A DNA stretch of 64,000 nucleotides, from positions 174,192 through 238,191 of the forward strand of contig NZ_JAFKCU010000006.1 of NCBI RefSeq assembly GCF_017254845.1. Reading direction: 5' to 3'. Positions 1 through 64,000 of the stretch are shown here, in pieces (position 1 is the first letter of the stretch; each line of letters opens with the position of its first letter). The notes under the pieces were generated by a model, which made no database searches, was not told where the DNA came from, and was given only the letters and a program-made list of their open reading frames with translations. This DNA comes from Algoriphagus pacificus (GTDB lineage: Bacteria > Bacteroidota > Bacteroidia > Cytophagales > Cyclobacteriaceae). The position numbers and the translations under genes are program-made.

Positions 1-7
1 CTGAAGA

Positions 8-44
8 AAAATGTCGGAGGTAGTCCGTAGGAGACCGCCATTTT
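8..44. repeat. Conserved stem-loop, copy 1
   Basis: Bases 8-17 pair with 35-44 (AAAATG, T, CGG against CCG, C, CATTTT): nine pairs and one T.C mismatch, closing a 17-nt loop AGGTAGTCCGTAGGAGA. The second copy at 11435-11471 has the same loop except for one base and the same T.C mismatch, but a different stem that still pairs. This suggests a selected structure acting as RNA or as folded single-stranded DNA. The strand of action is unknown. On the minus strand copy 2 lies just upstream of a small gene, which would fit a leader role. Confidence 0.65.
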
Positions 45-407
45 GCGGAAGGAAGAAGCGGATTTTTGACGATTCCAGCATCAGGGTTTCACCTTTGCTT
101 GGTTGGACGGTCTAACACCTGTTAAAACTGGAACGGATCAGACAAGCCACTCGGAAGAAAAACGCTCCCTGACGAAAGGAACAGAAAAGCGAAAAACGGC
201 TTGCCCCCCTAAAGGAGGATTGGGGCACTTATTCGAGAAGCGGGTTTCTATTGTTCTAGTCTCGACGGAACAAGGAAAGTAAAGCGGATTGAATGTGTGG
301 CCGTGTGGAGCTGAAAGCTATTTGACTGCAACGAAAGAATGGAGAGAAAGGAAAATTGCTGAAAGTGGAGATTCCGGCACCGGGCCACTGTTGAACTGAA
401 TGACCGC

Positions 408-434
408 CCCATTCCCAGACTTGTTGGGAATGGG
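408..434. repeat. Perfect 10-bp inverted repeat
   Basis: CCCATTCCCA (408-417) and TGGGAATGGG (425-434) are exact reverse complements with a 7-nt loop. No T-run follows on either strand, so it is not a standard intrinsic terminator. It lies in the untranslated stretch downstream of the RadC-like gene. It may be a transcript-end stabiliser or part of a structured RNA; the function is unknown. Confidence 0.6.
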
Positions 435-616
435 TTAAGGGAAGTGGAATAAAACTGTTGCCGTGGGGAATAGTTAATCTCTCCAGGAATAAAGCGCAGC
501 AAGCAGTCATTTAGAAAATGGCGCGCATAAAGCGGAATAAATGGAGTGGTTTATATGGGGAAAATGGCTTAAGGATAGTAGCGATAAGCCTTTCTTAGGA
601 AGTTCAAAAAGGAAGC

Positions 617-1078
617 CTAAAGCTTCCCTTCATCAGCGAAAGAGAAATACCCTTCACTGGTCACTATGATATGATCCAGAACTGGTAGATCCAGAAACTT
701 CCCAGCTTCAACTAGGCGTGTGGTCAATCTTTCATCCTGCGAACTTGGAAGTAGATTTCCACTCGGATGATTGTGTCCAAGGATTACAGACTGACAATTA
801 CTTTTTAATGCTGCTGCAAAGACCAATTTGGGATCCACTACCGTTCCGGCTGTCCCACCAGTTGAGATTTCTACTACTCCCAGAACTCTATTTCCTCTGT
901 TCAGCAGGATGATTTTAAAGGATTCAATAAATTGGATTTTATCCTCACCCCATACTTCCTTGAAAATCTGGTATGCACAGTTAGAACTACTCACTTTTCG
1001 AGCTTTTTGAACATCAATTTTGGGTCTGTAAACTAGCTCGATTTCGGCGACTTGGGAGGATGTTTTGATCGTTTCCAT
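617..1078 (-). CDS. RadC-like JAB domain protein
   Basis: A 153-residue protein of the RadC/JAB family (PF04002). The zinc-binding motif H102-N-H104-P-S-G and the later D115 match the JAMM metal site of the family. It covers essentially only the JAB domain and lacks the helix-hairpin-helix N-terminus of chromosomal RadC (about 220 residues), as is usual for copies on mobile elements. The biochemical role of these proteins is not settled; in mobile elements they are often listed among anti-restriction or accessory genes. It is transcribed away from the methyltransferase gene, 291 bp apart. The start is the first ATG of the frame. Family assignment is firm, function is not. Confidence 0.88.
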   Translation of the reverse strand: METIKTSSQVAEIELVYRPKIDVQKARKVSSSNCAYQIFKEVWGEDKIQFIESFKIILLNRGNRVLGVVEISTGGTAGTVVDPKLVFAAALKSNCQSVILGHNHPSGNLLPSSQDERLTTRLVEAGKFLDLPVLDHIIVTSEGYFSFADEGKL

Positions 1079-1369
1079 AATAATAACGGTTAGGAGTTAG
1101 AAATTAATTATGGTGCAACCCCAGCTTTTGAGCGATCAAGGCCAATTGGAAACTGAATAAATGAAAGAATGTGGGCAGGCGGTGTTTATGCGGTAGTCTA
1201 TTGGCCGCTTCAGATGTAAAAAAGGTAATTTTGAGGCATTATTGATATCACTTCCAGATTTTATAGTTCGCTCTACATTATTCGTGGTGGCATTCAGGCC
1301 AAACGTTATTATCTTAGGAATCTCCAAAAGCTACAGCAATTTTTGAGTAGCCTCAAATAAAAAAGTTAA

Positions 1370-4138
1370 ATGAACATAGCCCAGATTGAGTCAAACCTTC
1401 AAAATCTGATCAAGTCCTTTTCCAAAGAAACTTTCATTTACGATTTGCTCTTGGTGTATGGCCTGCCAAAAGCTTCCATCACAAGATTGCAAAAAGGAAA
1501 CCTTAACCTATCCAAATCAGAAGGGGAGATTTCCTGGAAAAAGAAACTTCGATTCCAAGAAGAGTATTCAGCCGACTTGCATCTAACTATTTCTGAGCTG
1601 GCCCAATCCATCAAGCATGAAGAGCGATTTGTAATCGTGACTGACTATGTGCTTTTCTTGGCAATTGACACCAAAACGGGTGAAAAACTGGACATAGAAA
1701 TCCAGGATTTGCCGAAGCATTTTGATTTCTTTCTGCCTTGGGCTGGGATGGAAAAAGCCCAACACCGAAATGAAAACCCCGCTGATGTCAAGGCCGCGGA
1801 ACGGATGGCAAAGCTTTTTGACGAGATCAAAAAAGACAATCCGGTCAAATCAGAGGAAGATTCTCATGCCCTTAACGTCTTTTTGACTAGACTTCTTTTT
1901 TGCTTTTTTGCTGAAGACACTCACATTTTTCAGGATGGGCAATTTACGAATGCGATCAGCTCTCACACTGCGGTAGATGGCAATGATCTTCGTCCCTATC
2001 TGGAGAGTTTATTTGAAGTGTTGAATACCGCATCAAAAGACCGAAAAGATCTACCGGCTTATTTAAACGCCTTCCCCTATGTCAATGGAGGCTTATTTAA
2101 GGATTCTTTCCAGGCACCTGAGTTTAACCGAAAATCTAGACAGCTGATTATCGACGCAGGGGAGATGAACTGGAAGGATATCAATCCGGATATTTTCGGG
2201 TCAATGTTCCAAGGAGTCATCGATCCTGAAAAAAGAGGAAGTCTTGGCGCACATTACACCTCTGTACCCAATATCATGAAAGTGATTGAGCCTCTCTTTC
2301 TGGATGAATTCAAGGATGAGTTTGAAAAAGCAAAACATAATCCCAAAAAGCTCAATGAACTGCTCTACCGTCTGAGTAAAATCAAAATCTTCGATCCGGC
2401 CTGTGGCAGTGGCAACTTCCTGATCATTGCCTACAAGGAACTCCGAAAACTGGAAATAGCGATTATCCATCACCTTCAGGACTTGCAAAAAGCTGCGGCT
2501 GGATTTAACAGTAAAAGCGAACAACTTTCCTTTATCCCTAAGGCACAACTTAGCCTTGCTGCATCTTTTCAAGTTGAGTTGTTTTCGAGAATACAACTTA
2601 GTCAGTTTTTCGGGATAGAGATCGATGACTTCGCTCATGAGATCGCACAACTATCGCTCTGGCTGGCGGAGCATCAGATGAATGTGGAATTCCATCGTGA
2701 ATTCGGAAAGACAAGTCCTACCCTCCCACTCAAGGAAGCTGGAAAGATTGTCTGCGGCAATGCCTGTAGGCTGGACTGGGAGGAAGTCTGTCCGAAGAAG
2801 GAAGGAGATGAAATTTATATATTGGGAAATCCTCCATACTTGGGAGCAAGAAATCAATCACTCTTACAAAAAAAGGATTTGGAGGATGTTTTTAGTAGCG
2901 CCTCGGGAACAAATAGTCTAGATTATATTTCGGCTTGGTTTATAAAAGCAGCAATATATAACGACAAGAATAATTCCCATGCTGCATTTGTTTCCACTAA
3001 TTCAATAATTCAAGGTGAACAAGCTGGAATATTATGGCCTCAAATACTTGCTGTTAACAATCAAATATTCTTTGCTCACACCTCTTTTCTTTGGAATAAT
3101 AGTGCTAAAAATCAGGCAGCGGTATACGTAGTAATTATTGGTATTGGAAAAGCATCAGTTAAAAAGAAAAAAATCTTTCTGGGTGATAATGTAAAGATGG
3201 TAGAAAACATTTCACCCTATTTGACAGAAGGATCTAATACAATCGTCGGCAAAAGATCAAAACCAAGAAATGGTCTGCCTTCATTAGTTTTTGGCAATCA
3301 GGGGATAGATGGGGGACACTTGATTTTATCTAATGAGGAACGAAAGTCCCTATTGAATAAAAATCCAGAATTAGAAAAATTCATCAGACCGTTATTTGGA
3401 GCAGAAGACTACATGAAAAATGAAAACAGATGGTGTATTTGGATAAATGAAAGGGATAAAGATGAAGCGCTGGCCTTTCCTGAAATTCAGAAAAGAGTAA
3501 AAAGTGTGGAAAATTATAGAAAAGGAGGTGGACAAGTAGCTAGATCGCTAGTCAATTTGTCTTATAGATTTCGATACATTCATGAGGCAAAAAGATCTAC
3601 TCTTATTTTACCTAGAACGACAACTGAAAGAAGAGACTATTTAGTAGTAGGTTTTTTGGACAAGAAAAATATTGTAACGGATGCTGCTCAAGTAATTTAT
3701 GACCCAGAGCCATTTGTATTTGGATTGTTATCATCAAAAATTCATATGATCTGGGTCAAGGCAACCGCAGGAAGGTTAAAAATGGACATTAGATATTCAA
3801 ATTCTATTTGTTACAATAATTTCCCCTTTCCTCCAATCTCGGACCAACGAAAGCAGGAAATCACCCAATGTGTCTTCCGTATTCTTGAGGAGCGAGAGCG
3901 TCACTCAGAGAAGACTCTAGCACAGCTGTACGACCCGGACAAAATGCCAGAAGGCTTAAGGGAAGCCCATCGGCAGAATGACCTAGCCATTGAGCGCTGC
4001 TACCGCAGTCGGCCGTTTGAATCCGACGAGGAACGTCTGGAATATCTATTCAAATTGTATGAGAAAATGATCGCAGAAGAGAAAGTAAAGGACAGTCTAT
4101 TTGAAAAAGAGAAAAAGGGAAGGAAGGTAAAAAAATGA
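1370..4138 (+). CDS. MmeI/YeeA-like adenine-specific DNA methyltransferase
   Basis: A 922-residue class I SAM-dependent DNA methyltransferase. Motif I is DPACGSGNF near residue 342 and motif IV is NPPY near residue 486, the signature of N6-adenine enzymes. The N-terminal 300 residues, central Rossmann fold and C-terminal 350 residues (target recognition) follow the MmeI-like layout. In MmeI the N-terminus carries a PD-(D/E)XK nuclease with an E-x-K. Here the matching stretch near residues 90-120 reads DIEIQDL, with no lysine at that place, so cleavage is probably lost and may be supplied by the GIY-YIG protein downstream (inference). Bacillus subtilis YeeA, next to a helicase and a T5orf172 protein, is the closest layout I recall. 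The last four bases overlap the next gene (ATGA), so translation is probably coupled. Confidence 0.88.
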   Translation: MNIAQIESNLQNLIKSFSKETFIYDLLLVYGLPKASITRLQKGNLNLSKSEGEISWKKKLRFQEEYSADLHLTISELAQSIKHEERFVIVTDYVLFLAIDTKTGEKLDIEIQDLPKHFDFFLPWAGMEKAQHRNENPADVKAAERMAKLFDEIKKDNPVKSEEDSHALNVFLTRLLFCFFAEDTHIFQDGQFTNAISSHTAVDGNDLRPYLESLFEVLNTASKDRKDLPAYLNAFPYVNGGLFKDSFQAPEFNRKSRQLIIDAGEMNWKDINPDIFGSMFQGVIDPEKRGSLGAHYTSVPNIMKVIEPLFLDEFKDEFEKAKHNPKKLNELLYRLSKIKIFDPACGSGNFLIIAYKELRKLEIAIIHHLQDLQKAAAGFNSKSEQLSFIPKAQLSLAASFQVELFSRIQLSQFFGIEIDDFAHEIAQLSLWLAEHQMNVEFHREFGKTSPTLPLKEAGKIVCGNACRLDWEEVCPKKEGDEIYILGNPPYLGARNQSLLQKKDLEDVFSSASGTNSLDYISAWFIKAAIYNDKNNSHAAFVSTNSIIQGEQAGILWPQILAVNNQIFFAHTSFLWNNSAKNQAAVYVVIIGIGKASVKKKKIFLGDNVKMVENISPYLTEGSNTIVGKRSKPRNGLPSLVFGNQGIDGGHLILSNEERKSLLNKNPELEKFIRPLFGAEDYMKNENRWCIWINERDKDEALAFPEIQKRVKSVENYRKGGGQVARSLVNLSYRFRYIHEAKRSTLILPRTTTERRDYLVVGFLDKKNIVTDAAQVIYDPEPFVFGLLSSKIHMIWVKATAGRLKMDIRYSNSICYNNFPFPPISDQRKQEITQCVFRILEERERHSEKTLAQLYDPDKMPEGLREAHRQNDLAIERCYRSRPFESDEERLEYLFKLYEKMIAEEKVKDSLFEKEKKGRKVKK

Positions 4139-5790
4139 TGGAAAGTCTACTAAGACAGTTTTTGGCCCAAGATACTGAAACGGAAATTTTGGAATTTAAA
4201 GTGGCAAAAACCCAATACGATAAAGACAAATTGGGCAAATACTTTTCAGCCCTAAGCAATGAGGCCAACCTTAAAAACAGGCCTAATGCTTGGTTTATTC
4301 TAGGAGTAAATGATAAAAAGCAAGTGGTGGGCACTGAAATCTCGGACAAGCAAATCAACGAGTACAAAAAAGAAGTGTCAGACCATACCTCACCAAATAT
4401 GACATTCCGAGAGATTCACAAGGTGGAAATCTAAGGAAAAAAGGTTTTGTTATGTGAGATACCTGCTGCAGCTAAAGGCATACCCGTTTCTTGGAAACGG
4501 CAATATTATGGTCGAGATGGCGAAAGTCTTGGAGTCTTGAGTCTTGATGAAATAGATAGGATCCGAGAGCAATCAAATGCTTTTGATTGGAGTGCCCAGA
4601 TAATAGACGGTGCTACCCTGAATGATTTATCACCGGAAGCAATCGCTGTTGCGAAACAAAAATTTGCAGAGAAGAATACTCACATTCACGAAGAGGTTTT
4701 AAAATGGGATACCTGCACTTTCTTGAACAAGGCCAAGATCACTATTCAGGGTAAAATCACAAATGCTGCAATTCTACTATTGGGGAAACCAGAATCAGAG
4801 CATTTCATCAGTCCTGCAACGGCAAAGATTTCTTGGATTTTGAAAGATAAAGATGGTTTGGAAAAAGACTATCAGCACTTCACCTGCCCTTTGATCCTTT
4901 CTGTCCAGTCGGTTTTTTCAAAAATCCGGAATCTCAATTACAGGTATTTGCAGGAAGGTAGCATTTTCCCGGAAGAAGTCAGCCAGTTTGACCCCTACAT
5001 CATAAGAGAAGCATTAAATAACTGCGTGGCTCATCAAGATTATACTTTAGGCGGGAAAATCAATGTAGTGGAGAGAGAAGATGGCGTTTTGACTTTTTCC
5101 AACTCCGGTAGCTTTATTCCTGGAACAGTCGAAAAGGTAATTGACTCCGATGCCCCAGAGACCAAGTATCGCAATCCCTTTTTAGCAAATGCAATGGTGG
5201 ACCTGAAGATGATTGATACAATCGGCAGTGGGATTCGGAAAATGTTTATCATTCAAAAAAGCAAATTCTTCCCCTTACCCGACTATGATTTCTCTGACAA
5301 TAAGGTTTCTGTCAAGATTACCGGGAAAGTGATGGATATTAATTACGCCCGGAAACTGGCACAGATGCCGGAGCTATCTCTTCATGATATCATGCTTTTG
5401 GACAAAGTTTCAAAAGGTAAAAAATTGACGAATCCGGATATTCAGCTATTGAAAAAAAGGGGCTTGATTGAAGGCAGAAAACCCAATTTTCATATTTCCG
5501 CCATAGTTGCTAGGCGATCTAATCAAAAAGCAGATTACATCAAACTGAAAGGAATTGATGATCAATATGCAATGGAATTGATTCGGGAATATTTGAACAA
5601 ATTTAAAACTGCCTCTAGGGGAGAATTTGAGGAGTTTCTTTTGGAAAAACTTGGAGATAGATTTTCTGAGGATCAGAAAAAACATAAAATCAAAAACCTC
5701 CTCCAAAAAATGAAAAAACAGGGAGAAATTAGATTGAATAAAGATCGAAGATGGGAACATGATCCAAGCTATGAGTATGGCGGGATTTAA
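4135..5790 (+). pseudogene. Schlafen AlbA_2 / HATPase_c_4 protein, broken by an in-frame stop
   Basis: One frame encodes a whole AlbA_2-type protein of about 551 residues, but a TAA at 4432-4434 cuts it after residue 99. Reading through gives KVEI-stop-GKKVLLCEIP, exactly where the family continues, so this looks like a single GAA-to-TAA change and not a frameshift. The first part holds the Schlafen AlbA_2 domain (ETEILEFK). The second holds a GHKL/HATPase_c_4 ATPase (EALNNCVAHQDY as N-box, IGSGIRKM later) and a C-terminal winged-helix region ending near 5790. The downstream part could start at a TTG (4447) or later, giving up to 447 residues, but without the nucleic-acid-binding half. Such proteins are regulators or defence components. 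The start overlaps the methyltransferase stop by four bases. Confidence 0.82.
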
Positions 5791-5811
5791 AGCTTTCTAG
5801 ACCACAGGAGA

Positions 5812-5914
5812 TTTAGACGAGTTTAGACGGGATTTAGACGAAATTTAGACGAGAATAACGCGCATCATTCTGATTATCATTGTTTTAACAAAACCAAAGA
5901 TTGGATTTAGACGA
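5812..5914 (+). promoter_or_regulatory. Phased TTTAGACGA repeats upstream of the 167-aa gene
   Basis: TTTAGACGA or a one-base variant begins at 5812, 5822, 5833, 5844 and 5906. The first four are spaced 10, 11 and 11 bp, one helical turn each, so they face the same side of DNA. The fifth ends six bases before the ATG at 5920. This is the layout of an operator array for an oligomeric DNA-binding protein. A similar array precedes the helicase gene. Confidence 0.7.
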
Positions 5915-5919
5915 AAAAA

Positions 5920-6423
5920 ATGGCAACAGTTCAAACAAAAGTTTTAAGTGAGATCAAAGAGTCTAGAATGATTTCAACTACCAAGAGTACTCCAGATGAA
6001 GAGGTTGCAGTACTTCAAAAGTTGGAAGCCTTTGGGGTACTTCAGAAAGAAAACCATTCATTTAGACCCACAGCACGCTTCTATAAGTATGCTGATCAAT
6101 TAATTGAGCAAGAAATTCCAGTAGAGAAGTTTGCCTTTGATGATCTACCAAGTTCCCAACAAACCTTCAATAATACAATTCATGCTCAAAGCATTGGACA
6201 AATAAATCAAGGCTCTGGAAATTTCAGTTTTGAACAGATTAACATTGAAATAGTGAAAGAATCATTGAAAAATGAGTTGAGTGAAGATCAAATGGACGAG
6301 GTCATGCAGGCACTAAAAGAAAAGGGGAAAAGTGGTGTTTTTCAAAAGTTGAAAAGCTTTGGAAGTGACGTACTTGCGAATGTAATCGCTGGAATTCTTT
6401 CTAATCCGGGACTCTATGGATAA
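5920..6423 (+). CDS. Small protein with winged-helix-like N-terminus
   Basis: A 167-residue protein I cannot assign to a named family. Residues 1-70 have the helix pattern of a winged helix (VLQKLEAFGVL, then a basic and aromatic stretch). Residues 85-115 are polar and Asn/Gln/Gly-rich (TIHAQSIGQINQGSGN), a beta-type linker resembling those in some bacterial defence and regulator proteins. The C-terminus is helical and ends in a hydrophobic, glycine-containing tail. It lies between the broken AlbA_2 gene and the helicase, with phased repeats on both sides. I infer that it may bind the TTTAGACGA repeats and regulate the cluster; nothing beyond position supports this. Confidence 0.75.
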   Translation: MATVQTKVLSEIKESRMISTTKSTPDEEVAVLQKLEAFGVLQKENHSFRPTARFYKYADQLIEQEIPVEKFAFDDLPSSQQTFNNTIHAQSIGQINQGSGNFSFEQINIEIVKESLKNELSEDQMDEVMQALKEKGKSGVFQKLKSFGSDVLANVIAGILSNPGLYG

Positions 6424-6471
6424 GAGAAAATCTAACTGGCTAAAAAGAAATAAAATATAAATAAATTATTT

Positions 6472-6506
6472 AAAAAGTGCTTTAGAACTCATTCAAGCCA
6501 CTTTTT
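6472..6506 (+). terminator. Intrinsic terminator after the 167-aa gene
   Basis: AAAAAGTGCTT pairs with AAG-C-CACTTTTT (one bulged C) around an 11-nt loop, and more T-rich sequence follows (CTCTTTTT). It lies 49 bp after the stop codon and separates this gene from the helicase, which then has its own repeat-bearing upstream region. Confidence 0.6.
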
Positions 6507-6633
6507 CTCTTTTTGCTGTAAAAACAAATAAAAATAAAGTAAGAGAATAAGGCTGATGTTTAGCAAGTGATGGCATTAAATTCTTATAGAATGGTTAGGT
6601 GACAGAAGTCAGAATATCGAAAAGTAGAAAAAC

Positions 6634-6757
6634 TCGTCTAATTCAATATTTAGTTTATTAGGTTAGACGAACTTTAGACGAGAAAACACCTAATATTTTT
6701 GATAAACAGCGACTTAAAAAATTAAACTTAGACGGATTTTAGATATACTTTAGACCA
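6634..6757 (+). promoter_or_regulatory. Phased TTTAGACGA repeats upstream of the helicase gene
   Basis: Near-copies of TTTAGACGA begin at 6662 (GTTAGACGA), 6673 (exact), 6727 (CTTAGACGG), 6738 (TTTAGATAT) and 6749 (TTTAGACCA). An inverted copy, TCGTCTAA, lies at 6634-6641. Spacings of 11, 54, 11 and 11 bp keep the copies on one face of the helix. The last copy ends 14 bases before the helicase ATG. Same motif and phasing as at 5812-5914, so one regulator probably controls both transcripts. Confidence 0.7.
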
Positions 6758-6771
6758 TTAACCTTTTTGAA

Positions 6772-8700
6772 ATGCCCAATATAGTAGAAGTAAATTATCA
6801 CCAGACTGGCAAAAGTACCCAAACTAACCCTATGGGAATGCGCGATATGCAAGCCCGGGCATATGAGGCTAGACACGCCCAATATTTATTGCTTAAAGCC
6901 CCACCTGCATCCGGGAAATCCAGGGCATTGATGTTTTTGGGACTTGATAAACTTTTCTACCAAGGCATCAAAAAAGTGATTGTCGCTGTACCGGAACGCT
7001 CTATTGGGAGTTCCTTTGCCCACACCGATCTAAAATCCCATGGATTTTTTGCAGACTGGGAGCCAAACGATGCCTATAATCTGTGCATGCCCGGAAGTGA
7101 TGGGAGCATGAGTAAAGTCAAGGCTTTTCACAATTTCATGGCAAACGAAGAGAAGCTTTTGATCTGTACCCATGCCACACTGAGATTTGCATCAGAAGAA
7201 TTGGAAGAAAAAGTATTTGACAATTGCCTCCTTGCTATAGATGAATTTCACCATGTTTCCGCGGATATCAATAATCGTCTGGGTGATATCCTTCGGAATA
7301 TCATGCAAAAGTCTTCGGCGCACATTATTGCGATGACCGGCTCCTATTTCCGGGGTGATAGCGTGCCGGTACTTCCTCCGGAAGACGAAGCCAAGTTTGA
7401 AAAAGTCACCTACAACTATTACGAACAGCTGAACGGATATAATTACCTGAAATCCCTAGGAATTGGCTACCACTTTTATCAGGGCAGATACACAGAAGCC
7501 ATTTTGGAAGTATTGGATACGGACAAGAAGACGATTCTTCATATCCCAAATGTGAACTCAGGTGAATCCACTAAGGACAAACACAATGAAGTAGACTTTA
7601 TTCTGGATGCGATCGGAGAAGTTATCAAGCAAGACACTGAAACTGGTGTGATCTATATCAAACGGCACTCAGATGGCAAAATCCTGAAAGTTGCTGACTT
7701 GGTAGAGGATAATTCCAGAGAGCGGGATAAAATCGTAGAATACCTGAGGAAAAGCAAAGACGAGGAGGATATGGATTTGATCATTGCTTTGGGTATGGCT
7801 AAAGAAGGATTTGATTGGCCTTATTGCGAACATGCCCTGACTGTTGGTTACCGTGGATCCTTGACTGAAATTATCCAGATTATTGGCCGATGCACACGTG
7901 ACAGTAGCAATAAAACACATGCACAGTTTACTAATTTAATTGCCCAGCCAGATGCTGCGGATGATCAGGTAAAATTATCCGTCAACAATATGCTGAAAGC
8001 TATTACAGCTTCTCTACTGATGGAGCAGGTCTTGGCTCCCAACTGGAAATTTAAAACCAAACTATCCGATGAGGATAAGGCAAAGCCAGGCGAACTCAAA
8101 ATACGTGGACTGAAAGAACCAAGCTCCAAAAGAGTAAAAGACATTATTGAATCGGACCTAAATGACCTGAAGGCGGTAATTCTTCAGGATGATCAAATGC
8201 TCAAGGCTATGCCAGGGAATGTAGATCCAGAGGTAATCAATAAAGTTCTAATCCCGAAGATCATTCAAGTGAGATACCCTGACCTCTCGGCCGATGAAGT
8301 AGAAGAAGTTCGCCAGCAAGTAGTGGTCGATTCTGTGATTAAAAACGGTGAAGTCAAAGAAACTGGGGACAAACGCTTTATCCGAATGGCCAATACATTT
8401 GTGAATATTGATGACCTTCATATCGACCTGATTGATCAGGTTAATCCTTTTCAGAAAGCTTTTGAGATCTTGTCAAAATCTGTGACCACCAAAGTTCTAA
8501 AAGTGATACAGGAAACTATAGAAGCAACTCGAATTTCAATCAGTGAGGAAGAGGTTTTACTTCTATACCCAAAAATCAAGGAATTTATAACCATGTATGG
8601 CAAAAAGCCAAACATCAATTCCGGAGATCCATTGGAAAGAAGAATGGCTGAGGCGATCATTTACATCAATGAACAAAGAAGGAAGCATGCAGCATCGTAA
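6772..8700 (+). CDS. DEAD/DEAH-box superfamily 2 helicase
   Basis: A 642-residue SF2 helicase-like ATPase. Walker A is APPASGKS near residues 43-50, Walker B/DEAH is DEFH near 157-160, motif III is TGS near 188, and the arginine-finger motif VI is QIIGRCTRD near 369-377. The two RecA-like lobes take up about 420 residues; the rest is helical and unassigned. It resembles helicases placed beside YeeA/MmeI-like methyltransferases and is likely the translocating or DNA-unwinding part of the restriction-like cluster (inference). The frame overlaps the start of the nuclease gene. Upstream phased repeats suggest separate regulation from the methyltransferase, which could allow modification to come before restriction. 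Confidence 0.87.
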   Translation: MPNIVEVNYHQTGKSTQTNPMGMRDMQARAYEARHAQYLLLKAPPASGKSRALMFLGLDKLFYQGIKKVIVAVPERSIGSSFAHTDLKSHGFFADWEPNDAYNLCMPGSDGSMSKVKAFHNFMANEEKLLICTHATLRFASEELEEKVFDNCLLAIDEFHHVSADINNRLGDILRNIMQKSSAHIIAMTGSYFRGDSVPVLPPEDEAKFEKVTYNYYEQLNGYNYLKSLGIGYHFYQGRYTEAILEVLDTDKKTILHIPNVNSGESTKDKHNEVDFILDAIGEVIKQDTETGVIYIKRHSDGKILKVADLVEDNSRERDKIVEYLRKSKDEEDMDLIIALGMAKEGFDWPYCEHALTVGYRGSLTEIIQIIGRCTRDSSNKTHAQFTNLIAQPDAADDQVKLSVNNMLKAITASLLMEQVLAPNWKFKTKLSDEDKAKPGELKIRGLKEPSSKRVKDIIESDLNDLKAVILQDDQMLKAMPGNVDPEVINKVLIPKIIQVRYPDLSADEVEEVRQQVVVDSVIKNGEVKETGDKRFIRMANTFVNIDDLHIDLIDQVNPFQKAFEILSKSVTTKVLKVIQETIEATRISISEEEVLLLYPKIKEFITMYGKKPNINSGDPLERRMAEAIIYINEQRRKHAAS

Positions 8701-9934
8701 AAAGTATTCTTCTTTGGATGAAATTTTTAATGATGAGGAGTTTCATCTGATTGAAGAGAAAAAGAAAGTTTCGTCAACTAGTACTCCTGATGACCGATTA
8801 CTTGCATCATTTCACCAGATCAATGACTTTTTTGCAAAAAATGGAAAAGCCCCAGAAGCGAATATCTCCAATGTATCTGAATACCAGCTTTACTCACGGT
8901 TGAAAAGTATTCGTGAGGATGCTTCTAAAGTCGAAATGCTGCTTCCTGAAGATATCCACGGCCTGCTGCAAAAGAAAGATACTTTTTCGGTAGAAGAACC
9001 GAGTGGGCAATATCATAAGAAGCCGAAAAAAGAAATAAAGTCCATCGCTGACATATTGGATGATGATTTGGACATTTTGGGAGACGATGCCGGACTTTTT
9101 GATTTCAAACATACTCCAAAACCAGAAGAACGGGCAAGTGCCGATTTTGTAGCCAAAAGAAAACCATGCAAAGATTTCGCTACCTATGAACCGCTTTTCA
9201 AAGAAGTGCAAAAGGATTTGGCAGAGGGCAAGAGGAAACTGATAGATTTTAAAGTGGATAATTTGAAAGAGGGTGCCTTTTATGTACATAATGGAGTTCT
9301 GTTTCTATTGGAGCATGTAAACATTTCACAAAAAGAGCATTACAGAGAGGATGGCACCAGAGTCCGTGAAGATGGAAGGACAAGGTGTATTTTTGAAAAT
9401 GGCACCCAATCCAATATGCTCAAACGGTCTGTCGAAAAAATTCTTTATGCCAATGGGAAGGTAGTCACTGAGAATTTTGAAAAATTAAACCAGTCATTCC
9501 AGGAAAACTTTGGGATGATTACCGAAGAAGACAAAGAATCAGGCTTTATCTACGTGCTGAAATCTCTGAGTTCCAATCCAGAGATCGCATCAATAGACAA
9601 CCTATTTAAGATCGGCTATTCAAAAATCGCGGTTGAAGACCGGATCAAAAATGCATCAAAAGAACCAACCTATCTAATGGCGGATGTGGAATACATCGCC
9701 GGATGGAAATGCTATAATATGAACACCCAGAAATTCGAACAGCTGATCCATAATTTCTTTGGTTCTTCCTGTCTGAACATTGACGTATTTGATGATAAAG
9801 GAAAAAGATATACTCCTAGAGAATGGTTTATTGCCCCTTACGAAGTGATCGAACAGGTCATTGGTTTAATTATCAGTGGTGAGGTGGTGAAGTATCGGTA
9901 TGATGCGGAGGAGGAGAGGATTATCTTGAAATAA
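8687..9934 (+). CDS. T5orf172-type GIY-YIG nuclease
   Basis: The C-terminal 130 residues form a GIY-YIG fold of the T5orf172/MUG113 type: FIYVLKS near residue 286, LFKIGYSK about 20 residues later, a conserved Arg in VEDRIKNAS, and the catalytic-type Glu in KFEQLIHNFF, followed by PREWF. The N-terminal 280 residues are charged, contain acidic runs and have no domain I recognise. The open frame extends upstream into the helicase gene to 8597; I choose the ATG at 8687 (14-bp overlap with the helicase stop, AAGGA just upstream). ATG at 8669 is also possible. It is the probable DNA-cutting component of the cluster, because the methyltransferase seems to lack its nuclease motif. Confidence 0.85.
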   Translation: MQHRKKYSSLDEIFNDEEFHLIEEKKKVSSTSTPDDRLLASFHQINDFFAKNGKAPEANISNVSEYQLYSRLKSIREDASKVEMLLPEDIHGLLQKKDTFSVEEPSGQYHKKPKKEIKSIADILDDDLDILGDDAGLFDFKHTPKPEERASADFVAKRKPCKDFATYEPLFKEVQKDLAEGKRKLIDFKVDNLKEGAFYVHNGVLFLLEHVNISQKEHYREDGTRVREDGRTRCIFENGTQSNMLKRSVEKILYANGKVVTENFEKLNQSFQENFGMITEEDKESGFIYVLKSLSSNPEIASIDNLFKIGYSKIAVEDRIKNASKEPTYLMADVEYIAGWKCYNMNTQKFEQLIHNFFGSSCLNIDVFDDKGKRYTPREWFIAPYEVIEQVIGLIISGEVVKYRYDAEEERIILK

Positions 9935-9947
9935 AGGCTTATAAGTT

Positions 9948-10556
9948 ATGCTTTATAAAACTAGTGACCGACTAGCTGAAAAACTGCTTACACTTCCAGA
10001 GTCAGGTATGGGATATCAGATAATAAAAACAAAATCATTCACGGGGTCTAAACAATATATCTTTTTTAATGGCATCGTTGGCAGCGATTTTGGATACCCT
10101 GGTAGTTTCAGCAACTATGAATTAAAGGCCATTGATTTTGATATTGATATTTCTAATCTTGTCATAGATAAAACAAGAGGAGCTATTGACTCTTCATTTG
10201 AGACAACAAATGGTTCTGAAATTCAGAAATTCGTCAGGTTGTCTGCATTCGAAAATGATTTTCGTGTTGATACAGAAAGCGGTAGATTGTTACCGGGGAG
10301 TTTTACAACTGATCTTGAAGATTTTTTAACAATGACAATTCCTTTCAATAATTTTGACCCGATAGCTTATTACAGCTTACCCAACCCTTTACCAATTAAG
10401 TGGCTATTCTACTTTAAATCAATCGCCGGTGATACTTTTCAAAGAGGAACTGTTCAGCCGGCATTTGGACAAAATGGAGGTGGAAGAGAATACTATTTTA
10501 AAAATGGCACTTCTGAAAAATCCTTGATTTCAGTAAATCCATTTGGTTACTCTTAA
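9948..10556 (+). CDS. Unknown protein with a C-terminal FGQ-GGG motif
   Basis: A 202-residue soluble protein that I do not recognise. It is rich in aromatic residues and glycine, with no signal peptide or membrane segment. Near residues 170-180 it has PAFGQNGGGREY followed by FKNGT. Similar FGQ-GGG loops occur near the C-terminus of some NAD-degrading TNT-type and other polymorphic toxins, so an enzymatic or toxin-like role is possible, but the resemblance is short. It starts 13 bp after the nuclease gene and ends 3 bp before the next gene, so the three are probably co-transcribed. Confidence 0.75.
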   Translation: MLYKTSDRLAEKLLTLPESGMGYQIIKTKSFTGSKQYIFFNGIVGSDFGYPGSFSNYELKAIDFDIDISNLVIDKTRGAIDSSFETTNGSEIQKFVRLSAFENDFRVDTESGRLLPGSFTTDLEDFLTMTIPFNNFDPIAYYSLPNPLPIKWLFYFKSIAGDTFQRGTVQPAFGQNGGGREYYFKNGTSEKSLISVNPFGYS

Positions 10557-10559
10557 ACT

Positions 10560-10982
10560 ATGGAACAAATAATTAGTACTTTGACAAATCCTGAAGATCC
10601 TAATTTCTGGACAGCGTTAGGTGTTGTAGTTACCGCCTTGGTAGCTTTAGGTGGATTATTGGGTTGGGTTTTGACTAACATCCTCAATAATAGGGTTTCT
10701 AAAACATCAAAGATCCTCATTCAGGCAATGATTGAGATTTTTCTCGATTGGGTGAAAGTAAAAAGTAAAAGTCAGACTGTTGATGATGAAAATATAAGAA
10801 TATGGATTTCAGAAACAGGCGGTGCCATTTTAACAGGTCGATCTTACATGGTTTTTAAAAGATTCTTAAAAGAGCTCAAAAAGTCAGCCTACAAAGATTT
10901 ACTGACTCCTGATGAAAACACTTATAAATCGTGGGTAAGCAAAAGTGATTCCAAGCCGACCTGGGAACGAATTGATTGGTAA
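10560..10982 (+). CDS. Small single-span membrane protein
   Basis: A 140-residue protein with one strong hydrophobic segment at about residues 17-42 (LGVVVTALVALGGLLGWVL) after a short polar N-terminus. A mostly helical, basic cytoplasmic domain follows, containing two tryptophans near the end. I know no family. It follows the FGQ-GGG protein by three bases, which suggests that the two work together. A membrane-anchored partner of a possible effector would fit an abortive defence or toxin-immunity role, but that is inference only. Confidence 0.72.
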   Translation: MEQIISTLTNPEDPNFWTALGVVVTALVALGGLLGWVLTNILNNRVSKTSKILIQAMIEIFLDWVKVKSKSQTVDDENIRIWISETGGAILTGRSYMVFKRFLKELKKSAYKDLLTPDENTYKSWVSKSDSKPTWERIDW

Positions 10983-11117
10983 TCACATTTAAAATCCCCT
11001 CCTATGGAAACAGTTCCTTAAGTAGGAAACTTTCCATTTAATCCGTCACAAATCTTGACGTTTTTTGTAACAGAATTAAATAAAATGAATTGCTATTAAA
11101 GTGATTGGAAAATCAAA

Positions 11118-11137
11118 AAAAGCCCCGAAGGGCTTTT
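11118..11137 (-). terminator. Intrinsic terminator of the 73-aa gene
   Basis: AAAAGCCC and GGGCTTTT form an 8-bp stem around CGAA. Read on the minus strand it is followed by a run of T (11115-11121 as A on the plus strand). It ends three bases before the stop codon of the leftward small gene and may act in both directions, also ending the rightward defence cluster. Confidence 0.8.
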
Positions 11138-11139
11138 AA

Positions 11140-11361
11140 TCAAGACTCTTCCGATTCCGGCTCTTTGACTGAAACATACACCGTGTGAGTTTTGCCGTAT
11201 TGGTCTGGTTCTTTCAGTTTGGCGACGTTGAACTTGACGTAGGTTTCTCCTTCGTATTCGAAGCTGTGGTTTTGAAGTTCAGCCATGTTGAGGCTTACTT
11301 CGACGATGTCCATGTTTTCGACTTGTTTGCCTTTTCCGATGTACTTTTTTGAAAATGCCAT
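11140..11361 (-). CDS. Small conserved-type protein of mobile elements
   Basis: A 73-residue acidic/basic protein starting MAFSKKYIGKGKQVENMDIV and ending in a Glu/Ser-rich tail. The pattern is beta-rich (YEGETYVKFNVAKL, HTVYVSVKEP), as in small OB-like or single-domain beta proteins. I have the impression that similar small proteins accompany Bacteroidetes conjugative elements, but I cannot name a family. It has its own terminator and lies downstream, on its own strand, of the second copy of the conserved stem-loop, which may be part of its leader. Confidence 0.7.
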   Translation of the reverse strand: MAFSKKYIGKGKQVENMDIVEVSLNMAELQNHSFEYEGETYVKFNVAKLKEPDQYGKTHTVYVSVKEPESEES

Positions 11362-11799
11362 AGATTTTTGGTTTTAGTTAAAATTTATGCATGTCTTTTA
11401 GGAAGGCTTGGTGAGTGGATAAAAATTAGAATTCAAAAACTGGGAGGTAGTCCGTAGGAAACCCCGTTTTTATAAGATATTCTGCTAGCAGCCCCAATTT
11501 TTAGAAACTGACAAGCGGACTGACCTTTGTGCATACAATTGAACAAAACCGGAATTTGGCATATAAATTCATAACGAATCAGTTGAAAGAAATGTACGAG
11601 CCATTATGGAATCTACTTGAAGAAATAATAGAGATTTCAAAAACCATTCATATTAAATACAAAAGCCCCTCATAAGCAAAGAACTGATCTTGAATCCTTT
11701 GGTTTAACCTTAGGATTTATCCTTAAAAAAGCTGGAAATTTTCATAAAAAAAGAAATACTAACAATTTCAAAAATCTCATATTTTTAGACAAAAAGAAA
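11362..11799. other. Intergenic region with stem-loop and short open frame
   Basis: Between the leftward 73-aa gene and the rightward 281-aa gene. It holds the second conserved stem-loop (11435-11471) and a short rightward frame (11529-11675, 48 codons from a GTG) of helical, protein-like composition (NQLKEMYEPLWNLLEEIIEI). That frame is probably a remnant or a small protein and I do not call it a gene. TTTAGACAA (11784-11792) lies just before the ATG of the next gene, resembling the cluster repeat but present only once. Confidence 0.5.
11435..11471. repeat. Conserved stem-loop, copy 2
   Basis: Bases 11435-11444 pair with 11462-11471 (AAAAAC, T, GGG against CCC, C, GTTTTT), closing the loop AGGTAGTCCGTAGGAAA. 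Compared with copy 1 at 8-44, 16 of 17 loop bases are the same and the T.C mismatch is kept. Two stem pairs differ but remain complementary (T-A/G-C become A-T/C-G, and C-G becomes G-C). On the minus strand it lies 74 bp upstream of the 73-aa gene. Confidence 0.65.
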
Positions 11800-12645
11800 A
11801 TGAAAAAATTATTCGCTAGCTTAATTGAAAGAGTAAAAAATAAAGAGACCAGCTTAACATTTTATGAACAACTTGTTGACAAAACTTGGCTAAAAATAGA
11901 TGAATCCAGAAATATACTCAGACAACTAGAATTCCAAAGGAATGGTGAATTATTGGATTCTAATCATGGAAATGTCACAAGGAAAAAGTGGGAATTAACG
12001 GCTTCTGGAAAAATTATTATCTCCTTTGAAGGCAAAGAGCAGCTCTTTTATGCGACATTTTCAGAAATATTCAAGCTTACTTTGATAAAATCTGGAAGTA
12101 TAGACTCATCTGAGACGTTTTTAGAAGAAAAATATGTAATTAATAGTGTAAAGGAGTTTTTACAACAAGAAAATGAAAGACTGATTCAAGAAGAACAAAA
12201 GAAAATCGAGGAAGCAAGAAAAAGAGAGGAAGCTATTGATTTGCAATTATTTAAAAGTGGAATTCCAAATCCAAAGCAGTACAGAGAAGTAATGAATACA
12301 ATGGCGAACCTTAGCAAAGATATTGACAAAAGGTTTGACTCAAGGATAAATGATTTTTCTAAAAATCCACCAAAAATTGAGAACCTTATTAAGTTCTATG
12401 ATTTTTTATCAACACATGAGCAAAACAATGATAAACCATTTTTTTCTAGCAGGACCACATTAGAATCTCAGAAAGACGACTGTATTAAAGTTATAAGGGA
12501 AATAGATTCGAAAATTGATCATATTAATAATTCAAATCCTAATTCCCAATCAGAATCAATAGAACTCAGGAGAAAAAAAAGAAACCTAATTCAATCCAAG
12601 GAAATATATCAAGCATACTATAATTATCTCCTAGAAAAATCTTAA
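11800..12645 (+). CDS. Coiled-coil protein of unknown function
   Basis: A 281-residue, lysine/glutamate-rich protein. Residues 1-100 look globular (a beta-rich part with WELTASGKIIISF). Residues 125-150 form a charged helix (ENERLIQEEQKKIEEARKR), and the C-terminal 60 residues form another helical region, so a coiled coil is likely. No catalytic motif is visible. It stands alone, AT-richer than the cluster to its left, which suggests separate acquisition. I do not recognise it. Confidence 0.72.
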   Translation: MKKLFASLIERVKNKETSLTFYEQLVDKTWLKIDESRNILRQLEFQRNGELLDSNHGNVTRKKWELTASGKIIISFEGKEQLFYATFSEIFKLTLIKSGSIDSSETFLEEKYVINSVKEFLQQENERLIQEEQKKIEEARKREEAIDLQLFKSGIPNPKQYREVMNTMANLSKDIDKRFDSRINDFSKNPPKIENLIKFYDFLSTHEQNNDKPFFSSRTTLESQKDDCIKVIREIDSKIDHINNSNPNSQSESIELRRKKRNLIQSKEIYQAYYNYLLEKS

Positions 12646-12785
12646 CCAGTTTACAACTGAAAATTAAAACTTGAACTAGGAAGCAATTTGTAAAATAAAA
12701 CCCGCATCAATTAATGCCTGCATGTTTTTCAAAAACATCAAAAGAATAAAAAAACGACGTCTTACTTAGAATTTTCAAATCCTAG

Positions 12786-13280
12786 CTACTGGAAAATTAT
12801 CTCCTCAGCCAATGGCACCGAAGTCTCCCCAGAAGCCAAAGCCTCATAGGTGAACTCTTTGAAAACAGAACCATCTGCCAAAACCCGCACATCGGCCGAA
12901 AGTGGTTGAAAGGATTCATCTGTTTCTCCTCCCAAATGGACGGCATTGAATACAAATCCCAAACTGTGGATAGGGGAAGAAGAACTCACCAAGATCGAAG
13001 ACGACTCAGGCTCTAAAGTCAAAGTATAAGTATTCCCCTGTTCTACCACCTGAGTCCAATCCAAATCACTTGGCTCTCCCAACACAGGAGCAACAAAAGT
13101 AGATGTTCCAGCCAGCATACTATGAACTGAAAAAGTAACCAAATATTCAGAATAGTCTCCTCCCATTTCTACTTCGATCGTGACGTTTTTCTCCACCAAT
13201 TTGGGTTCTTCATCTTCGGAAGAACAGGCGAAAGCTAGACCGGCAAAAACAAAAAGTAGTAGGTAGTTCAGTTTTTTCAT
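12786..13280 (-). CDS. Putative lipoprotein
   Basis: A 164-residue protein with a lipoprotein signal peptide (MKKLNYLLLFVFAGLAFAC; lipobox LAFAC, Cys19). An acidic linker (SSEDEEPK) of the kind that exports Bacteroidetes lipoproteins to the cell surface follows. The mature part is beta-rich and I recognise no domain. It is the last gene, in transcription order, of the leftward run from the tra genes, but it is separated from the next gene by 69 bp and may be an independent cargo gene. Confidence 0.78.
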   Translation of the reverse strand: MKKLNYLLLFVFAGLAFACSSEDEEPKLVEKNVTIEVEMGGDYSEYLVTFSVHSMLAGTSTFVAPVLGEPSDLDWTQVVEQGNTYTLTLEPESSSILVSSSSPIHSLGFVFNAVHLGGETDESFQPLSADVRVLADGSVFKEFTYEALASGETSVPLAEEIIFQ

Positions 13281-13349
13281 AGTGGAATTGGTTTGGTTTA
13301 AAAATTCAGTTTTAATAATGGTTAGTCAATAAATATAGCAAAACCATAT

Positions 13350-14027
13350 TTATTCTAAGTCCTCTTTAACCTGTTTATTAAGTTGATAAAATGACTCTGC
13401 TCCCTTCTTTCTGGGCTTGAATGTCCTTACTGTTTGTAATACTCCTTGGGATATGCAATAGGCTCGGAGTGAAAAGGAAGTTATTGGCTCTACTGAATCT
13501 TTTTCAGTTTTAAGGTTCTTCAAATGGATTGATCCATTTGAGAGTCGGTATGAACAATTTCTTTTATGGATTAAGTCCTGAATTTTGCAATCCATCACAC
13601 GTCCCAAAATCGAGGAACTGAAAACCGTATTCACCTTGCTTTTCGCATGGATTTCCTCCAATGATTTTTTCAAAAGATCTTCATCAAACTTTGCTCCCAC
13701 AACCATAAAACCCGCCTCCTCAAAAGCGATTCTTGCCTTATATTGGTTGACAAAAAATATCAATGAAGCATAGGAATCCGAGACAAAAACCGAGCGTGTA
13801 GTCTCAGAAATATTAAGAATTGAAATACCATAGGATGCACATTTGCTTCGGTAAAGGCTAAGCACTTCCTTATCTACAACTCCACCGTCTTGATCAAAAA
13901 AATCAAAATAGATCTGCCCCTTCTCGTCTTGGATGGCATTCTTGGAAAAAAGGCGCTGAATATCCATTTCAACACCCTTGTATGTCAAAATGTCAAATGT
14001 CCCGTTCCTGGTCATTGTCTTGCTCAC
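13350..14027 (-). CDS. Unknown protein at the end of the tra locus
   Basis: A 225-residue protein without signal peptide or membrane segment and with no motif that I can name. It begins inside the 3' end of the DUF3945/4099-like gene (35-bp overlap), so the two are translationally linked. The fold looks alpha/beta (ISILNISETTRSVFVSDSYASLIFF). The C-terminus is basic (FKPRKKGAES). Its position suggests a role in the transferred element, perhaps DNA processing, but there is no direct evidence. An internal Met (MDIQRLF, residue 21) is an alternative start that would remove the overlap. Confidence 0.68.
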   Translation of the reverse strand: MSKTMTRNGTFDILTYKGVEMDIQRLFSKNAIQDEKGQIYFDFFDQDGGVVDKEVLSLYRSKCASYGISILNISETTRSVFVSDSYASLIFFVNQYKARIAFEEAGFMVVGAKFDEDLLKKSLEEIHAKSKVNTVFSSSILGRVMDCKIQDLIHKRNCSYRLSNGSIHLKNLKTEKDSVEPITSFSLRAYCISQGVLQTVRTFKPRKKGAESFYQLNKQVKEDLE

Positions 14028-14922
14028 GATTTCGCATTTTTGGATTCTTTCCCTCCTCGCTATCGATACTGTTCAGTCGCTTGATTTTGTTGATATCAAA
14101 ATCATCTCTGACTTCTTTGGGTAGGTTCGGATCTGCAGAAATTTTGGAATACTCCTCCTTGATATTGTTTAGATCCCGGACTGCATCCTTGTCATTCGGA
14201 TTCTTGGAAATCCTCCGTTCCACTTGTTTTTGAACTTCTTTGATGGCCTGCAAATACCCTTCGCTAAAGGATTTTTCCTCCTGACTTTTCTTACCCAACA
14301 TTTTCTCAACACCTGTGATCAATAAGTAGGAAAGACCTCCATCTATCAACACCGAAAGGATTAAACCCCGATTATTGGACCGAATTCCTTTAGGTGCGGA
14401 AGGGGAAAGTTGAAATTCAGTTCCATCGGCCAATTGCACGGTATCCCCTTCTTTATATTTCTTTTTTTGCTGAGGACTAAGCTTTTCTCCATTGACTTCC
14501 TGTGGAGCTTTGATATCCCTGGGATTGTAGGAAAGAAATTGCTTGGTTCTGTGATCATACTCTATAATCTCAGATTGGAAATTTCCTTCCTTGTCCACGT
14601 AGCTTTTCTTCAAGTTTGCCAATTCCTTTTTAACCAATTGATTTCGTTCTGATTCACTCAAGTTTGGATGAGCTCTTGCCTCTCTATAGACCGGGTCAAT
14701 CCGCAATGCTGGCTTACCATCTTCGCCTCGAACAATTGATAGCCTTGCCGGTAACTTATCAACCTGAACATCCTTTCCCTTCAAATCTTTCAATTCGACG
14801 ATATCGGTCATTTTCCCATTTTTTAAAGCATGGATTTCTTTTTCCGGAATGGTAAATTTTCCGTCTTTGACAACTCCGAAAATTTCCAGATCCTTCATTG
14901 GTAATACATTTTGATTTCTCAT
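13993..14922 (-). CDS. DUF3945/DUF4099-like mobile-element protein
   Basis: A 309-residue protein. The N-terminal region (FGVVKDGKFTIPEKEIHALKNG, then LPARLSIVRGEDGKPALRI) and the middle part (LSPQQKKKYKEGDTVQLADGTEF) resemble the DUF4099 and DUF3945 modules common in Bacteroidetes conjugative elements. A hydrophobic segment near residues 188-207 (LILSVLIDGGLSYLLITGV) may span or touch the membrane. The C-terminal 100 residues are charged and helical, so a coiled coil is possible. The molecular function of these families is unknown. It lies directly after the M23 peptidase gene. Confidence 0.7.
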   Translation of the reverse strand: MRNQNVLPMKDLEIFGVVKDGKFTIPEKEIHALKNGKMTDIVELKDLKGKDVQVDKLPARLSIVRGEDGKPALRIDPVYREARAHPNLSESERNQLVKKELANLKKSYVDKEGNFQSEIIEYDHRTKQFLSYNPRDIKAPQEVNGEKLSPQQKKKYKEGDTVQLADGTEFQLSPSAPKGIRSNNRGLILSVLIDGGLSYLLITGVEKMLGKKSQEEKSFSEGYLQAIKEVQKQVERRISKNPNDKDAVRDLNNIKEEYSKISADPNLPKEVRDDFDINKIKRLNSIDSEEGKNPKMRNREQDNDQERDI

Positions 14923-14929
14923 GGTGTTA

Positions 14930-15559
14930 TTAGTTTGATAAAAATTGAATTAACTCATCTTTGGTAGACAGCTTGGATAGCATCTGAATGAATAATGTGG
15001 GATTGATGTATTCAAGCCCCTTTTTAATGGTCACATGGAGATGATCCCCAGTTGCCTTCCCGGTACTTCCAGAAATCCCTATCACTGATCCAGGTAAAAC
15101 ACTTTCATTCTTTGTCACCCAGATTTGGGAAAGATGGCCGTAAACAGCGGCATAGTTTCCATGTTGGACTTTGATGAAATTCCCCAGAAGTGGATCATGT
15201 CCAACAGAAGAAACTTTCCCATGCAACATGGAATAGACCTTTGAGAGATTGGCATTCAAATCAATCCCTCGATGGAATTTTCTTTCTCCCGAAAATGGAT
15301 CGGATCGGTAGCCATAAGTTGAAGTCATCAAAAAACCTTCAAGAGGAAGCGAGGCGAGCAATACCCTGCTTTCTTTTTCTATAGGATTGGCCACGTGGGA
15401 AAAATATCCTTTATCAATTCCTTCTTTTTTCGACAAAACCAATTTTGATTGATCCACTTTTACCGTGGGTAATTCCTTCTGAAATTCAATTGAATTGAAC
15501 TGAGGATATGCCTCCTGGACCACAAAAAGTAAAATGATGATGATTGTTAATCTTGTCAT
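14930..15559 (-). CDS. M23/LytM peptidoglycan endopeptidase of the transfer locus
   Basis: A 209-residue secreted protein with a signal peptide (residues 1-20) and a C-terminal M23 domain (about 75-190). The zinc site is visible: H96-x3-D100 (HRGID) and H173-L-H175 (DHLHV), with H142 in YGHLS as the catalytic histidine. Such enzymes cut peptide crosslinks in the wall. In conjugation loci they are thought to open peptidoglycan for the secretion channel. It follows the coupling-protein gene by 11 bp and is probably co-transcribed with it. Confidence 0.88.
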   Translation of the reverse strand: MTRLTIIIILLFVVQEAYPQFNSIEFQKELPTVKVDQSKLVLSKKEGIDKGYFSHVANPIEKESRVLLASLPLEGFLMTSTYGYRSDPFSGERKFHRGIDLNANLSKVYSMLHGKVSSVGHDPLLGNFIKVQHGNYAAVYGHLSQIWVTKNESVLPGSVIGISGSTGKATGDHLHVTIKKGLEYINPTLFIQMLSKLSTKDELIQFLSN

Positions 15560-15570
15560 TATTAAAGTGT

Positions 15571-17562
15571 CTATTCTACTGGTGTCATTTCGCGATGCTT
15601 TTCAATAATCTCCGTCACTTGGTTATGAATTTTCTCAAAATGCTTGGTTAGAATCTCTTCCTTTTTCCCCTTGAAGTCATAGTATTTCGGAGTAGTTCGA
15701 TAAGAGCTTTCTTCCTGATTTATTTCCTTCCTATTGAGATTTACTCGGCAATGGACATTGGAAGTCTTATACTTTCCATCGAATTGGGTTCCCTCGGTGG
15801 CAATGATTCCCGCGATTTCTCCTGTATGCATGGAAGCTATTTTCCCAGCCGGAATAAGCGGCTCGTATTTTTCACTATAAGAAACCGAAGTCCTATCCCG
15901 ATCTATAGACAGGCTTTGGCCAAGCTGCTTGCGTTTGCCAAACATCATTTCCAACCATGACAAAGTATCCTTGTGTCGCACTGACCCACAAAGAACATTT
16001 CCAATCACCGAAGTCATGGTTGAGGCGGTTTCCTTGCCTTGCAACTGATTCAATTGGGGTAATTCCTGGAGTCCCAATAACACCGCTACTTTATTACTTC
16101 TCGCTGTGGAAATCAGGTTTTCGATTTTGTGGATATAGAAAGTTGGGGCCTCATCTGCAATCAAGGCTGTTGGCAGATTTCCTTTGGTATTAATCAATCG
16201 AGTCAGCCGATTGATGATCACCGAGTAGCAAGTTCCTGTAATGCTTTGGGTTTCTGTACTGTTTGCCAGCACCAAAATGGATGGGGAATTTGGATCTGAG
16301 ATTTTAAGATCAAAATCATCCCCACTAAATACCCATGCAGTTTCTTTGGTATTTAGTCTGGAGAGAAAGATTTTCAGAGTTCCAACCTGGCCTTCCAGCT
16401 GCTTGAACACCTTTTTTTCATAGGCACTGCGAAAAGGAGATACCATGGATCTTAGCTCCGGATGTTTGGTCAGGCAGTTGAAAATATCCTCGTAGTCTCT
16501 ATTCAGGAAATCCAATACATGTGCAAAAGTCGAGTACTTTCCATCCTCATACCTTGACACAAAAAAAATGCAGGCTGAGAGAAAATTGATCGCCGATTGT
16601 TCGAAGAATCGATCTGCCCCTCCCGATGAATCCGATTTTTGAAGTGATTGAAAAATAGCCTCTGCAGTTTCGGAAGCATTGGCAACGGTTTTAATATATC
16701 TCCTATTGATTGGATTGATCCTTCTGGAGTATTCCACTTCGTCCAGATTGATCACATGAAATTTGAAATTCGAGTTTTTCTTTTTGTCCTGCGCTTTCAA
16801 ATAATGGAAATAGGCGATTTGTGCCAGATCAGGAAACTTAAAATCATACAGACACATGGTAAACCCTTTTCCTATCATTTGACGAATAAATGGATTGATC
16901 ACACCGAATGATTTACCGGAGCCTGGTGTCCCGATCACAAACGTCCCTCTAAAAGGATTCACCAAATTAACCCATCCTTTGTGGACTTTTCCTCTGTAAT
17001 AGAATTTCATAGGGATATTGACCGAAAAGGGATTCTCCAACTTCTTTTTGTCCTGCAGAAATGATTCACCCTCGATATTCCATTCGTCCTTGCCCAAACC
17101 AGATTTGATCATTTTGGACACATTATCTAAAGAAGTATGGATGAGAACGGATCCGATCAATGTGCTCAGAATATAACCTAAGCTTTCAATGGATGTCAAA
17201 TCGAAAACCAGAAATGAATCCTCCAATGTGTAGATGTAGACCGATCCAAAAAACAGAATGAAGCCTATGGTAATTGGAAATACAATTTGGCTTCTGGGGT
17301 TTAAATCCAGATTTTTCTTGGCAGCTGTACCAATGGCTGAAAGTGCTATTGCTACCAGAATGGCAATTTTCCCAAGCAGTACATTTTGATAGATTTTGAG
17401 ATTTAATAGCTTTTCAAATAGAGGAAAAAAGTACTTTCCGATCCCTTCCAAAACCATCAGCTGAGGAGCATAGACAAACATGAGAATGTCCATAAATACC
17501 ATCAAATAAACAACGAATTGGAAAGTCCCGTGCAGGCTCTTTAATTCCCTTCTCTCATTCAT
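15571..17562 (-). CDS. mobC: Type IV coupling protein (VirD4/TraG-like, MobC of Bacteroidetes elements)
   Basis: A 663-residue coupling protein. Three to four hydrophobic segments occupy about residues 15-140, then the ATPase domain follows with Walker A GTPGSGKS near residue 210 and Walker B LIADEAP near 465. The TraM-recognition-domain type sequence (KVAVLLGLQELPQL) comes after. In Bacteroides CTnDOT-type elements this protein is named MobC. It brings the relaxase-DNA complex to the type IV channel. The gene lies between traN and the M23 peptidase. The start is the first ATG, eight bases after the traN stop region. Confidence 0.9.
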   Translation of the reverse strand: MNERRELKSLHGTFQFVVYLMVFMDILMFVYAPQLMVLEGIGKYFFPLFEKLLNLKIYQNVLLGKIAILVAIALSAIGTAAKKNLDLNPRSQIVFPITIGFILFFGSVYIYTLEDSFLVFDLTSIESLGYILSTLIGSVLIHTSLDNVSKMIKSGLGKDEWNIEGESFLQDKKKLENPFSVNIPMKFYYRGKVHKGWVNLVNPFRGTFVIGTPGSGKSFGVINPFIRQMIGKGFTMCLYDFKFPDLAQIAYFHYLKAQDKKKNSNFKFHVINLDEVEYSRRINPINRRYIKTVANASETAEAIFQSLQKSDSSGGADRFFEQSAINFLSACIFFVSRYEDGKYSTFAHVLDFLNRDYEDIFNCLTKHPELRSMVSPFRSAYEKKVFKQLEGQVGTLKIFLSRLNTKETAWVFSGDDFDLKISDPNSPSILVLANSTETQSITGTCYSVIINRLTRLINTKGNLPTALIADEAPTFYIHKIENLISTARSNKVAVLLGLQELPQLNQLQGKETASTMTSVIGNVLCGSVRHKDTLSWLEMMFGKRKQLGQSLSIDRDRTSVSYSEKYEPLIPAGKIASMHTGEIAGIIATEGTQFDGKYKTSNVHCRVNLNRKEINQEESSYRTTPKYYDFKGKKEEILTKHFEKIHNQVTEIIEKHREMTPVE

Positions 17563-17572
17563 ATCATCTTTT

Positions 17573-18409
17573 TTAGAGCGTGTCTGCGTTTAAAAGATCC
17601 GAGTATTTCACCTGTAGTTTGAGAGCTCTTCCACTAATCTGAGTCTCGGTCAGTTCGATGGTGAATACTTTGGAATTAGGGAAGGTGACCTTTTTGAAAG
17701 CATAGATATTGCGATATTTTTTATCAAAACTCTCTGTGGAAAACAACTGGTATTCGGGTTCAATCTCGATGGACTGTACATTGGTTGTTTTGAGAATTCT
17801 CTTATCCTCAATCTTAAATCTTAGCTGATCCAGGTCAAACTTTAGGTTGGTCTTGTTCTTAAAGGAGATATCCAAAAAGATATAATCATCTACCGTGTAG
17901 ATGTTATTGACTTGTCCAGTCACTCCATATTCATTGGTCTGAGTGATTTTATTCTTCTTTTTGTCTTTGAAAATCTCAGTGGAAAAAAAACGAAGCTCTT
18001 GATCACTCATCGGGATTTCTCCTACCTCCAATGGACTGGTATTTATAGGCAGGATTTCAATTTGAGTCTTCAGCTGGTGTTCATCATGCGCATACCACAA
18101 ATCATATTGGGCAATGAACTTTTGCCCAATGATCGTCACCACACCAAGGGATTTGTTGTATCCGTTTAAGTTGGAAACACTATCGCGAACTGCCTTGATC
18201 CGAAACACATTTTCCAATGGAATATCTCCAAGCATATTGTTCGTGGAAATATCCACGTACTGGATCGGCTCCGGAGAAAGAAAATGCAGGGAAATATCCT
18301 CGTCTATATAGACCTTGGGAAGTTGTGACTTCAACAAAGTCCCATTCTGCTGAGCAAAGGCCGAAATGGAAATAGACAAGAATAGGAGAATTAGTATTCT
18401 GAGTTTCAT
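17573..18409 (-). CDS. traN: Conjugative transposon TraN-like protein (DUF4138)
   Basis: A 278-residue protein with a signal peptide (first ~19 residues, ending AFA-Q). A beta-rich mature part contains the pattern of TraN/DUF4138 (VGEIPMSDQELRFF, VDDYIFLDISFKNKT). TraN proteins are the likely VirB9 counterparts, forming the outer part of the channel. The gene follows traM and precedes the coupling protein, the standard place. Length is close to that of the family (about 280-330). Confidence 0.85.
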   Translation of the reverse strand: MKLRILILLFLSISISAFAQQNGTLLKSQLPKVYIDEDISLHFLSPEPIQYVDISTNNMLGDIPLENVFRIKAVRDSVSNLNGYNKSLGVVTIIGQKFIAQYDLWYAHDEHQLKTQIEILPINTSPLEVGEIPMSDQELRFFSTEIFKDKKKNKITQTNEYGVTGQVNNIYTVDDYIFLDISFKNKTNLKFDLDQLRFKIEDKRILKTTNVQSIEIEPEYQLFSTESFDKKYRNIYAFKKVTFPNSKVFTIELTETQISGRALKLQVKYSDLLNADTL

Positions 18410-18421
18410 AGGGATTCAATT

Positions 18422-19633
18422 TTAGTTTTGGATCATTTTTTCATTGGCCTGCAACTCGCTAGGATCTATCAAGAAAACCGAGGTTCCATACTTGATATTG
18501 GCTTTGTTCTTTTTGATTGTTTTGGAAACAGCTTGGGAAGTTGAGGTAAACATTCTTTGAAGTGCAGACATATATAGCTGGCTCAAATCATCCGAGTTTT
18601 GCTGCATCGAAATGTTCATCCCTCCAGCAGTTTTGCTACCGAGTTCTTTGGAGAATTCCCGAAAAGCACTGGCAGGAACATAAAGTCCTTCCATCCCATC
18701 CACATCATAAATGGAAAGGTTGATTGGGTAGATTTGATCTCCCAGCATCACAGAGGAAATATTCAGCTTTACTCGCTGAGCATCATAGCCAGAAATCAAA
18801 GCATAGAGGTAAGTCCCTTTTCTGACGATGGCATTCCCAATCAGAATATCATCCAAAAGTCTGATTCTTAGCCTGGCACCAAGCGTCCCGTTTTTGATAT
18901 CCTGATCTATAATCGCCTCAATAAAATCCCTCTTATTTTCTTTGGTGACTGTATTGAACAGGGTGGCCGCAGCATCAGATTTTTGGACTTTGTAAATCTC
19001 CCTTTCAGTATTTTCTTTTGGAGCGTCCTTTTCCTTTTGCTGCTGCTCTTGATAGACAGGATCATTCGCTTTGGAAATGGAATCTATGAGCACCATTTGT
19101 GCTTTGAAGAGATCCATTGGATCTTCGTATTTATTAGCTGGAGCAGACTTCTTATTTCTTTCTAATTGGTTGATTGCCTTCAGCAATTCCTCATCCTCCT
19201 TGGAAAAAGCCTGTGTATTTGAATTAGCTTGATTTACCGCTGAAATAGGATTGGAAACTTTCGCATCACTTGAATAAAATCCAGAATTTTTCAGGGCGTT
19301 ATCAATGGAATCTAGGAGCCTTTTTTCCTCTTCATTATAAAGACTCTTAATCTGACTTGATTCTTCAACTTCCAGCTCCAAGCCTTTGATAGCAGTATAG
19401 CCATCATTACCTCTTCTATAGGTTTCCCTTGAAGCTTGCATCTTCGAATCGATCCCTTTGTTTTGAATCTGTTCGGAAACCTTCCCTATCTGATGCTGAA
19501 TCCCACTGAGTCCTTCAATTGGGATTGCAGGACCTTCCTTGCTGAATGACTTATAGCCGTAAAACAGCAAACACAAAAAGGGAAGCATGATAATAGGCAG
19601 AATATATTTTGGCTGTTTAAAATCAATGTTCAT
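18422..19633 (-). CDS. traM: Conjugative transposon TraM-like protein (VirB10-type)
   Basis: About 403 residues from the ATG at 19633 (MNIDFKQPKYILP). The frame opens further upstream, but those extra codons lie inside the preceding gene. One membrane segment sits at about residues 10-25, followed by a long proline-poor, charged periplasmic linker and a C-terminal conserved TraM domain (about 245-400). In that domain RLLDDILIGNAIVRKGTYLYA resembles the VirB10/TrbI beta barrel. It bridges the inner and outer membrane parts of the channel. It overlaps the TraL-like gene stop by 11 bases, indicating translational coupling. An ATG six bases upstream (19639) is an alternative start. Confidence 0.87.
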   Translation of the reverse strand: MNIDFKQPKYILPIIMLPFLCLLFYGYKSFSKEGPAIPIEGLSGIQHQIGKVSEQIQNKGIDSKMQASRETYRRGNDGYTAIKGLELEVEESSQIKSLYNEEEKRLLDSIDNALKNSGFYSSDAKVSNPISAVNQANSNTQAFSKEDEELLKAINQLERNKKSAPANKYEDPMDLFKAQMVLIDSISKANDPVYQEQQQKEKDAPKENTEREIYKVQKSDAAATLFNTVTKENKRDFIEAIIDQDIKNGTLGARLRIRLLDDILIGNAIVRKGTYLYALISGYDAQRVKLNISSVMLGDQIYPINLSIYDVDGMEGLYVPASAFREFSKELGSKTAGGMNISMQQNSDDLSQLYMSALQRMFTSTSQAVSKTIKKNKANIKYGTSVFLIDPSELQANEKMIQN

Positions 19634-20060
19634 CTTCATTCGGTTGATTGTTAAAGTATTGCAATTGCTCAATTGCTTTCTCCAGGTATGCTGAATCCTC
19701 CTTCGAAATGGAGTCTTGTCCAATGATACGATCTATCTCAGTTTTCAATTCTGATATTTTAATTGCTCTTGAAGACAGATTCTGAAAAGCTGACAATTCC
19801 TCACCGAAGCCCTCTGGGATTGTTTTCATTTCGCTCTTCAATCTTTCAGACTGATTTCCTGAAGTAGGTTCTATCACAAAAAATGTGAGGACAAACGAGG
19901 CTACAATTACCAGGATCATGGAGCAAAAAATCAATTTCGCATGTCGATCCAGAAAGGCCTTGGTCATGCCCTCAAATGCTTTGACCTGTGGGGAGAACTC
20001 ATTTTTGAATTCACGGAATACTGTCGTGCCTTTTACTTTAGAAGGTATTTTTCGAAACAT
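19623..20060 (-). CDS. TraL-position single-span membrane protein
   Basis: A 145-residue protein with one membrane helix near residues 43-64 (LIFCSMILVIVASFVLTFF), a basic cytoplasmic N-terminus and a helical periplasmic C-terminus. It sits between traK and traM, where CTnDOT-type elements carry traL (DUF3989), but sequence resemblance is weak, so I leave the symbol empty. It overlaps the 3' end of traK by 23 bases. It is probably an accessory part of the inner-membrane platform. Confidence 0.75.
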   Translation of the reverse strand: MFRKIPSKVKGTTVFREFKNEFSPQVKAFEGMTKAFLDRHAKLIFCSMILVIVASFVLTFFVIEPTSGNQSERLKSEMKTIPEGFGEELSAFQNLSSRAIKISELKTEIDRIIGQDSISKEDSAYLEKAIEQLQYFNNQPNEDEH

Positions 20061-20646
20061 TGGAGAGGTCTTTATTTTCTATGGTTTTCCAATTGGTGAT
20101 TAATACCCCATGGCTATTGTTTTCGCTTCTGGGGATATCAATCAATTCCCCTTCAGTGATAATCGAGCGGGTAATGGTGGCACTTCTTCGGTCGATCTTT
20201 TGCTTGCCATAGTATCGGAATCGGTTTTGATCTATAACAATGGAATCCGTCTGTATGGAAAGCACCGAACTGGAAGAAAGAATGGAATTGAAATAGCCTT
20301 TTTCCTTTAGGTTATTGTACTGGCCAACTCCTGTTTCATCCACAAAGTACATAGCCTTTCCCATCTGATATTCGATATGTTTATCGTCTGGCGTAAGATT
20401 GAAAAAGAGGCTATGAAACAAATCAACAGCTGCTTTGTATTCTGCCGGCCTGTTCATTTGCATGTTGGTTTGCTTCGCCAAAATGGGAATATCATTATCC
20501 AGGATATAAATCGACTGTCTTGCATTCGCTACTTGTTGGTAGGCATAAGCCGATACAAATCCGCAAATGATGATGGAAGTCAAAAAGCTTCCCATGGAAA
20601 GAAAAGTTGCCAACCTGATTTTTGATTCTATGTTTTTGATGATCAT
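20038..20646 (-). CDS. traK: Conjugative transposon TraK-like protein (VirB8-type)
   Basis: A 202-residue protein with an N-terminal membrane helix (about residues 14-36) and a periplasmic domain with the TraK pattern: PAEYKAAVDLFHSLFFNLTPDDKHIEYQM, read here as two adjacent parts of the same conserved block, then IDRRSATI. TraK is regarded as the VirB8-like scaffold of the inner-membrane complex. Gene order traJ-traK-traL-traM is conserved. It follows traJ by two bases. Confidence 0.87.
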   Translation of the reverse strand: MIIKNIESKIRLATFLSMGSFLTSIIICGFVSAYAYQQVANARQSIYILDNDIPILAKQTNMQMNRPAEYKAAVDLFHSLFFNLTPDDKHIEYQMGKAMYFVDETGVGQYNNLKEKGYFNSILSSSSVLSIQTDSIVIDQNRFRYYGKQKIDRRSATITRSIITEGELIDIPRSENNSHGVLITNWKTIENKDLSNVSKNTF

Positions 20647-20648
20647 GG

Positions 20649-21803
20649 TTAGATTAGTTTAGCTCTTGAAATAGATTTGGAGGTGGATGAACTCATTCTT
20701 CCAGCGGTAGTGGCTGCCGAGGTAATCCCCGAAGTAGAAATGATCCAAGTGGAAATCGAAGGCACTGTTGTAATTGCAATGGCCGTGACAAAAAAGGCAA
20801 CTATCACCAGCCCGAAACTCAAGAAACCATTGGAGGCCAGCCAAGCCATTTTTTCCAATCTATCCGCTCCGCCTCCGGTGGAAAGCAAATATTCGTATTT
20901 GTCGATTTCCACTTCTAAGGCATATTGTTGAAGTCTCCCAGTGATGTACAGGATTAAATAGGCAACTCCTACATAGAGATTAACCGAAACAAAACGGGCG
21001 ATCCAAGTGGTAAAGGCATCCCGAAAAGCCGGGAGAATACTTGCCACAACTGAAAATGGACCAAGGATAACCAACACGGTCGAATAGATAATCTGAATCA
21101 TAAAAATGATATAGACACAGATCCTCAAAATCCAGATGGCAACCAATTCTATGATTTGCGTAGCAAGCAGCTGAAGGCTCGTTTGCATTCTGATCCTCAT
21201 CTGCACAATCGGAGCAAGTATCTGATCTGAGAAAAATCCTTTTACTCCATCCACAACCACCGTCCCAAGATCCTTATCGGATTCCTCTGCTTGTTCGGAT
21301 GCCATTTCAGTGACAGCTTGATATTCGACCAATTGATCAGCCATTTCGACCATATATGCAGCACGATCCAGTCTTAGGGCATTGTTTGTATCATTTTGAG
21401 TTCCAAAAAGTGCTTCCGTTTTGGTAGCAATCAAATCAGTTGGGAATGCTACTATTTGACAGAAAATAGGCCACCACATCAAGAGAATTACCAGAGCGAA
21501 GGGCCTTAAAAGAGGCATGATTTCAAGTTTTTTATCCCCTGCCATCATTTCGTAGCATTTTAAGCTAAAGAAGATCAGCATGAAAATGCAGGCTAAGGTT
21601 TGGGCATCTTTCATAAATGGACCTGAGTGAGCAAATCCATAGTCCCTCATTTCCTCAAAAAAAGTCATCACTCCACGATCGTAGATGCTATTTCCTTGCA
21701 AATAGGTGATCGTTTCCTTGTATTCGTCATGGTTGACAGCCTGAGCGTAGCTCGTCATAGATAAGCCAAGGAATAGGATCAGTCCGGTGAATAGTTTCTT
21801 CAT
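20649..21803 (-). CDS. traJ: Conjugative transposon TraJ-like protein (VirB6-type)
   Basis: A 384-residue polytopic protein: signal-like N-terminus (ending SYAQ), then membrane segments at about 65-85, 95-120, 205-245, 260-285 and 315-350. It matches the TraJ family of Bacteroidetes elements (EMRDYGFAHSGPFM, ILPAFRDAFTTWIARFVSVNLY). TraJ is the VirB6-like inner-membrane pore. The C-terminus is Ser/Thr-rich. It overlaps the upstream DUF5045-like gene by four bases. Confidence 0.88.
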   Translation of the reverse strand: MKKLFTGLILFLGLSMTSYAQAVNHDEYKETITYLQGNSIYDRGVMTFFEEMRDYGFAHSGPFMKDAQTLACIFMLIFFSLKCYEMMAGDKKLEIMPLLRPFALVILLMWWPIFCQIVAFPTDLIATKTEALFGTQNDTNNALRLDRAAYMVEMADQLVEYQAVTEMASEQAEESDKDLGTVVVDGVKGFFSDQILAPIVQMRIRMQTSLQLLATQIIELVAIWILRICVYIIFMIQIIYSTVLVILGPFSVVASILPAFRDAFTTWIARFVSVNLYVGVAYLILYITGRLQQYALEVEIDKYEYLLSTGGGADRLEKMAWLASNGFLSFGLVIVAFFVTAIAITTVPSISTWIISTSGITSAATTAGRMSSSTSKSISRAKLI

Positions 21804-22582
21804 TTCAGGATCTGTGTTTGGTTGGCGATTTTTTTAGCTCTGTCCACCTCATCCTGTGATTCTGTAAAAGTGATTTCACTGCTAATTTTTCGATTGCTCA
21901 GTTTTCGAAAGGCCAGCATATTGGCAGACATATCAAGTTTGTATTGCCATTTCTCCAGGACTTCTCTCATTTCAAGCATAATTCTGTGATACATCAGGAT
22001 TCGCTGACCTCTTTCCATATCCAGACTTTTTGCAAAACCAAAGCGCTCTGAGAGCGAAGCCATATTATTGAGATACCATTGATAAGCACCATGCTTCGTC
22101 ATGTACTCCATCACTTCGGAAGAAACTCCCTGAAAAGCTACTTCCTCTGGTTTTTCCAATGGCTTGAGTTCCTTTTTGTAATAGAGCTGAAAAAGGGGGT
22201 CTGTCACTGAAAGTGCACCTGAAATACGAGCCATTTCTGCATTTGCCAAGTTTTTAATTGTATCCGAATGCTGCTTATAATAGTCAGAAGAAATCTGCAT
22301 AGCTGCTGCAAGCCCCAATCTTTGGGTCTGTTCTCCAGCTGGAGAAAGAGGCCTTTTATCCAAGTCTGGATAATTGGGATGCAAAGCCCAGGTAGAATAC
22401 CAAAGAGGGTTTGTCGGTATCCCCAGAAATCGTTTTGGCTCAGGATAAAATTTATCCTCATCCCATTGTTTAAAAACCATTCTTTCCTGTTGGGCGACAA
22501 TTGCTTTATCATGAATAGGCGTTTGCCCATAAAGCGAGACATAGAAACAGCTGAAGATCAAAAATGTAAGAAGTGCTTTCAT
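21800..22582 (-). CDS. Secreted DUF5045-like tra protein
   Basis: A 260-residue protein with a signal peptide (MKALLTFLIFSCFYVSLYGQ). The KRFLGIPTNPLWYSTWALHPNYPDLDKRPL block, which spans about residues 51-80, resembles the DUF5045-type proteins that accompany TraJ in Bacteroidetes transfer loci. My recall of that family is moderate. The rest is helical. It probably acts in the periplasm in channel assembly. It overlaps both neighbours by four bases, so it is part of the same translationally coupled run. Confidence 0.75.
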   Translation of the reverse strand: MKALLTFLIFSCFYVSLYGQTPIHDKAIVAQQERMVFKQWDEDKFYPEPKRFLGIPTNPLWYSTWALHPNYPDLDKRPLSPAGEQTQRLGLAAAMQISSDYYKQHSDTIKNLANAEMARISGALSVTDPLFQLYYKKELKPLEKPEEVAFQGVSSEVMEYMTKHGAYQWYLNNMASLSERFGFAKSLDMERGQRILMYHRIMLEMREVLEKWQYKLDMSANMLAFRKLSNRKISSEITFTESQDEVDRAKKIANQTQILK

Positions 22583-23241
22583 CGGGTAAGAATTTTCTGT
22601 TTGATGAGGATATCGTTGATCAGTGCCAGATCCTTGTTGATGTAGGATTGATAGGGGTTAAGTGACCTGATCACACCATTTGTCTTTGCCCAATAGATGC
22701 TATTCCGGGCAGAGATGACCAATGCAAGAATCACTTGCAGTTCCTTTTGCACGTCATTTAAAAGTTCGTCCCTGACATTGTAATTAATCAGCAGGTTTTC
22801 CCCTTCCTTTAAGATTAGGCTTGAGACTTCCGTTACAAGTTGGATGCTTCTAGTCTTTGCTTGAGAAATATATTCTTCAGTAAAAAGGAATAAAACTGGA
22901 TTGTCAGAAGCCAATTGAAATGCTTCAGCTGATGCCGAAGTGATATCCAAAACCGTTTCCCCTAAAATTCTAATCTGAATGGCATCTTTGAATCCCTCAT
23001 TTACTTGGGTCAATGAATTGACAATCATGGTCTTCACCATCGCTAAGATGGATGAATTGAGAGTGATATCATCCGTGTTTTGCTTGATGATATCCAATGT
23101 TTTGTGGTAGCCTATTTCGCTGACATTTCTCATGGCAGCGTTTGCATTGACAATCGTAAAATGGTTTTGGTCAAAAACTACTGTTTGAGAAATAGCCTCA
23201 ATAGCACCGAAACACATTAAAAAGAAAAGGAGCTTTTTCAT
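22579..23241 (-). CDS. Secreted helical tra protein, paralog 3 of 3
   Basis: A 220-residue protein with a signal peptide (about 18 residues, ending EAISQ). The mature part is almost all helical. It shares with the next two genes the overall length, an inner block with AxxNPVLFLFTEEY-type sequence, and the C-terminal NPYQSYINKDLALINDIL signature. The three are tandem duplicates. They hold the TraI/VirB5-like position between VirB4 (traG) and traJ, so a minor-pilin or channel-tip role is possible (inference). Four-base overlaps join the genes. Confidence 0.75.
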   Translation of the reverse strand: MKKLLFFLMCFGAIEAISQTVVFDQNHFTIVNANAAMRNVSEIGYHKTLDIIKQNTDDITLNSSILAMVKTMIVNSLTQVNEGFKDAIQIRILGETVLDITSASAEAFQLASDNPVLFLFTEEYISQAKTRSIQLVTEVSSLILKEGENLLINYNVRDELLNDVQKELQVILALVISARNSIYWAKTNGVIRSLNPYQSYINKDLALINDILIKQKILTR

Positions 23242-23891
23242 TGGGTAAGGGTTTTAGCTTTTTGAATGATTTCCTCGACCAAAGCCATTTCCGTGGCCAC
23301 ATATCCCAGGTAAGGATTGACTCCTAGACTTCTCTCCAAATGGTGCTGCAGAGACTTTGAAGCGGTGTAAGAAATCCCATTGATTTCTCTCAACTCGTCA
23401 ATAATATGCTGAAATAGGATCCTGCGCTCAGAGACTTTCATTTGGTTGACTACTCCAATGCTGGCCGAAAGTCCAATGAGGTAATTCATCAGGGAATAAG
23501 ATCTCTCTACAAAAAGCTTTTCTGTTTCTATCGCAAAAAGTAACAAGCTTGGATCTTGCTGGCAGTAATAGACGATTTGCTGCTGATTTTCTATGATTGA
23601 GTTCACTAAGGGTTCAGCCGTTGTTCCAATTCCAAATGCATCAATCACAATGGACAGTTTTGCAAATCGCTCCTGGACAACTCGGTATTTTTCCTTCACC
23701 GAATTCACCAGATTCTTGTTTACTTCTTCATTGACCGCATTCTTCCCTTGATTTGCTTTCGCTTCTTTTTGAAGATTGTATTCAGATTTGGATTCGTCGA
23801 CCAACTGATGTAGCAACGTAGCATTCACCTGGGCATGACCCAATTCAATGTTTGCAAAAAAGACCAAAAGAAGAATGTTAAGGAACTTCAT
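23238..23891 (-). CDS. Secreted helical tra protein, paralog 2 of 3
   Basis: A 217-residue protein with a signal peptide ending near GHAQ (residue 21). The mature part is helical with a DPSLLLFAIETEKLF block, matching ENPALLLFAER in paralog 1 and DNPVLFLFTEE in paralog 3, and a C-terminal NPYLGYVATEMALVEEII block. It carries an extra cysteine (YYCQQDP) not seen at that place in the other two. The function is unknown; see paralog 3 for the positional argument. The three are quite diverged, so the duplication is old. Confidence 0.75.
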   Translation of the reverse strand: MKFLNILLLVFFANIELGHAQVNATLLHQLVDESKSEYNLQKEAKANQGKNAVNEEVNKNLVNSVKEKYRVVQERFAKLSIVIDAFGIGTTAEPLVNSIIENQQQIVYYCQQDPSLLLFAIETEKLFVERSYSLMNYLIGLSASIGVVNQMKVSERRILFQHIIDELREINGISYTASKSLQHHLERSLGVNPYLGYVATEMALVEEIIQKAKTLTQ

Positions 23892-24550
23892 CGTTGTAGG
23901 GTTTTGGTTTTTCTGGCGATATCCTGAGCTACTTGGATATCTAAATTGATATAGCCTTGAAAGGGGTTTAAGGCTTTGACAAAACCCTTCATTTGGGCAA
24001 AATACATGGCGCGGTACATGCCATAGGTATGGGATCTCAGGATCACCATTTCAGTCAAAATCTGATTGATCAATTTCGATCTTTCCCCTGCATCCATCAG
24101 GTTATTTTCTCCCCCTTTAAGGACAAAAGAACTTACCTCCAGAGCCAAAGAAGTTGCCCTCTGCTGGAACATAGTAGCGTTCCTTTCAGCAAATAGAAGT
24201 AGAGCTGGATTCTCTCCGGCCAATTCCATCACTTCATTCAAATCCCCTGAAATAGCCGTAGCCATCCTTGCGATTTCTTTGACATTGGAAAGATTGGTCA
24301 GGATAGAACTGACTTCGGAAAGTCCCTTGTAGATTTTGTCCTGCATCGTATTAACAATGGTAAGATTTCCGGTCACGGCCAATTGTCCTCGTTCGATCAG
24401 GGTCAATCGTTCATTGGTAGCCTTCAACTGAGAATTGATGACTGCTGAGTGTGCAGCTGTGGCCGATGCAACGGCTGGATCTACATAAACAGCCTGTCCA
24501 AAAGCTGACTCTGAAAAAATCAGAAATAGAATGAATTGAAAGTATTTCAT
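23888..24550 (-). CDS. Secreted helical tra protein, paralog 1 of 3
   Basis: A 220-residue protein with a signal peptide ending FGQ (residue 19). It is the first of the three after traG and overlaps it by four bases. It contains ENPALLLFAERNA in the middle and NPFQGYINLDIQVAQDIARK at the C-terminus, plus heptad-like helices (KATNERLTLIERGQL). It probably folds as a helical bundle like VirB5/TraC, which would place it at the pilus tip or in the periplasmic channel (inference). Confidence 0.77.
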   Translation of the reverse strand: MKYFQFILFLIFSESAFGQAVYVDPAVASATAAHSAVINSQLKATNERLTLIERGQLAVTGNLTIVNTMQDKIYKGLSEVSSILTNLSNVKEIARMATAISGDLNEVMELAGENPALLLFAERNATMFQQRATSLALEVSSFVLKGGENNLMDAGERSKLINQILTEMVILRSHTYGMYRAMYFAQMKGFVKALNPFQGYINLDIQVAQDIARKTKTLQR

Positions 24551-27054
24551 AAGGCAATGCGGTAATTGGTTGACATTATGATTTCTCTTAAAGGAATCCC
24601 TCTTTTATTTACTTTTTCAAAAAAGCTATGTAGAGAAACCTTTGATTCTTTGAAGTCTTCAACAAATGCATCCAACCCGTCCTGGTATCCTCCAAAGGCA
24701 TTTGTATAAATTTCTACAGCAGATTTCTCGGGTTTCTCAGTCGTGTATGTGAGGTATTGGTGCAAGGAAACTTCAACTCCATAAACCTCACCAGTAGAAC
24801 CTCTTCGGATATAGACTTCCTTGAACCTTCCTCTTCCATCTTGATTATCCAATTGGTTGATGGTGAAGATCTTTTTTCGCTCATTTTCATTAATGGAAAG
24901 CAAGGAGGCTATCTGGGAATAGTTGTCTTTGAACTTGGTCTGATCCAGAAGGCAAATCGTATCAGAATTATTGATGATACTTTCTTTGACTACCTCATTA
25001 CCGATGATATCCCCAAGCTCCTGAGTAACCACAATTGCTTCTCCCCAGAATTTCCGGACAGTTTTATAGAGATAAAGGATATAGCCCGCCATCAACGGAG
25101 AAGCAATTGCTTTCCATGCTTCTTCAATGATCAGGGCTTTACGGTATTTGGTTCGAAATCTCATTTTCTGGATAAAAACATCCATGATGATCAGCGTCAC
25201 AATTGGAAATAGAACCTTGTGCTCCTTAATGCTATCAATTTCGAATACCACAAATGATTCAGTAAATAAAGAGCTGTCTACCTCTTCATTTAACAAGTTT
25301 TCGAATTCACCTCCCTTGTAGAACTTTTTGAGAACGAAGCGGAATTCATCGATTTCGAAACTGATTCGTTCTTTATCCATTATCTCGGGAATCTTATCCA
25401 GCGCGAACTCATAAAAGCTGTTGAAGCAAAGCCTTTTGGTTTCCCCTTCTTCAGAAAAATAGGATGAGTAATACGCCGATATCGTATTGGAAATTACATC
25501 TGCCTCAACCTGAGAAACTGTCCCCTCAGCTGTCTTCCAAAGGAGTGAGACAAGCGTTAAGAGGTAGTCCTTTTTCTCAATGTTGTATTCCTCTTCAGAG
25601 ATGGCAAAAGGATTGGTAGTAATTGGCTTTTCCTCGGTATAAGTGATGTATTTCCCCTGGTAATACTGACACAAACCCGAATAGGAATGTCCAGTATCCA
25701 CGATTACCACATCCATAAGCCATTTAGGATCTGGGCGATTGTTCCACATGCAATACTGCTCAATGAGCGCATTCATGAAGAATGATTTTCCTGAACCAGA
25801 AGGACCAAGTACAAACTTGTTCCGATTGTTGATCCGATTGATCTGCATCGGCAAATCAGCCGGATCGATTTTCAAGGGAATTCCTTGGCGATCTGTGAAA
25901 CGGATCTGAAAACCGCTTTCCTCATCCTTATTCAGTGATTCTTTCAAGAAAAAACACAAGGCAGCATCTGCCGTGGTCAAAAAGTAATCGTAAACCTTCA
26001 GCTCTGCCGTATTGCAGGGAAGGATAGTCCTGAACAGTTCCAGTTGGTTGTACGAGTTCTTGTTGGCGACAATTCCCTGCTGAAACAAAGAGGACTCGAC
26101 ATAATTACAAGCAGATTGGATATGCTTCTTTTTAGCTGAAACAACCACGTTGAAATGGCAATTGACTAGAAGTTGGTTATGCCTTGCCACATCCTCCAAA
26201 AGTCTATCAATATCTTCAACACATAAATTATTGGCTGGATCGGGTATTCCCGAATGTCGTTTTCGCTTGAGTTCAAGCTTGGTCTGGATTGGCCTCTGCT
26301 CAATAATTTCAATGATCTGATTGTAAACAACTGTTTCGAAGTTTGGGATATCGAATAGGAAACCCATGTTGTCAATTGGGAATCCTTTGAGGCTATCCTT
26401 GTCATTTCGCTCCAAGTGAGTCTTAACCTGTTCAGGAAGCTCGACTTTGTCCGTATCTACCAAGGAAATGGAACGGAAGGCTCTATCCCCACTTTCTACT
26501 TGAGTTTCCTCGGAAAGAAGATTATCCAGGACAATCCCTTCCTGATGAAAATTCATACTGAGAATTCGCTTTACATATCGGTCTGTTTGGATTCTGTTGA
26601 GTGATTCCGCCTTTATTCCTGTTCTTTCAAATAGGTCTGTGATCTTTCCAAGAGTTTGAATAAAATCATTAACCGACTTCTCGCTATATCTGCCTTTTGA
26701 TCTTTTGGTGATTACCAAAAAGGTCTTCAGGTCTGTATATTCCCTTCCTTGGAAATGCTCGTCATACTTTTTCTGTAAGTACTCCTTTGAGTTATTTTCA
26801 CTGTAAACTTTCCTTGAAAAAATATCCTGCTTTTGAATCAAATGCCCCTCACCGAGGATTTTGATCACATTGGTATAAAGCTGATGGAAAGTATCATACT
26901 TTGATGAATCAGCCGAAAATTGAATGACAGGATTATCCAATTTGAGAATGACCCCAAAATCACCCTTCAGATTGAAAAGGCAATGGAATCCATTGATCTC
27001 ATTTTCAATCCCTAAATAGGGTAACTTGAATTCATTCTTTTTTTTCTTGAACAT
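24547..27054 (-). CDS. traG: Conjugative transposon TraG-like ATPase (VirB4-type)
   Basis: About 835 residues from the ATG at 27054 (MFKKKKNEFKLPYLG). The start codon overlaps the traF stop as TAATG. Walker A is GPSGSGKS near residue 417 and Walker B is ALIIEEAW near 640; a VirB4/CagE N-terminal domain fills the first 350 residues. TraG of CTnDOT-type elements is the VirB4-like motor that powers channel assembly and transfer at the inner membrane. The length (around 830) is standard. The longer open frame upstream lies inside traF and I reject it. Confidence 0.92.
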   Translation of the reverse strand: MFKKKKNEFKLPYLGIENEINGFHCLFNLKGDFGVILKLDNPVIQFSADSSKYDTFHQLYTNVIKILGEGHLIQKQDIFSRKVYSENNSKEYLQKKYDEHFQGREYTDLKTFLVITKRSKGRYSEKSVNDFIQTLGKITDLFERTGIKAESLNRIQTDRYVKRILSMNFHQEGIVLDNLLSEETQVESGDRAFRSISLVDTDKVELPEQVKTHLERNDKDSLKGFPIDNMGFLFDIPNFETVVYNQIIEIIEQRPIQTKLELKRKRHSGIPDPANNLCVEDIDRLLEDVARHNQLLVNCHFNVVVSAKKKHIQSACNYVESSLFQQGIVANKNSYNQLELFRTILPCNTAELKVYDYFLTTADAALCFFLKESLNKDEESGFQIRFTDRQGIPLKIDPADLPMQINRINNRNKFVLGPSGSGKSFFMNALIEQYCMWNNRPDPKWLMDVVIVDTGHSYSGLCQYYQGKYITYTEEKPITTNPFAISEEEYNIEKKDYLLTLVSLLWKTAEGTVSQVEADVISNTISAYYSSYFSEEGETKRLCFNSFYEFALDKIPEIMDKERISFEIDEFRFVLKKFYKGGEFENLLNEEVDSSLFTESFVVFEIDSIKEHKVLFPIVTLIIMDVFIQKMRFRTKYRKALIIEEAWKAIASPLMAGYILYLYKTVRKFWGEAIVVTQELGDIIGNEVVKESIINNSDTICLLDQTKFKDNYSQIASLLSINENERKKIFTINQLDNQDGRGRFKEVYIRRGSTGEVYGVEVSLHQYLTYTTEKPEKSAVEIYTNAFGGYQDGLDAFVEDFKESKVSLHSFFEKVNKRGIPLREIIMSTNYRIAL

Positions 27055-27338
27055 TATTTTCTTGATTTTAAGGAGGTAGTGATCTGAAAAACCCCTTGAT
27101 ATCTTGTTTTGCTGTGTAGTCCTTTTTTCTGTTGTTGAGAGGTTAGGAATAGACCTAATACGATAATTGAAATGGTGATCACACCTCCCAAAACCATACT
27201 GGTCAGACTCCCGATGAGGCCTCCCAATACGACTCCAATTACCAAAGAGGCAATTCCCCATCCGATAAATTTTCCCTGAAACCCACGATATATAAGAGGT
27301 TTTTGTAACCCCTTATATATCGGAAATTGCTTGGCCAT
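27054..27338 (-). CDS. traF: Conjugative transposon TraF-like protein (DUF4133)
   Basis: About 94 residues from the ATG at 27338 (MAKQFPIYKGLQKPLIYRGF), which overlaps the stop of the preceding gene as TAATG. The YKGLxKPLxYRGF block and two membrane segments (about 27-45 and 48-68) are the DUF4133/TraF signature. These are probable VirB3-like small inner-membrane proteins, usually directly before the VirB4 gene as here. Confidence 0.87.
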   Translation of the reverse strand: MAKQFPIYKGLQKPLIYRGFQGKFIGWGIASLVIGVVLGGLIGSLTSMVLGGVITISIIVLGLFLTSQQQKKGLHSKTRYQGVFQITTSLKSRK

Positions 27339-27643
27339 TAGACCCCGAAAAACGCTTTGATGATCACGCTCACTAATACTAAAAACAGGCAGGAGCCGCC
27401 CCAACCCATCAATTCTTTATTGATATCCTGGTCTCCTGAATTCCATTTGATGTAGACCCGGATGCCTCCTATAAGTCCGACAACTGCTCCGATCACCAGA
27501 CAAAGACTAGCTACGGGATCGACATATGCCAGTAGTGAAGATTCGGCTGCTGTTATTCCTTGCACTCCTTGTGCTTTGGCAGAGATTGTGGCGAAGCCAG
27601 TTAGTAAGGTGCTGGCGATGATTTTTTTGGTTCTTTTGAACAT
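27338..27643 (-). CDS. traE: DUF4134 TraE-like protein, copy 2
   Basis: About 101 residues from the ATG at 27643 (MFKRTKKII); an in-frame ATG at 27676 would add 11 residues. There is an N-terminal signal or membrane segment, then two membrane segments around VASLCLVIGAVVGLIGGIRVYIKWNSGDQDI, the DUF4134/TraE pattern. The family is probably the VirB2-like pilin-type membrane protein. A second member with the same pattern precedes it 47 bp upstream. Confidence 0.85.
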   Translation of the reverse strand: MFKRTKKIIASTLLTGFATISAKAQGVQGITAAESSLLAYVDPVASLCLVIGAVVGLIGGIRVYIKWNSGDQDINKELMGWGGSCLFLVLVSVIIKAFFGV

Positions 27644-27689
27644 GATAGTTATGGTTTTGGTAAGAAAATATTTCATTGAGATTCATTTG

Positions 27690-28013
27690 TTAAGGGAGTG
27701 GCACTCCAAATAGGCCACTGAGGAAAAGACCAATGGTTGATAAAAAGAGACAGGCTCCAAACCAGCTGATCACCTGAACATCTATATGATGCCTGCCCAT
27801 CTGCCAATTGTTGTAAACCCGAAGGCCACCCAGCAATCCCGAAACGGCTCCAACTACGAAGGATAACCTTGAGAAAGCGACATAGAATTTCTCCATATCA
27901 TTCTCTACAGTATTGAATTCTGACACTCCAGGAGGAGACTGAGCAATGCTTTCTGAACTGGCCAAAAGCAGAAATAGAAAACCGCTAACTAGAAAATATT
28001 GGCGTGTCCTCAT
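27690..28013 (-). CDS. DUF4134 TraE-like protein, copy 1
   Basis: A 107-residue protein with a signal peptide (ending SIAQ) and two membrane segments around FVVGAVSGLLGGLRVYNNWQMGRHHID. This matches the conserved block of the neighbouring TraE-like protein (xGxxxGLxGGxRVYxxWxxG). It is a tandem paralog pair, perhaps giving a two-subunit pilus or channel. It overlaps the upstream gene by four bases. Confidence 0.82.
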   Translation of the reverse strand: MRTRQYFLVSGFLFLLLASSESIAQSPPGVSEFNTVENDMEKFYVAFSRLSFVVGAVSGLLGGLRVYNNWQMGRHHIDVQVISWFGACLFLSTIGLFLSGLFGVPLP

Positions 28014-28381
28014 GAGTACACAATGGTTTTTTTCATTTCAATTGTGCCTTCTTTAGCTAGGGCAAACAAGGAATCGATATTGGTCACTCCTCCAGATGAC
28101 TTGACTGGATTTACCTCATTGATTTCTATCCCATCAACTTCTTCGGTTTCCTTGTTCGGATTATTTGCAATGGAATTAGCTGGGTTAGGAGCTATTGGCT
28201 CATCATCCTCTATAACTGTGGGTTTCTCGTCAAACTCTGTTAAATCTGACTCGAATGTGTATGCATCACCTTCTTGGATTCCTGCAACTCGAGGCTTTCG
28301 CAATACATCGATTATGACATTTGCGGCATAATACACTACATAGAATAGGGCTAGGTATAAAAAGAAGTCTGTCCAGGTCAT
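28010..28381 (-). CDS. Small membrane-anchored tra protein
   Basis: A 123-residue protein with one N-terminal membrane helix (about residues 5-25) and a long acidic, Pro/Asn-rich cytoplasmic or periplasmic tail. In gene order it takes the traD position of CTnDOT-type loci, but I see no sequence signature for a named family. It overlaps the downstream TraE-like gene by four bases and follows the upstream gene by two, so it is part of the operon. Confidence 0.72.
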   Translation of the reverse strand: MTWTDFFLYLALFYVVYYAANVIIDVLRKPRVAGIQEGDAYTFESDLTEFDEKPTVIEDDEPIAPNPANSIANNPNKETEEVDGIEINEVNPVKSSGGVTNIDSLFALAKEGTIEMKKTIVYS

Positions 28382-28383
28382 CG

Positions 28384-28728
28384 TTAAATCTTATTTAGTG
28401 ATTGTTTTATTTCATTGATCAGTTCGGGGTTTTCCTTGAAAAACTCCCAGCATAAAAAATTCACGAAGGAGGTCACATCCACTCGAAAAGTGGGATTCAG
28501 AAGCTTCAAGACTTCTTCAGTTCTAGCATCTATTCGAATCAATCGTTTTGAATCCCCTTTCACTTCAAATTTTCTCATGCTTTCCAAAAGCTTATTGATA
28601 TCTGATGCTTCCTTGTCGACATTATCATTTTCTTCAGCTACTGATGGCAAAACGTCATGATTTTCACCGATAGTTATCTCACCTCGGACACCTTGCACCA
28701 ACTTATTTATATAGTCTCCGCTTCCCAT
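28384..28728 (-). CDS. Small DUF3408/TraB-C-like protein
   Basis: A 114-residue acidic, helical protein with a C-terminal block (RLIRIDARTEEVLKLL, then FVNFLCWEFFKENP). It resembles the DUF3408-type TraB/TraC proteins and ribbon-helix-helix partners of ParA in Bacteroidetes elements. It overlaps the 3' end of the ParA-like gene by 22 bases. It probably acts with the ParA-like protein in DNA binding or relaxosome placement (inference). Confidence 0.68.
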   Translation of the reverse strand: MGSGDYINKLVQGVRGEITIGENHDVLPSVAEENDNVDKEASDINKLLESMRKFEVKGDSKRLIRIDARTEEVLKLLNPTFRVDVTSFVNFLCWEFFKENPELINEIKQSLNKI

Positions 28729-29357
28729 GTAGATTCCGTTTCTATGTGGTCATCAAAAATTTTATTGAAAATTGGATCCAGGATAGGAACCAGTGTTTCG
28801 GGAGTATAGGAAGTAGTCAGACGCTGAAAATCTATTCTGTCAGATACCGGGGAGCTGAGTTCTCCAAATTGTCCCAAAGCTTGGTTGACACTTTCCAGTG
28901 TTTCGTATTTGACGGAGGATTTGACCCGATTGGGAATCAAGATGATATTACTTGATGGGTTCACCTTTTTGACCACATAACAAAACTCAAAAGTGCTGGT
29001 CACGCTATATTCGTCATAGCAGAAAGGGCAAATGATCAATTCAGACTCTTTGAAAACTTGGATCAGATTATCGTCATCCATTTTCCCAGCCAAGTCAATG
29101 ACTGTTAGCTGAGATGGATCTTGGCTTGCTTTCTTTTTGATGGACTTAAATCCAGGAATATTAGCAAGCTCAACTTCATACAGCTTTTCATTCTCCAGCA
29201 GATCCGAATTGAGGTATTTGTTGTACAAAGACTGCTGAAAATCCATGTCAAAGACTTTCACCTTTCTATTCCTTTTTTGGACGGCGAAATTGGAAAACAG
29301 AACCGCAAGGGTACTTTTTCCAACTCCACCTTTTTGGTTTGCAAACAGTATGATCAT
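28707..29357 (-). CDS. traA: ParA-like ATPase of the transfer locus (TraA)
   Basis: About 216 residues from the ATG at 29357 (MIILFANQKGGVGKST), ten bases after the mobB stop. The deviant Walker A motif is K9-G-G-V-G-K14-S, and a Walker A' aspartate lies in VFDMDFQQ. TraA of CTnDOT-type elements is such a ParA/MinD-family protein and may position the transfer machinery or element DNA. It is distinct from the second ParA at 34192, which has another partner gene. Confidence 0.85.
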   Translation of the reverse strand: MIILFANQKGGVGKSTLAVLFSNFAVQKRNRKVKVFDMDFQQSLYNKYLNSDLLENEKLYEVELANIPGFKSIKKKASQDPSQLTVIDLAGKMDDDNLIQVFKESELIICPFCYDEYSVTSTFEFCYVVKKVNPSSNIILIPNRVKSSVKYETLESVNQALGQFGELSSPVSDRIDFQRLTTSYTPETLVPILDPIFNKIFDDHIETESTWEAETI

Positions 29358-29367
29358 CCTTAAATTT

Positions 29368-30696
29368 TTATCTCGTGATTTCATTTTCTCCTTTTCGTTT
29401 CTTGTTCCTTCTCCTGCCATGGACAGCCTCGTCATCTACATCATCGGCGATATTAAGCGTTGGGATCAAGTCGAATTCCTCCTGAGCTTGAGTCCTTGAT
29501 TGATCGCCTGACTCACTGAAATATTTGGCTAATGCCAGCTGTTGATCTGGCGAAAGAATGTCTTTGGTTAAAATGTCACCTTGGGAGGTTTTCAGATAGG
29601 AATTCCCATCTCGATTCTCGAATTGAAGGGAATGAAACTCCATTCCTTTTCGGACTGTTGGGAAATCGTTTAGGGCTGATTGTAGCTTCACCTTTCCTCC
29701 AATCTTGTCAACCAACAGCTCTTTTATCTTATCCTTGGATTGGTAAGTCTTTCTCACTCCCTCCTGCTCCATCAAGCTTTTCAATGGAAATACTTCACTT
29801 CCTTTGAAAATGATCCTACTGGAATTATCGATGATGGAATAGCCATAAGGAGTCCTCCCTTCTTTCCCATGAAATTTCAGTTCTATGCCAAACTTGTCTT
29901 TAAGGAAATCTCCAAGATCCGAGCGATAGCCATAATGTTTTTGGTTCTTTCCTCCATGTGTTGGCTCAAAAAGTGGGACTGGCTTGGTTTGATAAACCTT
30001 GGAGTATTTGTCGAGAATTGCTTTCAGCTGAAAAGCCCTGGACTTATTCAATTCATAAGATTGGATTTTCTGATTGATCTCAGACATCGGGATTGCCCCT
30101 TGAACTGAGCCATACTTGATCAACTCCAACTGTTCATTTTTTTCTCTCAGCTTAAATCCCAGGTTCTCCAGAATCATCATCCCTTGAGCCTTCGTACTGA
30201 AATGAAACTCTCTTAGCTTTTCGACAGCCTTCCCTGCTTCATGCTTTGGATTCAATCGCATGATTTCATTGATCGCTTCCTGAGCTCTCAGTTTTTCAAA
30301 AGAATCATTGATCTTCTTTCCTTCCTTATCAATTCTGGAGGAGACAATGTGAACATGATTATTAGCGGTGTCTTTGTGAAAAACAATCAGGAAAGGATTG
30401 CTGCCATATCCCATTTTATCTACCCACTCATGAGCGATATCAGATAATTGCTCCTTGGAATACTCTCTGCCTTTGCAACTGATCATGGCATGGAATTGCT
30501 TGTCTTTGACAATAGAGTTCCTGTTCGAATGAGCCATCAAATAGTTTTTGACTTCATGAGGTCCTACCTCCTTTGTGTCCTGGAGATAACCAAAATTTCG
30601 AAGCCTGGTCAGCTCTCCCTTTTCATTCTGGGTTTTGTTGGTGTTGTATGTCACGCCATTGAATGAACTTGTACTGGAAAGGATCTTAACTCTCAT
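29368..30696 (-). CDS. mobB: Relaxase MobB
   Basis: A 442-residue relaxase of the mobilization-nuclease family (PF03432). The three-histidine metal motif is visible: H107 followed by H114-V-H116 (NNHVHIVSSRI), with H69 in the preceding FHAMIS block. The probable catalytic tyrosine is in the N-terminal region (Y17 or Y38). It nicks oriT and covalently leads the transferred strand. The C-terminal half is helical and lysine-rich. Its start overlaps the mobA stop by four bases. Confidence 0.9.
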   Translation of the reverse strand: MRVKILSSTSSFNGVTYNTNKTQNEKGELTRLRNFGYLQDTKEVGPHEVKNYLMAHSNRNSIVKDKQFHAMISCKGREYSKEQLSDIAHEWVDKMGYGSNPFLIVFHKDTANNHVHIVSSRIDKEGKKINDSFEKLRAQEAINEIMRLNPKHEAGKAVEKLREFHFSTKAQGMMILENLGFKLREKNEQLELIKYGSVQGAIPMSEINQKIQSYELNKSRAFQLKAILDKYSKVYQTKPVPLFEPTHGGKNQKHYGYRSDLGDFLKDKFGIELKFHGKEGRTPYGYSIIDNSSRIIFKGSEVFPLKSLMEQEGVRKTYQSKDKIKELLVDKIGGKVKLQSALNDFPTVRKGMEFHSLQFENRDGNSYLKTSQGDILTKDILSPDQQLALAKYFSESGDQSRTQAQEEFDLIPTLNIADDVDDEAVHGRRRNKKRKGENEITR

Positions 30697-31058
30697 TTGA
30701 TTACTCGATAGATCTGTTTTAATACCTTATTCATGAAGTCACGGTATTCCAGGTGCTTTGACATCAGAACCGTGTGCTCTTCAAAAATTCTTGTTGGAAT
30801 TTTATCCCGGTAGGTATTGGCATGTTTTGCCAATTGGTTGATATTGTTGTTAACTCTTGCTTGTTCGGAGACTACTTTATCGATCGTATTAAGGATTCCT
30901 TTTGTATCAATAAGCCTGTTCTGATCATTACTAAGTTTGACTCTGATCAAATAGCTCAAAGACACCTTTAGCAATCTGCTTTCTTCTTTCAATCGGGTAT
31001 AGATCTCCGGCTTTAACCTGACAGATACCCAGGAAAGATTTTCATTTTTCTCTTTCAT
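30693..31058 (-). CDS. mobA: Relaxosome accessory protein MobA (MobC family)
   Basis: A 121-residue protein with an N-terminal ribbon-helix-helix (WVSVRLKPEIYTRLKEESR) and the MobC-family helical block (VNNNINQLAKHANTY), PF05713 type. It binds oriT and helps the relaxase. In Bacteroidetes elements it is called MobA. Its start lies 79 bp left of a perfect inverted repeat that may be the nick region. Confidence 0.87.
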   Translation of the reverse strand: MKEKNENLSWVSVRLKPEIYTRLKEESRLLKVSLSYLIRVKLSNDQNRLIDTKGILNTIDKVVSEQARVNNNINQLAKHANTYRDKIPTRIFEEHTVLMSKHLEYRDFMNKVLKQIYRVIK

Positions 31059-31136
31059 GGCTGTGCGTTAACAGGAGTAAAGAATTGGAATCTCTAGATG
31101 AAAAAAAATACCTAGAATTGCGCAAAAATGAGATAT

Positions 31137-31182
31137 AGGTATATCTGCGTATCCATATATTTATATACGCAGATATACCTAC
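31137..31182. other. Perfect 17-bp inverted repeat, candidate oriT or operator
   Basis: TAGGTATATCTGCGTAT (31137-31153) and ATACGCAGATATACCTA (31166-31182) are exact reverse complements with a 12-nt AT-rich centre. It sits between the mobA start and the LuxR gene stop. No T-run follows, so a terminator is unlikely. Being next to mobA/mobB makes it the best oriT candidate in the window; an operator for a dimeric regulator is the alternative. Confidence 0.6.
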
Positions 31183-31210
31183 TCAATGGGTTGAAACAAG
31201 GATTTTTGAA

Positions 31211-32131
31211 TTATGAATAAGAGTTTAGTGAGTTGATCAACTCTACTCTGTTTTTGCTTTCAGACTTTTTGTAAATTGCCTGAAGGTGTTTATTTACTGT
31301 TCTTTCGGAAATAAAAAGTTTATCAGCAATCTCCTTACTGGTCAATCCTTGCGAAGCTTGTTCTGCAACTTCACATTCTCTTTTCGTCAGTCCAAGTTCA
31401 GTACATCTTTGATTGAAAAATGCACTTTGATCAATCTGTATTTTCTGATCAAAACCATTCAACTTTTCAAATGCCTTCCGGTTTTCATAAATCATCTTTC
31501 GGATAAATAAGAAAGTTATCACTACGAAGCCGAGATTAGTGACCATAACCTCAGTAAACTGGGAAGCATCAACGTAACTAAAAATTGGCAAGAACACCCA
31601 AGGACACATTGCTGCGTAGCTTAGAATTGCCTCTAACCTGTGTTTTGTCTTTTTATATTTCTTGCGAATAAATAAAAATATCAATGTGTCTAAATAAATG
31701 GCATACAAAACCGGTATGGCCATTCCATACCAAATAACATTTGATAGATCATTTGATAATGGAAGCAGAATCCCAAAGGATAAAATGAATGGGGCAATAA
31801 AGAAATACCAGACACCTTTTTTAGCATGCCATTCCAGATCATCTAATCCGAAAACCTTATAGAAATAAAATGGGAAATAAGAACCCATACAGAAGCCAGT
31901 CCCATATGCAAGATTGATTTGCAGATTGATATCCAATGGAAGGTTTGGGTCTGGAAATAACCCGCCAGTAATGTTATAAAGAATCAGTAATCCTAAAAGG
32001 ATCAAGTAATACTTTCGAATTTTATCTGATGGATTCTCAAGGTAGAAAACCAGCTGAGTTACAAAAAACAAAACCTCGCATACAACAAAAATGAAAGTTG
32101 CAAGATGCATTTCAGTTCCAAAAACATTCAT
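31211..32131 (-). CDS. Membrane-bound LuxR-type transcription regulator
   Basis: A 306-residue protein with about six or seven membrane segments in residues 10-215 and a C-terminal LuxR/GerE helix-turn-helix (residues ~240-300: LTKRECEVAEQASQGLTSKEIADKL, shown in two adjoining parts of the family pattern, then ISERTVNKHLQ). It probably senses a membrane or extracellular signal and controls genes nearby. It follows a GNAT gene with a four-base overlap (ATGA), so the two are one operon. It ends just before the candidate oriT, suggesting control of mobilisation (inference). Confidence 0.85.
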   Translation of the reverse strand: MNVFGTEMHLATFIFVVCEVLFFVTQLVFYLENPSDKIRKYYLILLGLLILYNITGGLFPDPNLPLDINLQINLAYGTGFCMGSYFPFYFYKVFGLDDLEWHAKKGVWYFFIAPFILSFGILLPLSNDLSNVIWYGMAIPVLYAIYLDTLIFLFIRKKYKKTKHRLEAILSYAAMCPWVFLPIFSYVDASQFTEVMVTNLGFVVITFLFIRKMIYENRKAFEKLNGFDQKIQIDQSAFFNQRCTELGLTKRECEVAEQASQGLTSKEIADKLFISERTVNKHLQAIYKKSESKNRVELINSLNSYS

Positions 32132-32697
32132 AGCGCCTCCTTTTTATAAAAGTAAAATGGGAACCCAAATTCATCAGAAGAAGCATAGGTAGAGAATCCT
32201 AAGTTTTCATACCATTTAAAGTTACGCTCTGTGGATGTCTCCAAGCAGACAGGAAGTTGCTTTTCTTTGGCCATTCTGAGAATTGACTCCATCAGCATTG
32301 ATCCCTCTCCTCTCCCTTGGCTTTCCGGTTCCACGCCAATAAACCATACATAGAGAAATGGTTCTTTGGGTTGAGTTTCTTCAATGCTTGATTCTCGTTT
32401 GAGAACTTTGGGTATTTTAGGAATCCCTATTCCCTGGAGAGCCAGTTTCAGATCCCAAACCCATAATTTAAAAGGCTTACTCTTCTGATCTGAATATTTT
32501 ATCAACGCGCAAGAATTACCGGAATCAGAAACAAATACTTCCCCATTCTCCAAACAGTTTTCCAGACTGTACTCCATGAGAACTTTTCTACCTTTTTCGG
32601 TTTTCCCGACCACAAAGTCAACGGATTTATTTCCCTTGAATGATTCTACTAATATGTTGATGATTTTATTTCGATCCTGTTCGATGAATTTTCTCAT
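32128..32697 (-). CDS. GNAT-family N-acetyltransferase
   Basis: A 189-residue GNAT protein. Motif A is VEPESQGRGEGSMLM near residues 120-135 (acetyl-CoA pyrophosphate loop Q-x-x-G-x-G/S), and the C-terminal NFKWYENLGF is typical of the fold. The substrate is unknown; small GNATs of this shape modify small molecules or proteins. It is the first gene of an operon with the membrane LuxR regulator. A co-regulated or resistance function is possible. Confidence 0.88.
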   Translation of the reverse strand: MRKFIEQDRNKIINILVESFKGNKSVDFVVGKTEKGRKVLMEYSLENCLENGEVFVSDSGNSCALIKYSDQKSKPFKLWVWDLKLALQGIGIPKIPKVLKRESSIEETQPKEPFLYVWFIGVEPESQGRGEGSMLMESILRMAKEKQLPVCLETSTERNFKWYENLGFSTYASSDEFGFPFYFYKKEAL

Positions 32698-33349
32698 TTA
32701 TCAGTATTAAATTTTAACCGAGTTGCGAGGTTGAATAATCCTTTTGAGATGATTCTGCAAAGAATCTCAAAAAAGGCAAGTCAGTGTTTGGGAGGAAAAT
32801 TCGAAGAATTTGTGTCACAAATACACAACTTGCAGGGAACACGCAAAAGGTTGCCTAACCTTTAATTCAGGTAAAAACCCACAAAACCTTCAACGCTCTT
32901 AAAACTCTTCACGTATCCAAAACCCTAAAAACATGACTAAAACTCTCGGTTAAATCTCTTTAAACCTCAGGATATAGATGATTACAAATCCTATATCCAT
33001 ATATCTAGACATATACATATGTAGATATATGGAAATCACATTAATCCTATTTCTAAATACATTTATAGGCATATATTTGTCTTAGGTTATTCATTGAAAA
33101 GCTGCAAAAGGAAAATGGGACAAGATTTCATCCACCCATTCATTGATAGAGCTTTCCTGAGAATTCTATTTATGCAGATTTAATTCCTTAAATATCGGAA
33201 GCATTCCGATGCCAAGTTTTCACCCAAAATGGATAATCTGTAAAAGGGTATTGGACTATTCCGTTTGAATATATCTATATATACAAATATATGGTTTTGC
33301 GATATTTTACACGAAATTTAGGCCAGGAGAATCAAGATTTAAAACATTA
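32698..33349. promoter_or_regulatory. Palindrome-rich non-coding region between divergent genes
   Basis: 652 bp without a gene, between the leftward GNAT/LuxR operon and the rightward XRE gene. It holds a 12-bp perfect inverted repeat, TCCATATATCTA (32996-33007) with TAGATATATGGA (33022-33033), and several further TATAT-type partial palindromes (33059-33078, 33268-33292). The TATATCT core also occurs in the repeat at 31137-31182. It must carry the two divergent promoters; it could also be a replication or transfer control region. No promoter can be fixed by eye. Confidence 0.55.
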
Positions 33350-33700
33350 ATGACTGAAAATCAGCGATTAAAAATTGTTAGAAAATTTTTAAACAGGACC
33401 CAGGTGGACTTTGCTTCCTCCATTGGGTTGACTCAAGCTGGCTATTCAGATATTGAAAGAGGTAAGAACAATGTCTCTGGAAAAATTAAGATTCTCCTTA
33501 AAAGAGAACACGATGTCAATATAAGTTGGTTGGAAACTGGTGATGGAGAAATGTTCCTTCCGATGAGTGAAAAACAAAAAACAGAAGAACAAGCAGAAAT
33601 CTATAAGTTGAAATTGGAAATAGAAAGACTAGAAAAAGAAAATAATCGACTGATTTCAGAAAACAATCAACTTCGTAAAACTTCAGATCCAAGAAACTAA
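33350..33700 (+). CDS. XRE-family regulator with C-terminal leucine-zipper-like coil
   Basis: A 116-residue protein with an N-terminal helix-turn-helix of the phage-repressor/XRE type (residues ~8-60: TQVDFASSIGLTQAGYSDIERG) and a bacteroidete-style WLETGDGEM block. A coiled-coil tail (residues 82-110, heptads with LKLEIERLEKEN) for dimerisation follows. It is read divergently from the GNAT/LuxR operon, across the palindromic region, so those palindromes are its likely operators (inference). Confidence 0.87.
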   Translation: MTENQRLKIVRKFLNRTQVDFASSIGLTQAGYSDIERGKNNVSGKIKILLKREHDVNISWLETGDGEMFLPMSEKQKTEEQAEIYKLKLEIERLEKENNRLISENNQLRKTSDPRN

Positions 33701-33714
33701 AAGAAGTATACGGT

Positions 33715-34003
33715 CTACATCTGAATTATTGTTGTTAGAATAAGCATACTAACAATAATAGAACAAATCCCAAAGGTAAGCTGTACCCTCAAATCAGTTT
33801 TCCCCTTCAATGTCTTATAACCGGAAAAAATCAATGTACCCAATACGAATAGTATAAAGGGGAATGGTTAACAACTCACCGAAAATTGAAAACCAATTTG
33901 GAATTTCTATTAGATCGAATGAACCGATAAGAAGTATTGAAAAATAGAAAAAGGCAAAAATACTTCCGAATAACAACGATCTAATTAATGACATTTTACT
34001 CAT
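33715..34003 (-). pseudogene. Frameshifted small membrane-protein gene
   Basis: The frame starting at ATG 34003 encodes two hydrophobic helices (SLLFGSIFAFFYFSILLIG, FSIFGELLTIPL) and then stops at 33815. From about 33862 leftward another frame continues with the same kind of sequence (FILFVLGTLIFSGYKTLKG, then CSIIVSMLILTTII) and stops at 33715, 14 bp from the convergent XRE gene. Joined, they make a protein of about 96 residues with three or four membrane helices. A small insertion or deletion near 33850-33862 best explains this; a sequencing error is the alternative. Confidence 0.62.
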
Positions 34004-34126
34004 TTTTTATTTAAGGCTCCACAATTCCCTTTCTCGGTAACTCATTCTAATAATCAATCCAAATTCTTGTTGCAATCTGGAAACAAATCATTAATTAAAA
34101 AACACCCTAAGGAAGGACTTTTTATT

Positions 34127-34146
34127 ATGTTTTTATATAAAAACAT
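34127..34146. promoter_or_regulatory. 20-bp perfect palindrome upstream of parA
   Basis: ATGTTTTTATATAAAAACAT is fully self-complementary and lies 45 bp before the parA start at 34192. A site like this would suit a dimeric ribbon-helix-helix protein such as the small parA partner, as an autoregulatory operator or a partition site. A promoter-like TATCTTGG follows at about 34168. Confidence 0.6.
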
Positions 34147-34191
34147 CTTTAATTAAATACTTTTTTGTATCTTGGATTAAACTCCAAGCCA

Positions 34192-34938
34192 ATGAAAACT
34201 ATATCCATCATGAACCACAAAGGAGGAACAGGTAAAACTACTTCCTCCATCAATATCGGAGCTGGTCTGGCAAAAAAAGGATTAAAAGTCCTCTTGCTAG
34301 ATATCGACTCTCAAGCAAATCTGACAGAAGGTTTGGGCATCGCAGATCCTGAAGAATCGGTCTATGACTCTATCCGGGAAAATAAAAAATTGCCAGTTCT
34401 GAATATTTCTGACAACCTTGACTTGGTGCCTTCTTCGATAGATCTTCTAGGTGCAGAAATGGAAATCGTATCCAAAATCGGAAGAGAGCAAATTCTCAAC
34501 AAACTGCTTAAACCACTCAAACCAAATTACGATTTCATTCTTATTGATTGCCCTCCTTCGGTAGGACTCTTGACCGTAAATGCAATGGTAGCCAGTGACA
34601 CAATCTTACTCCCACTTCAGGGAGAATATTTTGCATACAAGGGTGTGGACAGGCTATTGGGAATCGTCCAAGAAGTAAGAGAAAACCTAAACGATAAATT
34701 AGACATTGGAGGAGTTTTTATCACCCAAATCAATACCCAAAGAATCCTCACCAAAACCATTGTCGACAAGCTGACTGAAGATCTCCAGGATAAAGTATTC
34801 GACAGTAAAATCCGGATTAATGTAGCCTTGGCCGAAGCACAGCTTCAAGGTCAAAGCATTTTCGATTATGCTCCAGAATCCAACGGAGCAAAAGACTATA
34901 AATTACTAGTCGAGGAAATCATTACCAAACTAAATTGA
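34192..34938 (+). CDS. parA: ParA-family partition ATPase
   Basis: About 248 residues from the ATG at 34192 (MKTISIMNHKGGTGKTTSS). The deviant Walker A is K10-G-G-T-G-K15-T. LLLDIDSQAN is the A' motif and FILIDCPPS the Walker B. It lacks the long N-terminal DNA-binding domain of type Ia ParA, so it is type Ib-like, which usually pairs with a small RHH protein, as found seven bases downstream. It segregates the element DNA. An in-frame TTG upstream (34165) is less likely. Confidence 0.88.
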   Translation: MKTISIMNHKGGTGKTTSSINIGAGLAKKGLKVLLLDIDSQANLTEGLGIADPEESVYDSIRENKKLPVLNISDNLDLVPSSIDLLGAEMEIVSKIGREQILNKLLKPLKPNYDFILIDCPPSVGLLTVNAMVASDTILLPLQGEYFAYKGVDRLLGIVQEVRENLNDKLDIGGVFITQINTQRILTKTIVDKLTEDLQDKVFDSKIRINVALAEAQLQGQSIFDYAPESNGAKDYKLLVEEIITKLN

Positions 34939-34945
34939 AATCAAA

Positions 34946-35215
34946 ATGGCAAAGAAGCTAAATGACCCAAGCAAGGGCAATAAAAACCTAGGAACTTCAA
35001 AAAGAGGCCTTGGAATGCTCATCAATTCCGAACCTGAATCACAGCAAAAGGAAAAACCCTCCAGTAAAGAGTTTGACACCGAAGACGTAAAAATCTATTC
35101 CCTCCGAATCCCAACTCCTATGTTCGACAAACTCAAATACGAAATAGGCCGAGAAACCAAATTATCCATGAGGGATATGATTTTAAAAGCAGTTGCGGAG
35201 CATTATGGGATTTAG
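34946..35215 (+). CDS. Small RHH partner of ParA
   Basis: An 89-residue basic protein with a disordered N-terminal 45 residues and a C-terminal ribbon-helix-helix (VKIYSLRIPTPMFDKLKYEI, RETKLSMRDMI). It is probably the ParB-type DNA-binding partner of the ParA encoded just before it. The N-terminal tail (SKRGLGMLI) may contact and stimulate ParA. The likely target is the 20-bp palindrome upstream of parA. Confidence 0.78.
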   Translation: MAKKLNDPSKGNKNLGTSKRGLGMLINSEPESQQKEKPSSKEFDTEDVKIYSLRIPTPMFDKLKYEIGRETKLSMRDMILKAVAEHYGI

Positions 35216-35250
35216 GATAGGGTTATTCATTTTTCCCAAAAAATTAGAAA

Positions 35251-35290
35251 CGGCTCAGGAATAGCCGAAGGCAGGACATGGCATTCCTGA
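35251..35290. repeat. Stem-loop after the parA operon
   Basis: TCAGGAAT-A-GCC (35255-35266) pairs with GGC-ATTCCTGA (35280-35290), an 11-bp stem with one bulge. An alternative small hairpin, CGGCT/AGCCG, lies at 35251-35267. It starts 36 bp after the RHH gene stop and may end or stabilise that transcript. No strong T-run follows (GATTTTG). Confidence 0.5.
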
Positions 35291-35370
35291 TTTTGAATAA
35301 AGTAAATCAGTTTACAAATTATTCGTTTGTCTCATAGTATTATGTCAACCCTGCTTTTGGCAATACACTG

Positions 35371-35829
35371 TTAGGTGGGCGTCGTATTGATTTCAAAATT
35401 TGCCCATACAATTTCACGGTCAACCATTGTGAACCTTAAGAAGTGGTTGTAAATAGACTCAACATTGAAAGTAGGTTCTAATATTAGCCACCACGTTTTA
35501 TTTTCGCTTTTTAGATTTATTTCTGTAAGAAAGTACATCCTCTTTATCCCATCCAATGGCTTCTCCCACTTGGTGTCTTTATACTTAATGTAAGCTACCC
35601 GATAAAGATTTTCAATGACTGTGTTATAGTCAGCAGCAAATTTCTGTACCAGAACATTTTTTTCAGTAACGTCTTCATGTTCATCGTCAACACAGATACT
35701 TAACTCTACTCTGTTGTCTGGTGAAACATTGTCTACACGCCCAAACCATTCTTTGTCTTTTTGCTTAGGACTTTCGCAAAAGTATCCACACCTAGGAAAA
35801 AGGAATAGAAAAAGTTGGAGGAAAAAGCA
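35371..35829 (-). pseudogene. Headless lipoprotein-like gene remnant
   Basis: A continuous leftward frame of about 150 codons with protein-like sequence: a hydrophobic leader (FFLQLFLFLFPRCGYFC), then RVDNVSPDNRVELSICVDDE and later YIKYKDTKWEKPLDGIKRMY, ending at a TAA at 35371. It looks like a secreted lipoprotein of about 145 residues, but no ATG precedes the leader in frame. Either the gene has lost its start by a frameshift or it uses an unusual start. I do not know the family. Confidence 0.5.
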
Positions 35830-35934
35830 GTTACGAAAACAGCAATAGAGATGTACTGCGAATTTCTATTGAGCAGTCAGATAAACTACACTTGCACCTA
35901 CTTTGCCCACTACCTCCCAGCTTTAAGTAAAATC

Positions 35935-36126
35935 CTACTTGAAATTGTAACTCGTACCACTCCACATAACCTCTATAGTAGCCTGCTTGCCCGTACCGTT
36001 GTGAAGATAAGCTATAGCTTCTTTTTTAGCTAGTAATCGAAACTGAATCAAATCACCTTCCTCTAGCAGAATCTCGTCTGGTTGACATTGGGCGGAACGA
36101 ATTAAATCGACTGAGAGGGGATGACT
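35935..36126 (-). pseudogene. Short gene remnant
   Basis: A leftward frame without ATG in its first half (stop upstream at 36127-36129). Its translation looks like the C-terminal part of a real protein (LLEEGDLIQFRLLAKKEAIA, then KQATIEVMWSGTSYNF). Composition and in-frame length (63 codons) support a decayed gene. The source is unknown. Confidence 0.4.
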
Positions 36127-36582
36127 TCATCATTTTTCTTGCAAAAAAAACTATATGACGACTGATAATAGCAGTTGGTCGTCACATATCATCCCTATGC
36201 CTACGATGCCTGTAAAATCACTTTAAATTGATTTACTATTACTGCTATATAATTAAAACTAGTTACTCAAGCTCTCTCTTAATAGCTATTTAAGTAAACA
36301 TTTAGAATGGGAATAATGATGATTTTAAACCTAAAAACATGAAAAAAATCTGCATTATATCATTACGTGCCTCAATTAAATCTATTACAATTAAACCATG
36401 TATGCGAATACATTCCCTTTGGGGATAAGCTACAAATACAATCTTCAGCTACGATTTAGCCCTGCCGCACAATTAGACTAGGCGAGGTAATAAAATATCC
36501 ATTTTGAAACTAAGGAAACCGCAATAATAAAGAGAGACGGAGTCTTTTATTCAGATCCAACTATTTCTAGTAAAACAAAAAA

Positions 36583-37950
36583 ATGAGACAAAAACTAAAT
36601 ATACTATTTGCAATTACTTTTTACTTGATCACCCTAACGGTTTCAGGACAGGAGCAATTGATATTTAATACGTTAGAAGAAACCATTAGCTATGCTATAG
36701 CAAACAATAACGATCTTGCTAAGGCTAGGAAAAACCAAGAAATTATACTGGCGCAGATTGCAGAAGTGAAAGGCCAAGTATTGCCACAGATAAATAGTTC
36801 AGCAGGTTTTTCAGATAACTTTTCGTTACAACAACAACAGCTACCCGCCGAAATCTTTGGTGGCGAACCCGGAACCACCATTGCCGTAGCTTTTGGAAAT
36901 CGCTTTCAATATTCCGTCGGGGTGAATGTACAACAGCAACTCATAGATTTCAGACTGTTTAGCTCCATCAAATCCACTACTGCGCTTTCAGAACTTCGTG
37001 AATTACAAACGCTACTATCTACCCAAGATCTGATTGTCAATGTAATCCAGACCTACGTACAGATACAGGTTTCACAAAAACAGATCGAATTACTGGAGCA
37101 AAACTATAAACGCACAGATAATCTGATTGAAATATCCTATGCAAAATTTCAGGAAGGAATTATTAAAAAGTTAGATCTAAACCAACTATTGGTCAACCGT
37201 TCCAATATCCAAACTCAAGTTGAAGATGCTGAATTTGGCAAAAACCAACTAGTCAGACTCTTTAAGGTGTTATTAAATATCCCAATGAGTACTGAGGTAC
37301 AATTGAATGAAAACATCGAAGATAGACCTCCATATCCGTTAGGTTCTGAATTATTAATGGGTGCAAACCTTCAATATCAGCAATTAGATAAATCCATTGA
37401 ACTGTCCATCATTGATCAAAAACTCGTCAAATCGGAATACCTCCCTACCATGAGTGCAAATTTTGGATATAACTATTTGGGACAAGCAAACAAATTCTCA
37501 GATTTTGATCCGAGCGTTTATCAAGATCAATTTAGTGGCACATGGGGCCTGTCTGTAAGGATTCCTATTTTTGATGGTTTTCAACGCCGAAAACGATTAA
37601 AGCAAAAGGTATTTGCCACAGAGCAATTAGAACTAGACCGCGCAACACTTCAGCTCAACATTAAAAAAGAATTTGATGATGCCAGTGAGCAATTAATTCT
37701 GAGTAATTCACAGATAAAGAGCCAAGAACTCAATATGGATTTGGCACAAGAAAACTATGAAGGCATTAGAGCTTCATACAATGAGGGTGTAGCAAATCTA
37801 TCAGAACTGCTTGATTCAGAATTTGCATTAAGACAAGCACAGTCTAACTACCTGAATGCACTGCTTCAAGCTAAAGTGTCCGAGATAAGTTTATTGAAAT
37901 CAAGCGGAAAATTATCCCAACTGATTTCAAACCTAAATCCTTCAAATTAA
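36583..37950 (+). CDS. TolC-family outer-membrane efflux protein
   Basis: A 455-residue protein with a signal peptide (about 22 residues, ending VSGQ) and two repeats of the outer-membrane-efflux (OEP) domain: long helices separated by strands (LSSIKSTTALSELRELQTL, TLQLNIKKEFDDASEQLI). It forms the trimeric exit duct for the adaptor and pump encoded immediately downstream (26 bp to the adaptor). The ATG follows an AT-rich stretch with AAACAAAAAAATG. Confidence 0.9.
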   Translation: MRQKLNILFAITFYLITLTVSGQEQLIFNTLEETISYAIANNNDLAKARKNQEIILAQIAEVKGQVLPQINSSAGFSDNFSLQQQQLPAEIFGGEPGTTIAVAFGNRFQYSVGVNVQQQLIDFRLFSSIKSTTALSELRELQTLLSTQDLIVNVIQTYVQIQVSQKQIELLEQNYKRTDNLIEISYAKFQEGIIKKLDLNQLLVNRSNIQTQVEDAEFGKNQLVRLFKVLLNIPMSTEVQLNENIEDRPPYPLGSELLMGANLQYQQLDKSIELSIIDQKLVKSEYLPTMSANFGYNYLGQANKFSDFDPSVYQDQFSGTWGLSVRIPIFDGFQRRKRLKQKVFATEQLELDRATLQLNIKKEFDDASEQLILSNSQIKSQELNMDLAQENYEGIRASYNEGVANLSELLDSEFALRQAQSNYLNALLQAKVSEISLLKSSGKLSQLISNLNPSN

Positions 37951-37976
37951 TCATCCCCTCCTTCAATATTAAAAAA

Positions 37977-39044
37977 ATGAAAACAAGAACTATCATAATC
38001 ATAGTAAGCATCGCATTTATAGGAATAGTTGGGTTCATATTATTTCAGAATAAAAAAGAAATGAACGAGAAAGCTTCAGCCGTACCGGAGGAGTTTGCTA
38101 TACCTGTTCAAATTGCAGTGGTGGGAGCGAAAAAAATATCTAACGGATTGACCGCAACCGGAGAATTTAAAGGTTGGGAAGAAGTCACATTGGTCGCAGA
38201 ATCGCAGGGAAGCGTTGAATATCTCCGATTTGATGAAGGTGATAAAATAAGAAAAGGACAAACTATTGCCAAAATAGATGCGGTTTCTCTTAGTTCACAA
38301 TTAGCCAGTGCAAATTCTGCTTTTTCAAAAGCAGAAAAGGACGTAGCTCGATATGAGCGTCTTCTAAAGGTAGGAGCAGTTTCACAAAGTGCCTTAGAAG
38401 ATATCCGAATCCAAAAAGAAAACGCAGCGGCTAACATTGCACAGATCAACCAGCAGCTAGGCTTTACCGAAGTAAAATCACCTATTGACGGAGTCATTAA
38501 TTCCTTAATGGTGGAAGAATCAAGTTTTGTGATGCCAGGAAACAAAATTGCAGAAATTATACAAATCGATCGGTTGAAAATCATTGTCAACATCGCTGAG
38601 GATAACCTTTCGAAGATCAAAGAAGGTCAAGAAGTCTCAGTTAGAACTGACGTTTATCCTCTGAAAGTTTTTACAGGAAAAGTAAGAACTATAAGTGTGA
38701 AAGCTGATGCCTCACGCAAATTTCAAGTTACCATCGAGATGAATAATACGGATGAAAATCAACTTCGCGCAGGTCTTTTTGCCGAAGTTAATTTTGATCC
38801 ACTAAGCTCAAATGAGCAAGATGCTATGGTCATTCCAAGAGAAGCTATTGTTGGCAGTCTTCAAAGCCCTTCAGTATATGTGATAAAAGATAGTACAGTG
38901 ACGCTGCAAAAAATCAAAGCAGGCGCCGTAATCAACGGAGATGTGATCGTATTGGATGGCCTTCAAAATGGTCAACAAATCGTGACTAAAGGCATTATCA
39001 ATTTGGCTGAAGGAACAAAAATCAAAATCACAAACAACAAGTAA
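37977..39044 (+). CDS. RND efflux periplasmic adaptor (HlyD/AcrA family)
   Basis: A 355-residue membrane-fusion protein: N-terminal membrane anchor (residues 5-23, IIIVSIAFIGIVGFILF), a lipoyl-like/barrel-sandwich part (EGDKIRKGQTIAKID), a helical hairpin (residues ~95-155), and a C-terminal barrel and membrane-proximal domain (AMVIPREAIVGSLQSPSVYV). It links the pump and the TolC-like channel. It ends one base before the pump ATG, a compact operon. Confidence 0.92.
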   Translation: MKTRTIIIIVSIAFIGIVGFILFQNKKEMNEKASAVPEEFAIPVQIAVVGAKKISNGLTATGEFKGWEEVTLVAESQGSVEYLRFDEGDKIRKGQTIAKIDAVSLSSQLASANSAFSKAEKDVARYERLLKVGAVSQSALEDIRIQKENAAANIAQINQQLGFTEVKSPIDGVINSLMVEESSFVMPGNKIAEIIQIDRLKIIVNIAEDNLSKIKEGQEVSVRTDVYPLKVFTGKVRTISVKADASRKFQVTIEMNNTDENQLRAGLFAEVNFDPLSSNEQDAMVIPREAIVGSLQSPSVYVIKDSTVTLQKIKAGAVINGDVIVLDGLQNGQQIVTKGIINLAEGTKIKITNNK

Positions 39045-39045
39045 G

Positions 39046-42000
39046 ATGACTATCACAGAACTATCGGTTAAAAGACCAACACTTGTTGTAGTTATCTTCA
39101 CGATAATCGCACTGTTGGGAGTAATAAGTTATTTGGGATTAGGCTATGAACTTTTACCAAAAATTACTTCGCCGCAGATATCAATTAGCACCATTTATCC
39201 AGGAGCGTCTCCCAGTGAGGTAGAAAACTCTGTCACAACAAAAATTGAAGATGCAGTAAGCGCACTAGAAAGTGTGAAAAACATCACGTCTACTTCCCAG
39301 GAAGGCATATCAATCGTAAATATAGAGTTGGCCTATGATGCAGATGTGGATAAAGCACTACAGGATGCTCAGCGAAAAGTGAATAACATCGTCGGACAGT
39401 TGCCCAATCAAGTTAATCAACCTAGTGTAGACCAGTTCTCATTAGAAGATTTGCCTATTATGCGTCTTGGGGTTTCCTCAGAAATGGACGTAACTGAGTT
39501 TAATGATCTGGTAGAAAATGAGATTAAAGAAAAACTGTCGCGGATAGAAGGAGTTGCCAGAGTACAAGTAATAGGTGGAAATGAGCGAGAAATCCGTGTC
39601 AATGTTGATAGAGACAAACTGATAGGATATGGTTTGAGCATACTTCAGGTTACTCAGGCTATTTCTACCGCAAATCTTGATTTCCCAACGGGAAACATCA
39701 AAAATGATAAGCAGCAGGTGACAGTCAGGCTTTCTGGCAAATTTAAAGACGTAGAAGACATCAAAGGTCTTGAAATAACAACTGGAACCGGGTCAATTGT
39801 AAGAATTGAAGATATCGCTGAAGTCTATGATACAACCAAAGAAATAGTAACCATTTCTCGAATCGATGGTATAGCTTCAATAGGCCTGACTATCTCCAAG
39901 CAAAGTGAAGGAAATACTGTACAGGTAGCAGAAGATATTAAATTTGAAATCGCAAAGATTGAGCAGGATTATGCAGATAAAAACCTAAAAATAGCTGTAG
40001 CACAAGATAGTTCGATATTTACCCTTGAGGCAGCTGATGCCGTAATTTTTGACTTAATGCTCGCAATAGGTTTAGTGGCTATTATCATGCTATTCTTCTT
40101 GAAAAGCTGGAAAGATTCGATTATTGTGATGGTGTCCATTCCGGTGTCTATCGTTGCAACTTTTATTGCGATGAATCAATTGGGCTACACGCTGAATTTG
40201 ATGACCCTACTAGGACTTTCATTGGTGGTAGGGATTTTAGTGGATGATAGCATCGTGGTTTTAGAACAGATCCATGCTGAAATGGAAAAAGGAAAAACCC
40301 GAATGCAGGCTGCCATTGAAAGCTGGAAGAGTATCGGACTTTCGGTCATGTCGATCACACTGGTTTTGATTGCTGTATTTCTTCCAATTACATTTGTCAC
40401 AGGTGTAATTGCTGATTTACTGAAACAGTTTGCTATAGTTGTAGCATTCGCAACGGGGATCTCTTTAGTAGTTTCCTTCACCTTGACTCCCCTACTCTCT
40501 TCCCGTTTTTCTGAAGTCATTACCCTTCGCAAAGAAAAATTGTTGCACAAGCCTTTAATAGCTTTTGAAAGCTTTTTAACTGATCTAAGTAATGTGTATA
40601 AGAATATTTTACAATGGACACTATCACGCAAACGTCTTACTGCTTTTGCATTAGTTGGATTAGTAATAGGCTCATTATTATTGTTGGTTTATGGATTTAT
40701 AGGAAGTGAATTTGTAAAAAACGGAGATAACGGAGAATTTATCGTTGAACTCGAGCTTCCAAAGGAAAGCACTCTCGAAGAAACAAACCTAGCTGCATTA
40801 GGCGTTGAGGAAATCCTATTACATGATGAAATCCTATCCTCCGTATTCTCCACAGTGGGGACCGGCACTGGAGGAGGAGGAAATTCTTCTAACCTCGCTC
40901 AGATAAATGCTAAAATGATCAGTTCTGATCAGCGTACTGTATCCTCAGAACAATTTGCCCGAGATATTAAAATCAAGCTTACAAAAAATATTCCTGGTGT
41001 AAAATTCAAGACTGCAGCTGTAGGAATGATAGGTGGTAGTACCGCCGGACCTATACAAGTTCTATTGACAGGTAGCGACATTGACCAGTTGATGGAAGTA
41101 GCGGAAGAAGTCAAACGTACCGTGGAAGGAGTAAATAGCACCCGTGAAGTAGAACTTTCGGTAGAAGACGGAAAGCCTGAAGTTGCCATAAATGTAGATA
41201 GAGATAAAATGGCTGCCCTCAATCTTACGATGAGTACAATTGGAAATACCATGCAAAATGCCTTTGCTGGAAACACCCAGTACCAATTTCGAGATGGAGA
41301 AAATGAATATGACATTAATGTAAAACTTGATCAGTTTGATCGACAAAATGTTGATGACATCAACAAAGTAACATTTTTGAGCAGTACGGGTGAGCTTATA
41401 GAGTTACAACAGTTTGCCAATGTGGAGCAATCTACAGGCCCATCAAAGCTTCAACGGGACAATAAGCGAAGTAGTGTAAGTGTAGGCGCTCAGGTAGTTG
41501 GTCGTCCGGTAGGTACAGTTTCAACGGAAGTTCAGACTGCCATCGAGCAAATGAAAATGCCTGAAGGAGTTGAATTTGAAATGGGTGGCGATTTGGAAAG
41601 CCAAACAGAAGCTTTTGCAAGTCTAGGCTTAGCCTTATTGATGTCGGTTATTTTAGTGTATTTAATAATGGTCGCACTTTATGAAAGTTATGCATATCCG
41701 CTAGTAGTTATGTTCTCTGTGCCTACCGCAATGATTGGAGCATTCTTAATCCTAGCACTGTTTCAGGAGAGTTTGGGTGTGTTCACCTTCTTAGGATTGA
41801 TAATGCTGGTAGGATTAGTTATCAAGAATGCAATTTTGATTGTGGATGCCGCAAACCATTTTAAGGAACAAGGAATGGATTCAATAGAAGCAATAGTAAA
41901 TGCAGGACTTTTAAGACTTCGTCCCATATTAATGACCACCCTAGCAATGGATATTGCCATGATACCCATTGCCTTTGCTTCTGGAGCAGGTGCCGAATGG

Positions 42001-42177
42001 AAAAATGGACTTGCCATGGTATTGATAGGTGGACTTTCCAGTTCTTTAATATTTACGGTGATCATAGTCCCTGTTATGTATGTGGTCATTGATATTTGGA
42101 AGGGCGAAATAGATCGTCAAAATGCGAAAGAAATTGCAAAGAAAATTGCTGAGTTAGAAATCGCTTCATCACATTAA
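39046..42177 (+). CDS. RND efflux permease (AcrB/MexF, HAE1 type)
   Basis: A 1043-residue pump with twelve membrane segments in two halves and two large periplasmic loops. The N-terminus (MTITELSVKRPTLVVVIFTI) and YPGASPSEVENSVT are family signatures. In TM4, LLGLSLVVGILVDDSIVVLE holds the paired aspartates of the proton relay. The C-terminal GLVIKNAILIVD block is also typical. It exports hydrophobic drugs or endogenous compounds; the substrate cannot be told. Third gene of the efflux operon. Confidence 0.94.
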   Translation: MTITELSVKRPTLVVVIFTIIALLGVISYLGLGYELLPKITSPQISISTIYPGASPSEVENSVTTKIEDAVSALESVKNITSTSQEGISIVNIELAYDADVDKALQDAQRKVNNIVGQLPNQVNQPSVDQFSLEDLPIMRLGVSSEMDVTEFNDLVENEIKEKLSRIEGVARVQVIGGNEREIRVNVDRDKLIGYGLSILQVTQAISTANLDFPTGNIKNDKQQVTVRLSGKFKDVEDIKGLEITTGTGSIVRIEDIAEVYDTTKEIVTISRIDGIASIGLTISKQSEGNTVQVAEDIKFEIAKIEQDYADKNLKIAVAQDSSIFTLEAADAVIFDLMLAIGLVAIIMLFFLKSWKDSIIVMVSIPVSIVATFIAMNQLGYTLNLMTLLGLSLVVGILVDDSIVVLEQIHAEMEKGKTRMQAAIESWKSIGLSVMSITLVLIAVFLPITFVTGVIADLLKQFAIVVAFATGISLVVSFTLTPLLSSRFSEVITLRKEKLLHKPLIAFESFLTDLSNVYKNILQWTLSRKRLTAFALVGLVIGSLLLLVYGFIGSEFVKNGDNGEFIVELELPKESTLEETNLAALGVEEILLHDEILSSVFSTVGTGTGGGGNSSNLAQINAKMISSDQRTVSSEQFARDIKIKLTKNIPGVKFKTAAVGMIGGSTAGPIQVLLTGSDIDQLMEVAEEVKRTVEGVNSTREVELSVEDGKPEVAINVDRDKMAALNLTMSTIGNTMQNAFAGNTQYQFRDGENEYDINVKLDQFDRQNVDDINKVTFLSSTGELIELQQFANVEQSTGPSKLQRDNKRSSVSVGAQVVGRPVGTVSTEVQTAIEQMKMPEGVEFEMGGDLESQTEAFASLGLALLMSVILVYLIMVALYESYAYPLVVMFSVPTAMIGAFLILALFQESLGVFTFLGLIMLVGLVIKNAILIVDAANHFKEQGMDSIEAIVNAGLLRLRPILMTTLAMDIAMIPIAFASGAGAEWKNGLAMVLIGGLSSSLIFTVIIVPVMYVVIDIWKGEIDRQNAKEIAKKIAELEIASSH

Positions 42178-42197
42178 CCTAGGAGGAAAGTAGTTTG

Positions 42198-42233
42198 GTA
42201 AAAGGATAGCTGAAAAGCAGGATATCCTTTTAC
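42198..42233. terminator. Hairpin after the RND operon
   Basis: GTAAAAGGATA (42198-42208) and TATCCTTTTAC (42223-42233) are exact reverse complements around a 14-nt loop. It lies 20 bp after the permease stop and before the MscS gene. The T-rich part is inside the stem, so termination may be partial. Confidence 0.5.
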
Positions 42234-42312
42234 AAGCTGTTAACTCAAATTCGAAAGTTCAAATAATATAATTGAGCAAAATCCTAAAATTGCGGCTGAA
42301 AACTAACTTATT

Positions 42313-43446
42313 ATGGAGTTTTTAACAGTATACAAACAAACTATAATTTTCACAATTATAGTTTTAGCTGTATTCTTAACACTAAGATTTCTGACACAGC
42401 AGTTACATGCTACTTTAGAAAAAAGGTTTAGAAAAAAACACCCAGGAGAAGAGCCTATTATAATTCATTTAATACAAAAAATTCTTAATGCATTATGGAT
42501 TGTTTTAGGGATTATGGCCTTGGCTTACATATTTATTGATGAAGAACAATTTAAGGGGGCTACCAGAAACATTTTTATCATTCTGTATATAGGCATAGTA
42601 GCAGTAGTCACTTTAGTAATAGCCTCATTAACTCAAACTTGGTTTAAGCGTTCTATTGAGGATAAAATCACCCAAAATCAGGACCCCACTAGTTACTATT
42701 TTCTGAGGTATCTAGCCATATTTGCAGTCCATTTTATCGGAATAGTTCTGGCCTCCTTAGCTTTGCCACTATTAAAAGGAGTAGCACAAACTGCTTTAGG
42801 AGGAGCGGGAGTATTAGCAGTAATCGCCGGTATAGCCTCGCAAGAAGCACTCGCAAATTTAGTAGGTGGCCTTTTTATCATTTCGTTTAAACCGTTTAGA
42901 ATAGGCGATATCATCAAACTGGACGAGACGAAGGTAGGCACAGTTACCGATATAACCTTACGTAATATGGTTATTAAAAACTATCAAAACAAAATGATTG
43001 TCATCCCTAACTCTTTCATAAATAGGGAGAAGCTTGTCGATTATGATTTAGGCGACCGCATGTGCTGTCAATGGATAGAAGTTGGCATCTCATACAGCAG
43101 TGATATTGATTTGGCCAAACACATCATGCGTGAAGAATGTGAAGTCCACCCCAACCTAATAGATTACAGAACTGAATTTGATAAGTACAAAAATGTGAAA
43201 AAAGTCATTGTTCGTATAATTAGTCTAGGTGAATCAGCAGTGACTATAAGAGCATGGGCATGGGCGGCAAACTTCAAAGAAGCTTTTGAAATGAAGTGTG
43301 ATCTATATGAAAGCATTAAAAAGCGTTTTGAGAAAGAAGGTATAGACATTCCGTTCCCACACCGAACTATGGTGTTCAAAGAGAACAAAATGGAGTTTTT
43401 AAAGTTTGGTCTCTCCCATGAAGTTAGGAGCTCTGAAGCCTCATAA
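42313..43446 (+). CDS. MscS-family mechanosensitive channel
   Basis: A 377-residue protein with membrane segments at about 10-27, 55-75, 85-107 and 130-185. The pore helix block GGAGVLAVIAGIASQEALAN, followed by GGLFIISFKPFRIGD, is diagnostic for the MscS family. The cytoplasmic beta and alpha/beta domains follow. It releases osmolytes on hypo-osmotic shock. The gap of 135 bp from the pump, with a hairpin in it, suggests a separate transcript. Confidence 0.92.
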   Translation: MEFLTVYKQTIIFTIIVLAVFLTLRFLTQQLHATLEKRFRKKHPGEEPIIIHLIQKILNALWIVLGIMALAYIFIDEEQFKGATRNIFIILYIGIVAVVTLVIASLTQTWFKRSIEDKITQNQDPTSYYFLRYLAIFAVHFIGIVLASLALPLLKGVAQTALGGAGVLAVIAGIASQEALANLVGGLFIISFKPFRIGDIIKLDETKVGTVTDITLRNMVIKNYQNKMIVIPNSFINREKLVDYDLGDRMCCQWIEVGISYSSDIDLAKHIMREECEVHPNLIDYRTEFDKYKNVKKVIVRIISLGESAVTIRAWAWAANFKEAFEMKCDLYESIKKRFEKEGIDIPFPHRTMVFKENKMEFLKFGLSHEVRSSEAS

Positions 43447-43594
43447 TTTCAATAACACACCTACTAGTATATAGTCTTTCTTGGATAGGAAAGCATATTT
43501 TTGAAGATACGATACCGTAATTCGAAGAAGGGTTTTTCTTGATAACGGTTAGTATATGGCGATTTTCAACGCGCTACATAGATTGTTAGCAACC

Positions 43595-44839
43595 TTATTC
43601 ATTGTTTTTTTTTAGAATTTCAAGAGGAAGTTCGATTTTAAAATGAATGCCTTTGCCAATCTCAGAATGCATCAGACGAATATGTCCTGATAATTTATTT
43701 AGCACTGTTTTTACTATTGCTAAACCTATTCCGGTACTGTTTTCTGACTTCGTGTTTAGTGTTTCAAATATTTCAAATATTTTATTCTTAAACTTCTTGC
43801 TGATCCCAGGACCATTATCTTTATAATCTATTAAAATTCTATTATTTTCCATCTTTAATGAAATAGAAATGATGCATCTATCCTTATCATTAAATTTCAG
43901 ACTATTAGTCATCAAATTTTGAAAAACCACTTGGATCGCATGTTCTGATGTCCTAACAATCTGGTCACAATACACAAGCTCTAACTTCACATTACCTGCA
44001 TTTACCAAATTAGCAAAGACAAGTTTGGCTGTGTCTTCGAGTTTAAACTCACTAAAAACAAGATTTGCTTTTGAAATCTTAGCATACTCAATTGTGGACT
44101 TAACAAGAGCCAATCCATATCTAGCTCTATTTTCAATTTGGCCGATCTTTTCTCCGATAGAAATAGAAATTCCATCAGCATCATCTTCTTTCAAAAAATC
44201 AACTATGGATAAAATCCCCCTCAAGGGTGTTTGCAAATCATGAGATAATTGATAAGAAAATACATCAATATCATGATTGAGCTGCTCCATGATTTTTATA
44301 TTCTCGATTAAGATTAAGTTTTTTCGTCTTAACTCAAGCTGCGCAATCACCTGATCTGCAAGAGCTTTTAAGGCAACCTGTTGAGAATTACTTAACTTTT
44401 TAGGCTCATTATCAATAACACATAAAGTTCCTAAACAAAATCCCTCAGATGTATTCAATGGTGCTCCTGCATAGAATATGACATTCGGTGCATTAGTGGA
44501 TAATGGATTGTCATTAAAACGTTCGTCTTTCGTAGCATCTTCGACCACAAGTATTTCCTCTGGTTTGTTTATGGCGTGAGCACAAAAAGCAATTTCCCTA
44601 GGTGTTTCTCTTACTTTTAATCCATGGTGCGATTTAAACCATTGCCTGTTAGTATCAACCAAAGTAATAAGTGCAATAGGAACATCACATATTTGAGATG
44701 CAATAAGCGTTAGTTGGTCATATGCATCTTCTTCCAAAGTATCTAAAATATTTAAATCCTGAAGCGCTTTGATCCTTTCGTTCTCGTTATGTGGTGTCTC
44801 TGGTTTTATCACAATTCTTAAATTTAATTCTCTATTCAA
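43595..44839 (-). CDS. GAF-domain sensor histidine kinase
   Basis: A 414-residue soluble kinase. The N-terminal GAF domain covers ~25-165 (ICDVPIALITLVDTNRQWFKS, two adjoining family blocks; FCLGTLCVID). A HisKA dimerisation region follows with the phospho-acceptor in SHDLQTPLRG (near residue 205), then a HATPase domain with DNGPGIS and STGIGLAIV (~300-410). No membrane segment, so it senses an internal signal. It is divergent from the receiver/H-NOX operon, 424 bp apart. The first ATG gives the standard N-terminus. Confidence 0.9.
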   Translation of the reverse strand: MNRELNLRIVIKPETPHNENERIKALQDLNILDTLEEDAYDQLTLIASQICDVPIALITLVDTNRQWFKSHHGLKVRETPREIAFCAHAINKPEEILVVEDATKDERFNDNPLSTNAPNVIFYAGAPLNTSEGFCLGTLCVIDNEPKKLSNSQQVALKALADQVIAQLELRRKNLILIENIKIMEQLNHDIDVFSYQLSHDLQTPLRGILSIVDFLKEDDADGISISIGEKIGQIENRARYGLALVKSTIEYAKISKANLVFSEFKLEDTAKLVFANLVNAGNVKLELVYCDQIVRTSEHAIQVVFQNLMTNSLKFNDKDRCIISISLKMENNRILIDYKDNGPGISKKFKNKIFEIFETLNTKSENSTGIGLAIVKTVLNKLSGHIRLMHSEIGKGIHFKIELPLEILKKNNE

Positions 44840-45263
44840 TAAAAAAATGGTCCTACCATGGTTCTTCCCTTAAGTTAGTAGAGAAAATGGATTTTATTAG
44901 ACTCAACACAATGGGATAAACAATTATGAGCATTTAAGGCTGAATATTGTGCCCTAAAAAGTGTATTTCAACTACTACCCAGATTTTCACTGTAAGACTT
45001 TCATTAAATCCTTGCTAGAACCAAAAAAAAATTCCAGTTCTGCTGAGTAATACTATTGAAGGAAGTGATATTTTATATAGCAGGCTAAGGCACTAATTCT
45101 TATGGATTTTATCTTAATTATTGTTGCTAACAGTTTATCCATTCGTCGACACTTTATAGCATTTCACCGACATAAGTAGCACCATTGACCTTATCTTTTT
45201 TAAAAAGAAAATTCTATTTATGTTTTTTCATGGAGATTTTCATAAAAACTTCATCTTTTAAGA
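44840..45263. other. Divergent intergenic region
   Basis: 424 bp between the leftward GAF kinase and the rightward receiver/H-NOX operon. AT-rich, with no open frame of protein-like composition. It should carry both promoters. I see no strong palindrome and cannot fix a promoter by eye. Confidence 0.5.
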
Positions 45264-45689
45264 ATGACTATGGCAAAGAAAGCAATTCCTTCCATCCTTT
45301 TTATAGAGGATGATATGATTGAACGAATGAAATTCGATAGAACTATATCAAAATTAAAGTTCGAAAATAAAATCATTGAAGCCCACAATGGTGAAGACGC
45401 ACTTAGAATATTAGAGGGAAATGAAGAAATTCCAAGCATCATATTTTTGGATTTAAATATGCCAAGAATCAGCGGTTTGGAATTTCTTCAAAAACTTAAA
45501 AATGACGAAAGATTAAAGTTCATACCTACTATTGTACTAACCACTTCCAATAATCATAAAGATCTACTTGAATGCTACCGTATAGGTATTGCAGGATATA
45601 TTCTAAAACCATTAAAATATGATGAGTATGTAGAAAAAATTGAAAAAGTACTGTCGTATTGGAATATAAATGAACTCATTTCAATATGA
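45264..45689 (+). CDS. Single-domain response regulator
   Basis: A 141-residue CheY-like receiver. The phosphorylation site is D63 in FLDLNMPR, the acidic pair is ED-D at residues 15-17, and the conserved Thr and Lys are seen in VLTTSNN and LKPLKY. There is no output domain, so it probably acts through protein contact in a phosphorelay with the kinases downstream. ATG at 45270 (MAKKAIP) is an equally possible start. The stop overlaps the H-NOX start by four bases (ATGA). Confidence 0.9.
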   Translation: MTMAKKAIPSILFIEDDMIERMKFDRTISKLKFENKIIEAHNGEDALRILEGNEEIPSIIFLDLNMPRISGLEFLQKLKNDERLKFIPTIVLTTSNNHKDLLECYRIGIAGYILKPLKYDEYVEKIEKVLSYWNINELISI

Positions 45690-46225
45690 AAGGAATTGTT
45701 TTTACGGAATTTTTAGAAATGGTACAGGCCAAATTTGGCTTTGAAATGGTCGATTATATAATTGAAAGCTCAGATTTAAAATCTAAAGGTGCTTACACTT
45801 CTATAGGCACCTATGATTTCGGGGAAATGTTGCAGTTAATTAGTCATTTGAGCCAAAAAACGACTATTCCTAAAGAGACCCTTATTTTTGAATATGGTCT
45901 TTACTTTTTTAATTATTTGGAAAAAGCCTATCCATACATTTTTGAGCAATATCAGGACCCATTTAGTTTTCTAAAATCGGTGGAGAATCACATTCATGTT
46001 CAGGTAAGAAAAATCTACCCTGATGCAGAACTTCCTACTTTTGATGTGAAAGAAATAAATTCTAATCAATTAGAAATGATCTATTATTCAAAAAGGGCAC
46101 TTTACAAGTTTGCTGAGGCCTTAATCCAAAAAACTTTTGAGCATTATCACAAAAATTGTACAGTCACCCTTCAGATGCTAAAGAAGGATGGCACAGAAGT
46201 AAAGTTTGAAATTGATCATGACTAA
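45686..46225 (+). CDS. H-NOX haem nitric-oxide sensor
   Basis: A 179-residue H-NOX (HNOB) domain protein. The proximal haem ligand is H102 in ENHIHVQVRK, and the propionate-binding motif YxSxR is present as Y133-Y-S135-K-R137; both keep the numbering of characterised H-NOX domains. The N-terminus (MKGIVFTEFLEMV) is also typical. It binds NO through haem and usually controls a partner histidine kinase encoded next to it. That partner is almost certainly the PAS kinase directly downstream, whose start overlaps this stop. Cytosolic, stand-alone form. Confidence 0.93.
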   Translation: MKGIVFTEFLEMVQAKFGFEMVDYIIESSDLKSKGAYTSIGTYDFGEMLQLISHLSQKTTIPKETLIFEYGLYFFNYLEKAYPYIFEQYQDPFSFLKSVENHIHVQVRKIYPDAELPTFDVKEINSNQLEMIYYSKRALYKFAEALIQKTFEHYHKNCTVTLQMLKKDGTEVKFEIDHD

Positions 46226-48203
46226 AAAGAAAATAGAATTACTAGAAAGAGCTTTACTAAGAGAGAAAGAAGCTAGAAAAGAAGCTGAAAAGATTCTGGA
46301 AGATAAATCTTTAGAATTATACGAGTTGCATCAAAAGCTAAAAATCGCAAATTCTCATTCTAGAAAAGCAAAAGTTGATAATTCAAATCCCCAGGAAAGA
46401 ATACATTATTCGAATCTCGCTGATGCCTATGTGAAAATTGATCTCCAAGGCAACGTTTTAGAGATGAATGACTCAGCGGTAGACTTACTCGGATACGATA
46501 ATCAATTAGAGAAACTAAACGTAACTAACCTAGTTTTTAGAGATGATTATCTTTACTCGGTTAATGCTTTCAAAGAGCTTTTGAAAAAAGGGACATTTAC
46601 AGATTATATTTCAAGGATTTATATCAAAAATTCACCTTATAAATTAGTACATATAAATGCCAGTGTAATTCATGATAATCAACGAAACCCAATTGCTGCA
46701 GAAGGAATTATAAGAGACATAACTAAGGAATCTGAAGCTAAAAAACTTATTGAATCCCAAGGTATTGAGTTAAATACTATCTTCAATAATGCTCCATTTG
46801 GAATAGTTCTTTCAGAAAATGATAGAATTCTTAAATCGAATGATGCCTTTCAACAAATGACTGGCTACTCAGCGGATGAATTAAAAACTCAAGATCCACT
46901 CAAACTCTTACAGCCTACAAACTTGGACGAAATTGAGAAGGTAAAAACAATTTTAGAATCTGGACAAAAAAATCATATTGTCATTTATTCAAATCTTAAA
47001 AGAAAAGGTGGTACGACAATCAAGATTAGATCACATGTGACTTCAATTTTTGATGAAAATCTAAAACCAAAATATACACTTTCTTTTTTGGAAGATATTA
47101 CAGAAGAGTCTAGGAAGAATGAACTCATTTTCGAACAAAAAGAAAAACTTGAAATCATAGCAAATAACTCTCCTCTTGGAGTTGCTTTATCTAATGTCGG
47201 CACGCTTACAAAAGTGAATCGGGCTTTTTGCAATTTATTGGGCTATTGTGAAGAAGAGTTGAAAAAAATGTCCTTTAAAGATATAACTCACCCTGATGAT
47301 TTTTTGGAGCATGTATATAATCGGGAAAAATTACCTTCTGAGGCGTCAGAAAACCTAACTCTCAATAGGAGATATATAAAAAAGGACGGATCTATTCTAC
47401 TGGCCAAAACTATAGTGAGCCCTGTGAAGGAAGCTAGTGGAAAAATTAAATATCAAGTAGTAATCTTAGAAGACATATCTGAACAGGAAAAAGCAGAAAA
47501 TCAGAAAAAGCAGCTGTTAGAACAACTAAGAAAAAGCAATCTAGAGCTTAAAGAATATGCACATGTAGTTTCCCATGATTTAAAGGCACCACTTAGAAGC
47601 ATTTCCGCCATTGTTAGCTGGATAAGAGAAGACTGCTCTGATATAATGGATGAGAGAGGAAGCAATAATCTCGATTTGATTGAGAGCACTGTGGAAAAGA
47701 TGGAATGCCTGATCAATGGTATTCTTTCCTATTCTGAAATAGAACGAACAGAGGAAGAGTTTTCTCTTATTCCTATGGGGCAATTACTAGAAAATATTAT
47801 TAGCCTCCTCTATATACCACAACATGTGAAAGTAATAGTTAAGGGTAGTCTTCCTGATTTTTACGCCAATGAAATGCGAATAAGACAGCTTTTTCAAAAC
47901 CTTATTAGCAATGCTATTAATTATATGGACAAAGATGAAGGATTGGTGGAAATTGGTCATATAGAAGATAAAGAGTATTGGATGTTTTATGTAAAAGACA
48001 ATGGGATTGGTATTGCCAAGCAATATCACCAGAAAATTTTCGGCATGTTCCAATCGCTCGATTCATCCAAGAAAGGTTCCACAGGGATAGGACTTTCCAT
48101 AGTGAAAAAAATTGTAGAGCTATACAATGGTGAGATTACACTAGAAAGTAAGGAAGGAATTGGAACAACTTTTTATGTGAAACTTAAGAAAATCAGACAC
48201 TAA
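46218..48203 (+). CDS. Three-PAS sensor histidine kinase, H-NOX partner
   Basis: About 661 residues from ATG 46218 (MTKKKIELLERALL), overlapping the H-NOX stop by eight bases. A coiled-coil N-terminus (residues 1-50) is followed by three PAS domains (about 60-175, 180-300, 305-425), a HisKA region with the phospho-acceptor His near residue 453 (VVSHDLKAPLRS), and a HATPase domain (DNGIGIAKQ, GSTGIGLSIVKK). No membrane segment. The coil probably contacts the H-NOX protein, and NO binding would change autophosphorylation (known for H-NOX/kinase pairs, inferred here). Confidence 0.9.
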   Translation: MTKKKIELLERALLREKEARKEAEKILEDKSLELYELHQKLKIANSHSRKAKVDNSNPQERIHYSNLADAYVKIDLQGNVLEMNDSAVDLLGYDNQLEKLNVTNLVFRDDYLYSVNAFKELLKKGTFTDYISRIYIKNSPYKLVHINASVIHDNQRNPIAAEGIIRDITKESEAKKLIESQGIELNTIFNNAPFGIVLSENDRILKSNDAFQQMTGYSADELKTQDPLKLLQPTNLDEIEKVKTILESGQKNHIVIYSNLKRKGGTTIKIRSHVTSIFDENLKPKYTLSFLEDITEESRKNELIFEQKEKLEIIANNSPLGVALSNVGTLTKVNRAFCNLLGYCEEELKKMSFKDITHPDDFLEHVYNREKLPSEASENLTLNRRYIKKDGSILLAKTIVSPVKEASGKIKYQVVILEDISEQEKAENQKKQLLEQLRKSNLELKEYAHVVSHDLKAPLRSISAIVSWIREDCSDIMDERGSNNLDLIESTVEKMECLINGILSYSEIERTEEEFSLIPMGQLLENIISLLYIPQHVKVIVKGSLPDFYANEMRIRQLFQNLISNAINYMDKDEGLVEIGHIEDKEYWMFYVKDNGIGIAKQYHQKIFGMFQSLDSSKKGSTGIGLSIVKKIVELYNGEITLESKEGIGTTFYVKLKKIRH

Positions 48204-49297
48204 TGTATCTCAACACAGATCAACCACTTAAAGTCATTGAGCAAATCCAGACAACCTTTACCAATCAAACTATGGTAATATCGGTTGCAGAAGCATCTTC
48301 CATTGATCTTTTCGAATTAATAAGTGAACTTAATAAAGCGGGAATTCAATATATTGGCGGGATTTTTCCAAAAGTCATCTCTAACAATAAAGTGTATAAT
48401 GAAGGAATAATACTCAGTGGGTTTTCTAATGTGAAGCACACATTTTTAGTTACAGAACTTGATCGTATCGATTTTGAAATTGAACATTTCGAGCTGGAGG
48501 GACCCAACCAATTTCTTTTCACTTTTGCGGATGGACTCACAAAAAATCTTTCACTTTACCTAGATAGACTCTATAATAATTATGGTGGAAGTCTTGCCTA
48601 TTTTGGCGCAGGAACAGGCAGCCTTACACTTCAACAAATTCCATCTATATTTAATAAAGATGGAATTTTTCAAGATGCTGCTGTAGGTTTGATTTCCTCT
48701 TCAGATATAGCATTAGGTGTCAAACATGGATGGAAGAAAGTTTCAGGTCCGTTTATCGTCACCAAAGCAGACCAAAACCTGGTTAAGCAAATAAATTGGC
48801 AAAAAGCTTTCGAAGTGTACCAAACAATAATCAAGCAACACTCAGAAAAGGAAATTACCGCAGAAAACTTCTTTGAAATAAGCAAAGCTTATCCATTCGG
48901 AATACTTAAAGATTCATCAGAATACGTGGTTAGAGACCCCATCGATGTCAATGAAAACGGAGATTTGATTTGCATAGGCGAAGTGATTGAAAATACCGTA
49001 GTTGATATACTCAATGGTGATGCTGAAACATTGATCAACGCTGCTACTGAAGCAGCTAAAGAGGTTTTAGGCAAAATAACCTCACCAAAACATGCCTACG
49101 TAAGTGACTGTATATCTAGGGTATTGTTTTTAGAAGAAGAATACGAAAAAGAGTTATTAGCCATATCAGAACAGATAAATTCCAAAGATAATCCAATTCC
49201 TATTGAAGGTGCATTATCTATAGGTGAAATTTCTTCCTTTGGTGATGGCTATTTGCAACTATTCAATAAAACAGTGATCATTGGTTTATTTAACTAG
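48203..49297 (+). CDS. FIST-domain protein, NosP-like
   Basis: A 364-residue protein made of FIST_N (about 20-210) and FIST_C (about 215-350). The C-terminal block YPFGILKDSSEYVVRDP (two family pieces) and IGEISSFGDGYLQLFN are diagnostic, as is GAGTGS. Some FIST proteins (NosP) bind haem and sense nitric oxide, and are encoded beside histidine kinases, as here. The start overlaps the PAS kinase stop (TAATG), and a kinase follows three bases after the stop. Whether this member binds haem cannot be read from the sequence. Confidence 0.9.
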   Translation: MYLNTDQPLKVIEQIQTTFTNQTMVISVAEASSIDLFELISELNKAGIQYIGGIFPKVISNNKVYNEGIILSGFSNVKHTFLVTELDRIDFEIEHFELEGPNQFLFTFADGLTKNLSLYLDRLYNNYGGSLAYFGAGTGSLTLQQIPSIFNKDGIFQDAAVGLISSSDIALGVKHGWKKVSGPFIVTKADQNLVKQINWQKAFEVYQTIIKQHSEKEITAENFFEISKAYPFGILKDSSEYVVRDPIDVNENGDLICIGEVIENTVVDILNGDAETLINAATEAAKEVLGKITSPKHAYVSDCISRVLFLEEEYEKELLAISEQINSKDNPIPIEGALSIGEISSFGDGYLQLFNKTVIIGLFN

Positions 49298-49299
49298 CT

Positions 49300-50463
49300 A
49301 TGGATCAGTTCAGTAAGAACATAATGGATGTATTACAGTTATACGAATTTTCAATGGCAATTGGAAGATCGTTCGATTATAAAGAAAACTGTAATTCTTT
49401 TTTAAAACTGATAATGGCAAGGAAAGATTTGAACTCTTGTTGGATTTATAATAAGATTGAAGGCAAATGTACCATCACCTATTCAATTCCGGAAAAAAGA
49501 CAATTGGAAGTAATGAATTGTGATGAATCTATAGTTGAGAATTTGCATCAAAAAATGAATAATTTTTCACTTCCTGTTGGACAGGAAATACAAAAAATCT
49601 CTCCATTCATCTTGAACGGAGGAACTGTCTGCGTATTCAATCTAAAAGCATCGGGACTACTTTTTTTTTACAGCTCAAAGCGATCCACTTTTACACAGCT
49701 AGAAATCAACCAGTTATCACCAATTGTCGAGAAATTCAGTTATTCTTTGGAAGCTTCAGATGCATTTACAAAACAGGAAAAACTATTAAGAAATCTTGAA
49801 AAACAAAATCAGGAACTCAATGATTACGCCCATGTGGTTTCCCATGACCTAAAATCTCCTTTAAGAAATATTGAAACACTTGTAAGTTGGGTCAAACAAG
49901 ATTATAAAAACCTGATAGATGAGAAAGGTATTAAAACACTCAATTTGGTAAGTGAAAATCTGGAAAAAATGGACAATCTAATAGATGACATTTTAATACA
50001 TTCTACAATTGAAAAGAAAAGCACGGAAATCCATACATTAGATTTATCTGACTTGGTTTCCAACACAATTTCTGCCATGGGGATTCCTGATCATGTCACT
50101 ATTAAGATCGATAAATCTTTGCCAATCATACAAGGGAATTCGTTCATGATGCAGCAGCTATTCCAAAACCTGATTGACAATGCTATTAAATATAACGATA
50201 AGCCAAACTGTGAAATAGAAATAGGAGCAAGAACAATTAACAAGGGACATGAATACTATGTGAAGGATAATGGAATAGGCATAGAAAAAAAATACTTTTT
50301 TAAGATTTTTGAAACCTTCCAACGCCTGAGCAATAATCCTAAATCTTCTGGAATAGGGCTTTCAATAGTGAAGAAAATTGTCCAAAACAATGGTGGTAAT
50401 ATTTGGGTGGAATCTGAAGTGAATTTTGGAACTACTTTCTATTTTACACTTTTTAATACTTAA
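49300..50463 (+). CDS. Sensor histidine kinase, FIST partner
   Basis: A 387-residue soluble kinase. Residues 1-160 form a divergent GAF-like sensor region. A coil follows, then HisKA with VVSHDLKSPLRN (His near residue 183), and a HATPase with DNGIGIEKK and SSGIGLSIVKK. Its catalytic half is very similar to that of the H-NOX-partner kinase in this operon (YAHVVSHDLK.PLR, LFQNLI.NAI.Y), so the two probably arose by duplication and may share the same receiver. It is likely to be controlled by the FIST protein encoded just upstream. Confidence 0.9.
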   Translation: MDQFSKNIMDVLQLYEFSMAIGRSFDYKENCNSFLKLIMARKDLNSCWIYNKIEGKCTITYSIPEKRQLEVMNCDESIVENLHQKMNNFSLPVGQEIQKISPFILNGGTVCVFNLKASGLLFFYSSKRSTFTQLEINQLSPIVEKFSYSLEASDAFTKQEKLLRNLEKQNQELNDYAHVVSHDLKSPLRNIETLVSWVKQDYKNLIDEKGIKTLNLVSENLEKMDNLIDDILIHSTIEKKSTEIHTLDLSDLVSNTISAMGIPDHVTIKIDKSLPIIQGNSFMMQQLFQNLIDNAIKYNDKPNCEIEIGARTINKGHEYYVKDNGIGIEKKYFFKIFETFQRLSNNPKSSGIGLSIVKKIVQNNGGNIWVESEVNFGTTFYFTLFNT

Positions 50464-50643
50464 ATAAATACCTCTTTCTAAAGTAATCCAATGAATCAGT
50501 TCTATTGAATGCATGTTAGCTCTTTATACTAAAAGCCTCTAAAAAAACACTTAAGCATTGAATTTTCGGTTTGGAGACTATAAAACCTTAAACTAAAGAA
50601 AGTATCAATTCAAATACTCTCAATAATGGTGGTAAGCGTATCC

Positions 50644-50937
50644 CTATGGTTTTAAATTTATTCCTCGCTGGTCTAAGGCTTTGAATATTTCCAAAAGAGT
50701 CTTTGAGCTACAATTACGAAGCTGTTGGATTTCGTTCTTCGTGAAATTTTTAGCTAGCTGGTTCCAAGTCTGAATATTATTTTCCTCAAGTACTTTTTTA
50801 CAGCGTTCGGAGATCTCAGAATATCTAACCTCATTGCTAACAGCCCCCATTTTCTTCTCAAATATCTTTTCTACCTGCTCTTTTAAAGCGGCTAATTCTT
50901 CTATGGTTAGCTTTCTTAAGATTTCATTACTTATCAT
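50644..50937 (-). CDS. Orphan RNA-polymerase-alpha-CTD-like protein
   Basis: A 97-residue protein. The C-terminal 55 residues (RCKKVLEENNIQTWNQLAK, then QLRNCSSKTLLEIFKALDQRGI) follow the helix-hairpin-helix pattern of the C-terminal domain of RNA polymerase alpha subunit. The N-terminal 40 residues are a charged helix. There is no alpha N-terminal domain, so it cannot be an alpha subunit. It may bind DNA or compete with alpha-CTD for activators. It is the last gene of a leftward operon of surface proteins, nine bases after the preceding stop. Confidence 0.75.
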   Translation of the reverse strand: MISNEILRKLTIEELAALKEQVEKIFEKKMGAVSNEVRYSEISERCKKVLEENNIQTWNQLAKNFTKNEIQQLRNCSSKTLLEIFKALDQRGINLKP

Positions 50938-50946
50938 AGCTCTAGA

Positions 50947-51546
50947 TTAAAACAAACTTCCTAATATAGTGTAAACTACCTGAAAATTACCTGTACCAGA
51001 TATAGCCAAGGAACTAGCCTTCGCCCTAAATTGAATGGGTATATCTGTACGACACCCAATAAACTCAAAGACTTTTATAGCCACTGAAGGATCATTGGGT
51101 ATCGGAATGTATTGACCACCATTCTGGGTATATAAATCCCTTGGTCCTAGGATAGGATCGACAGTATTGTCATATGGAATCGAAAATGGGTATCTAACAC
51201 CGCTATTGAGACTAGTTTTTGCTTCAATTATCAGGTTTTGTGGAGCGTTTAATGTGTGCATATAAACACTATACCTGAATATATTAAGAGTACAAGCCTG
51301 TTCAGAATCTGTAATATCTAAAGTAAGTGGGTTCAAAAGTGGGTCCAGAATAAAAGAGACTATATTAGCATCAAAATTAGATTCAAAACTTGATTCATTA
51401 TCATCAACTCCTGCTTCCTGAATAAGGTCATTTATTGACTGAGTAATATTTGATGCGCCTGTAACATTAAGAGTACCTGGAAGTATCTGCGCACGGGAAA
51501 TTGTTGCAAGTAGTACCAAGAGAAGGGTAAATACATATATTTTCAT
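50947..51546 (-). CDS. Secreted beta protein, possible fibre subunit 2
   Basis: About 199 residues from ATG 51546 (MKIYVFTLLLVLLATISRAQ is a clean signal peptide; an ATG 12 bases upstream is also possible). The mature part is beta-rich, with two cysteines (TDSEQACTL, EFIGCRTD) that may form a disulfide, and ends GNFQVVYTILGSLF. The final beta strand with VYTI resembles the C-termini of the two other small secreted proteins of this locus (IRYTLSDI; YRINYTVLNP). No family that I can name. It lies 16 bp after subunit 1. Confidence 0.75.
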   Translation of the reverse strand: MKIYVFTLLLVLLATISRAQILPGTLNVTGASNITQSINDLIQEAGVDDNESSFESNFDANIVSFILDPLLNPLTLDITDSEQACTLNIFRYSVYMHTLNAPQNLIIEAKTSLNSGVRYPFSIPYDNTVDPILGPRDLYTQNGGQYIPIPNDPSVAIKVFEFIGCRTDIPIQFRAKASSLAISGTGNFQVVYTILGSLF

Positions 51547-51562
51547 TACCGAATACATTTAT

Positions 51563-52138
51563 TTAATTACCTATTCTATAGATGCTTTGATAGCCTGTTG
51601 GAAATGGCTCATTATTGGGGTTCAATACTGTATAGTTGATTCTATAACCATTGCCTAATCCATCGCCGGTGTACCCATTCCCAAAATCATAGACTATAAT
51701 CTGCTCAGATTGGCTAAGATCTACATGCCCTACTCTGGGGTTAGCAGTAAAATCACCTCCTATTCCAGTTTCAATAATTTCGGCACGTACAATTATGTTA
51801 TCAGGCAAAGGCATATTTGCCGATACATAAATTCTTGCAGGCTGGTAATTGATAGCTCTATGTGTAAAATTCAGCCATAAATTATCAGGAAGCCCCCCTC
51901 CAAGAGTTGTTGCAGGCATTCCTGCTTCCACTGTCGTTTCACCTGACCCTGAAATAAGCTGTCCTTCAGGCTCAAAATCGACAATGGCCAGAGGTTGAAT
52001 ATCAACTGTTAATGAAATAGATTTTTGATCTCCTCCGAAAAGTAAAAGGTTAATACCCGAGACATCCAAAACATCTTGTGCTCTCACTGTGGTTAAAACA
52101 GCAAACATTCCAACTAATACTAATTTTATTTTTTTCAT
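51563..52138 (-). CDS. Secreted beta protein, possible fibre subunit 1
   Basis: About 191 residues from ATG 52138 (MKKIKLVLVGMFAVLTTVRAQ signal peptide, one base after the barrel gene stop). It shares blocks with the secreted protein at 58577: DNLWLNFTH against GNLFLNYTS, RIYVSANMPLPDNIIVRAE against RQIDVMFEPGSTFPSNLDLRI, and YTGDGLGNGYRINYTV against YTGDQNYGVKLTYTL. Both look like pilin-type or other exported beta-sandwich subunits. The neighbours suggest assembly at the outer membrane. Confidence 0.78.
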   Translation of the reverse strand: MKKIKLVLVGMFAVLTTVRAQDVLDVSGINLLLFGGDQKSISLTVDIQPLAIVDFEPEGQLISGSGETTVEAGMPATTLGGGLPDNLWLNFTHRAINYQPARIYVSANMPLPDNIIVRAEIIETGIGGDFTANPRVGHVDLSQSEQIIVYDFGNGYTGDGLGNGYRINYTVLNPNNEPFPTGYQSIYRIGN

Positions 52139-52139
52139 T

Positions 52140-54923
52140 TTAATTACCGATTTCAAAATCCTTGCTCTTAATTATAATCTTTCGCTCCTTTGTTTTCAGA
52201 TTAAATACAACCAATCCATTATCTATTGTCGTATCAACAGCAATGTTTTCAACTTCAGGCTCCAGATCCAATTTACTTTTCATTCTTATTATTGAGAGAT
52301 TGTATTTTCCGGGTATAATTTTTTTAAAGTCAAAAGAACCAGTTTTATCAGACTCTATAAAATAAGTTCGTGCGTCACTTTCTAGTTTTAGATAGGCACT
52401 CAAATCCAACGAATCATCCGTAACTACTTGTAGCTTTCCTGCCAAATTCACTCCTCTGGTCACTTCTAGCACAATTTCTGTTTTTTGACCTTCCTGAATT
52501 TTTACTTCATATGGAAGACTGGAAACCAAAACCCCATCACTAGGTAGAGTCGATTCATCTACCAAAATGTATCCATTACCTGTTAGAAGATTATTGAATT
52601 CAAACCTACCTTGTGAATCTGTTCTTACCGTACGACCTGAAGCAATCACCTGAATCCCCTTGAGCTCAATGCTTGGATCATTAGAAGTGACAATACCTCT
52701 TACGCTTCCTTGTTTTAGTACTTTTTTAAGGGGTGCACCAAACTTGAAGGTATATTTTAAAAAGGCAAACATTTCCTTATTACTAGTCTGATTAGGAATC
52801 ATATAATAATTCAACCTAGCCTCAAACTGATGGTTTTGACCAATTCTTATCATGGCATTGGCATTAACAAAGTCTCTTTTATTATAAGCTTCTTCAGGAC
52901 TAAACCCACTATTGTAATTAGCTCCAACTCTAAGTATTTGATTAATATTGGCATTAAAGCCACCTCCATACAGATAATAATGACTTAACACATTTGTTAT
53001 ATTATACCTATTCGTCTTGTTATGATTGAAATTACCCCTTATAGTAAGCCAACTAGACAATCTGTAATTAACATTTAAAAATTCACTTGAAGTATTCCTA
53101 TATTGACGGTCATCACTTAGCAAATTTCTTGTTTGAGATACTCGTCCATTGAAATTTAAAGTGAATCTACCTTTGAAAAACTTATAGCGATAATCTATTC
53201 CTCGCTCATCATAATTAAAAATAGCCCGTTCTCCCTTATCTTCTCTAGAGCGAAAATCCGCCCTTATATTGAAATAATTTGATTCATTTATATTATGTCC
53301 AATACTTCCATAATAATTCTCAAAATATGGAAGAACAGCCTGCATCGTAGTATCAATACGCTCATGCACCTTTGAGTAACCTTGGCCAATGCTGAAATAC
53401 CACTTTTTCAGGTTATAGCTCAAACCGTTAGAGTATTGCAAACTATTACTCAGACTTCCAAAAAACTCCTCCCCGGCCATGGTTACTCCACCGCGGTAAG
53501 AAAAATTCCCAAAAGAACGCGAAACATTTAAATCACCAGCGAAATCTATTGTACTAGTACTGATACTTGAGGCAACTTCAAGCTGCGCTTGTGTTTTCTC
53601 ATCCTTATAAGTTGTAGAAAAAGATACTATTTGCCCCGCTTTACCAGCGCTCTTAACAGCCGAGTAACTATAATACTGCGAAATTTCTTTGGACCCAGTA
53701 GATGACAATCCTAAGGTCAGTCGACTTGAAAGAAAATACTGAGCCTTTACACCATAAATTGGCTCTTTTGAGTAAGAGGATAGACGGGGCTTAGTAAAGA
53801 ATCCACTAAATTCAAATCTACCAACTCGTTGATCTAAACGAGCACCAAATCCATATCGACCTATAAAGCCTAATCTACTAATGTTAAATACATGATCACC
53901 AAAATATACTTTGGTACGGTCAGCATTTCTATATACCAAACTGTATTGGTCATTGACGCCAAATCTAGTAAGATTGCTTTGGTTCGGAGCCCTTATAATG
54001 AAATCTAAACGATGCTGTTTCTTAAGATCTAAAAACCCTGCACCACTTAGCTCAAAAAATCTGGAATTTTGATTTGAAAAACCATTCCCGTAAATATTTT
54101 GATAAACGCTTGCTTCCACAGGAAACCTAAAATAAGCATCACTCTTGGGTAGTTTTGAGGGAAAAACTCGGGTAGTGCTAAAGGACTTTATGGTCTTTCC
54201 TGAAGCTTCACTAGTTACTACTAGCTCACAGTTAATTAACTGGACACTATTCGCTTGAGCGCGTGACTTTTCATTTACCCTAACCAATACTGCAGAGTCA
54301 GGGGGGATTATATAGAAAGCTTTATCTTTTAATTCATTAGAAGATTTCACACTAAGACGTTCAGGTACATTGCCTTCGTTACGAATTTCAAAAATTGTCT
54401 CTATAGTTTCTCCCGCCTGAATATTGAGTGGGGCAGATATGGTTCTTAGTTGAATATTATGAAAATCCTCTATGAAAAATTCTATTGGAATAGCAGATTC
54501 CATTCCATTGGTTATATTTTTTAATCGAAATCGCCCCACATGGTGACCAGGATTTTCATTTACAGGAATAAAAAAAGTCACTAAAATCAACTCCTTTTCC
54601 CTAGCTTTCAAGCTAAATTGACTACCAGCAGTAATTAAAGTCCAAGACTCGGGTAAACTAAATGAGGGTGTTAAAAGCAACTCTGTATTACTTACATTAT
54701 TAACTTCAAAAACAACAGAATGTCTTACTCCTGGAGTGAAAGTAGTCTCGATTTGTTTAATGCTAACTATTGGACTTTCCTGAGTAAAAGCATCTTCTGA
54801 AACTAAAAAAAGTGTAAGAAATGGCACATATAAAATTATCTTTATAATCAACCTGGAAAAAATAACGAGACAATAGGATACCATGACCTTTGTCTCTCTT
54901 ATAAATGTATAGTCATTAAACAT
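52140..54923 (-). CDS. Large outer-membrane barrel-like protein with Ig-like and carboxypeptidase-regulatory domains
   Basis: A 927-residue protein with an N-terminal signal or membrane segment. It may start at 54923 or at the internal ATG 54884 (MVSYCLVIFSRL). Residues ~50-260 look like two NEW3-type beta-sandwich domains (VVFEVNNVSNTELLLTPSF; GETIETIFEIRNEGNVPERL). Residues ~270-740 are a long series of alternating amphipathic strands rich in Tyr, Phe, Arg and Asn (FRFPVEASVYQNIYGNGF, VYFGDHVFNISRLGFIGRYG), as in an outer-membrane barrel. The last ~180 residues hold two carboxypeptidase-regulatory-like beta domains (KGIQVIASGRTVRTDSQGRF). Usher proteins have a comparable layout of barrel plus terminal beta domains, so I infer a secretion or assembly platform, without usher sequence signatures. 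Confidence 0.75.
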   Translation of the reverse strand: MFNDYTFIRETKVMVSYCLVIFSRLIIKIILYVPFLTLFLVSEDAFTQESPIVSIKQIETTFTPGVRHSVVFEVNNVSNTELLLTPSFSLPESWTLITAGSQFSLKAREKELILVTFFIPVNENPGHHVGRFRLKNITNGMESAIPIEFFIEDFHNIQLRTISAPLNIQAGETIETIFEIRNEGNVPERLSVKSSNELKDKAFYIIPPDSAVLVRVNEKSRAQANSVQLINCELVVTSEASGKTIKSFSTTRVFPSKLPKSDAYFRFPVEASVYQNIYGNGFSNQNSRFFELSGAGFLDLKKQHRLDFIIRAPNQSNLTRFGVNDQYSLVYRNADRTKVYFGDHVFNISRLGFIGRYGFGARLDQRVGRFEFSGFFTKPRLSSYSKEPIYGVKAQYFLSSRLTLGLSSTGSKEISQYYSYSAVKSAGKAGQIVSFSTTYKDEKTQAQLEVASSISTSTIDFAGDLNVSRSFGNFSYRGGVTMAGEEFFGSLSNSLQYSNGLSYNLKKWYFSIGQGYSKVHERIDTTMQAVLPYFENYYGSIGHNINESNYFNIRADFRSREDKGERAIFNYDERGIDYRYKFFKGRFTLNFNGRVSQTRNLLSDDRQYRNTSSEFLNVNYRLSSWLTIRGNFNHNKTNRYNITNVLSHYYLYGGGFNANINQILRVGANYNSGFSPEEAYNKRDFVNANAMIRIGQNHQFEARLNYYMIPNQTSNKEMFAFLKYTFKFGAPLKKVLKQGSVRGIVTSNDPSIELKGIQVIASGRTVRTDSQGRFEFNNLLTGNGYILVDESTLPSDGVLVSSLPYEVKIQEGQKTEIVLEVTRGVNLAGKLQVVTDDSLDLSAYLKLESDARTYFIESDKTGSFDFKKIIPGKYNLSIIRMKSKLDLEPEVENIAVDTTIDNGLVVFNLKTKERKIIIKSKDFEIGN

Positions 54924-54962
54924 GGTGCCTTTTTTTATTAATTTCTCTTTGAATATTTGAAA

Positions 54963-55748
54963 TTATTTTTGAAATAGGTTTATGTTAGCACCTACAAACT
55001 CATTTCTGGTTTCAGCAACCAACAAACACTGGTAATTGCCTTTGGGCAGATCTGAAATATCTATCTTAAAATCTCTGCATACTCCTGGGAACACAAGATT
55101 TCTGTCAGTATCCAGAACTTTTACTTTCTGCCCTAATACATCATAAACCTCCAAAGTGAGCTTAACTCCCTCTATGAAGGAACCTTGATTTCTAATTTTT
55201 ACGCCCAAAACCTTCGCCTCCGATTGTTCATCAAACTGGACATTTTCAAAGTCAAGATTTGACTCATTGAACCCATTTACGTTAGTCAATAGTGCTACCG
55301 CATACTGTATCTTTGTATTTAGTCCAATACTACTATTGATAACTTCTTCTTTAATTGGGTTTTCTACACTTACCATTATCACACTCCAGAAAGATCCTTT
55401 GAGACTAGTATCCACAGGGATTTTAATTTTAAATTTATGTACATACCTCTCATTTGGCATAAGCACCCTTTCGTTTACTGCATTATCAACCCAATCGCTT
55501 GAAGATTGTGGATGCGGATCTTTTTCTGTAAAAAATCTTGACTTTTCACATGATAATATTGCTTCGTTAATCACAAATTTCACTCGCTGCTCAACGTCAG
55601 AACCATTTATTAATATAATCTCACCTTCAATTACATCACCAGAAATACCATTGTAAATATGAGTTAGGCCATTGATGATAGTTACCGATGCTAAAACATT
55701 GCAGACTAAAAAGACAAACAACATAAATGTTAGGGCTATTCTTTTCAT
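54963..55748 (-). CDS. Periplasmic chaperone-like protein with two Ig-like domains
   Basis: A 261-residue protein with a signal peptide (MKRIALTFMLFVFLVCNVLAS). Two beta-sandwich domains follow. The first (DVIEGEIILINGSDVEQRVKF, in two adjoining parts, LMPNERYVHKFKIKIPVD, GSFWSVIMVSVENP) resembles DUF916/chaperone-type Ig folds. The second has a C-terminal secretion-tag-like strand (LPKGNYQCLLVAET). It is the first gene of the operon with the barrel protein and two small secreted beta proteins, which parallels chaperone/usher gene sets (inference). Confidence 0.72.
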   Translation of the reverse strand: MKRIALTFMLFVFLVCNVLASVTIINGLTHIYNGISGDVIEGEIILINGSDVEQRVKFVINEAILSCEKSRFFTEKDPHPQSSSDWVDNAVNERVLMPNERYVHKFKIKIPVDTSLKGSFWSVIMVSVENPIKEEVINSSIGLNTKIQYAVALLTNVNGFNESNLDFENVQFDEQSEAKVLGVKIRNQGSFIEGVKLTLEVYDVLGQKVKVLDTDRNLVFPGVCRDFKIDISDLPKGNYQCLLVAETRNEFVGANINLFQK

Positions 55749-56259
55749 TTTGATTCGAGTTTATTTCAATTGATATATTTCAAATGTGGAAAATTATCGA
55801 CCTATTTTTCTTTAAGAATCGTCGAAATGCATACTTATTACGATGAATAGAAAAAATGTTTCTTTTAAAAAAAATATGAAAGACATAGATTAAAAAAATA
55901 CATCTTATTAGAAGATTCAAATTTCAATATTGAATCTATAGTAATAACATTAGAAGTCAATGAATTTCTTTGCTGCTTAAACAGAGCAATAACAACCGAA
56001 GCCACAACAGTATTTGTTAAACCTAAAAATAAAACTAACTGAGAATAGAAAAATAAAGCATTTTAAAATGCATATTAAATGAGATTAAAAAAAATTCATT
56101 ATATAAAACAACATAAAAACCCCTTCAAATTATCATCTTATTCCAACAAACAATTTAGTAATTATGCGCGATTAGAAATTCCACCATTCTACTCTAAATC
56201 AATCACATAAATTAAAAAAAAAACATAACATCACTTTTAAAATTTACTTTAGAACACTC
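55749..56259. other. AT-rich intergenic region
   Basis: 511 bp without a gene. Very AT-rich, with A-runs and T-runs. It must hold the promoter of the chaperone/barrel operon and the 3' end of the receiver gene to its right. I see no strong inverted repeat or conserved motif. Confidence 0.5.
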
Positions 56260-56649
56260 CTACCTTAAAGATACACTTTCCATTTTCTCCAAACTAAGCG
56301 GCTTTACTATGTAATCTAAAACACTTGAATATGATTTTGCCCGGATCACATCATTTTCATCCAATGATGAGGAAAGCATATATATATTTATTTTCGAAGT
56401 TATTTCAGGATTTAACTTATCAAATCGACATAAAAACCCCCAACCATCAATTTCCGGCATATTGATATCCAAGAAAAGTGTAATTTCTTCGCAATTCAAT
56501 ATTTCATATTCAATAAACTGTAGAGCTAGTTCCGCATTTAAAAAGCTATGAACAATTGCCTCCGGGAAAGCTTTCTTAATAACCAATTTGGACAATAAGT
56601 TATTTACTGGATCATCATCTACTGTTATGAACATAATATCATTTTTCAT
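56260..56649 (-). CDS. Response regulator receiver protein
   Basis: A 129-residue single-domain receiver. The phospho-acceptor is D61 (FLDINMPEIDGW), the acidic triad is DDD at 11-13, Ser/Thr is in MLSSSLDEN, and Lys is in YIVKPLSLEK. No output domain. It follows the PAS kinase gene by 27 bp in the same direction, so they are a cognate pair. It could pass phosphate to the Hpt protein encoded 3.5 kb away. Confidence 0.88.
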   Translation of the reverse strand: MKNDIMFITVDDDPVNNLLSKLVIKKAFPEAIVHSFLNAELALQFIEYEILNCEEITLFLDINMPEIDGWGFLCRFDKLNPEITSKINIYMLSSSLDENDVIRAKSYSSVLDYIVKPLSLEKMESVSLR

Positions 56650-56676
56650 CTTTAAAATATTTTTTTTTCAATCCTT

Positions 56677-58323
56677 TTATTCAGGCAATTGTATGGTAAA
56701 GCAAGTTCCTTCATCAACTATACTATCCACCTTTATTTCTCCGCCAAGTGCTAATACCTGAGAGTAGACCATATACAATCCCATACCACGTCCTTCAACA
56801 TGGGTATGAAAGCGCTTATATAACTTGAATACATTCTCTCCGTGCTGTTTTAGATCGATTCCAATACCATTATCTTGAAATTCGAGAAACACGCTTCCTT
56901 TATTAATGGAAGATTTGATTGATATTTTTGGAGATACTCCAGTACGGGAATATTTAATGCTATTCCCTATAAGATTTATGAATATGCTCAAAAGATAGGC
57001 TTTAATACCTCTAACTTTCTGGGCTTGATCGAACTGTAATTCTATTTCTATAGAAGTCTGAGTGCTCGAAAGATTAAAGCTTCTAAAGGCTTCTTCCACA
57101 ATCTGCCTAAGATCAATTACAGTTTCACCCTCATTATTGTCCCTCATCTTTAAAATGGTATTCAGATCGGATACCACCTGATCCAGATTACAGGATGATT
57201 GCTGTAGACCATCAAGTGTAGACTTGAAGATTTCGTCTTGTGGGCTTAATTCGGATATGAGTTGCGAAAGACCTAGAATATTAGCTAAAGGTGCTCTCAG
57301 GTTGTGGGAAATTATATAAGCAAATTGTTCGAGAGATTTATTTCGCTGAAGCAAACGCCTGTTCATTGCTTCCTTTTCAATCATCCATTGCTTCTCAACA
57401 GTGACATCATCAATGGCAATGGTAAGCCCCAAAATCTCCTCGTTTTTGTTAAAAACTGGAGAAACTTTTATTTTCATCCAGATCTCTTCACAGTTTTTTA
57501 AATCAAATTTGACCTCATGCTTTATAGAATTTTTAGTATTCAAAACCCACTCAAGTGCAACCTTCGTGTTTTTCTTACCGAAAGAGCCTATCATTTCATA
57601 AAGAAGAGAGTCATAAGACAATTCCAAATCAAATAGTAACCGGGAAAATTGATCTGCTCTCTGATTAAAACTAATGATTTTACATTCTTCACTAATTAGT
57701 ATATAGGCCGTCTCTGAATTTTCAAGAATATTCTTAAGCTTTGATTGCGAACTTTGTAATTCTAATAATTGTATTTTCTTCTCTGTGAGATCTTGAGTAA
57801 TTCCTATCAGGCTAATTACTTTTCCCTTATCAAAAATAAATTCACCTCTTTGCTGCACATATTTAACCGCTCCTGATTTACTTATTATTCGATGCCCAAG
57901 GCTAAAAGATTTTTTCAAAACTAAACTTTCTGCCATCGCACCAACTACTTCATCCAAGTCCTCAGGATGTACTAGTTTAAAGAAAACTTTGGAACTTGGC
58001 TTTATTTCATTAGGCTCGTAACCATAGATCCTATAAACTTGATTTGACCATTGCAAGGAATCATCAATGTATTCACCATCTAAATCATAGGCTAATTCCC
58101 AGGAACCTGTTTGTGCCATGTTTTGTAAAGCAGCCATTCTTTCAGACTCCTTCATAGCCACAATTTCTTCCCTATTTGGTCTTTCTGGGGTCTTTATTAG
58201 TTTACGATGTTGATAAGCTGTTCTATCAAATGAATTCAATCCTGCACCAATCATATAAAAATCATGATCTTTTGTTGATTCATCATCTTCTCTTTGGGAT
58301 CCAAAATGATATAACTGTTTCAT
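56677..58323 (-). CDS. PAS sensor histidine kinase
   Basis: A 548-residue soluble kinase. There are two PAS-type regions (about 65-185 with RIYGYEPNEIKPSSKVFFKL in two parts, and 195-305), a HisKA helix pair with ISHNLRAPLANILG (His near residue 342), and a HATPase domain (DNGIGIDLKQ, GRGMGLYMVYSQ). No membrane segment. The N-terminal 60 residues are polar and unassigned. It is paired with the single-domain receiver just downstream. It lies between two groups of surface-protein genes and may control them. Confidence 0.88.
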   Translation of the reverse strand: MKQLYHFGSQREDDESTKDHDFYMIGAGLNSFDRTAYQHRKLIKTPERPNREEIVAMKESERMAALQNMAQTGSWELAYDLDGEYIDDSLQWSNQVYRIYGYEPNEIKPSSKVFFKLVHPEDLDEVVGAMAESLVLKKSFSLGHRIISKSGAVKYVQQRGEFIFDKGKVISLIGITQDLTEKKIQLLELQSSQSKLKNILENSETAYILISEECKIISFNQRADQFSRLLFDLELSYDSLLYEMIGSFGKKNTKVALEWVLNTKNSIKHEVKFDLKNCEEIWMKIKVSPVFNKNEEILGLTIAIDDVTVEKQWMIEKEAMNRRLLQRNKSLEQFAYIISHNLRAPLANILGLSQLISELSPQDEIFKSTLDGLQQSSCNLDQVVSDLNTILKMRDNNEGETVIDLRQIVEEAFRSFNLSSTQTSIEIELQFDQAQKVRGIKAYLLSIFINLIGNSIKYSRTGVSPKISIKSSINKGSVFLEFQDNGIGIDLKQHGENVFKLYKRFHTHVEGRGMGLYMVYSQVLALGGEIKVDSIVDEGTCFTIQLPE

Positions 58324-58522
58324 AGAATGGTGGTATAAATTTTATGCTTCAAATTTGCTTAGATATGACTAAAAAAAAGGCCTTCTATCGGCCGCTGTCA
58401 GTTTTCATTCGATGAATAGCAAATAAATGGCTATTATCACTATATGTTCAATTCTTTACCAGTAAAAACTGAGCATATCCAATCTTTACTTTTCTCTAAG
58501 GGTTTGATGTTAAAAATAAAAA

Positions 58523-58552
58523 AGACCCTGATTTAAAATAAAATCAGGGTCT
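58523..58552 (-). terminator. Intrinsic terminator of the secreted subunit gene
   Basis: AGACCCTGATTT and AAATCAGGGTCT form a perfect 12-bp stem around AAAATA. On the minus strand a T-run (TTTTTTATTTTT) follows. It lies 24 bp after the stop codon of the secreted protein at 58577, so that gene is a separate, probably abundant, transcript. Confidence 0.85.
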
Positions 58553-58576
58553 CTCATACATCTTTAATCCAGCCTC

Positions 58577-59215
58577 TTAAATATCCGACAAGGTATATCT
58601 GATAGTAGCATTGTAAACACCAGCTTTATAACCTGCGAAGTTACCGTTTTGCTCCAAAGTATAGGTTAACTTGACTCCATAGTTTTGATCTCCTGTATAA
58701 ACACTTTCTATACTATTTACCAAAAGTGCATTAGTACCAATAGCTGTTGTTGCTCCAAGAGCCACACCACCAGGCGTGATCGATCCAGCAGAATCAGCTG
58801 TACCACCATTAGCTATAATTAGAGGAACTTCCGGAGTAATTCTTAAATCAAGATTCGATGGAAATGTACTTCCTGGTTCAAACATCACATCAATTTGTCT
58901 AGTAACATCAAAACCAGAGCCCAGTATACCTGTTACACTGGTGTAATTCAAGAAAAGATTTCCGTAACTAATATCCTGAAAAGCATATAAACCTGCTTCT
59001 CCATTCACACCTGCCAAAGTAACATTAGTCATATCCATCATAATGGCTCCTGCTTCAAAACCAGTGTTTGCATCGAAAATATCCAAAAGTGCAACTTCCG
59101 GGACATTTACATCTAGCTGATGAGAAGCTATGTTAGTATCATTGTTGTCTTGAGCGAAAGCTGCTTGGGCAAACACGGTCAAGACTGCCGCGAACAAAAG
59201 ATTTGTCTTTTTCAT
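58577..59215 (-). CDS. Secreted major-subunit-like beta protein
   Basis: A 212-residue protein with a signal peptide (MKKTNLLFAAVLTVFAQAAFAQ). The mature part is beta-rich, Ala/Gly/Thr-rich and poor in Lys and Cys, as in pilins or surface-layer proteins, and ends AGVYNATIRYTLSDI. It shares several blocks with the protein at 51563 (see there). It is monocistronic with a strong terminator, as expected for an abundant structural subunit. I infer that it uses the chaperone/barrel pair encoded at 52-56 kb. Confidence 0.78.
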   Translation of the reverse strand: MKKTNLLFAAVLTVFAQAAFAQDNNDTNIASHQLDVNVPEVALLDIFDANTGFEAGAIMMDMTNVTLAGVNGEAGLYAFQDISYGNLFLNYTSVTGILGSGFDVTRQIDVMFEPGSTFPSNLDLRITPEVPLIIANGGTADSAGSITPGGVALGATTAIGTNALLVNSIESVYTGDQNYGVKLTYTLEQNGNFAGYKAGVYNATIRYTLSDI

Positions 59216-59411
59216 AATTATTGTTGTTTAAATTTCAAATGGTTTTTTATAGTTTAAAATTTTAATTAAACATACAAGACCGAAGCATTACAATTAATGA
59301 GTTGAAGATCAACAGTAATAAAGCTTCGATGAATGGAATAATTCCGACTTTAAATAATTATGGTGTGCTATGAACTTTAGGATTTCAAATCCAAAATATT
59401 TGTAAAAAAAA

Positions 59412-59437
59412 AGGTGTCCTTACCAAAAAAGACACCT
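59412..59437 (-). terminator. Intrinsic terminator of the LytTR gene
   Basis: AGGTGTC and GACACCT form a 7-bp stem with a 12-nt loop. On the minus strand nine T residues follow. It lies 21 bp after the stop of the LytTR response regulator gene. Confidence 0.8.
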
Positions 59438-59457
59438 AATTAAAAGGAAAGCTTTAA

Positions 59458-60171
59458 TTAAAGTAGATTCAGCTTCCTCATTAATTCACTACGTTTAGAC
59501 TTGCTAATTGGCACTACATTTTTCTCAATTAAAATAGTATTATCCTGTATATCAATTATTTTGCTTAAGTTAACAATATAGGATCTATGAACTTGAAAGA
59601 AAGGTTCAGCTGGAAGCTTTTCACTTATTTTCTTTAAGGTAGAATGAACCTTGTAAATCTTGTCACTCGTTTTTATTTTGATATAATCTCCTTCTGACTC
59701 AATTAGATTAATAGTATCAGTATCTATTTTAATAAGTGTCCTATCTATATTGATAAATAAATTCTTGGTAGTAGTAGTAGTAGTCAACAGATGCACGTGA
59801 GAATCAATTTGTTTTTGACTTATGAAAGTCTCAACCTTCTTGAGAGCTTTTGAAAACCTTTCTCTAGTAATTGGCTTCACCAAGTAATCCATAACGCTTT
59901 CATACTCAAAGGCCTGTATTGCAAAATCCTTATCTGATGTGGTTAGAACAATCTTTGGAGGGTTCTTTAAAGTTTGTATGAAATCAAATCCAGAAAATCC
60001 AGGCATATGGATATCAAGTAAAATCAGGTCAACATCGTTTTTATTAAGGAATTTAATTGCCTCGATTGCATTTTCAAATGTATCGATCAGATCAAGGTCA
60101 TTTATTTCTGAACATAATTGATCCAGAATTATTCTGGAAGTTTCTTCATCATCTATAATTATACATGTCAT
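59458..60171 (-). CDS. LytTR-family response regulator
   Basis: A 237-residue regulator with a receiver domain (D53 in LLDIHMPGFSG, DDEE at 7-10, Lys in YLVKPITRE) and a C-terminal LytTR DNA-binding domain (about 135-235: LIESEGDYIKIKT, PAEPFFQVHRSYIVNLSKI in two parts). It activates or represses target promoters after phosphorylation. Its start overlaps the stop of the Hpt gene by one base (TAATG), so the two are co-expressed. The surface-protein genes around it are likely targets (inference). Confidence 0.92.
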   Translation of the reverse strand: MTCIIIDDEETSRIILDQLCSEINDLDLIDTFENAIEAIKFLNKNDVDLILLDIHMPGFSGFDFIQTLKNPPKIVLTTSDKDFAIQAFEYESVMDYLVKPITRERFSKALKKVETFISQKQIDSHVHLLTTTTTTKNLFINIDRTLIKIDTDTINLIESEGDYIKIKTSDKIYKVHSTLKKISEKLPAEPFFQVHRSYIVNLSKIIDIQDNTILIEKNVVPISKSKRSELMRKLNLL

Positions 60172-60497
60172 TATTTCTCAGTATTTATGCTGTCCAAAAA
60201 CATTGTCATAATTCTCAATAAACTTTCAAAGTTACCTAATAATGCATCACTGCCTTCCCTTAACTCATCTTCAAATTTGGCTGTAAGTGCATACCCCTCT
60301 TCCATTCCCAACAGACTTACCTTATGCTTGATTTTATGCACAAATAAGACAGCATTTTCGATATCTCCTTTATTCAATGATTCACGAAAACTACTAATTT
60401 CTAAACGGAGCTCTCGCTTAACCACTTCAAGTACCTTATTCTCAAATGCCTCACTCCCATTAGCTAACTGTTTAATATACTGTAAGTTAGGCCTCAT
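60171..60497 (-). CDS. Hpt-domain phosphotransfer protein
   Basis: A 108-residue all-helical protein with the Hpt signature HKIKHKVSLLG: phospho-acceptor H54, K57 and G64 in the normal spacing. It transfers phosphate between receivers. As it is fused by overlap to the LytTR gene, I infer a relay: PAS kinase (56677), receiver (56260), this Hpt, then the LytTR regulator. Confidence 0.85.
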   Translation of the reverse strand: MRPNLQYIKQLANGSEAFENKVLEVVKRELRLEISSFRESLNKGDIENAVLFVHKIKHKVSLLGMEEGYALTAKFEDELREGSDALLGNFESLLRIMTMFLDSINTEK

Positions 60498-61242
60498 ATT
60501 AAGATTTTTTTAGTACGAATAAATATTTTATTGTTGTGTAATTATAATTCATTTACAAGAAATTGTTTTAACTAATTGAATTTATGAACGATACATCTTA
60601 AAATCCTGTCAATGAATAGGTCAATTCACCAGTATATCCATCGGGCAATAGAAAATTCTTATAATAGTAAATAAGGCAAAAAGTCGATAAATCCAAAATC
60701 AAATCCCTGATTCAAAACAATTAAATGCAACACTAAAGGCTTAAGGAAGGAATTCTAGTCTTCCTTCCTCAAGCTGAAGAATTTACATCAGAACTAGGAT
60801 AAATAGCTTATTCAGAAAACTTATTAAAGAAAGATTTGCTCTCTAACCCTGTTTTCCAATTTGGTGTTAGACCGAACTGAATCCTATCTAGTAAGCCTTG
60901 CTGTAGCTTCTGAAAATTTCGAATTTGCAATCAGCGATTCTACATATGGCTTTAGATCCTCAACCAATAGTTACTCATCCCTTTCTAACTTGGTTTACCA
61001 CTATTCAGCCTCTTCTAAATATCCTATTTTAGAATATTCCTAAGTTAACCTCCTCTGTGTTTCAGGCTCGTTTGATTCATTCAAACTTTTCAAAAACTTC
61101 TAAACTCCTGAAGAGAAATTAAGATTTTGACTCAGATTTACCCACTCTAAATAATTCTTATAAACCAAAGGCTTACAGCTCAGAAAGCAAAATAACGGAA
61201 AGTCTGCAACGAAAACTATTCTTTTTATCAACTATTTAATTT
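60498..61242. other. Gene-poor region with a hairpin and a subunit-gene remnant
   Basis: 745 bp without an intact gene. It contains a short leftward remnant (60598-60711) whose end resembles the small secreted subunits, and a hairpin at 60739-60774 (GCTT-A-AGGAAGG with CCTTCCT-C-AAGC). A rightward frame of 60 codons at 60861-61043 has no recognisable features. The right part shows broken leftward frames that could come from an old insertion. Confidence 0.45.
60598..60711 (-). pseudogene. Possible C-terminal remnant of a secreted subunit gene
   Basis: The frame ends NFLLPDGYTGELTYSLTGF-stop, which resembles the ends of the small secreted proteins nearby (KAGVYNATIRYTLSDI; NGYRINYTV). Only about 20 codons match, and upstream the frame runs into a TGA (60712-60714) with unrelated sequence. 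It is either a fragment left by deletion or a chance match. Confidence 0.3.
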
Positions 61243-62214
61243 TTAAAAGAATCTTGGAGAAATCAATTGCATACGCTTAGGCGGAAACAAGAAAGCTATA
61301 GAAATATCATGAGTAGTAAAATTCTTTACTGAAAATCTAGAAATTGTATGATCATAGGCATAGCCCAAGCGCAGACCTTCTTGAAGTTGAATCTGAACCA
61401 TTCCAAGAAGTGCTGTCGATTTCTTCAGACCTTCTTGGATATCCCTATTTGGCATATCAACACCAAACCGGAATCCCGCACCAAACCAAAAGGTATCATT
61501 CAGAATCAAAGAGGCATTAACATCCATTCTAGCAGGTGCCTTGAAATCATCCATGTACATGATGGAAGGAACTAAGGAAAAATTATAGTTGAGATCAAAA
61601 TGATACCCTGCAGACAAGTAAACATGAGGACTTGTGTCAATCATTATATCTCCTTTATCAAAATCAACTACGGAAGAAAGCATTTGGTCAGCAGCTATAC
61701 CTACGAAATAACGTTCGTCATATAGGAACATCCCCAACTTTAAATCTGGATAAGTAATTCTATCTTTTGAAAATGGAATCGATGGATCGTTATCGATATT
61801 AGGATTCAACATGGAGCCATCTAGTTGAGAATTAACGATACCTGCACCTACACCAAAACTTAGGAATCTTGTATTACTCAGCCGAAGATGGTATGAAATA
61901 TTTCCATAAGCACTTACTGTTTTTTGTGCACCCAACTTATCAGTAAGAAAATAACCTCCGACACCCAACTGAGCATCTTCGATATATTTATCCCCTGACA
62001 CCCCAAAGGTTTCCGGGCTTCCTGTCACACCCGTCCACTGCTTTCTGTAATAGGACTGCAAATAAAGCTGCTGTTTATATCCTGTATAGGCAGGGTTTAT
62101 AAAAACAGGATTGAAAATGTATTGACTGAACTGAAGCTTCTGTTGAGAATTGACATTGAAAATTGTCAAACAAAACAACATTACATTTAGGAATAATATC
62201 TTTAAAATTTTCAT
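61243..62214 (-). CDS. PorP/SprF-family type IX secretion membrane protein
   Basis: A 323-residue protein with a signal peptide (ending NSQQ near residue 25). The PorP/SprF block LQFSQYIFNPVFINPAYTGY, at the family's usual position, is followed by beta-barrel strands. Such proteins are outer-membrane partners that attach a particular type IX cargo, usually encoded next door. Here the neighbour is the repeat protein with a gliding-motility type C-terminus, four bases upstream on the same strand. Confidence 0.92.
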   Translation of the reverse strand: MKILKILFLNVMLFCLTIFNVNSQQKLQFSQYIFNPVFINPAYTGYKQQLYLQSYYRKQWTGVTGSPETFGVSGDKYIEDAQLGVGGYFLTDKLGAQKTVSAYGNISYHLRLSNTRFLSFGVGAGIVNSQLDGSMLNPNIDNDPSIPFSKDRITYPDLKLGMFLYDERYFVGIAADQMLSSVVDFDKGDIMIDTSPHVYLSAGYHFDLNYNFSLVPSIMYMDDFKAPARMDVNASLILNDTFWFGAGFRFGVDMPNRDIQEGLKKSTALLGMVQIQLQEGLRLGYAYDHTISRFSVKNFTTHDISIAFLFPPKRMQLISPRFF

Positions 62215-62218
62215 CGCT

Positions 62219-64000
62219 TTATTTAATAATAGTTACATATCCTGTCAGTGTTTTTTCTGTTCCTTCGAAGTCTCTTATTTTCAATTGATAGAAATAAGTG
62301 CCTCCATTCAGGTTGGAACCATTCCAATTATTTTGATAATTAGTAGCCTTAAATACTTCCACTCCCCATCTGTTGACAATTAGTAGTTGGTTTGTAGGGA
62401 ATATTTCATTCAAGCCTTCTATAATCCAGAAATCATTGATTCCGTCACCATTCGGAGTAAATACATTTGGCACTTCAAATTCCAATTGACTATGGCGAGC
62501 ACTGCTAGAGTTGTTGCTCATATCAACTTCAGGGTTAGAAGATTCCACATAAGCAGTGTTGGTTATTTCACCCTCTTTGTCTGCTCTGAAAAGTAAGGAG
62601 AACGACTCCATACTATTTGGCTTCATAGAATCTACTGCCCAAGAAAGTAAACGATTAGACTCTTCATAGCTGATAGCCCCTTGTCCCTGACTCATCCTGA
62701 TGAATGTTACACCGTCTGGTAAGGTATCCCTTACTATTACTTCGAATGCATCAAAATCTGAGTTGTTTCTAACAGTTATTTTGTATTCAAACTCATCACC
62801 TAGTCTCACAATTGAAGAAGAAACATCCTTAGAAATTTGAAGATCAACTGGACTCAATGGAGCGAGTATCACTACTTCTTCGGATTCAAAGCTTAATTCT
62901 TGCTTGAGGTTACTTCCAAAGACGTAAACCGAATTAATTATTGGGCCCTTTTCGGATAAAACGATCAACTTCAACTTTATATCTAGTGAATCTCCCACTG
63001 TCAAGGAATCGATTTCCCAAATCACCTTTAAATCCAATATCTCCCCATCAAGGTTTGCATCTACAGCCATAGTGCCTTCTGGGAGAGAATCGACAACTAT
63101 TAGATTATAAGCAATAGTATCTCCCAAATTCTTAATCCTTATAATATAATCGATCATTCCTCCGATCTCCACCGTTCTTGTGTCAGACCACTTAGTTACA
63201 GAAATTATAGTTTCCTTTTCTCCAGACACTGTATTCACCGTCACGGTAATGATTCCTGAATCACTCAAGCCGTTCTCATCAGTCACTTCATAAGGGATGG
63301 CAAAACTTGTCGGACCGCTGTAGTCTACAGGAACGGAGATGTTTACCGTTCCGTCCAAGTCTATCGTTACCGTCACTCCGGCCGGAACTCCACTGAGATC
63401 AGGGGTGATTTCTACGATATCTCCACTGCCCGGAGTGATCGGCAATGTGCCTACGAAAGGAGTGCCCGGTGTTACCGTGAAACTCACGTCATCTACAGTT
63501 GAGCTTTGGTTCACGCTTACTGTAATGATCCCTGAATCACTCAAGCCATTTTCATCCGTTACTTCATAAGGGATGGTAAAACTTGTCGGACCTGTGTATC
63601 CCGCTGGAACATCAATACTTACCGTGCCGTCCAAGTCTATCGTCACCGTTACTCCGGCTGGTACGCCGCTTAGATCAGGGGTGATTTCTACGATATCTCC
63701 ACTGCCTGGAGTGATTGGCAATGTGCCTACGAAAGGAGTACCTGGGGTAACTGCGAAACTTACGTCACTCGCTGTAGGAGCTCCATTCACGTTCACACTT
63801 ACTGTAATGATCCCTGAATCACTCAAGCCATTTTCATCCGTTACTTCATAAGAGATGGTAAAACTTGTCGGATCTGTGTATCCCGCTGGAACATCAATAC
63901 TTACCGTGCCGTCCAAGGCAATGCTCACCGTTACTCCAGCTGGTACGCCGCTTAGATCAGGGGTGATTTCTACGATATCTCCACTGCCCGGAGTGATCGG
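62219..64000 (-). CDS. Repeat-rich type IX secreted surface protein (partial)
   Basis: The 3' part of a large gene that continues past 64000; about 593 codons are visible. In protein order there are cadherin/Ig-like repeats of 92-94 residues (each with PGTPFVGTLPITPGSGDIVE and YEVTDENGLSDSGIITV), then two DUF11-type domains (about 380 and 250 residues before the end; YIIRIKNLGDTIAYNLIVVD, YKITVRNNSDFDAFEVIVRD). A gliding-motility-associated C-terminal domain closes the protein (VPNVFTPNGDGINDFWIIEG, NRWGVEVF, GTYFYQLKI), the sorting signal for type IX (type B) export. It is likely a long adhesin anchored with the PorP/SprF protein. Confidence 0.9.
   Translation of the reverse strand, partial: PITPGSGDIVEITPDLSGVPAGVTVSIALDGTVSIDVPAGYTDPTSFTISYEVTDENGLSDSGIITVSVNVNGAPTASDVSFAVTPGTPFVGTLPITPGSGDIVEITPDLSGVPAGVTVTIDLDGTVSIDVPAGYTGPTSFTIPYEVTDENGLSDSGIITVSVNQSSTVDDVSFTVTPGTPFVGTLPITPGSGDIVEITPDLSGVPAGVTVTIDLDGTVNISVPVDYSGPTSFAIPYEVTDENGLSDSGIITVTVNTVSGEKETIISVTKWSDTRTVEIGGMIDYIIRIKNLGDTIAYNLIVVDSLPEGTMAVDANLDGEILDLKVIWEIDSLTVGDSLDIKLKLIVLSEKGPIINSVYVFGSNLKQELSFESEEVVILAPLSPVDLQISKDVSSSIVRLGDEFEYKITVRNNSDFDAFEVIVRDTLPDGVTFIRMSQGQGAISYEESNRLLSWAVDSMKPNSMESFSLLFRADKEGEITNTAYVESSNPEVDMSNNSSSARHSQLEFEVPNVFTPNGDGINDFWIIEGLNEIFPTNQLLIVNRWGVEVFKATNYQNNWNGSNLNGGTYFYQLKIRDFEGTEKTLTGYVTIIK
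63251..64000. repeat. Tandem coding repeats of 276-282 bp
   Basis: The marker GAT(T/C)CCTGAATCACTCAAG begins at 63251, 63527 and 63809, giving periods of 276 and 282 bp (92 and 94 codons). Units are nearly identical at the DNA level over most of their length, so repeat number probably changes by recombination. The array continues beyond the window. Confidence 0.88.

Follow-up and report, generated by a model that had tools for sequence, protein, structure and literature searches.

Repeat arrays at the 3' ends of AlbA_2/HATPase genes and a candidate control module in a DnmA-YeeB-YeeC-type restriction locus

Do the co-oriented genes of a restriction-like cluster in Algoriphagus pacificus form one system, and what might the short repeats between them do? 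The cluster lies in a window of 64,000 nucleotides, the whole stretch of DNA that we analysed (contig NZ_JAFKCU010000006.1, positions 174,192 to 238,191), and the original prediction had described it as seven genes around a core recalling the YeeABC set of B. subtilis. Domains and gene order bear out that core, which is the DnmA-YeeB-YeeC (YeeABC) set of methyltransferase, helicase and nuclease. The seven gene units are real, and they are co-oriented where they had been placed once the nuclease start and a split AlbA gene are corrected (Table 1), but they are not a single, fixed system, since the cargo between methyltransferase and helicase varies and linkage does not extend to the last two genes. 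The interesting part is the AlbA_2/HATPase gene with its own repeat array rather than the list of genes. We lean towards reading this gene and its array as a control module that is portable, binds DNA at an address of its own and stands ahead of restriction genes, in a locus of the DnmA-YeeB-YeeC type.

Table 1. Features of the locus, in positions of the window
Feature	Position	Strand	Basis
MmeI-family adenine DNA methyltransferase with target-recognition domain (DnmA/YeeA-like)	1370..4138	+	Pfam, 5hr4 alignment, motifs
AlbA_2 (Schlafen-like) N-terminal part of candidate control gene	4135..4434	+	SLFN_AlbA_2 42.7 bits; TAA 4432-4434
Continuation of that gene, HATPase_c_4 and putative C-terminal winged helices	4447..5790	+	HATPase_c_4 40.8 bits
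Array 1, four TTTAGACG copies, steps 10, 11, 11 bp	5812..5851	+	motif count
Spacer with promoter-like sequence between array 1 copies	5852..5905	+	alignment A7, 7 stretches, 5 sources
Array 1 outlying copy, directly before g4	5906..5913	+	
g4, predicted N-terminal winged helix, helical C-terminus, rare companion	5920..6423	+	L053, L059 relatives; AF2 model
Array 2, single inverted copy, 1 mismatch	6635..6642	-	
Array 2, two copies (GTTAGACG, TTTAGACG), 11 bp apart	6662..6680	+	
Array 2, more copies (CTTAGACG; degenerate; TTTAGACC) before helicase gene	6727..6756	+	
Superfamily 2 helicase (YeeB-like)	6772..8700	+	DEAD, ResIII, Helicase_C above cut-off
T5orf172/GIY-YIG nuclease (YeeC-like)	8687..9934	+	MUG113 53 bits, T5orf172 46 bits
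g6, neighbour, not a system member	9948..10556	+	C-terminus weakly TNT-like, E 0.0084, below cut-off
g7, neighbour, not a system member	10560..10982	+	no family match

Judged by its sequence, the locus belongs to the restriction-modification systems of the DnmA-YeeB-YeeC type, a kind of gene set that is known yet poorly understood. The methyltransferase has five MmeI domains above cut-off (Pfam MmeI_Mtase 351 bits, MmeI_TRD 234 bits), aligns from residue 85 with the MmeI structure 5hr4 (614.6 bits) and carries DPACGSGNF and NPPY motifs; it alone among the cluster genes drew a strong match from the defence annotator PADLOC, as type IIG (REase_MTase_IIG). The nuclease motif D-x(8-12)-E-x-K, run without a positive control, matched once in its residues 1-160, at 139-154, and these residues align to a part of MmeI other than the D..ExK. 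Helicase and T5orf172 nuclease follow in the order of the B. subtilis set, the former with PASGKS, DEFH and QIIGRCTR motifs, the latter with GFIYVL, KIGYS, RIKNA and EQLIHNFF and with G286, Y289, K308, G310, R319, E351 and H355 invariant in seven aligned sequences. The nuclease probably starts near 8687 and not at 8597, because the alignments of its relatives begin there. Sequence searches against solved structures returned no match for the helicase (E<=0.001) or the nuclease (E<=0.1). The MmeI-family enzyme would recognise and methylate sites, with the helicase and the GIY-YIG nuclease as the restriction arm. No cluster protein matched Methylase_S, the HsdS specificity subunit expected of a type I (HsdRMS) system, at E<=0.1, and the recognition domain lies within the methyltransferase; the BREX families PglZ and BrxC were absent from the ten proteins scanned, and the methyltransferase is weakly PglX-like. 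DnmA-YeeB-YeeC of B. subtilis has the same three kinds of protein in the same order, whereas slot cargo is not described for it in the available portions of PMC7261158 and PMC9973331; the tests reported there gave no restriction or phage phenotype for the B. subtilis set, and homologues in Vibrio crassostreae are said to affect some phages (PMC9973331).

Which of these genes travel together? Among the matches listed, 111 sources found via the nuclease held the helicase in 107 cases and the methyltransferase in 88. The last two genes, predicted to be cluster members, were never among them: neither g6 nor g7 occurred in the 110 other loci (among the matches listed, some cut by contig ends) or in 57 other related genomes (0/57 each), and because of this absence the seven-gene unit is rejected. 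The genome loci are the best 80 of at least 501, and many come from a single genus (g59), which counts against the module reading. Our slot sample comprised the 86 loci with adjacent methyltransferase and helicase, the window counted in, with some redundancy left (L011/L092, L089/L090 and L044/L045 look the same or near-identical). Among the matches listed, the interval was empty in 40 of the 86 and occupied in 46, by an AlbA_2/HATPase gene in 16 and by g4 in three. The methyltransferase-to-helicase interval is a variable slot with exchangeable cargo, and the AlbA_2/HATPase gene, taken in the original prediction as an extension of the core, does recur with it, but as one of several alternatives. 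Of the flanking hairpins that had been predicted, a stem of 8 bp without mismatch is present at 11118-11137 and an inverted repeat of 73% at 1140-1206, but terminator-like sites over 1-11800 are at chance level (10 found against 10.3 in shuffles).

An in-frame TAA interrupts the AlbA_2/HATPase gene of the window, whose frame goes on through 4435-5790; a relative from Lunatimonas (L043), 80% identical over the whole gene, has no stop there. The proposed switch may therefore have been lost in this genome. With E values of 3e-6 to 7e-3, SLFN14, SLFN11 and Schlafen 8 match the AlbA profile, consistent with an AlbA_2 fold. Among solved structures, Foldseek places DIP2311 of Corynebacterium diphtheriae (PDB 3lmm, titled uncharacterised; E 5e-22, 18% identity) nearest to the AlbA model, and the model of the L043 protein (pLDDT 82) ends in two C-terminal segments that we read as winged helices. 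As for g4, the small putative regulator of the original prediction, its AF2 model (mean pLDDT 66.6; 82-87 over the first 60 residues) does predict a winged helix, but the gene is rare. Its top Foldseek hits are mostly winged-helix proteins, none at E<=0.001; a plasmid search gave no match, and across 395 genomes of the phylum it was found in two, that of the window and another in which a C-terminal relative lies away from the system.

The two predicted operator arrays exist, their role as operators being putative. All six exact TTTAGACG copies in the 64 kb lie within 5812-6680 (1.45 expected; six reached in 0 of 100 shuffles), and pairs with 0-20 bases between them occur in the 5.28-Mb genome at this locus only. 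Across 395 genomes of the phylum an exact pair was found in the window genome alone, which counts against the module; the motif is therefore local, and what recurs elsewhere is the array principle alone. L036, which has TTTAGACG-type copies and no detectable AlbA remnant, also counts against it, as does a sigma-70 scan with promoters not in excess (24 found against 26.6 in shuffles). The promoter-like reading of the 5852-5905 spacer follows what we take to be the Bacteroidota consensus. At the Rfam gathering threshold the whole window gave no match.

Many AlbA_2/HATPase genes bear short direct repeats at their 3' ends. Against shuffles that preserve dinucleotides only, such repeats reached p<=0.05 at 36 of 57 AlbA loci, compared with 7-17% in controls (40 of 57 with other shuffles). 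The first sample contributed 29 of 43 loci; it is free of the window's own copies (L120, L150-L152), the duplicate L121 and the partial genes L101, L047, L147 and L148, and includes the broken-frame L132 and L133. The further sample, 12 loci from another class and two plasmids, contributed 7 of 14 and omits L174, a second gene piece in the genome of L163. Grouped at 70% identity, 23 of 30 protein clusters hold at least one member with 3'-end repeats. Controls in the first sample gave 3/43 upstream of AlbA, 6/43 at +260..+560, 4/51 at the 3' ends of other cargo and 9/83 at those of the nuclease; those of the second gave 1/13 and 2/12. Repeats occupied the 300 bp before the helicase in 11 of 16 AlbA loci, 3 of 30 with other cargo and 2 of 40 with an empty slot, and stood before the methyltransferase in 0/13, 2/25 and 2/36, respectively. 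Ten of 42 motif-bearing loci, the window among them, have an outlying copy at a distance of 54-66 bp. Counted against the module are the AlbA loci above p 0.05 (14/43 and 7/14), the distant AlbA proteins of viral contigs (repeats in 1/7) and the AT-richness of several arrays. L125, L139, L154, L166, L167, L169 and L173 contain no repeated non-overlapping 8-mer; the AlbA gene of L125 lies between HsdS and an HsdR-like frame.

Such gene-plus-array units recur in operons of type I and type III-like systems. They follow HsdS in L123, L124 and L129, with HSDR_N next in L123, and stand beside N6_N4 methyltransferases in L126; a plasmid operon, L153, has the order methyltransferase-AlbA-helicase with an array (p 0.012). 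These neighbour scans took the longest frame within ~1.5 kb per side (22 and 23 of 26 loci), which is not always the adjacent gene.

The repeats are helically phased, with a period of 11.0 bp and a power of 0.54 against a null maximum of 0.33 in 200 shuffles; the 40-100 bp range alone gives p 0.01. Part of the long-range phasing is contributed by tandem arrays alone, an observation counted against the module. Array similarity tracks AlbA identity (Mantel rho 0.27, p 0.011, 136 pairs from 17 loci, with arrays taken from the first 200 bp and the window represented by the C-terminal half of its AlbA gene), and the same test found no correlation with methyltransferase, target-recognition domain (TRD), helicase or nuclease (p 0.3-0.5). 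Arrays differ between L010 and L084 (helicase 89% shared, AlbA 20%) and between L038 and L019 (helicase 93%, AlbA 17%). The features of an autoregulated operator, namely repeats adjoining the gene, helical phasing and a motif that tracks the protein, were found in the majority of loci, not all.

How would a control module of this kind work? The slot of the window holds as cargo an AlbA_2/HATPase/winged-helix gene accompanied by a DNA address of its own, the 3'-end repeats set one helical turn apart, and the outlying copy sits past a spacer that is promoter-like in aligned relatives. The protein would most likely bind its cognate repeats through the C-terminal winged helices and multimerise on one side of the double helix, perhaps looping over the spacer, and in this way repress or time transcription of its own gene and of the restriction genes that follow; its ATP state would be the switch.

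Three other explanations concern the arrays. Recognition sites of the neighbouring methyltransferase, whose methylation would tune the operon, are a thought invited by the NNNRAC look of MmeI-family sites, with which TTAGAC is compatible. B. subtilis DnmA marks GACGAG, a sequence inside three window copies (5812, 5844 and 6673), and its methylation alters promoters, according to the available text of PMC7261158. Yet array similarity is uncorrelated with the methyltransferase (rho -0.004) or the TRD (rho 0.02), empty-slot loci whose methyltransferase is of the same kind rarely have repeats before the helicase, and AlbA genes of type I or type III-like operons have arrays as well; we find this account, left unsupported by the Mantel correlations, hardly credible. 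Ownership by g4 is scarcely better placed: its predicted winged helix and its position between arrays 1 and 2 speak for it, but TTTAGAC-type arrays occur in L043, L066 (Albibacterium), L010 and L038, all without g4, and L059 has g4 with no AlbA gene and no 80-bp intergenic stretch in the slot, a distribution that, with its rarity, contradicts the idea. Improbable, too, is a role of the repeats in recombination, as sites or scars of cargo exchange. Cargo has clearly been swapped among loci, array pieces are reordered among L053, L043 and the window, and L101 and L067 keep AlbA C-terminal remnants; 11-bp phasing, a protein-tracking motif and rarity at other cargos would, however, be unexpected of exchange sites.

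The most serious rival concerns the protein itself, which might foremost be a backup Schlafen RNase effector that acts in abortive infection and over which the restriction system stands guard, with the array tuning its own expression only. The Schlafen profile matches favour this, as do the positions aligned to SLFN14 E206/E211, which we take to be the catalytic residues: among 23 sequences, E14 is kept in 22 and E19 in 20 (D in the other three). A third acidic position is D in 14 and in the window, but N in eight, with a gap in one, and the N is found, among others, in L043, L066, L010, L038, L037 and L058; the arrays reach p<=0.01 in five of these six and 0.06 in the sixth. For a mere effector, moreover, an array bracketing the start of the restriction genes would be superfluous. 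In the available text of PMC12839542, genes of Schlafen RNase-HATPase-wHTH architecture that neighbour BREX and related systems, reported from at least 1017 taxa, are taken for RNase effectors; they share architecture and association with DNA-modifying defence with the genes here, unlike our best reading in function, and the main text contains 'operator' 0 times and 'repeats' twice. We regard the effector account as possible but unlikely.

The control-module reading has a partial precedent in RptR of type I restriction islands, likewise a restriction-locus regulator with a series of short direct repeats, whose binding is putative in our case (PMC12255303, as far as its text was available). RptR has 79 aa and one conserved palindrome, TAGCTA, in the operon promoter; here, by contrast, a 550-aa Schlafen/HATPase/wHTH protein is associated with many different motifs and an array at its own 3' end inside the operon. 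In the window the array consensus is TTTAGACG and the candidates are the AlbA_2/HATPase protein and a winged-helix protein, rather than TAGCTA repeats and a 79-aa four-helix protein. The related literature examined, as far as it was available, named no DNA target for the winged helices of Schlafen-HATPase-wHTH proteins, and a search of titles and abstract openings, partial in coverage and not establishing absence from print, found no mention of repeat arrays at AlbA_2/HATPase genes.

A wider and more doubtful speculation is that AlbA_2/HATPase/wHTH proteins are widespread self-addressed guards. Seated on its own array, the protein would keep the restriction arm low; were the array vacated or transcription disturbed, by phage take-over, anti-restriction or DNA loss, the ATPase would switch, restriction genes would be released and the RNase armed where its active site is intact. 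Array and protein would coevolve into many mutually orthogonal pairs, and the unit could therefore enter type I, type III-like and MmeI-type operons.

Schlafen-HATPase-wHTH proteins are frequent extras at restriction and BREX-like loci, as in the slots counted here among the matches listed, and the cargo slot of the YeeABC set resembles the hotspot between hsdS and hsdR, where other defence genes are embedded in type I islands according to the available text of PMC12255303. If the arrays are the winged-helix target, these proteins become directly testable and constitute a natural set of swappable, probably orthogonal DNA-binding switches. If true, this would also suggest how restriction arms stay restrained when their loci enter new hosts.

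The slot between the methyltransferase and helicase genes of YeeABC-type systems (methyltransferase, helicase, T5orf172/GIY-YIG nuclease, after DnmA-YeeB-YeeC of B. subtilis) holds exchangeable cargo. With the nuclease as bait, loci were gathered from genome contigs (the best 80 of at least 501), viral contigs (22) and genomes of the phylum (8), where 9 of 395 genomes have nuclease matches, the window's own counted. Across the window and these 110 loci, which include that best 80 of at least 501, the helicase occurs in 107, the methyltransferase in 88, and g4 in just three: L053, L059 and the window. Methyltransferase and helicase adjoin on one strand in 86 sources, with a gap below 250 bp in 40 and a longer one in 46. 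AlbA_2/HATPase genes (hereafter AlbA) are the cargo in 16 of the 86; cargo clusters and the Pfam families of ten representatives give the other types as RhuM, PDDEXK_3, AAA_13/AAA_21, YhcG/DUF1016, Fic, SMC-like, FRG, DUF3800, 23S-IVP and KilA-N. The single seven-gene restriction-like cluster of the original prediction (1370-10982) is therefore better read as the three YeeABC genes with one of the alternative cargos: the trio stands as the core and AlbA recurs, whereas g6 and g7 are unlinked, found as cluster members in the window alone among the window and 110 loci. The parts of PMC7261158 and PMC9973331 available to us do not describe the slot; in excerpts, PMC12255303 reports a hotspot between hsdS and hsdR, and PMC3710099 restriction-modification operons holding RhuM, Doc and PrrC.

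Gene content was taken from open frames and family scans. Catalytic motifs are present in the window's methyltransferase, helicase and nuclease. The MmeI nuclease motif is reportedly absent from DnmA; a pattern for it, run without a positive control, matched the window methyltransferase once, at residues 139-154, where MmeI itself has no motif of that kind. The AlbA_2 and HATPase parts form a single reading frame broken by a TAA (4432-4434), after which the next in-frame ATG lies 253 codons on and a TTG at 4447; the L043 relative, 80% identical, has no stop. Because five further AlbA matches also carry in-frame stops (6 of 41 with the window), the gene seems, from these sequences, to be lost often, and its loss not to be rare.

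Genes of the window cluster and short repeats at AlbA 3' ends in related loci
Feature	Position or locus	Basis
MmeI-family methyltransferase	1370-4138	open frame, family scan
AlbA_2 part	4135-4434	open frame, family scan
HATPase_c_4 part	4447-5790	open frame, family scan
g4, 167 aa	5920-6423	open frame
Helicase	6772-8700	open frame, family scan
T5orf172 nuclease	about 8687-9934	open frame, family scan
g6, no family above cut-off	9948-10556	open frame, family scan
g7, no family above cut-off	10560-10982	open frame, family scan
ATTAAATA	L021, L024, L042	
AAAATAA	L025, L046, L084	
TTAGATAA	L058	
TATTTGAT	L076	
AGAAGAGA	L123, outside YeeABC system	
TTATAAGA	L124, outside YeeABC system	
TAAGAGAA, 17 copies with one mismatch allowed	L129, outside YeeABC system	
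TTGCAGAA	L140-L142, outside YeeABC system	
TTTAGTCG	L135, outside YeeABC system	
ACGCAAGT	L149, outside YeeABC system	

Short direct repeats are linked to the AlbA gene. In the window, six copies of TTTAGACG are confined to 5812-5913 and 6673-6680, spaced by 10, 11 and 11 bp with an outlier 62 bp further; one-mismatch copies lie at 6662, 6727 and 6749, and an inverted one at 6635. Relatives carry different repeats in the equivalent position. Repeated 8-mers in the 300 bp at the AlbA 3' end exceeded dinucleotide shuffles (p<=0.05) at 29 of 43 loci, against 3/43 upstream of AlbA, 6/43 further downstream, 4/51 at the 3' ends of other cargo and 9/83 at those of the nuclease. A second sample (two plasmid loci plus 11 of the 274 genomes in the class to which the Photobacterium genome with L071 belongs) gave 7/14 against 1/13 and 2/12, and 23 of 30 AlbA protein clusters (70% identity) have at least one significant member. 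Repeats precede the helicase in 11/16 AlbA loci, 3/30 loci with other cargo and 2/40 empty slots; among those three, L101 keeps an AlbA C-terminal remnant, and none is detectable in L036. Counting against the array principle, distant AlbA genes in viral contigs have arrays in 1/7, and seven AlbA 3' ends (L125, L139, L154, L166, L167, L169, L173) show no repeat at all.

The arrays are also phased: across 55 non-redundant loci, the distances that separate repeated 7-mers are periodic at 11.0 bp (power 0.54, against at most 0.33 in the null), and those of 40-100 bp alone at 10.9 bp (p 0.01), as expected if a protein recognised consecutive helical turns along a single side of the DNA. Among 17 loci, arrays tend to be more alike where the AlbA proteins are more alike (rho 0.27, Mantel p 0.011), with no such correlation for the methyltransferase (p 0.51), its TRD (0.41), the helicase (0.33) or the nuclease (0.30). 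L010 and L084 share 89% in the helicase and 20% in AlbA, with TTTAGAC and AAAATAA arrays, respectively; for L038 and L019 the figures are 93% and 17%. On sequence comparison, gene and array appear to be exchanged as one unit. An Actibacterium plasmid has the YeeABC order with AlbA as the slot cargo and copies of an 18-bp repeat at a distance of 100 bp, and a Phaeobacter plasmid has methyltransferase, AlbA and a DEAD/DEAH helicase with two ACGAAAGAA-like motif copies. Outside YeeABC, the frames near AlbA include Methylase_S (4/23), other AlbA/HATPase genes (3-4/23) and Fic-like genes (3/23) on the upstream side, and N6_N4_Mtase (5/22), DUF1016/YhcG (5 and 4/22) and HSDR_N (2/22) on the downstream side. 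Some neighbours look unrelated to restriction, such as the aromatic lyase in L149, still behind an array.

A second repeat type, TTATGTGA/TTATTTGA, lies behind another AlbA subtype (L053, 7810-8052; L076, 7817-8032). In L043 (7592-8049) it stands beside TTTAGACG, yet the AlbA there belongs to the first subtype, as though modules had been stacked. L019 (6846-7908) has long TTAACAATTAACC / ACTAACC runs around a 23S-IVP-like slot gene. Two plasmids, of Morganella and Proteus, carry a separate gene of ~95 aa between helicase and nuclease, with an insertion sequence between methyltransferase and helicase (L181) or IS26 and a hypothetical gene ahead of the helicase (L176); in several Acinetobacter plasmids among the matches listed, only part of the helicase matched.

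As for the remaining window genes, g6 has a weakly TNT-like C-terminus (E 0.0084, below cut-off) and g7 an N-terminus that by eye resembles a membrane anchor; the two (9948-10982) are possibly an effector and partner pair, with no relatives among 57 other genomes searched. At L178, a protein with a different N-terminus contains a relative of the g4 C-terminal part (residues 109-166); this 3-kb locus has no match to the methyltransferase, helicase or nuclease. A 37-nt imperfect direct repeat (81%; 8-44 and 11435-11471), whose 21-nt core is found at exactly two sites of the 5.28-Mb genome, brackets the cluster together with two further genes, one for RadC and one of 73 aa. Its outer arms look pairable, so the repeats could either mark the ends of an island or form an RNA element belonging to genes on the minus strand; Rfam gave no match there. 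The RadC-like gene (617-1078, minus strand) and a DUF4099/DUF3945 gene (13993-14922, minus strand) hint at a mobile element surrounding the cluster.

What might the AlbA protein do? Profile search links AlbA_2 to SLFN14, SLFN11 and Schlafen 8; two of the three Schlafen acidic residues are almost always kept, and the third is N in 8/23. We read the end of the L043 model (pLDDT 82; closest solved fold the uncharacterised 3lmm) as two predicted winged-helix segments. The available part of PMC12839542 describes such Schlafen/HATPase/winged-helix proteins as RNase effectors, a role that may coexist with DNA binding; the arrays argue that binding at its own locus would be central. We think that the protein would regulate its own gene along with the presumed restriction arm, with the repeats as putative operators on either side of a promoter-like spacer shared by relatives (seven stretches, five sources); for the protein we infer binding, repression and a signal. 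B. subtilis YeeABC deletions had no phenotype and Vibrio crassostreae homologues did, according to the part of PMC9973331 available. Since the window's AlbA gene is interrupted, this regulation may have been lost there.
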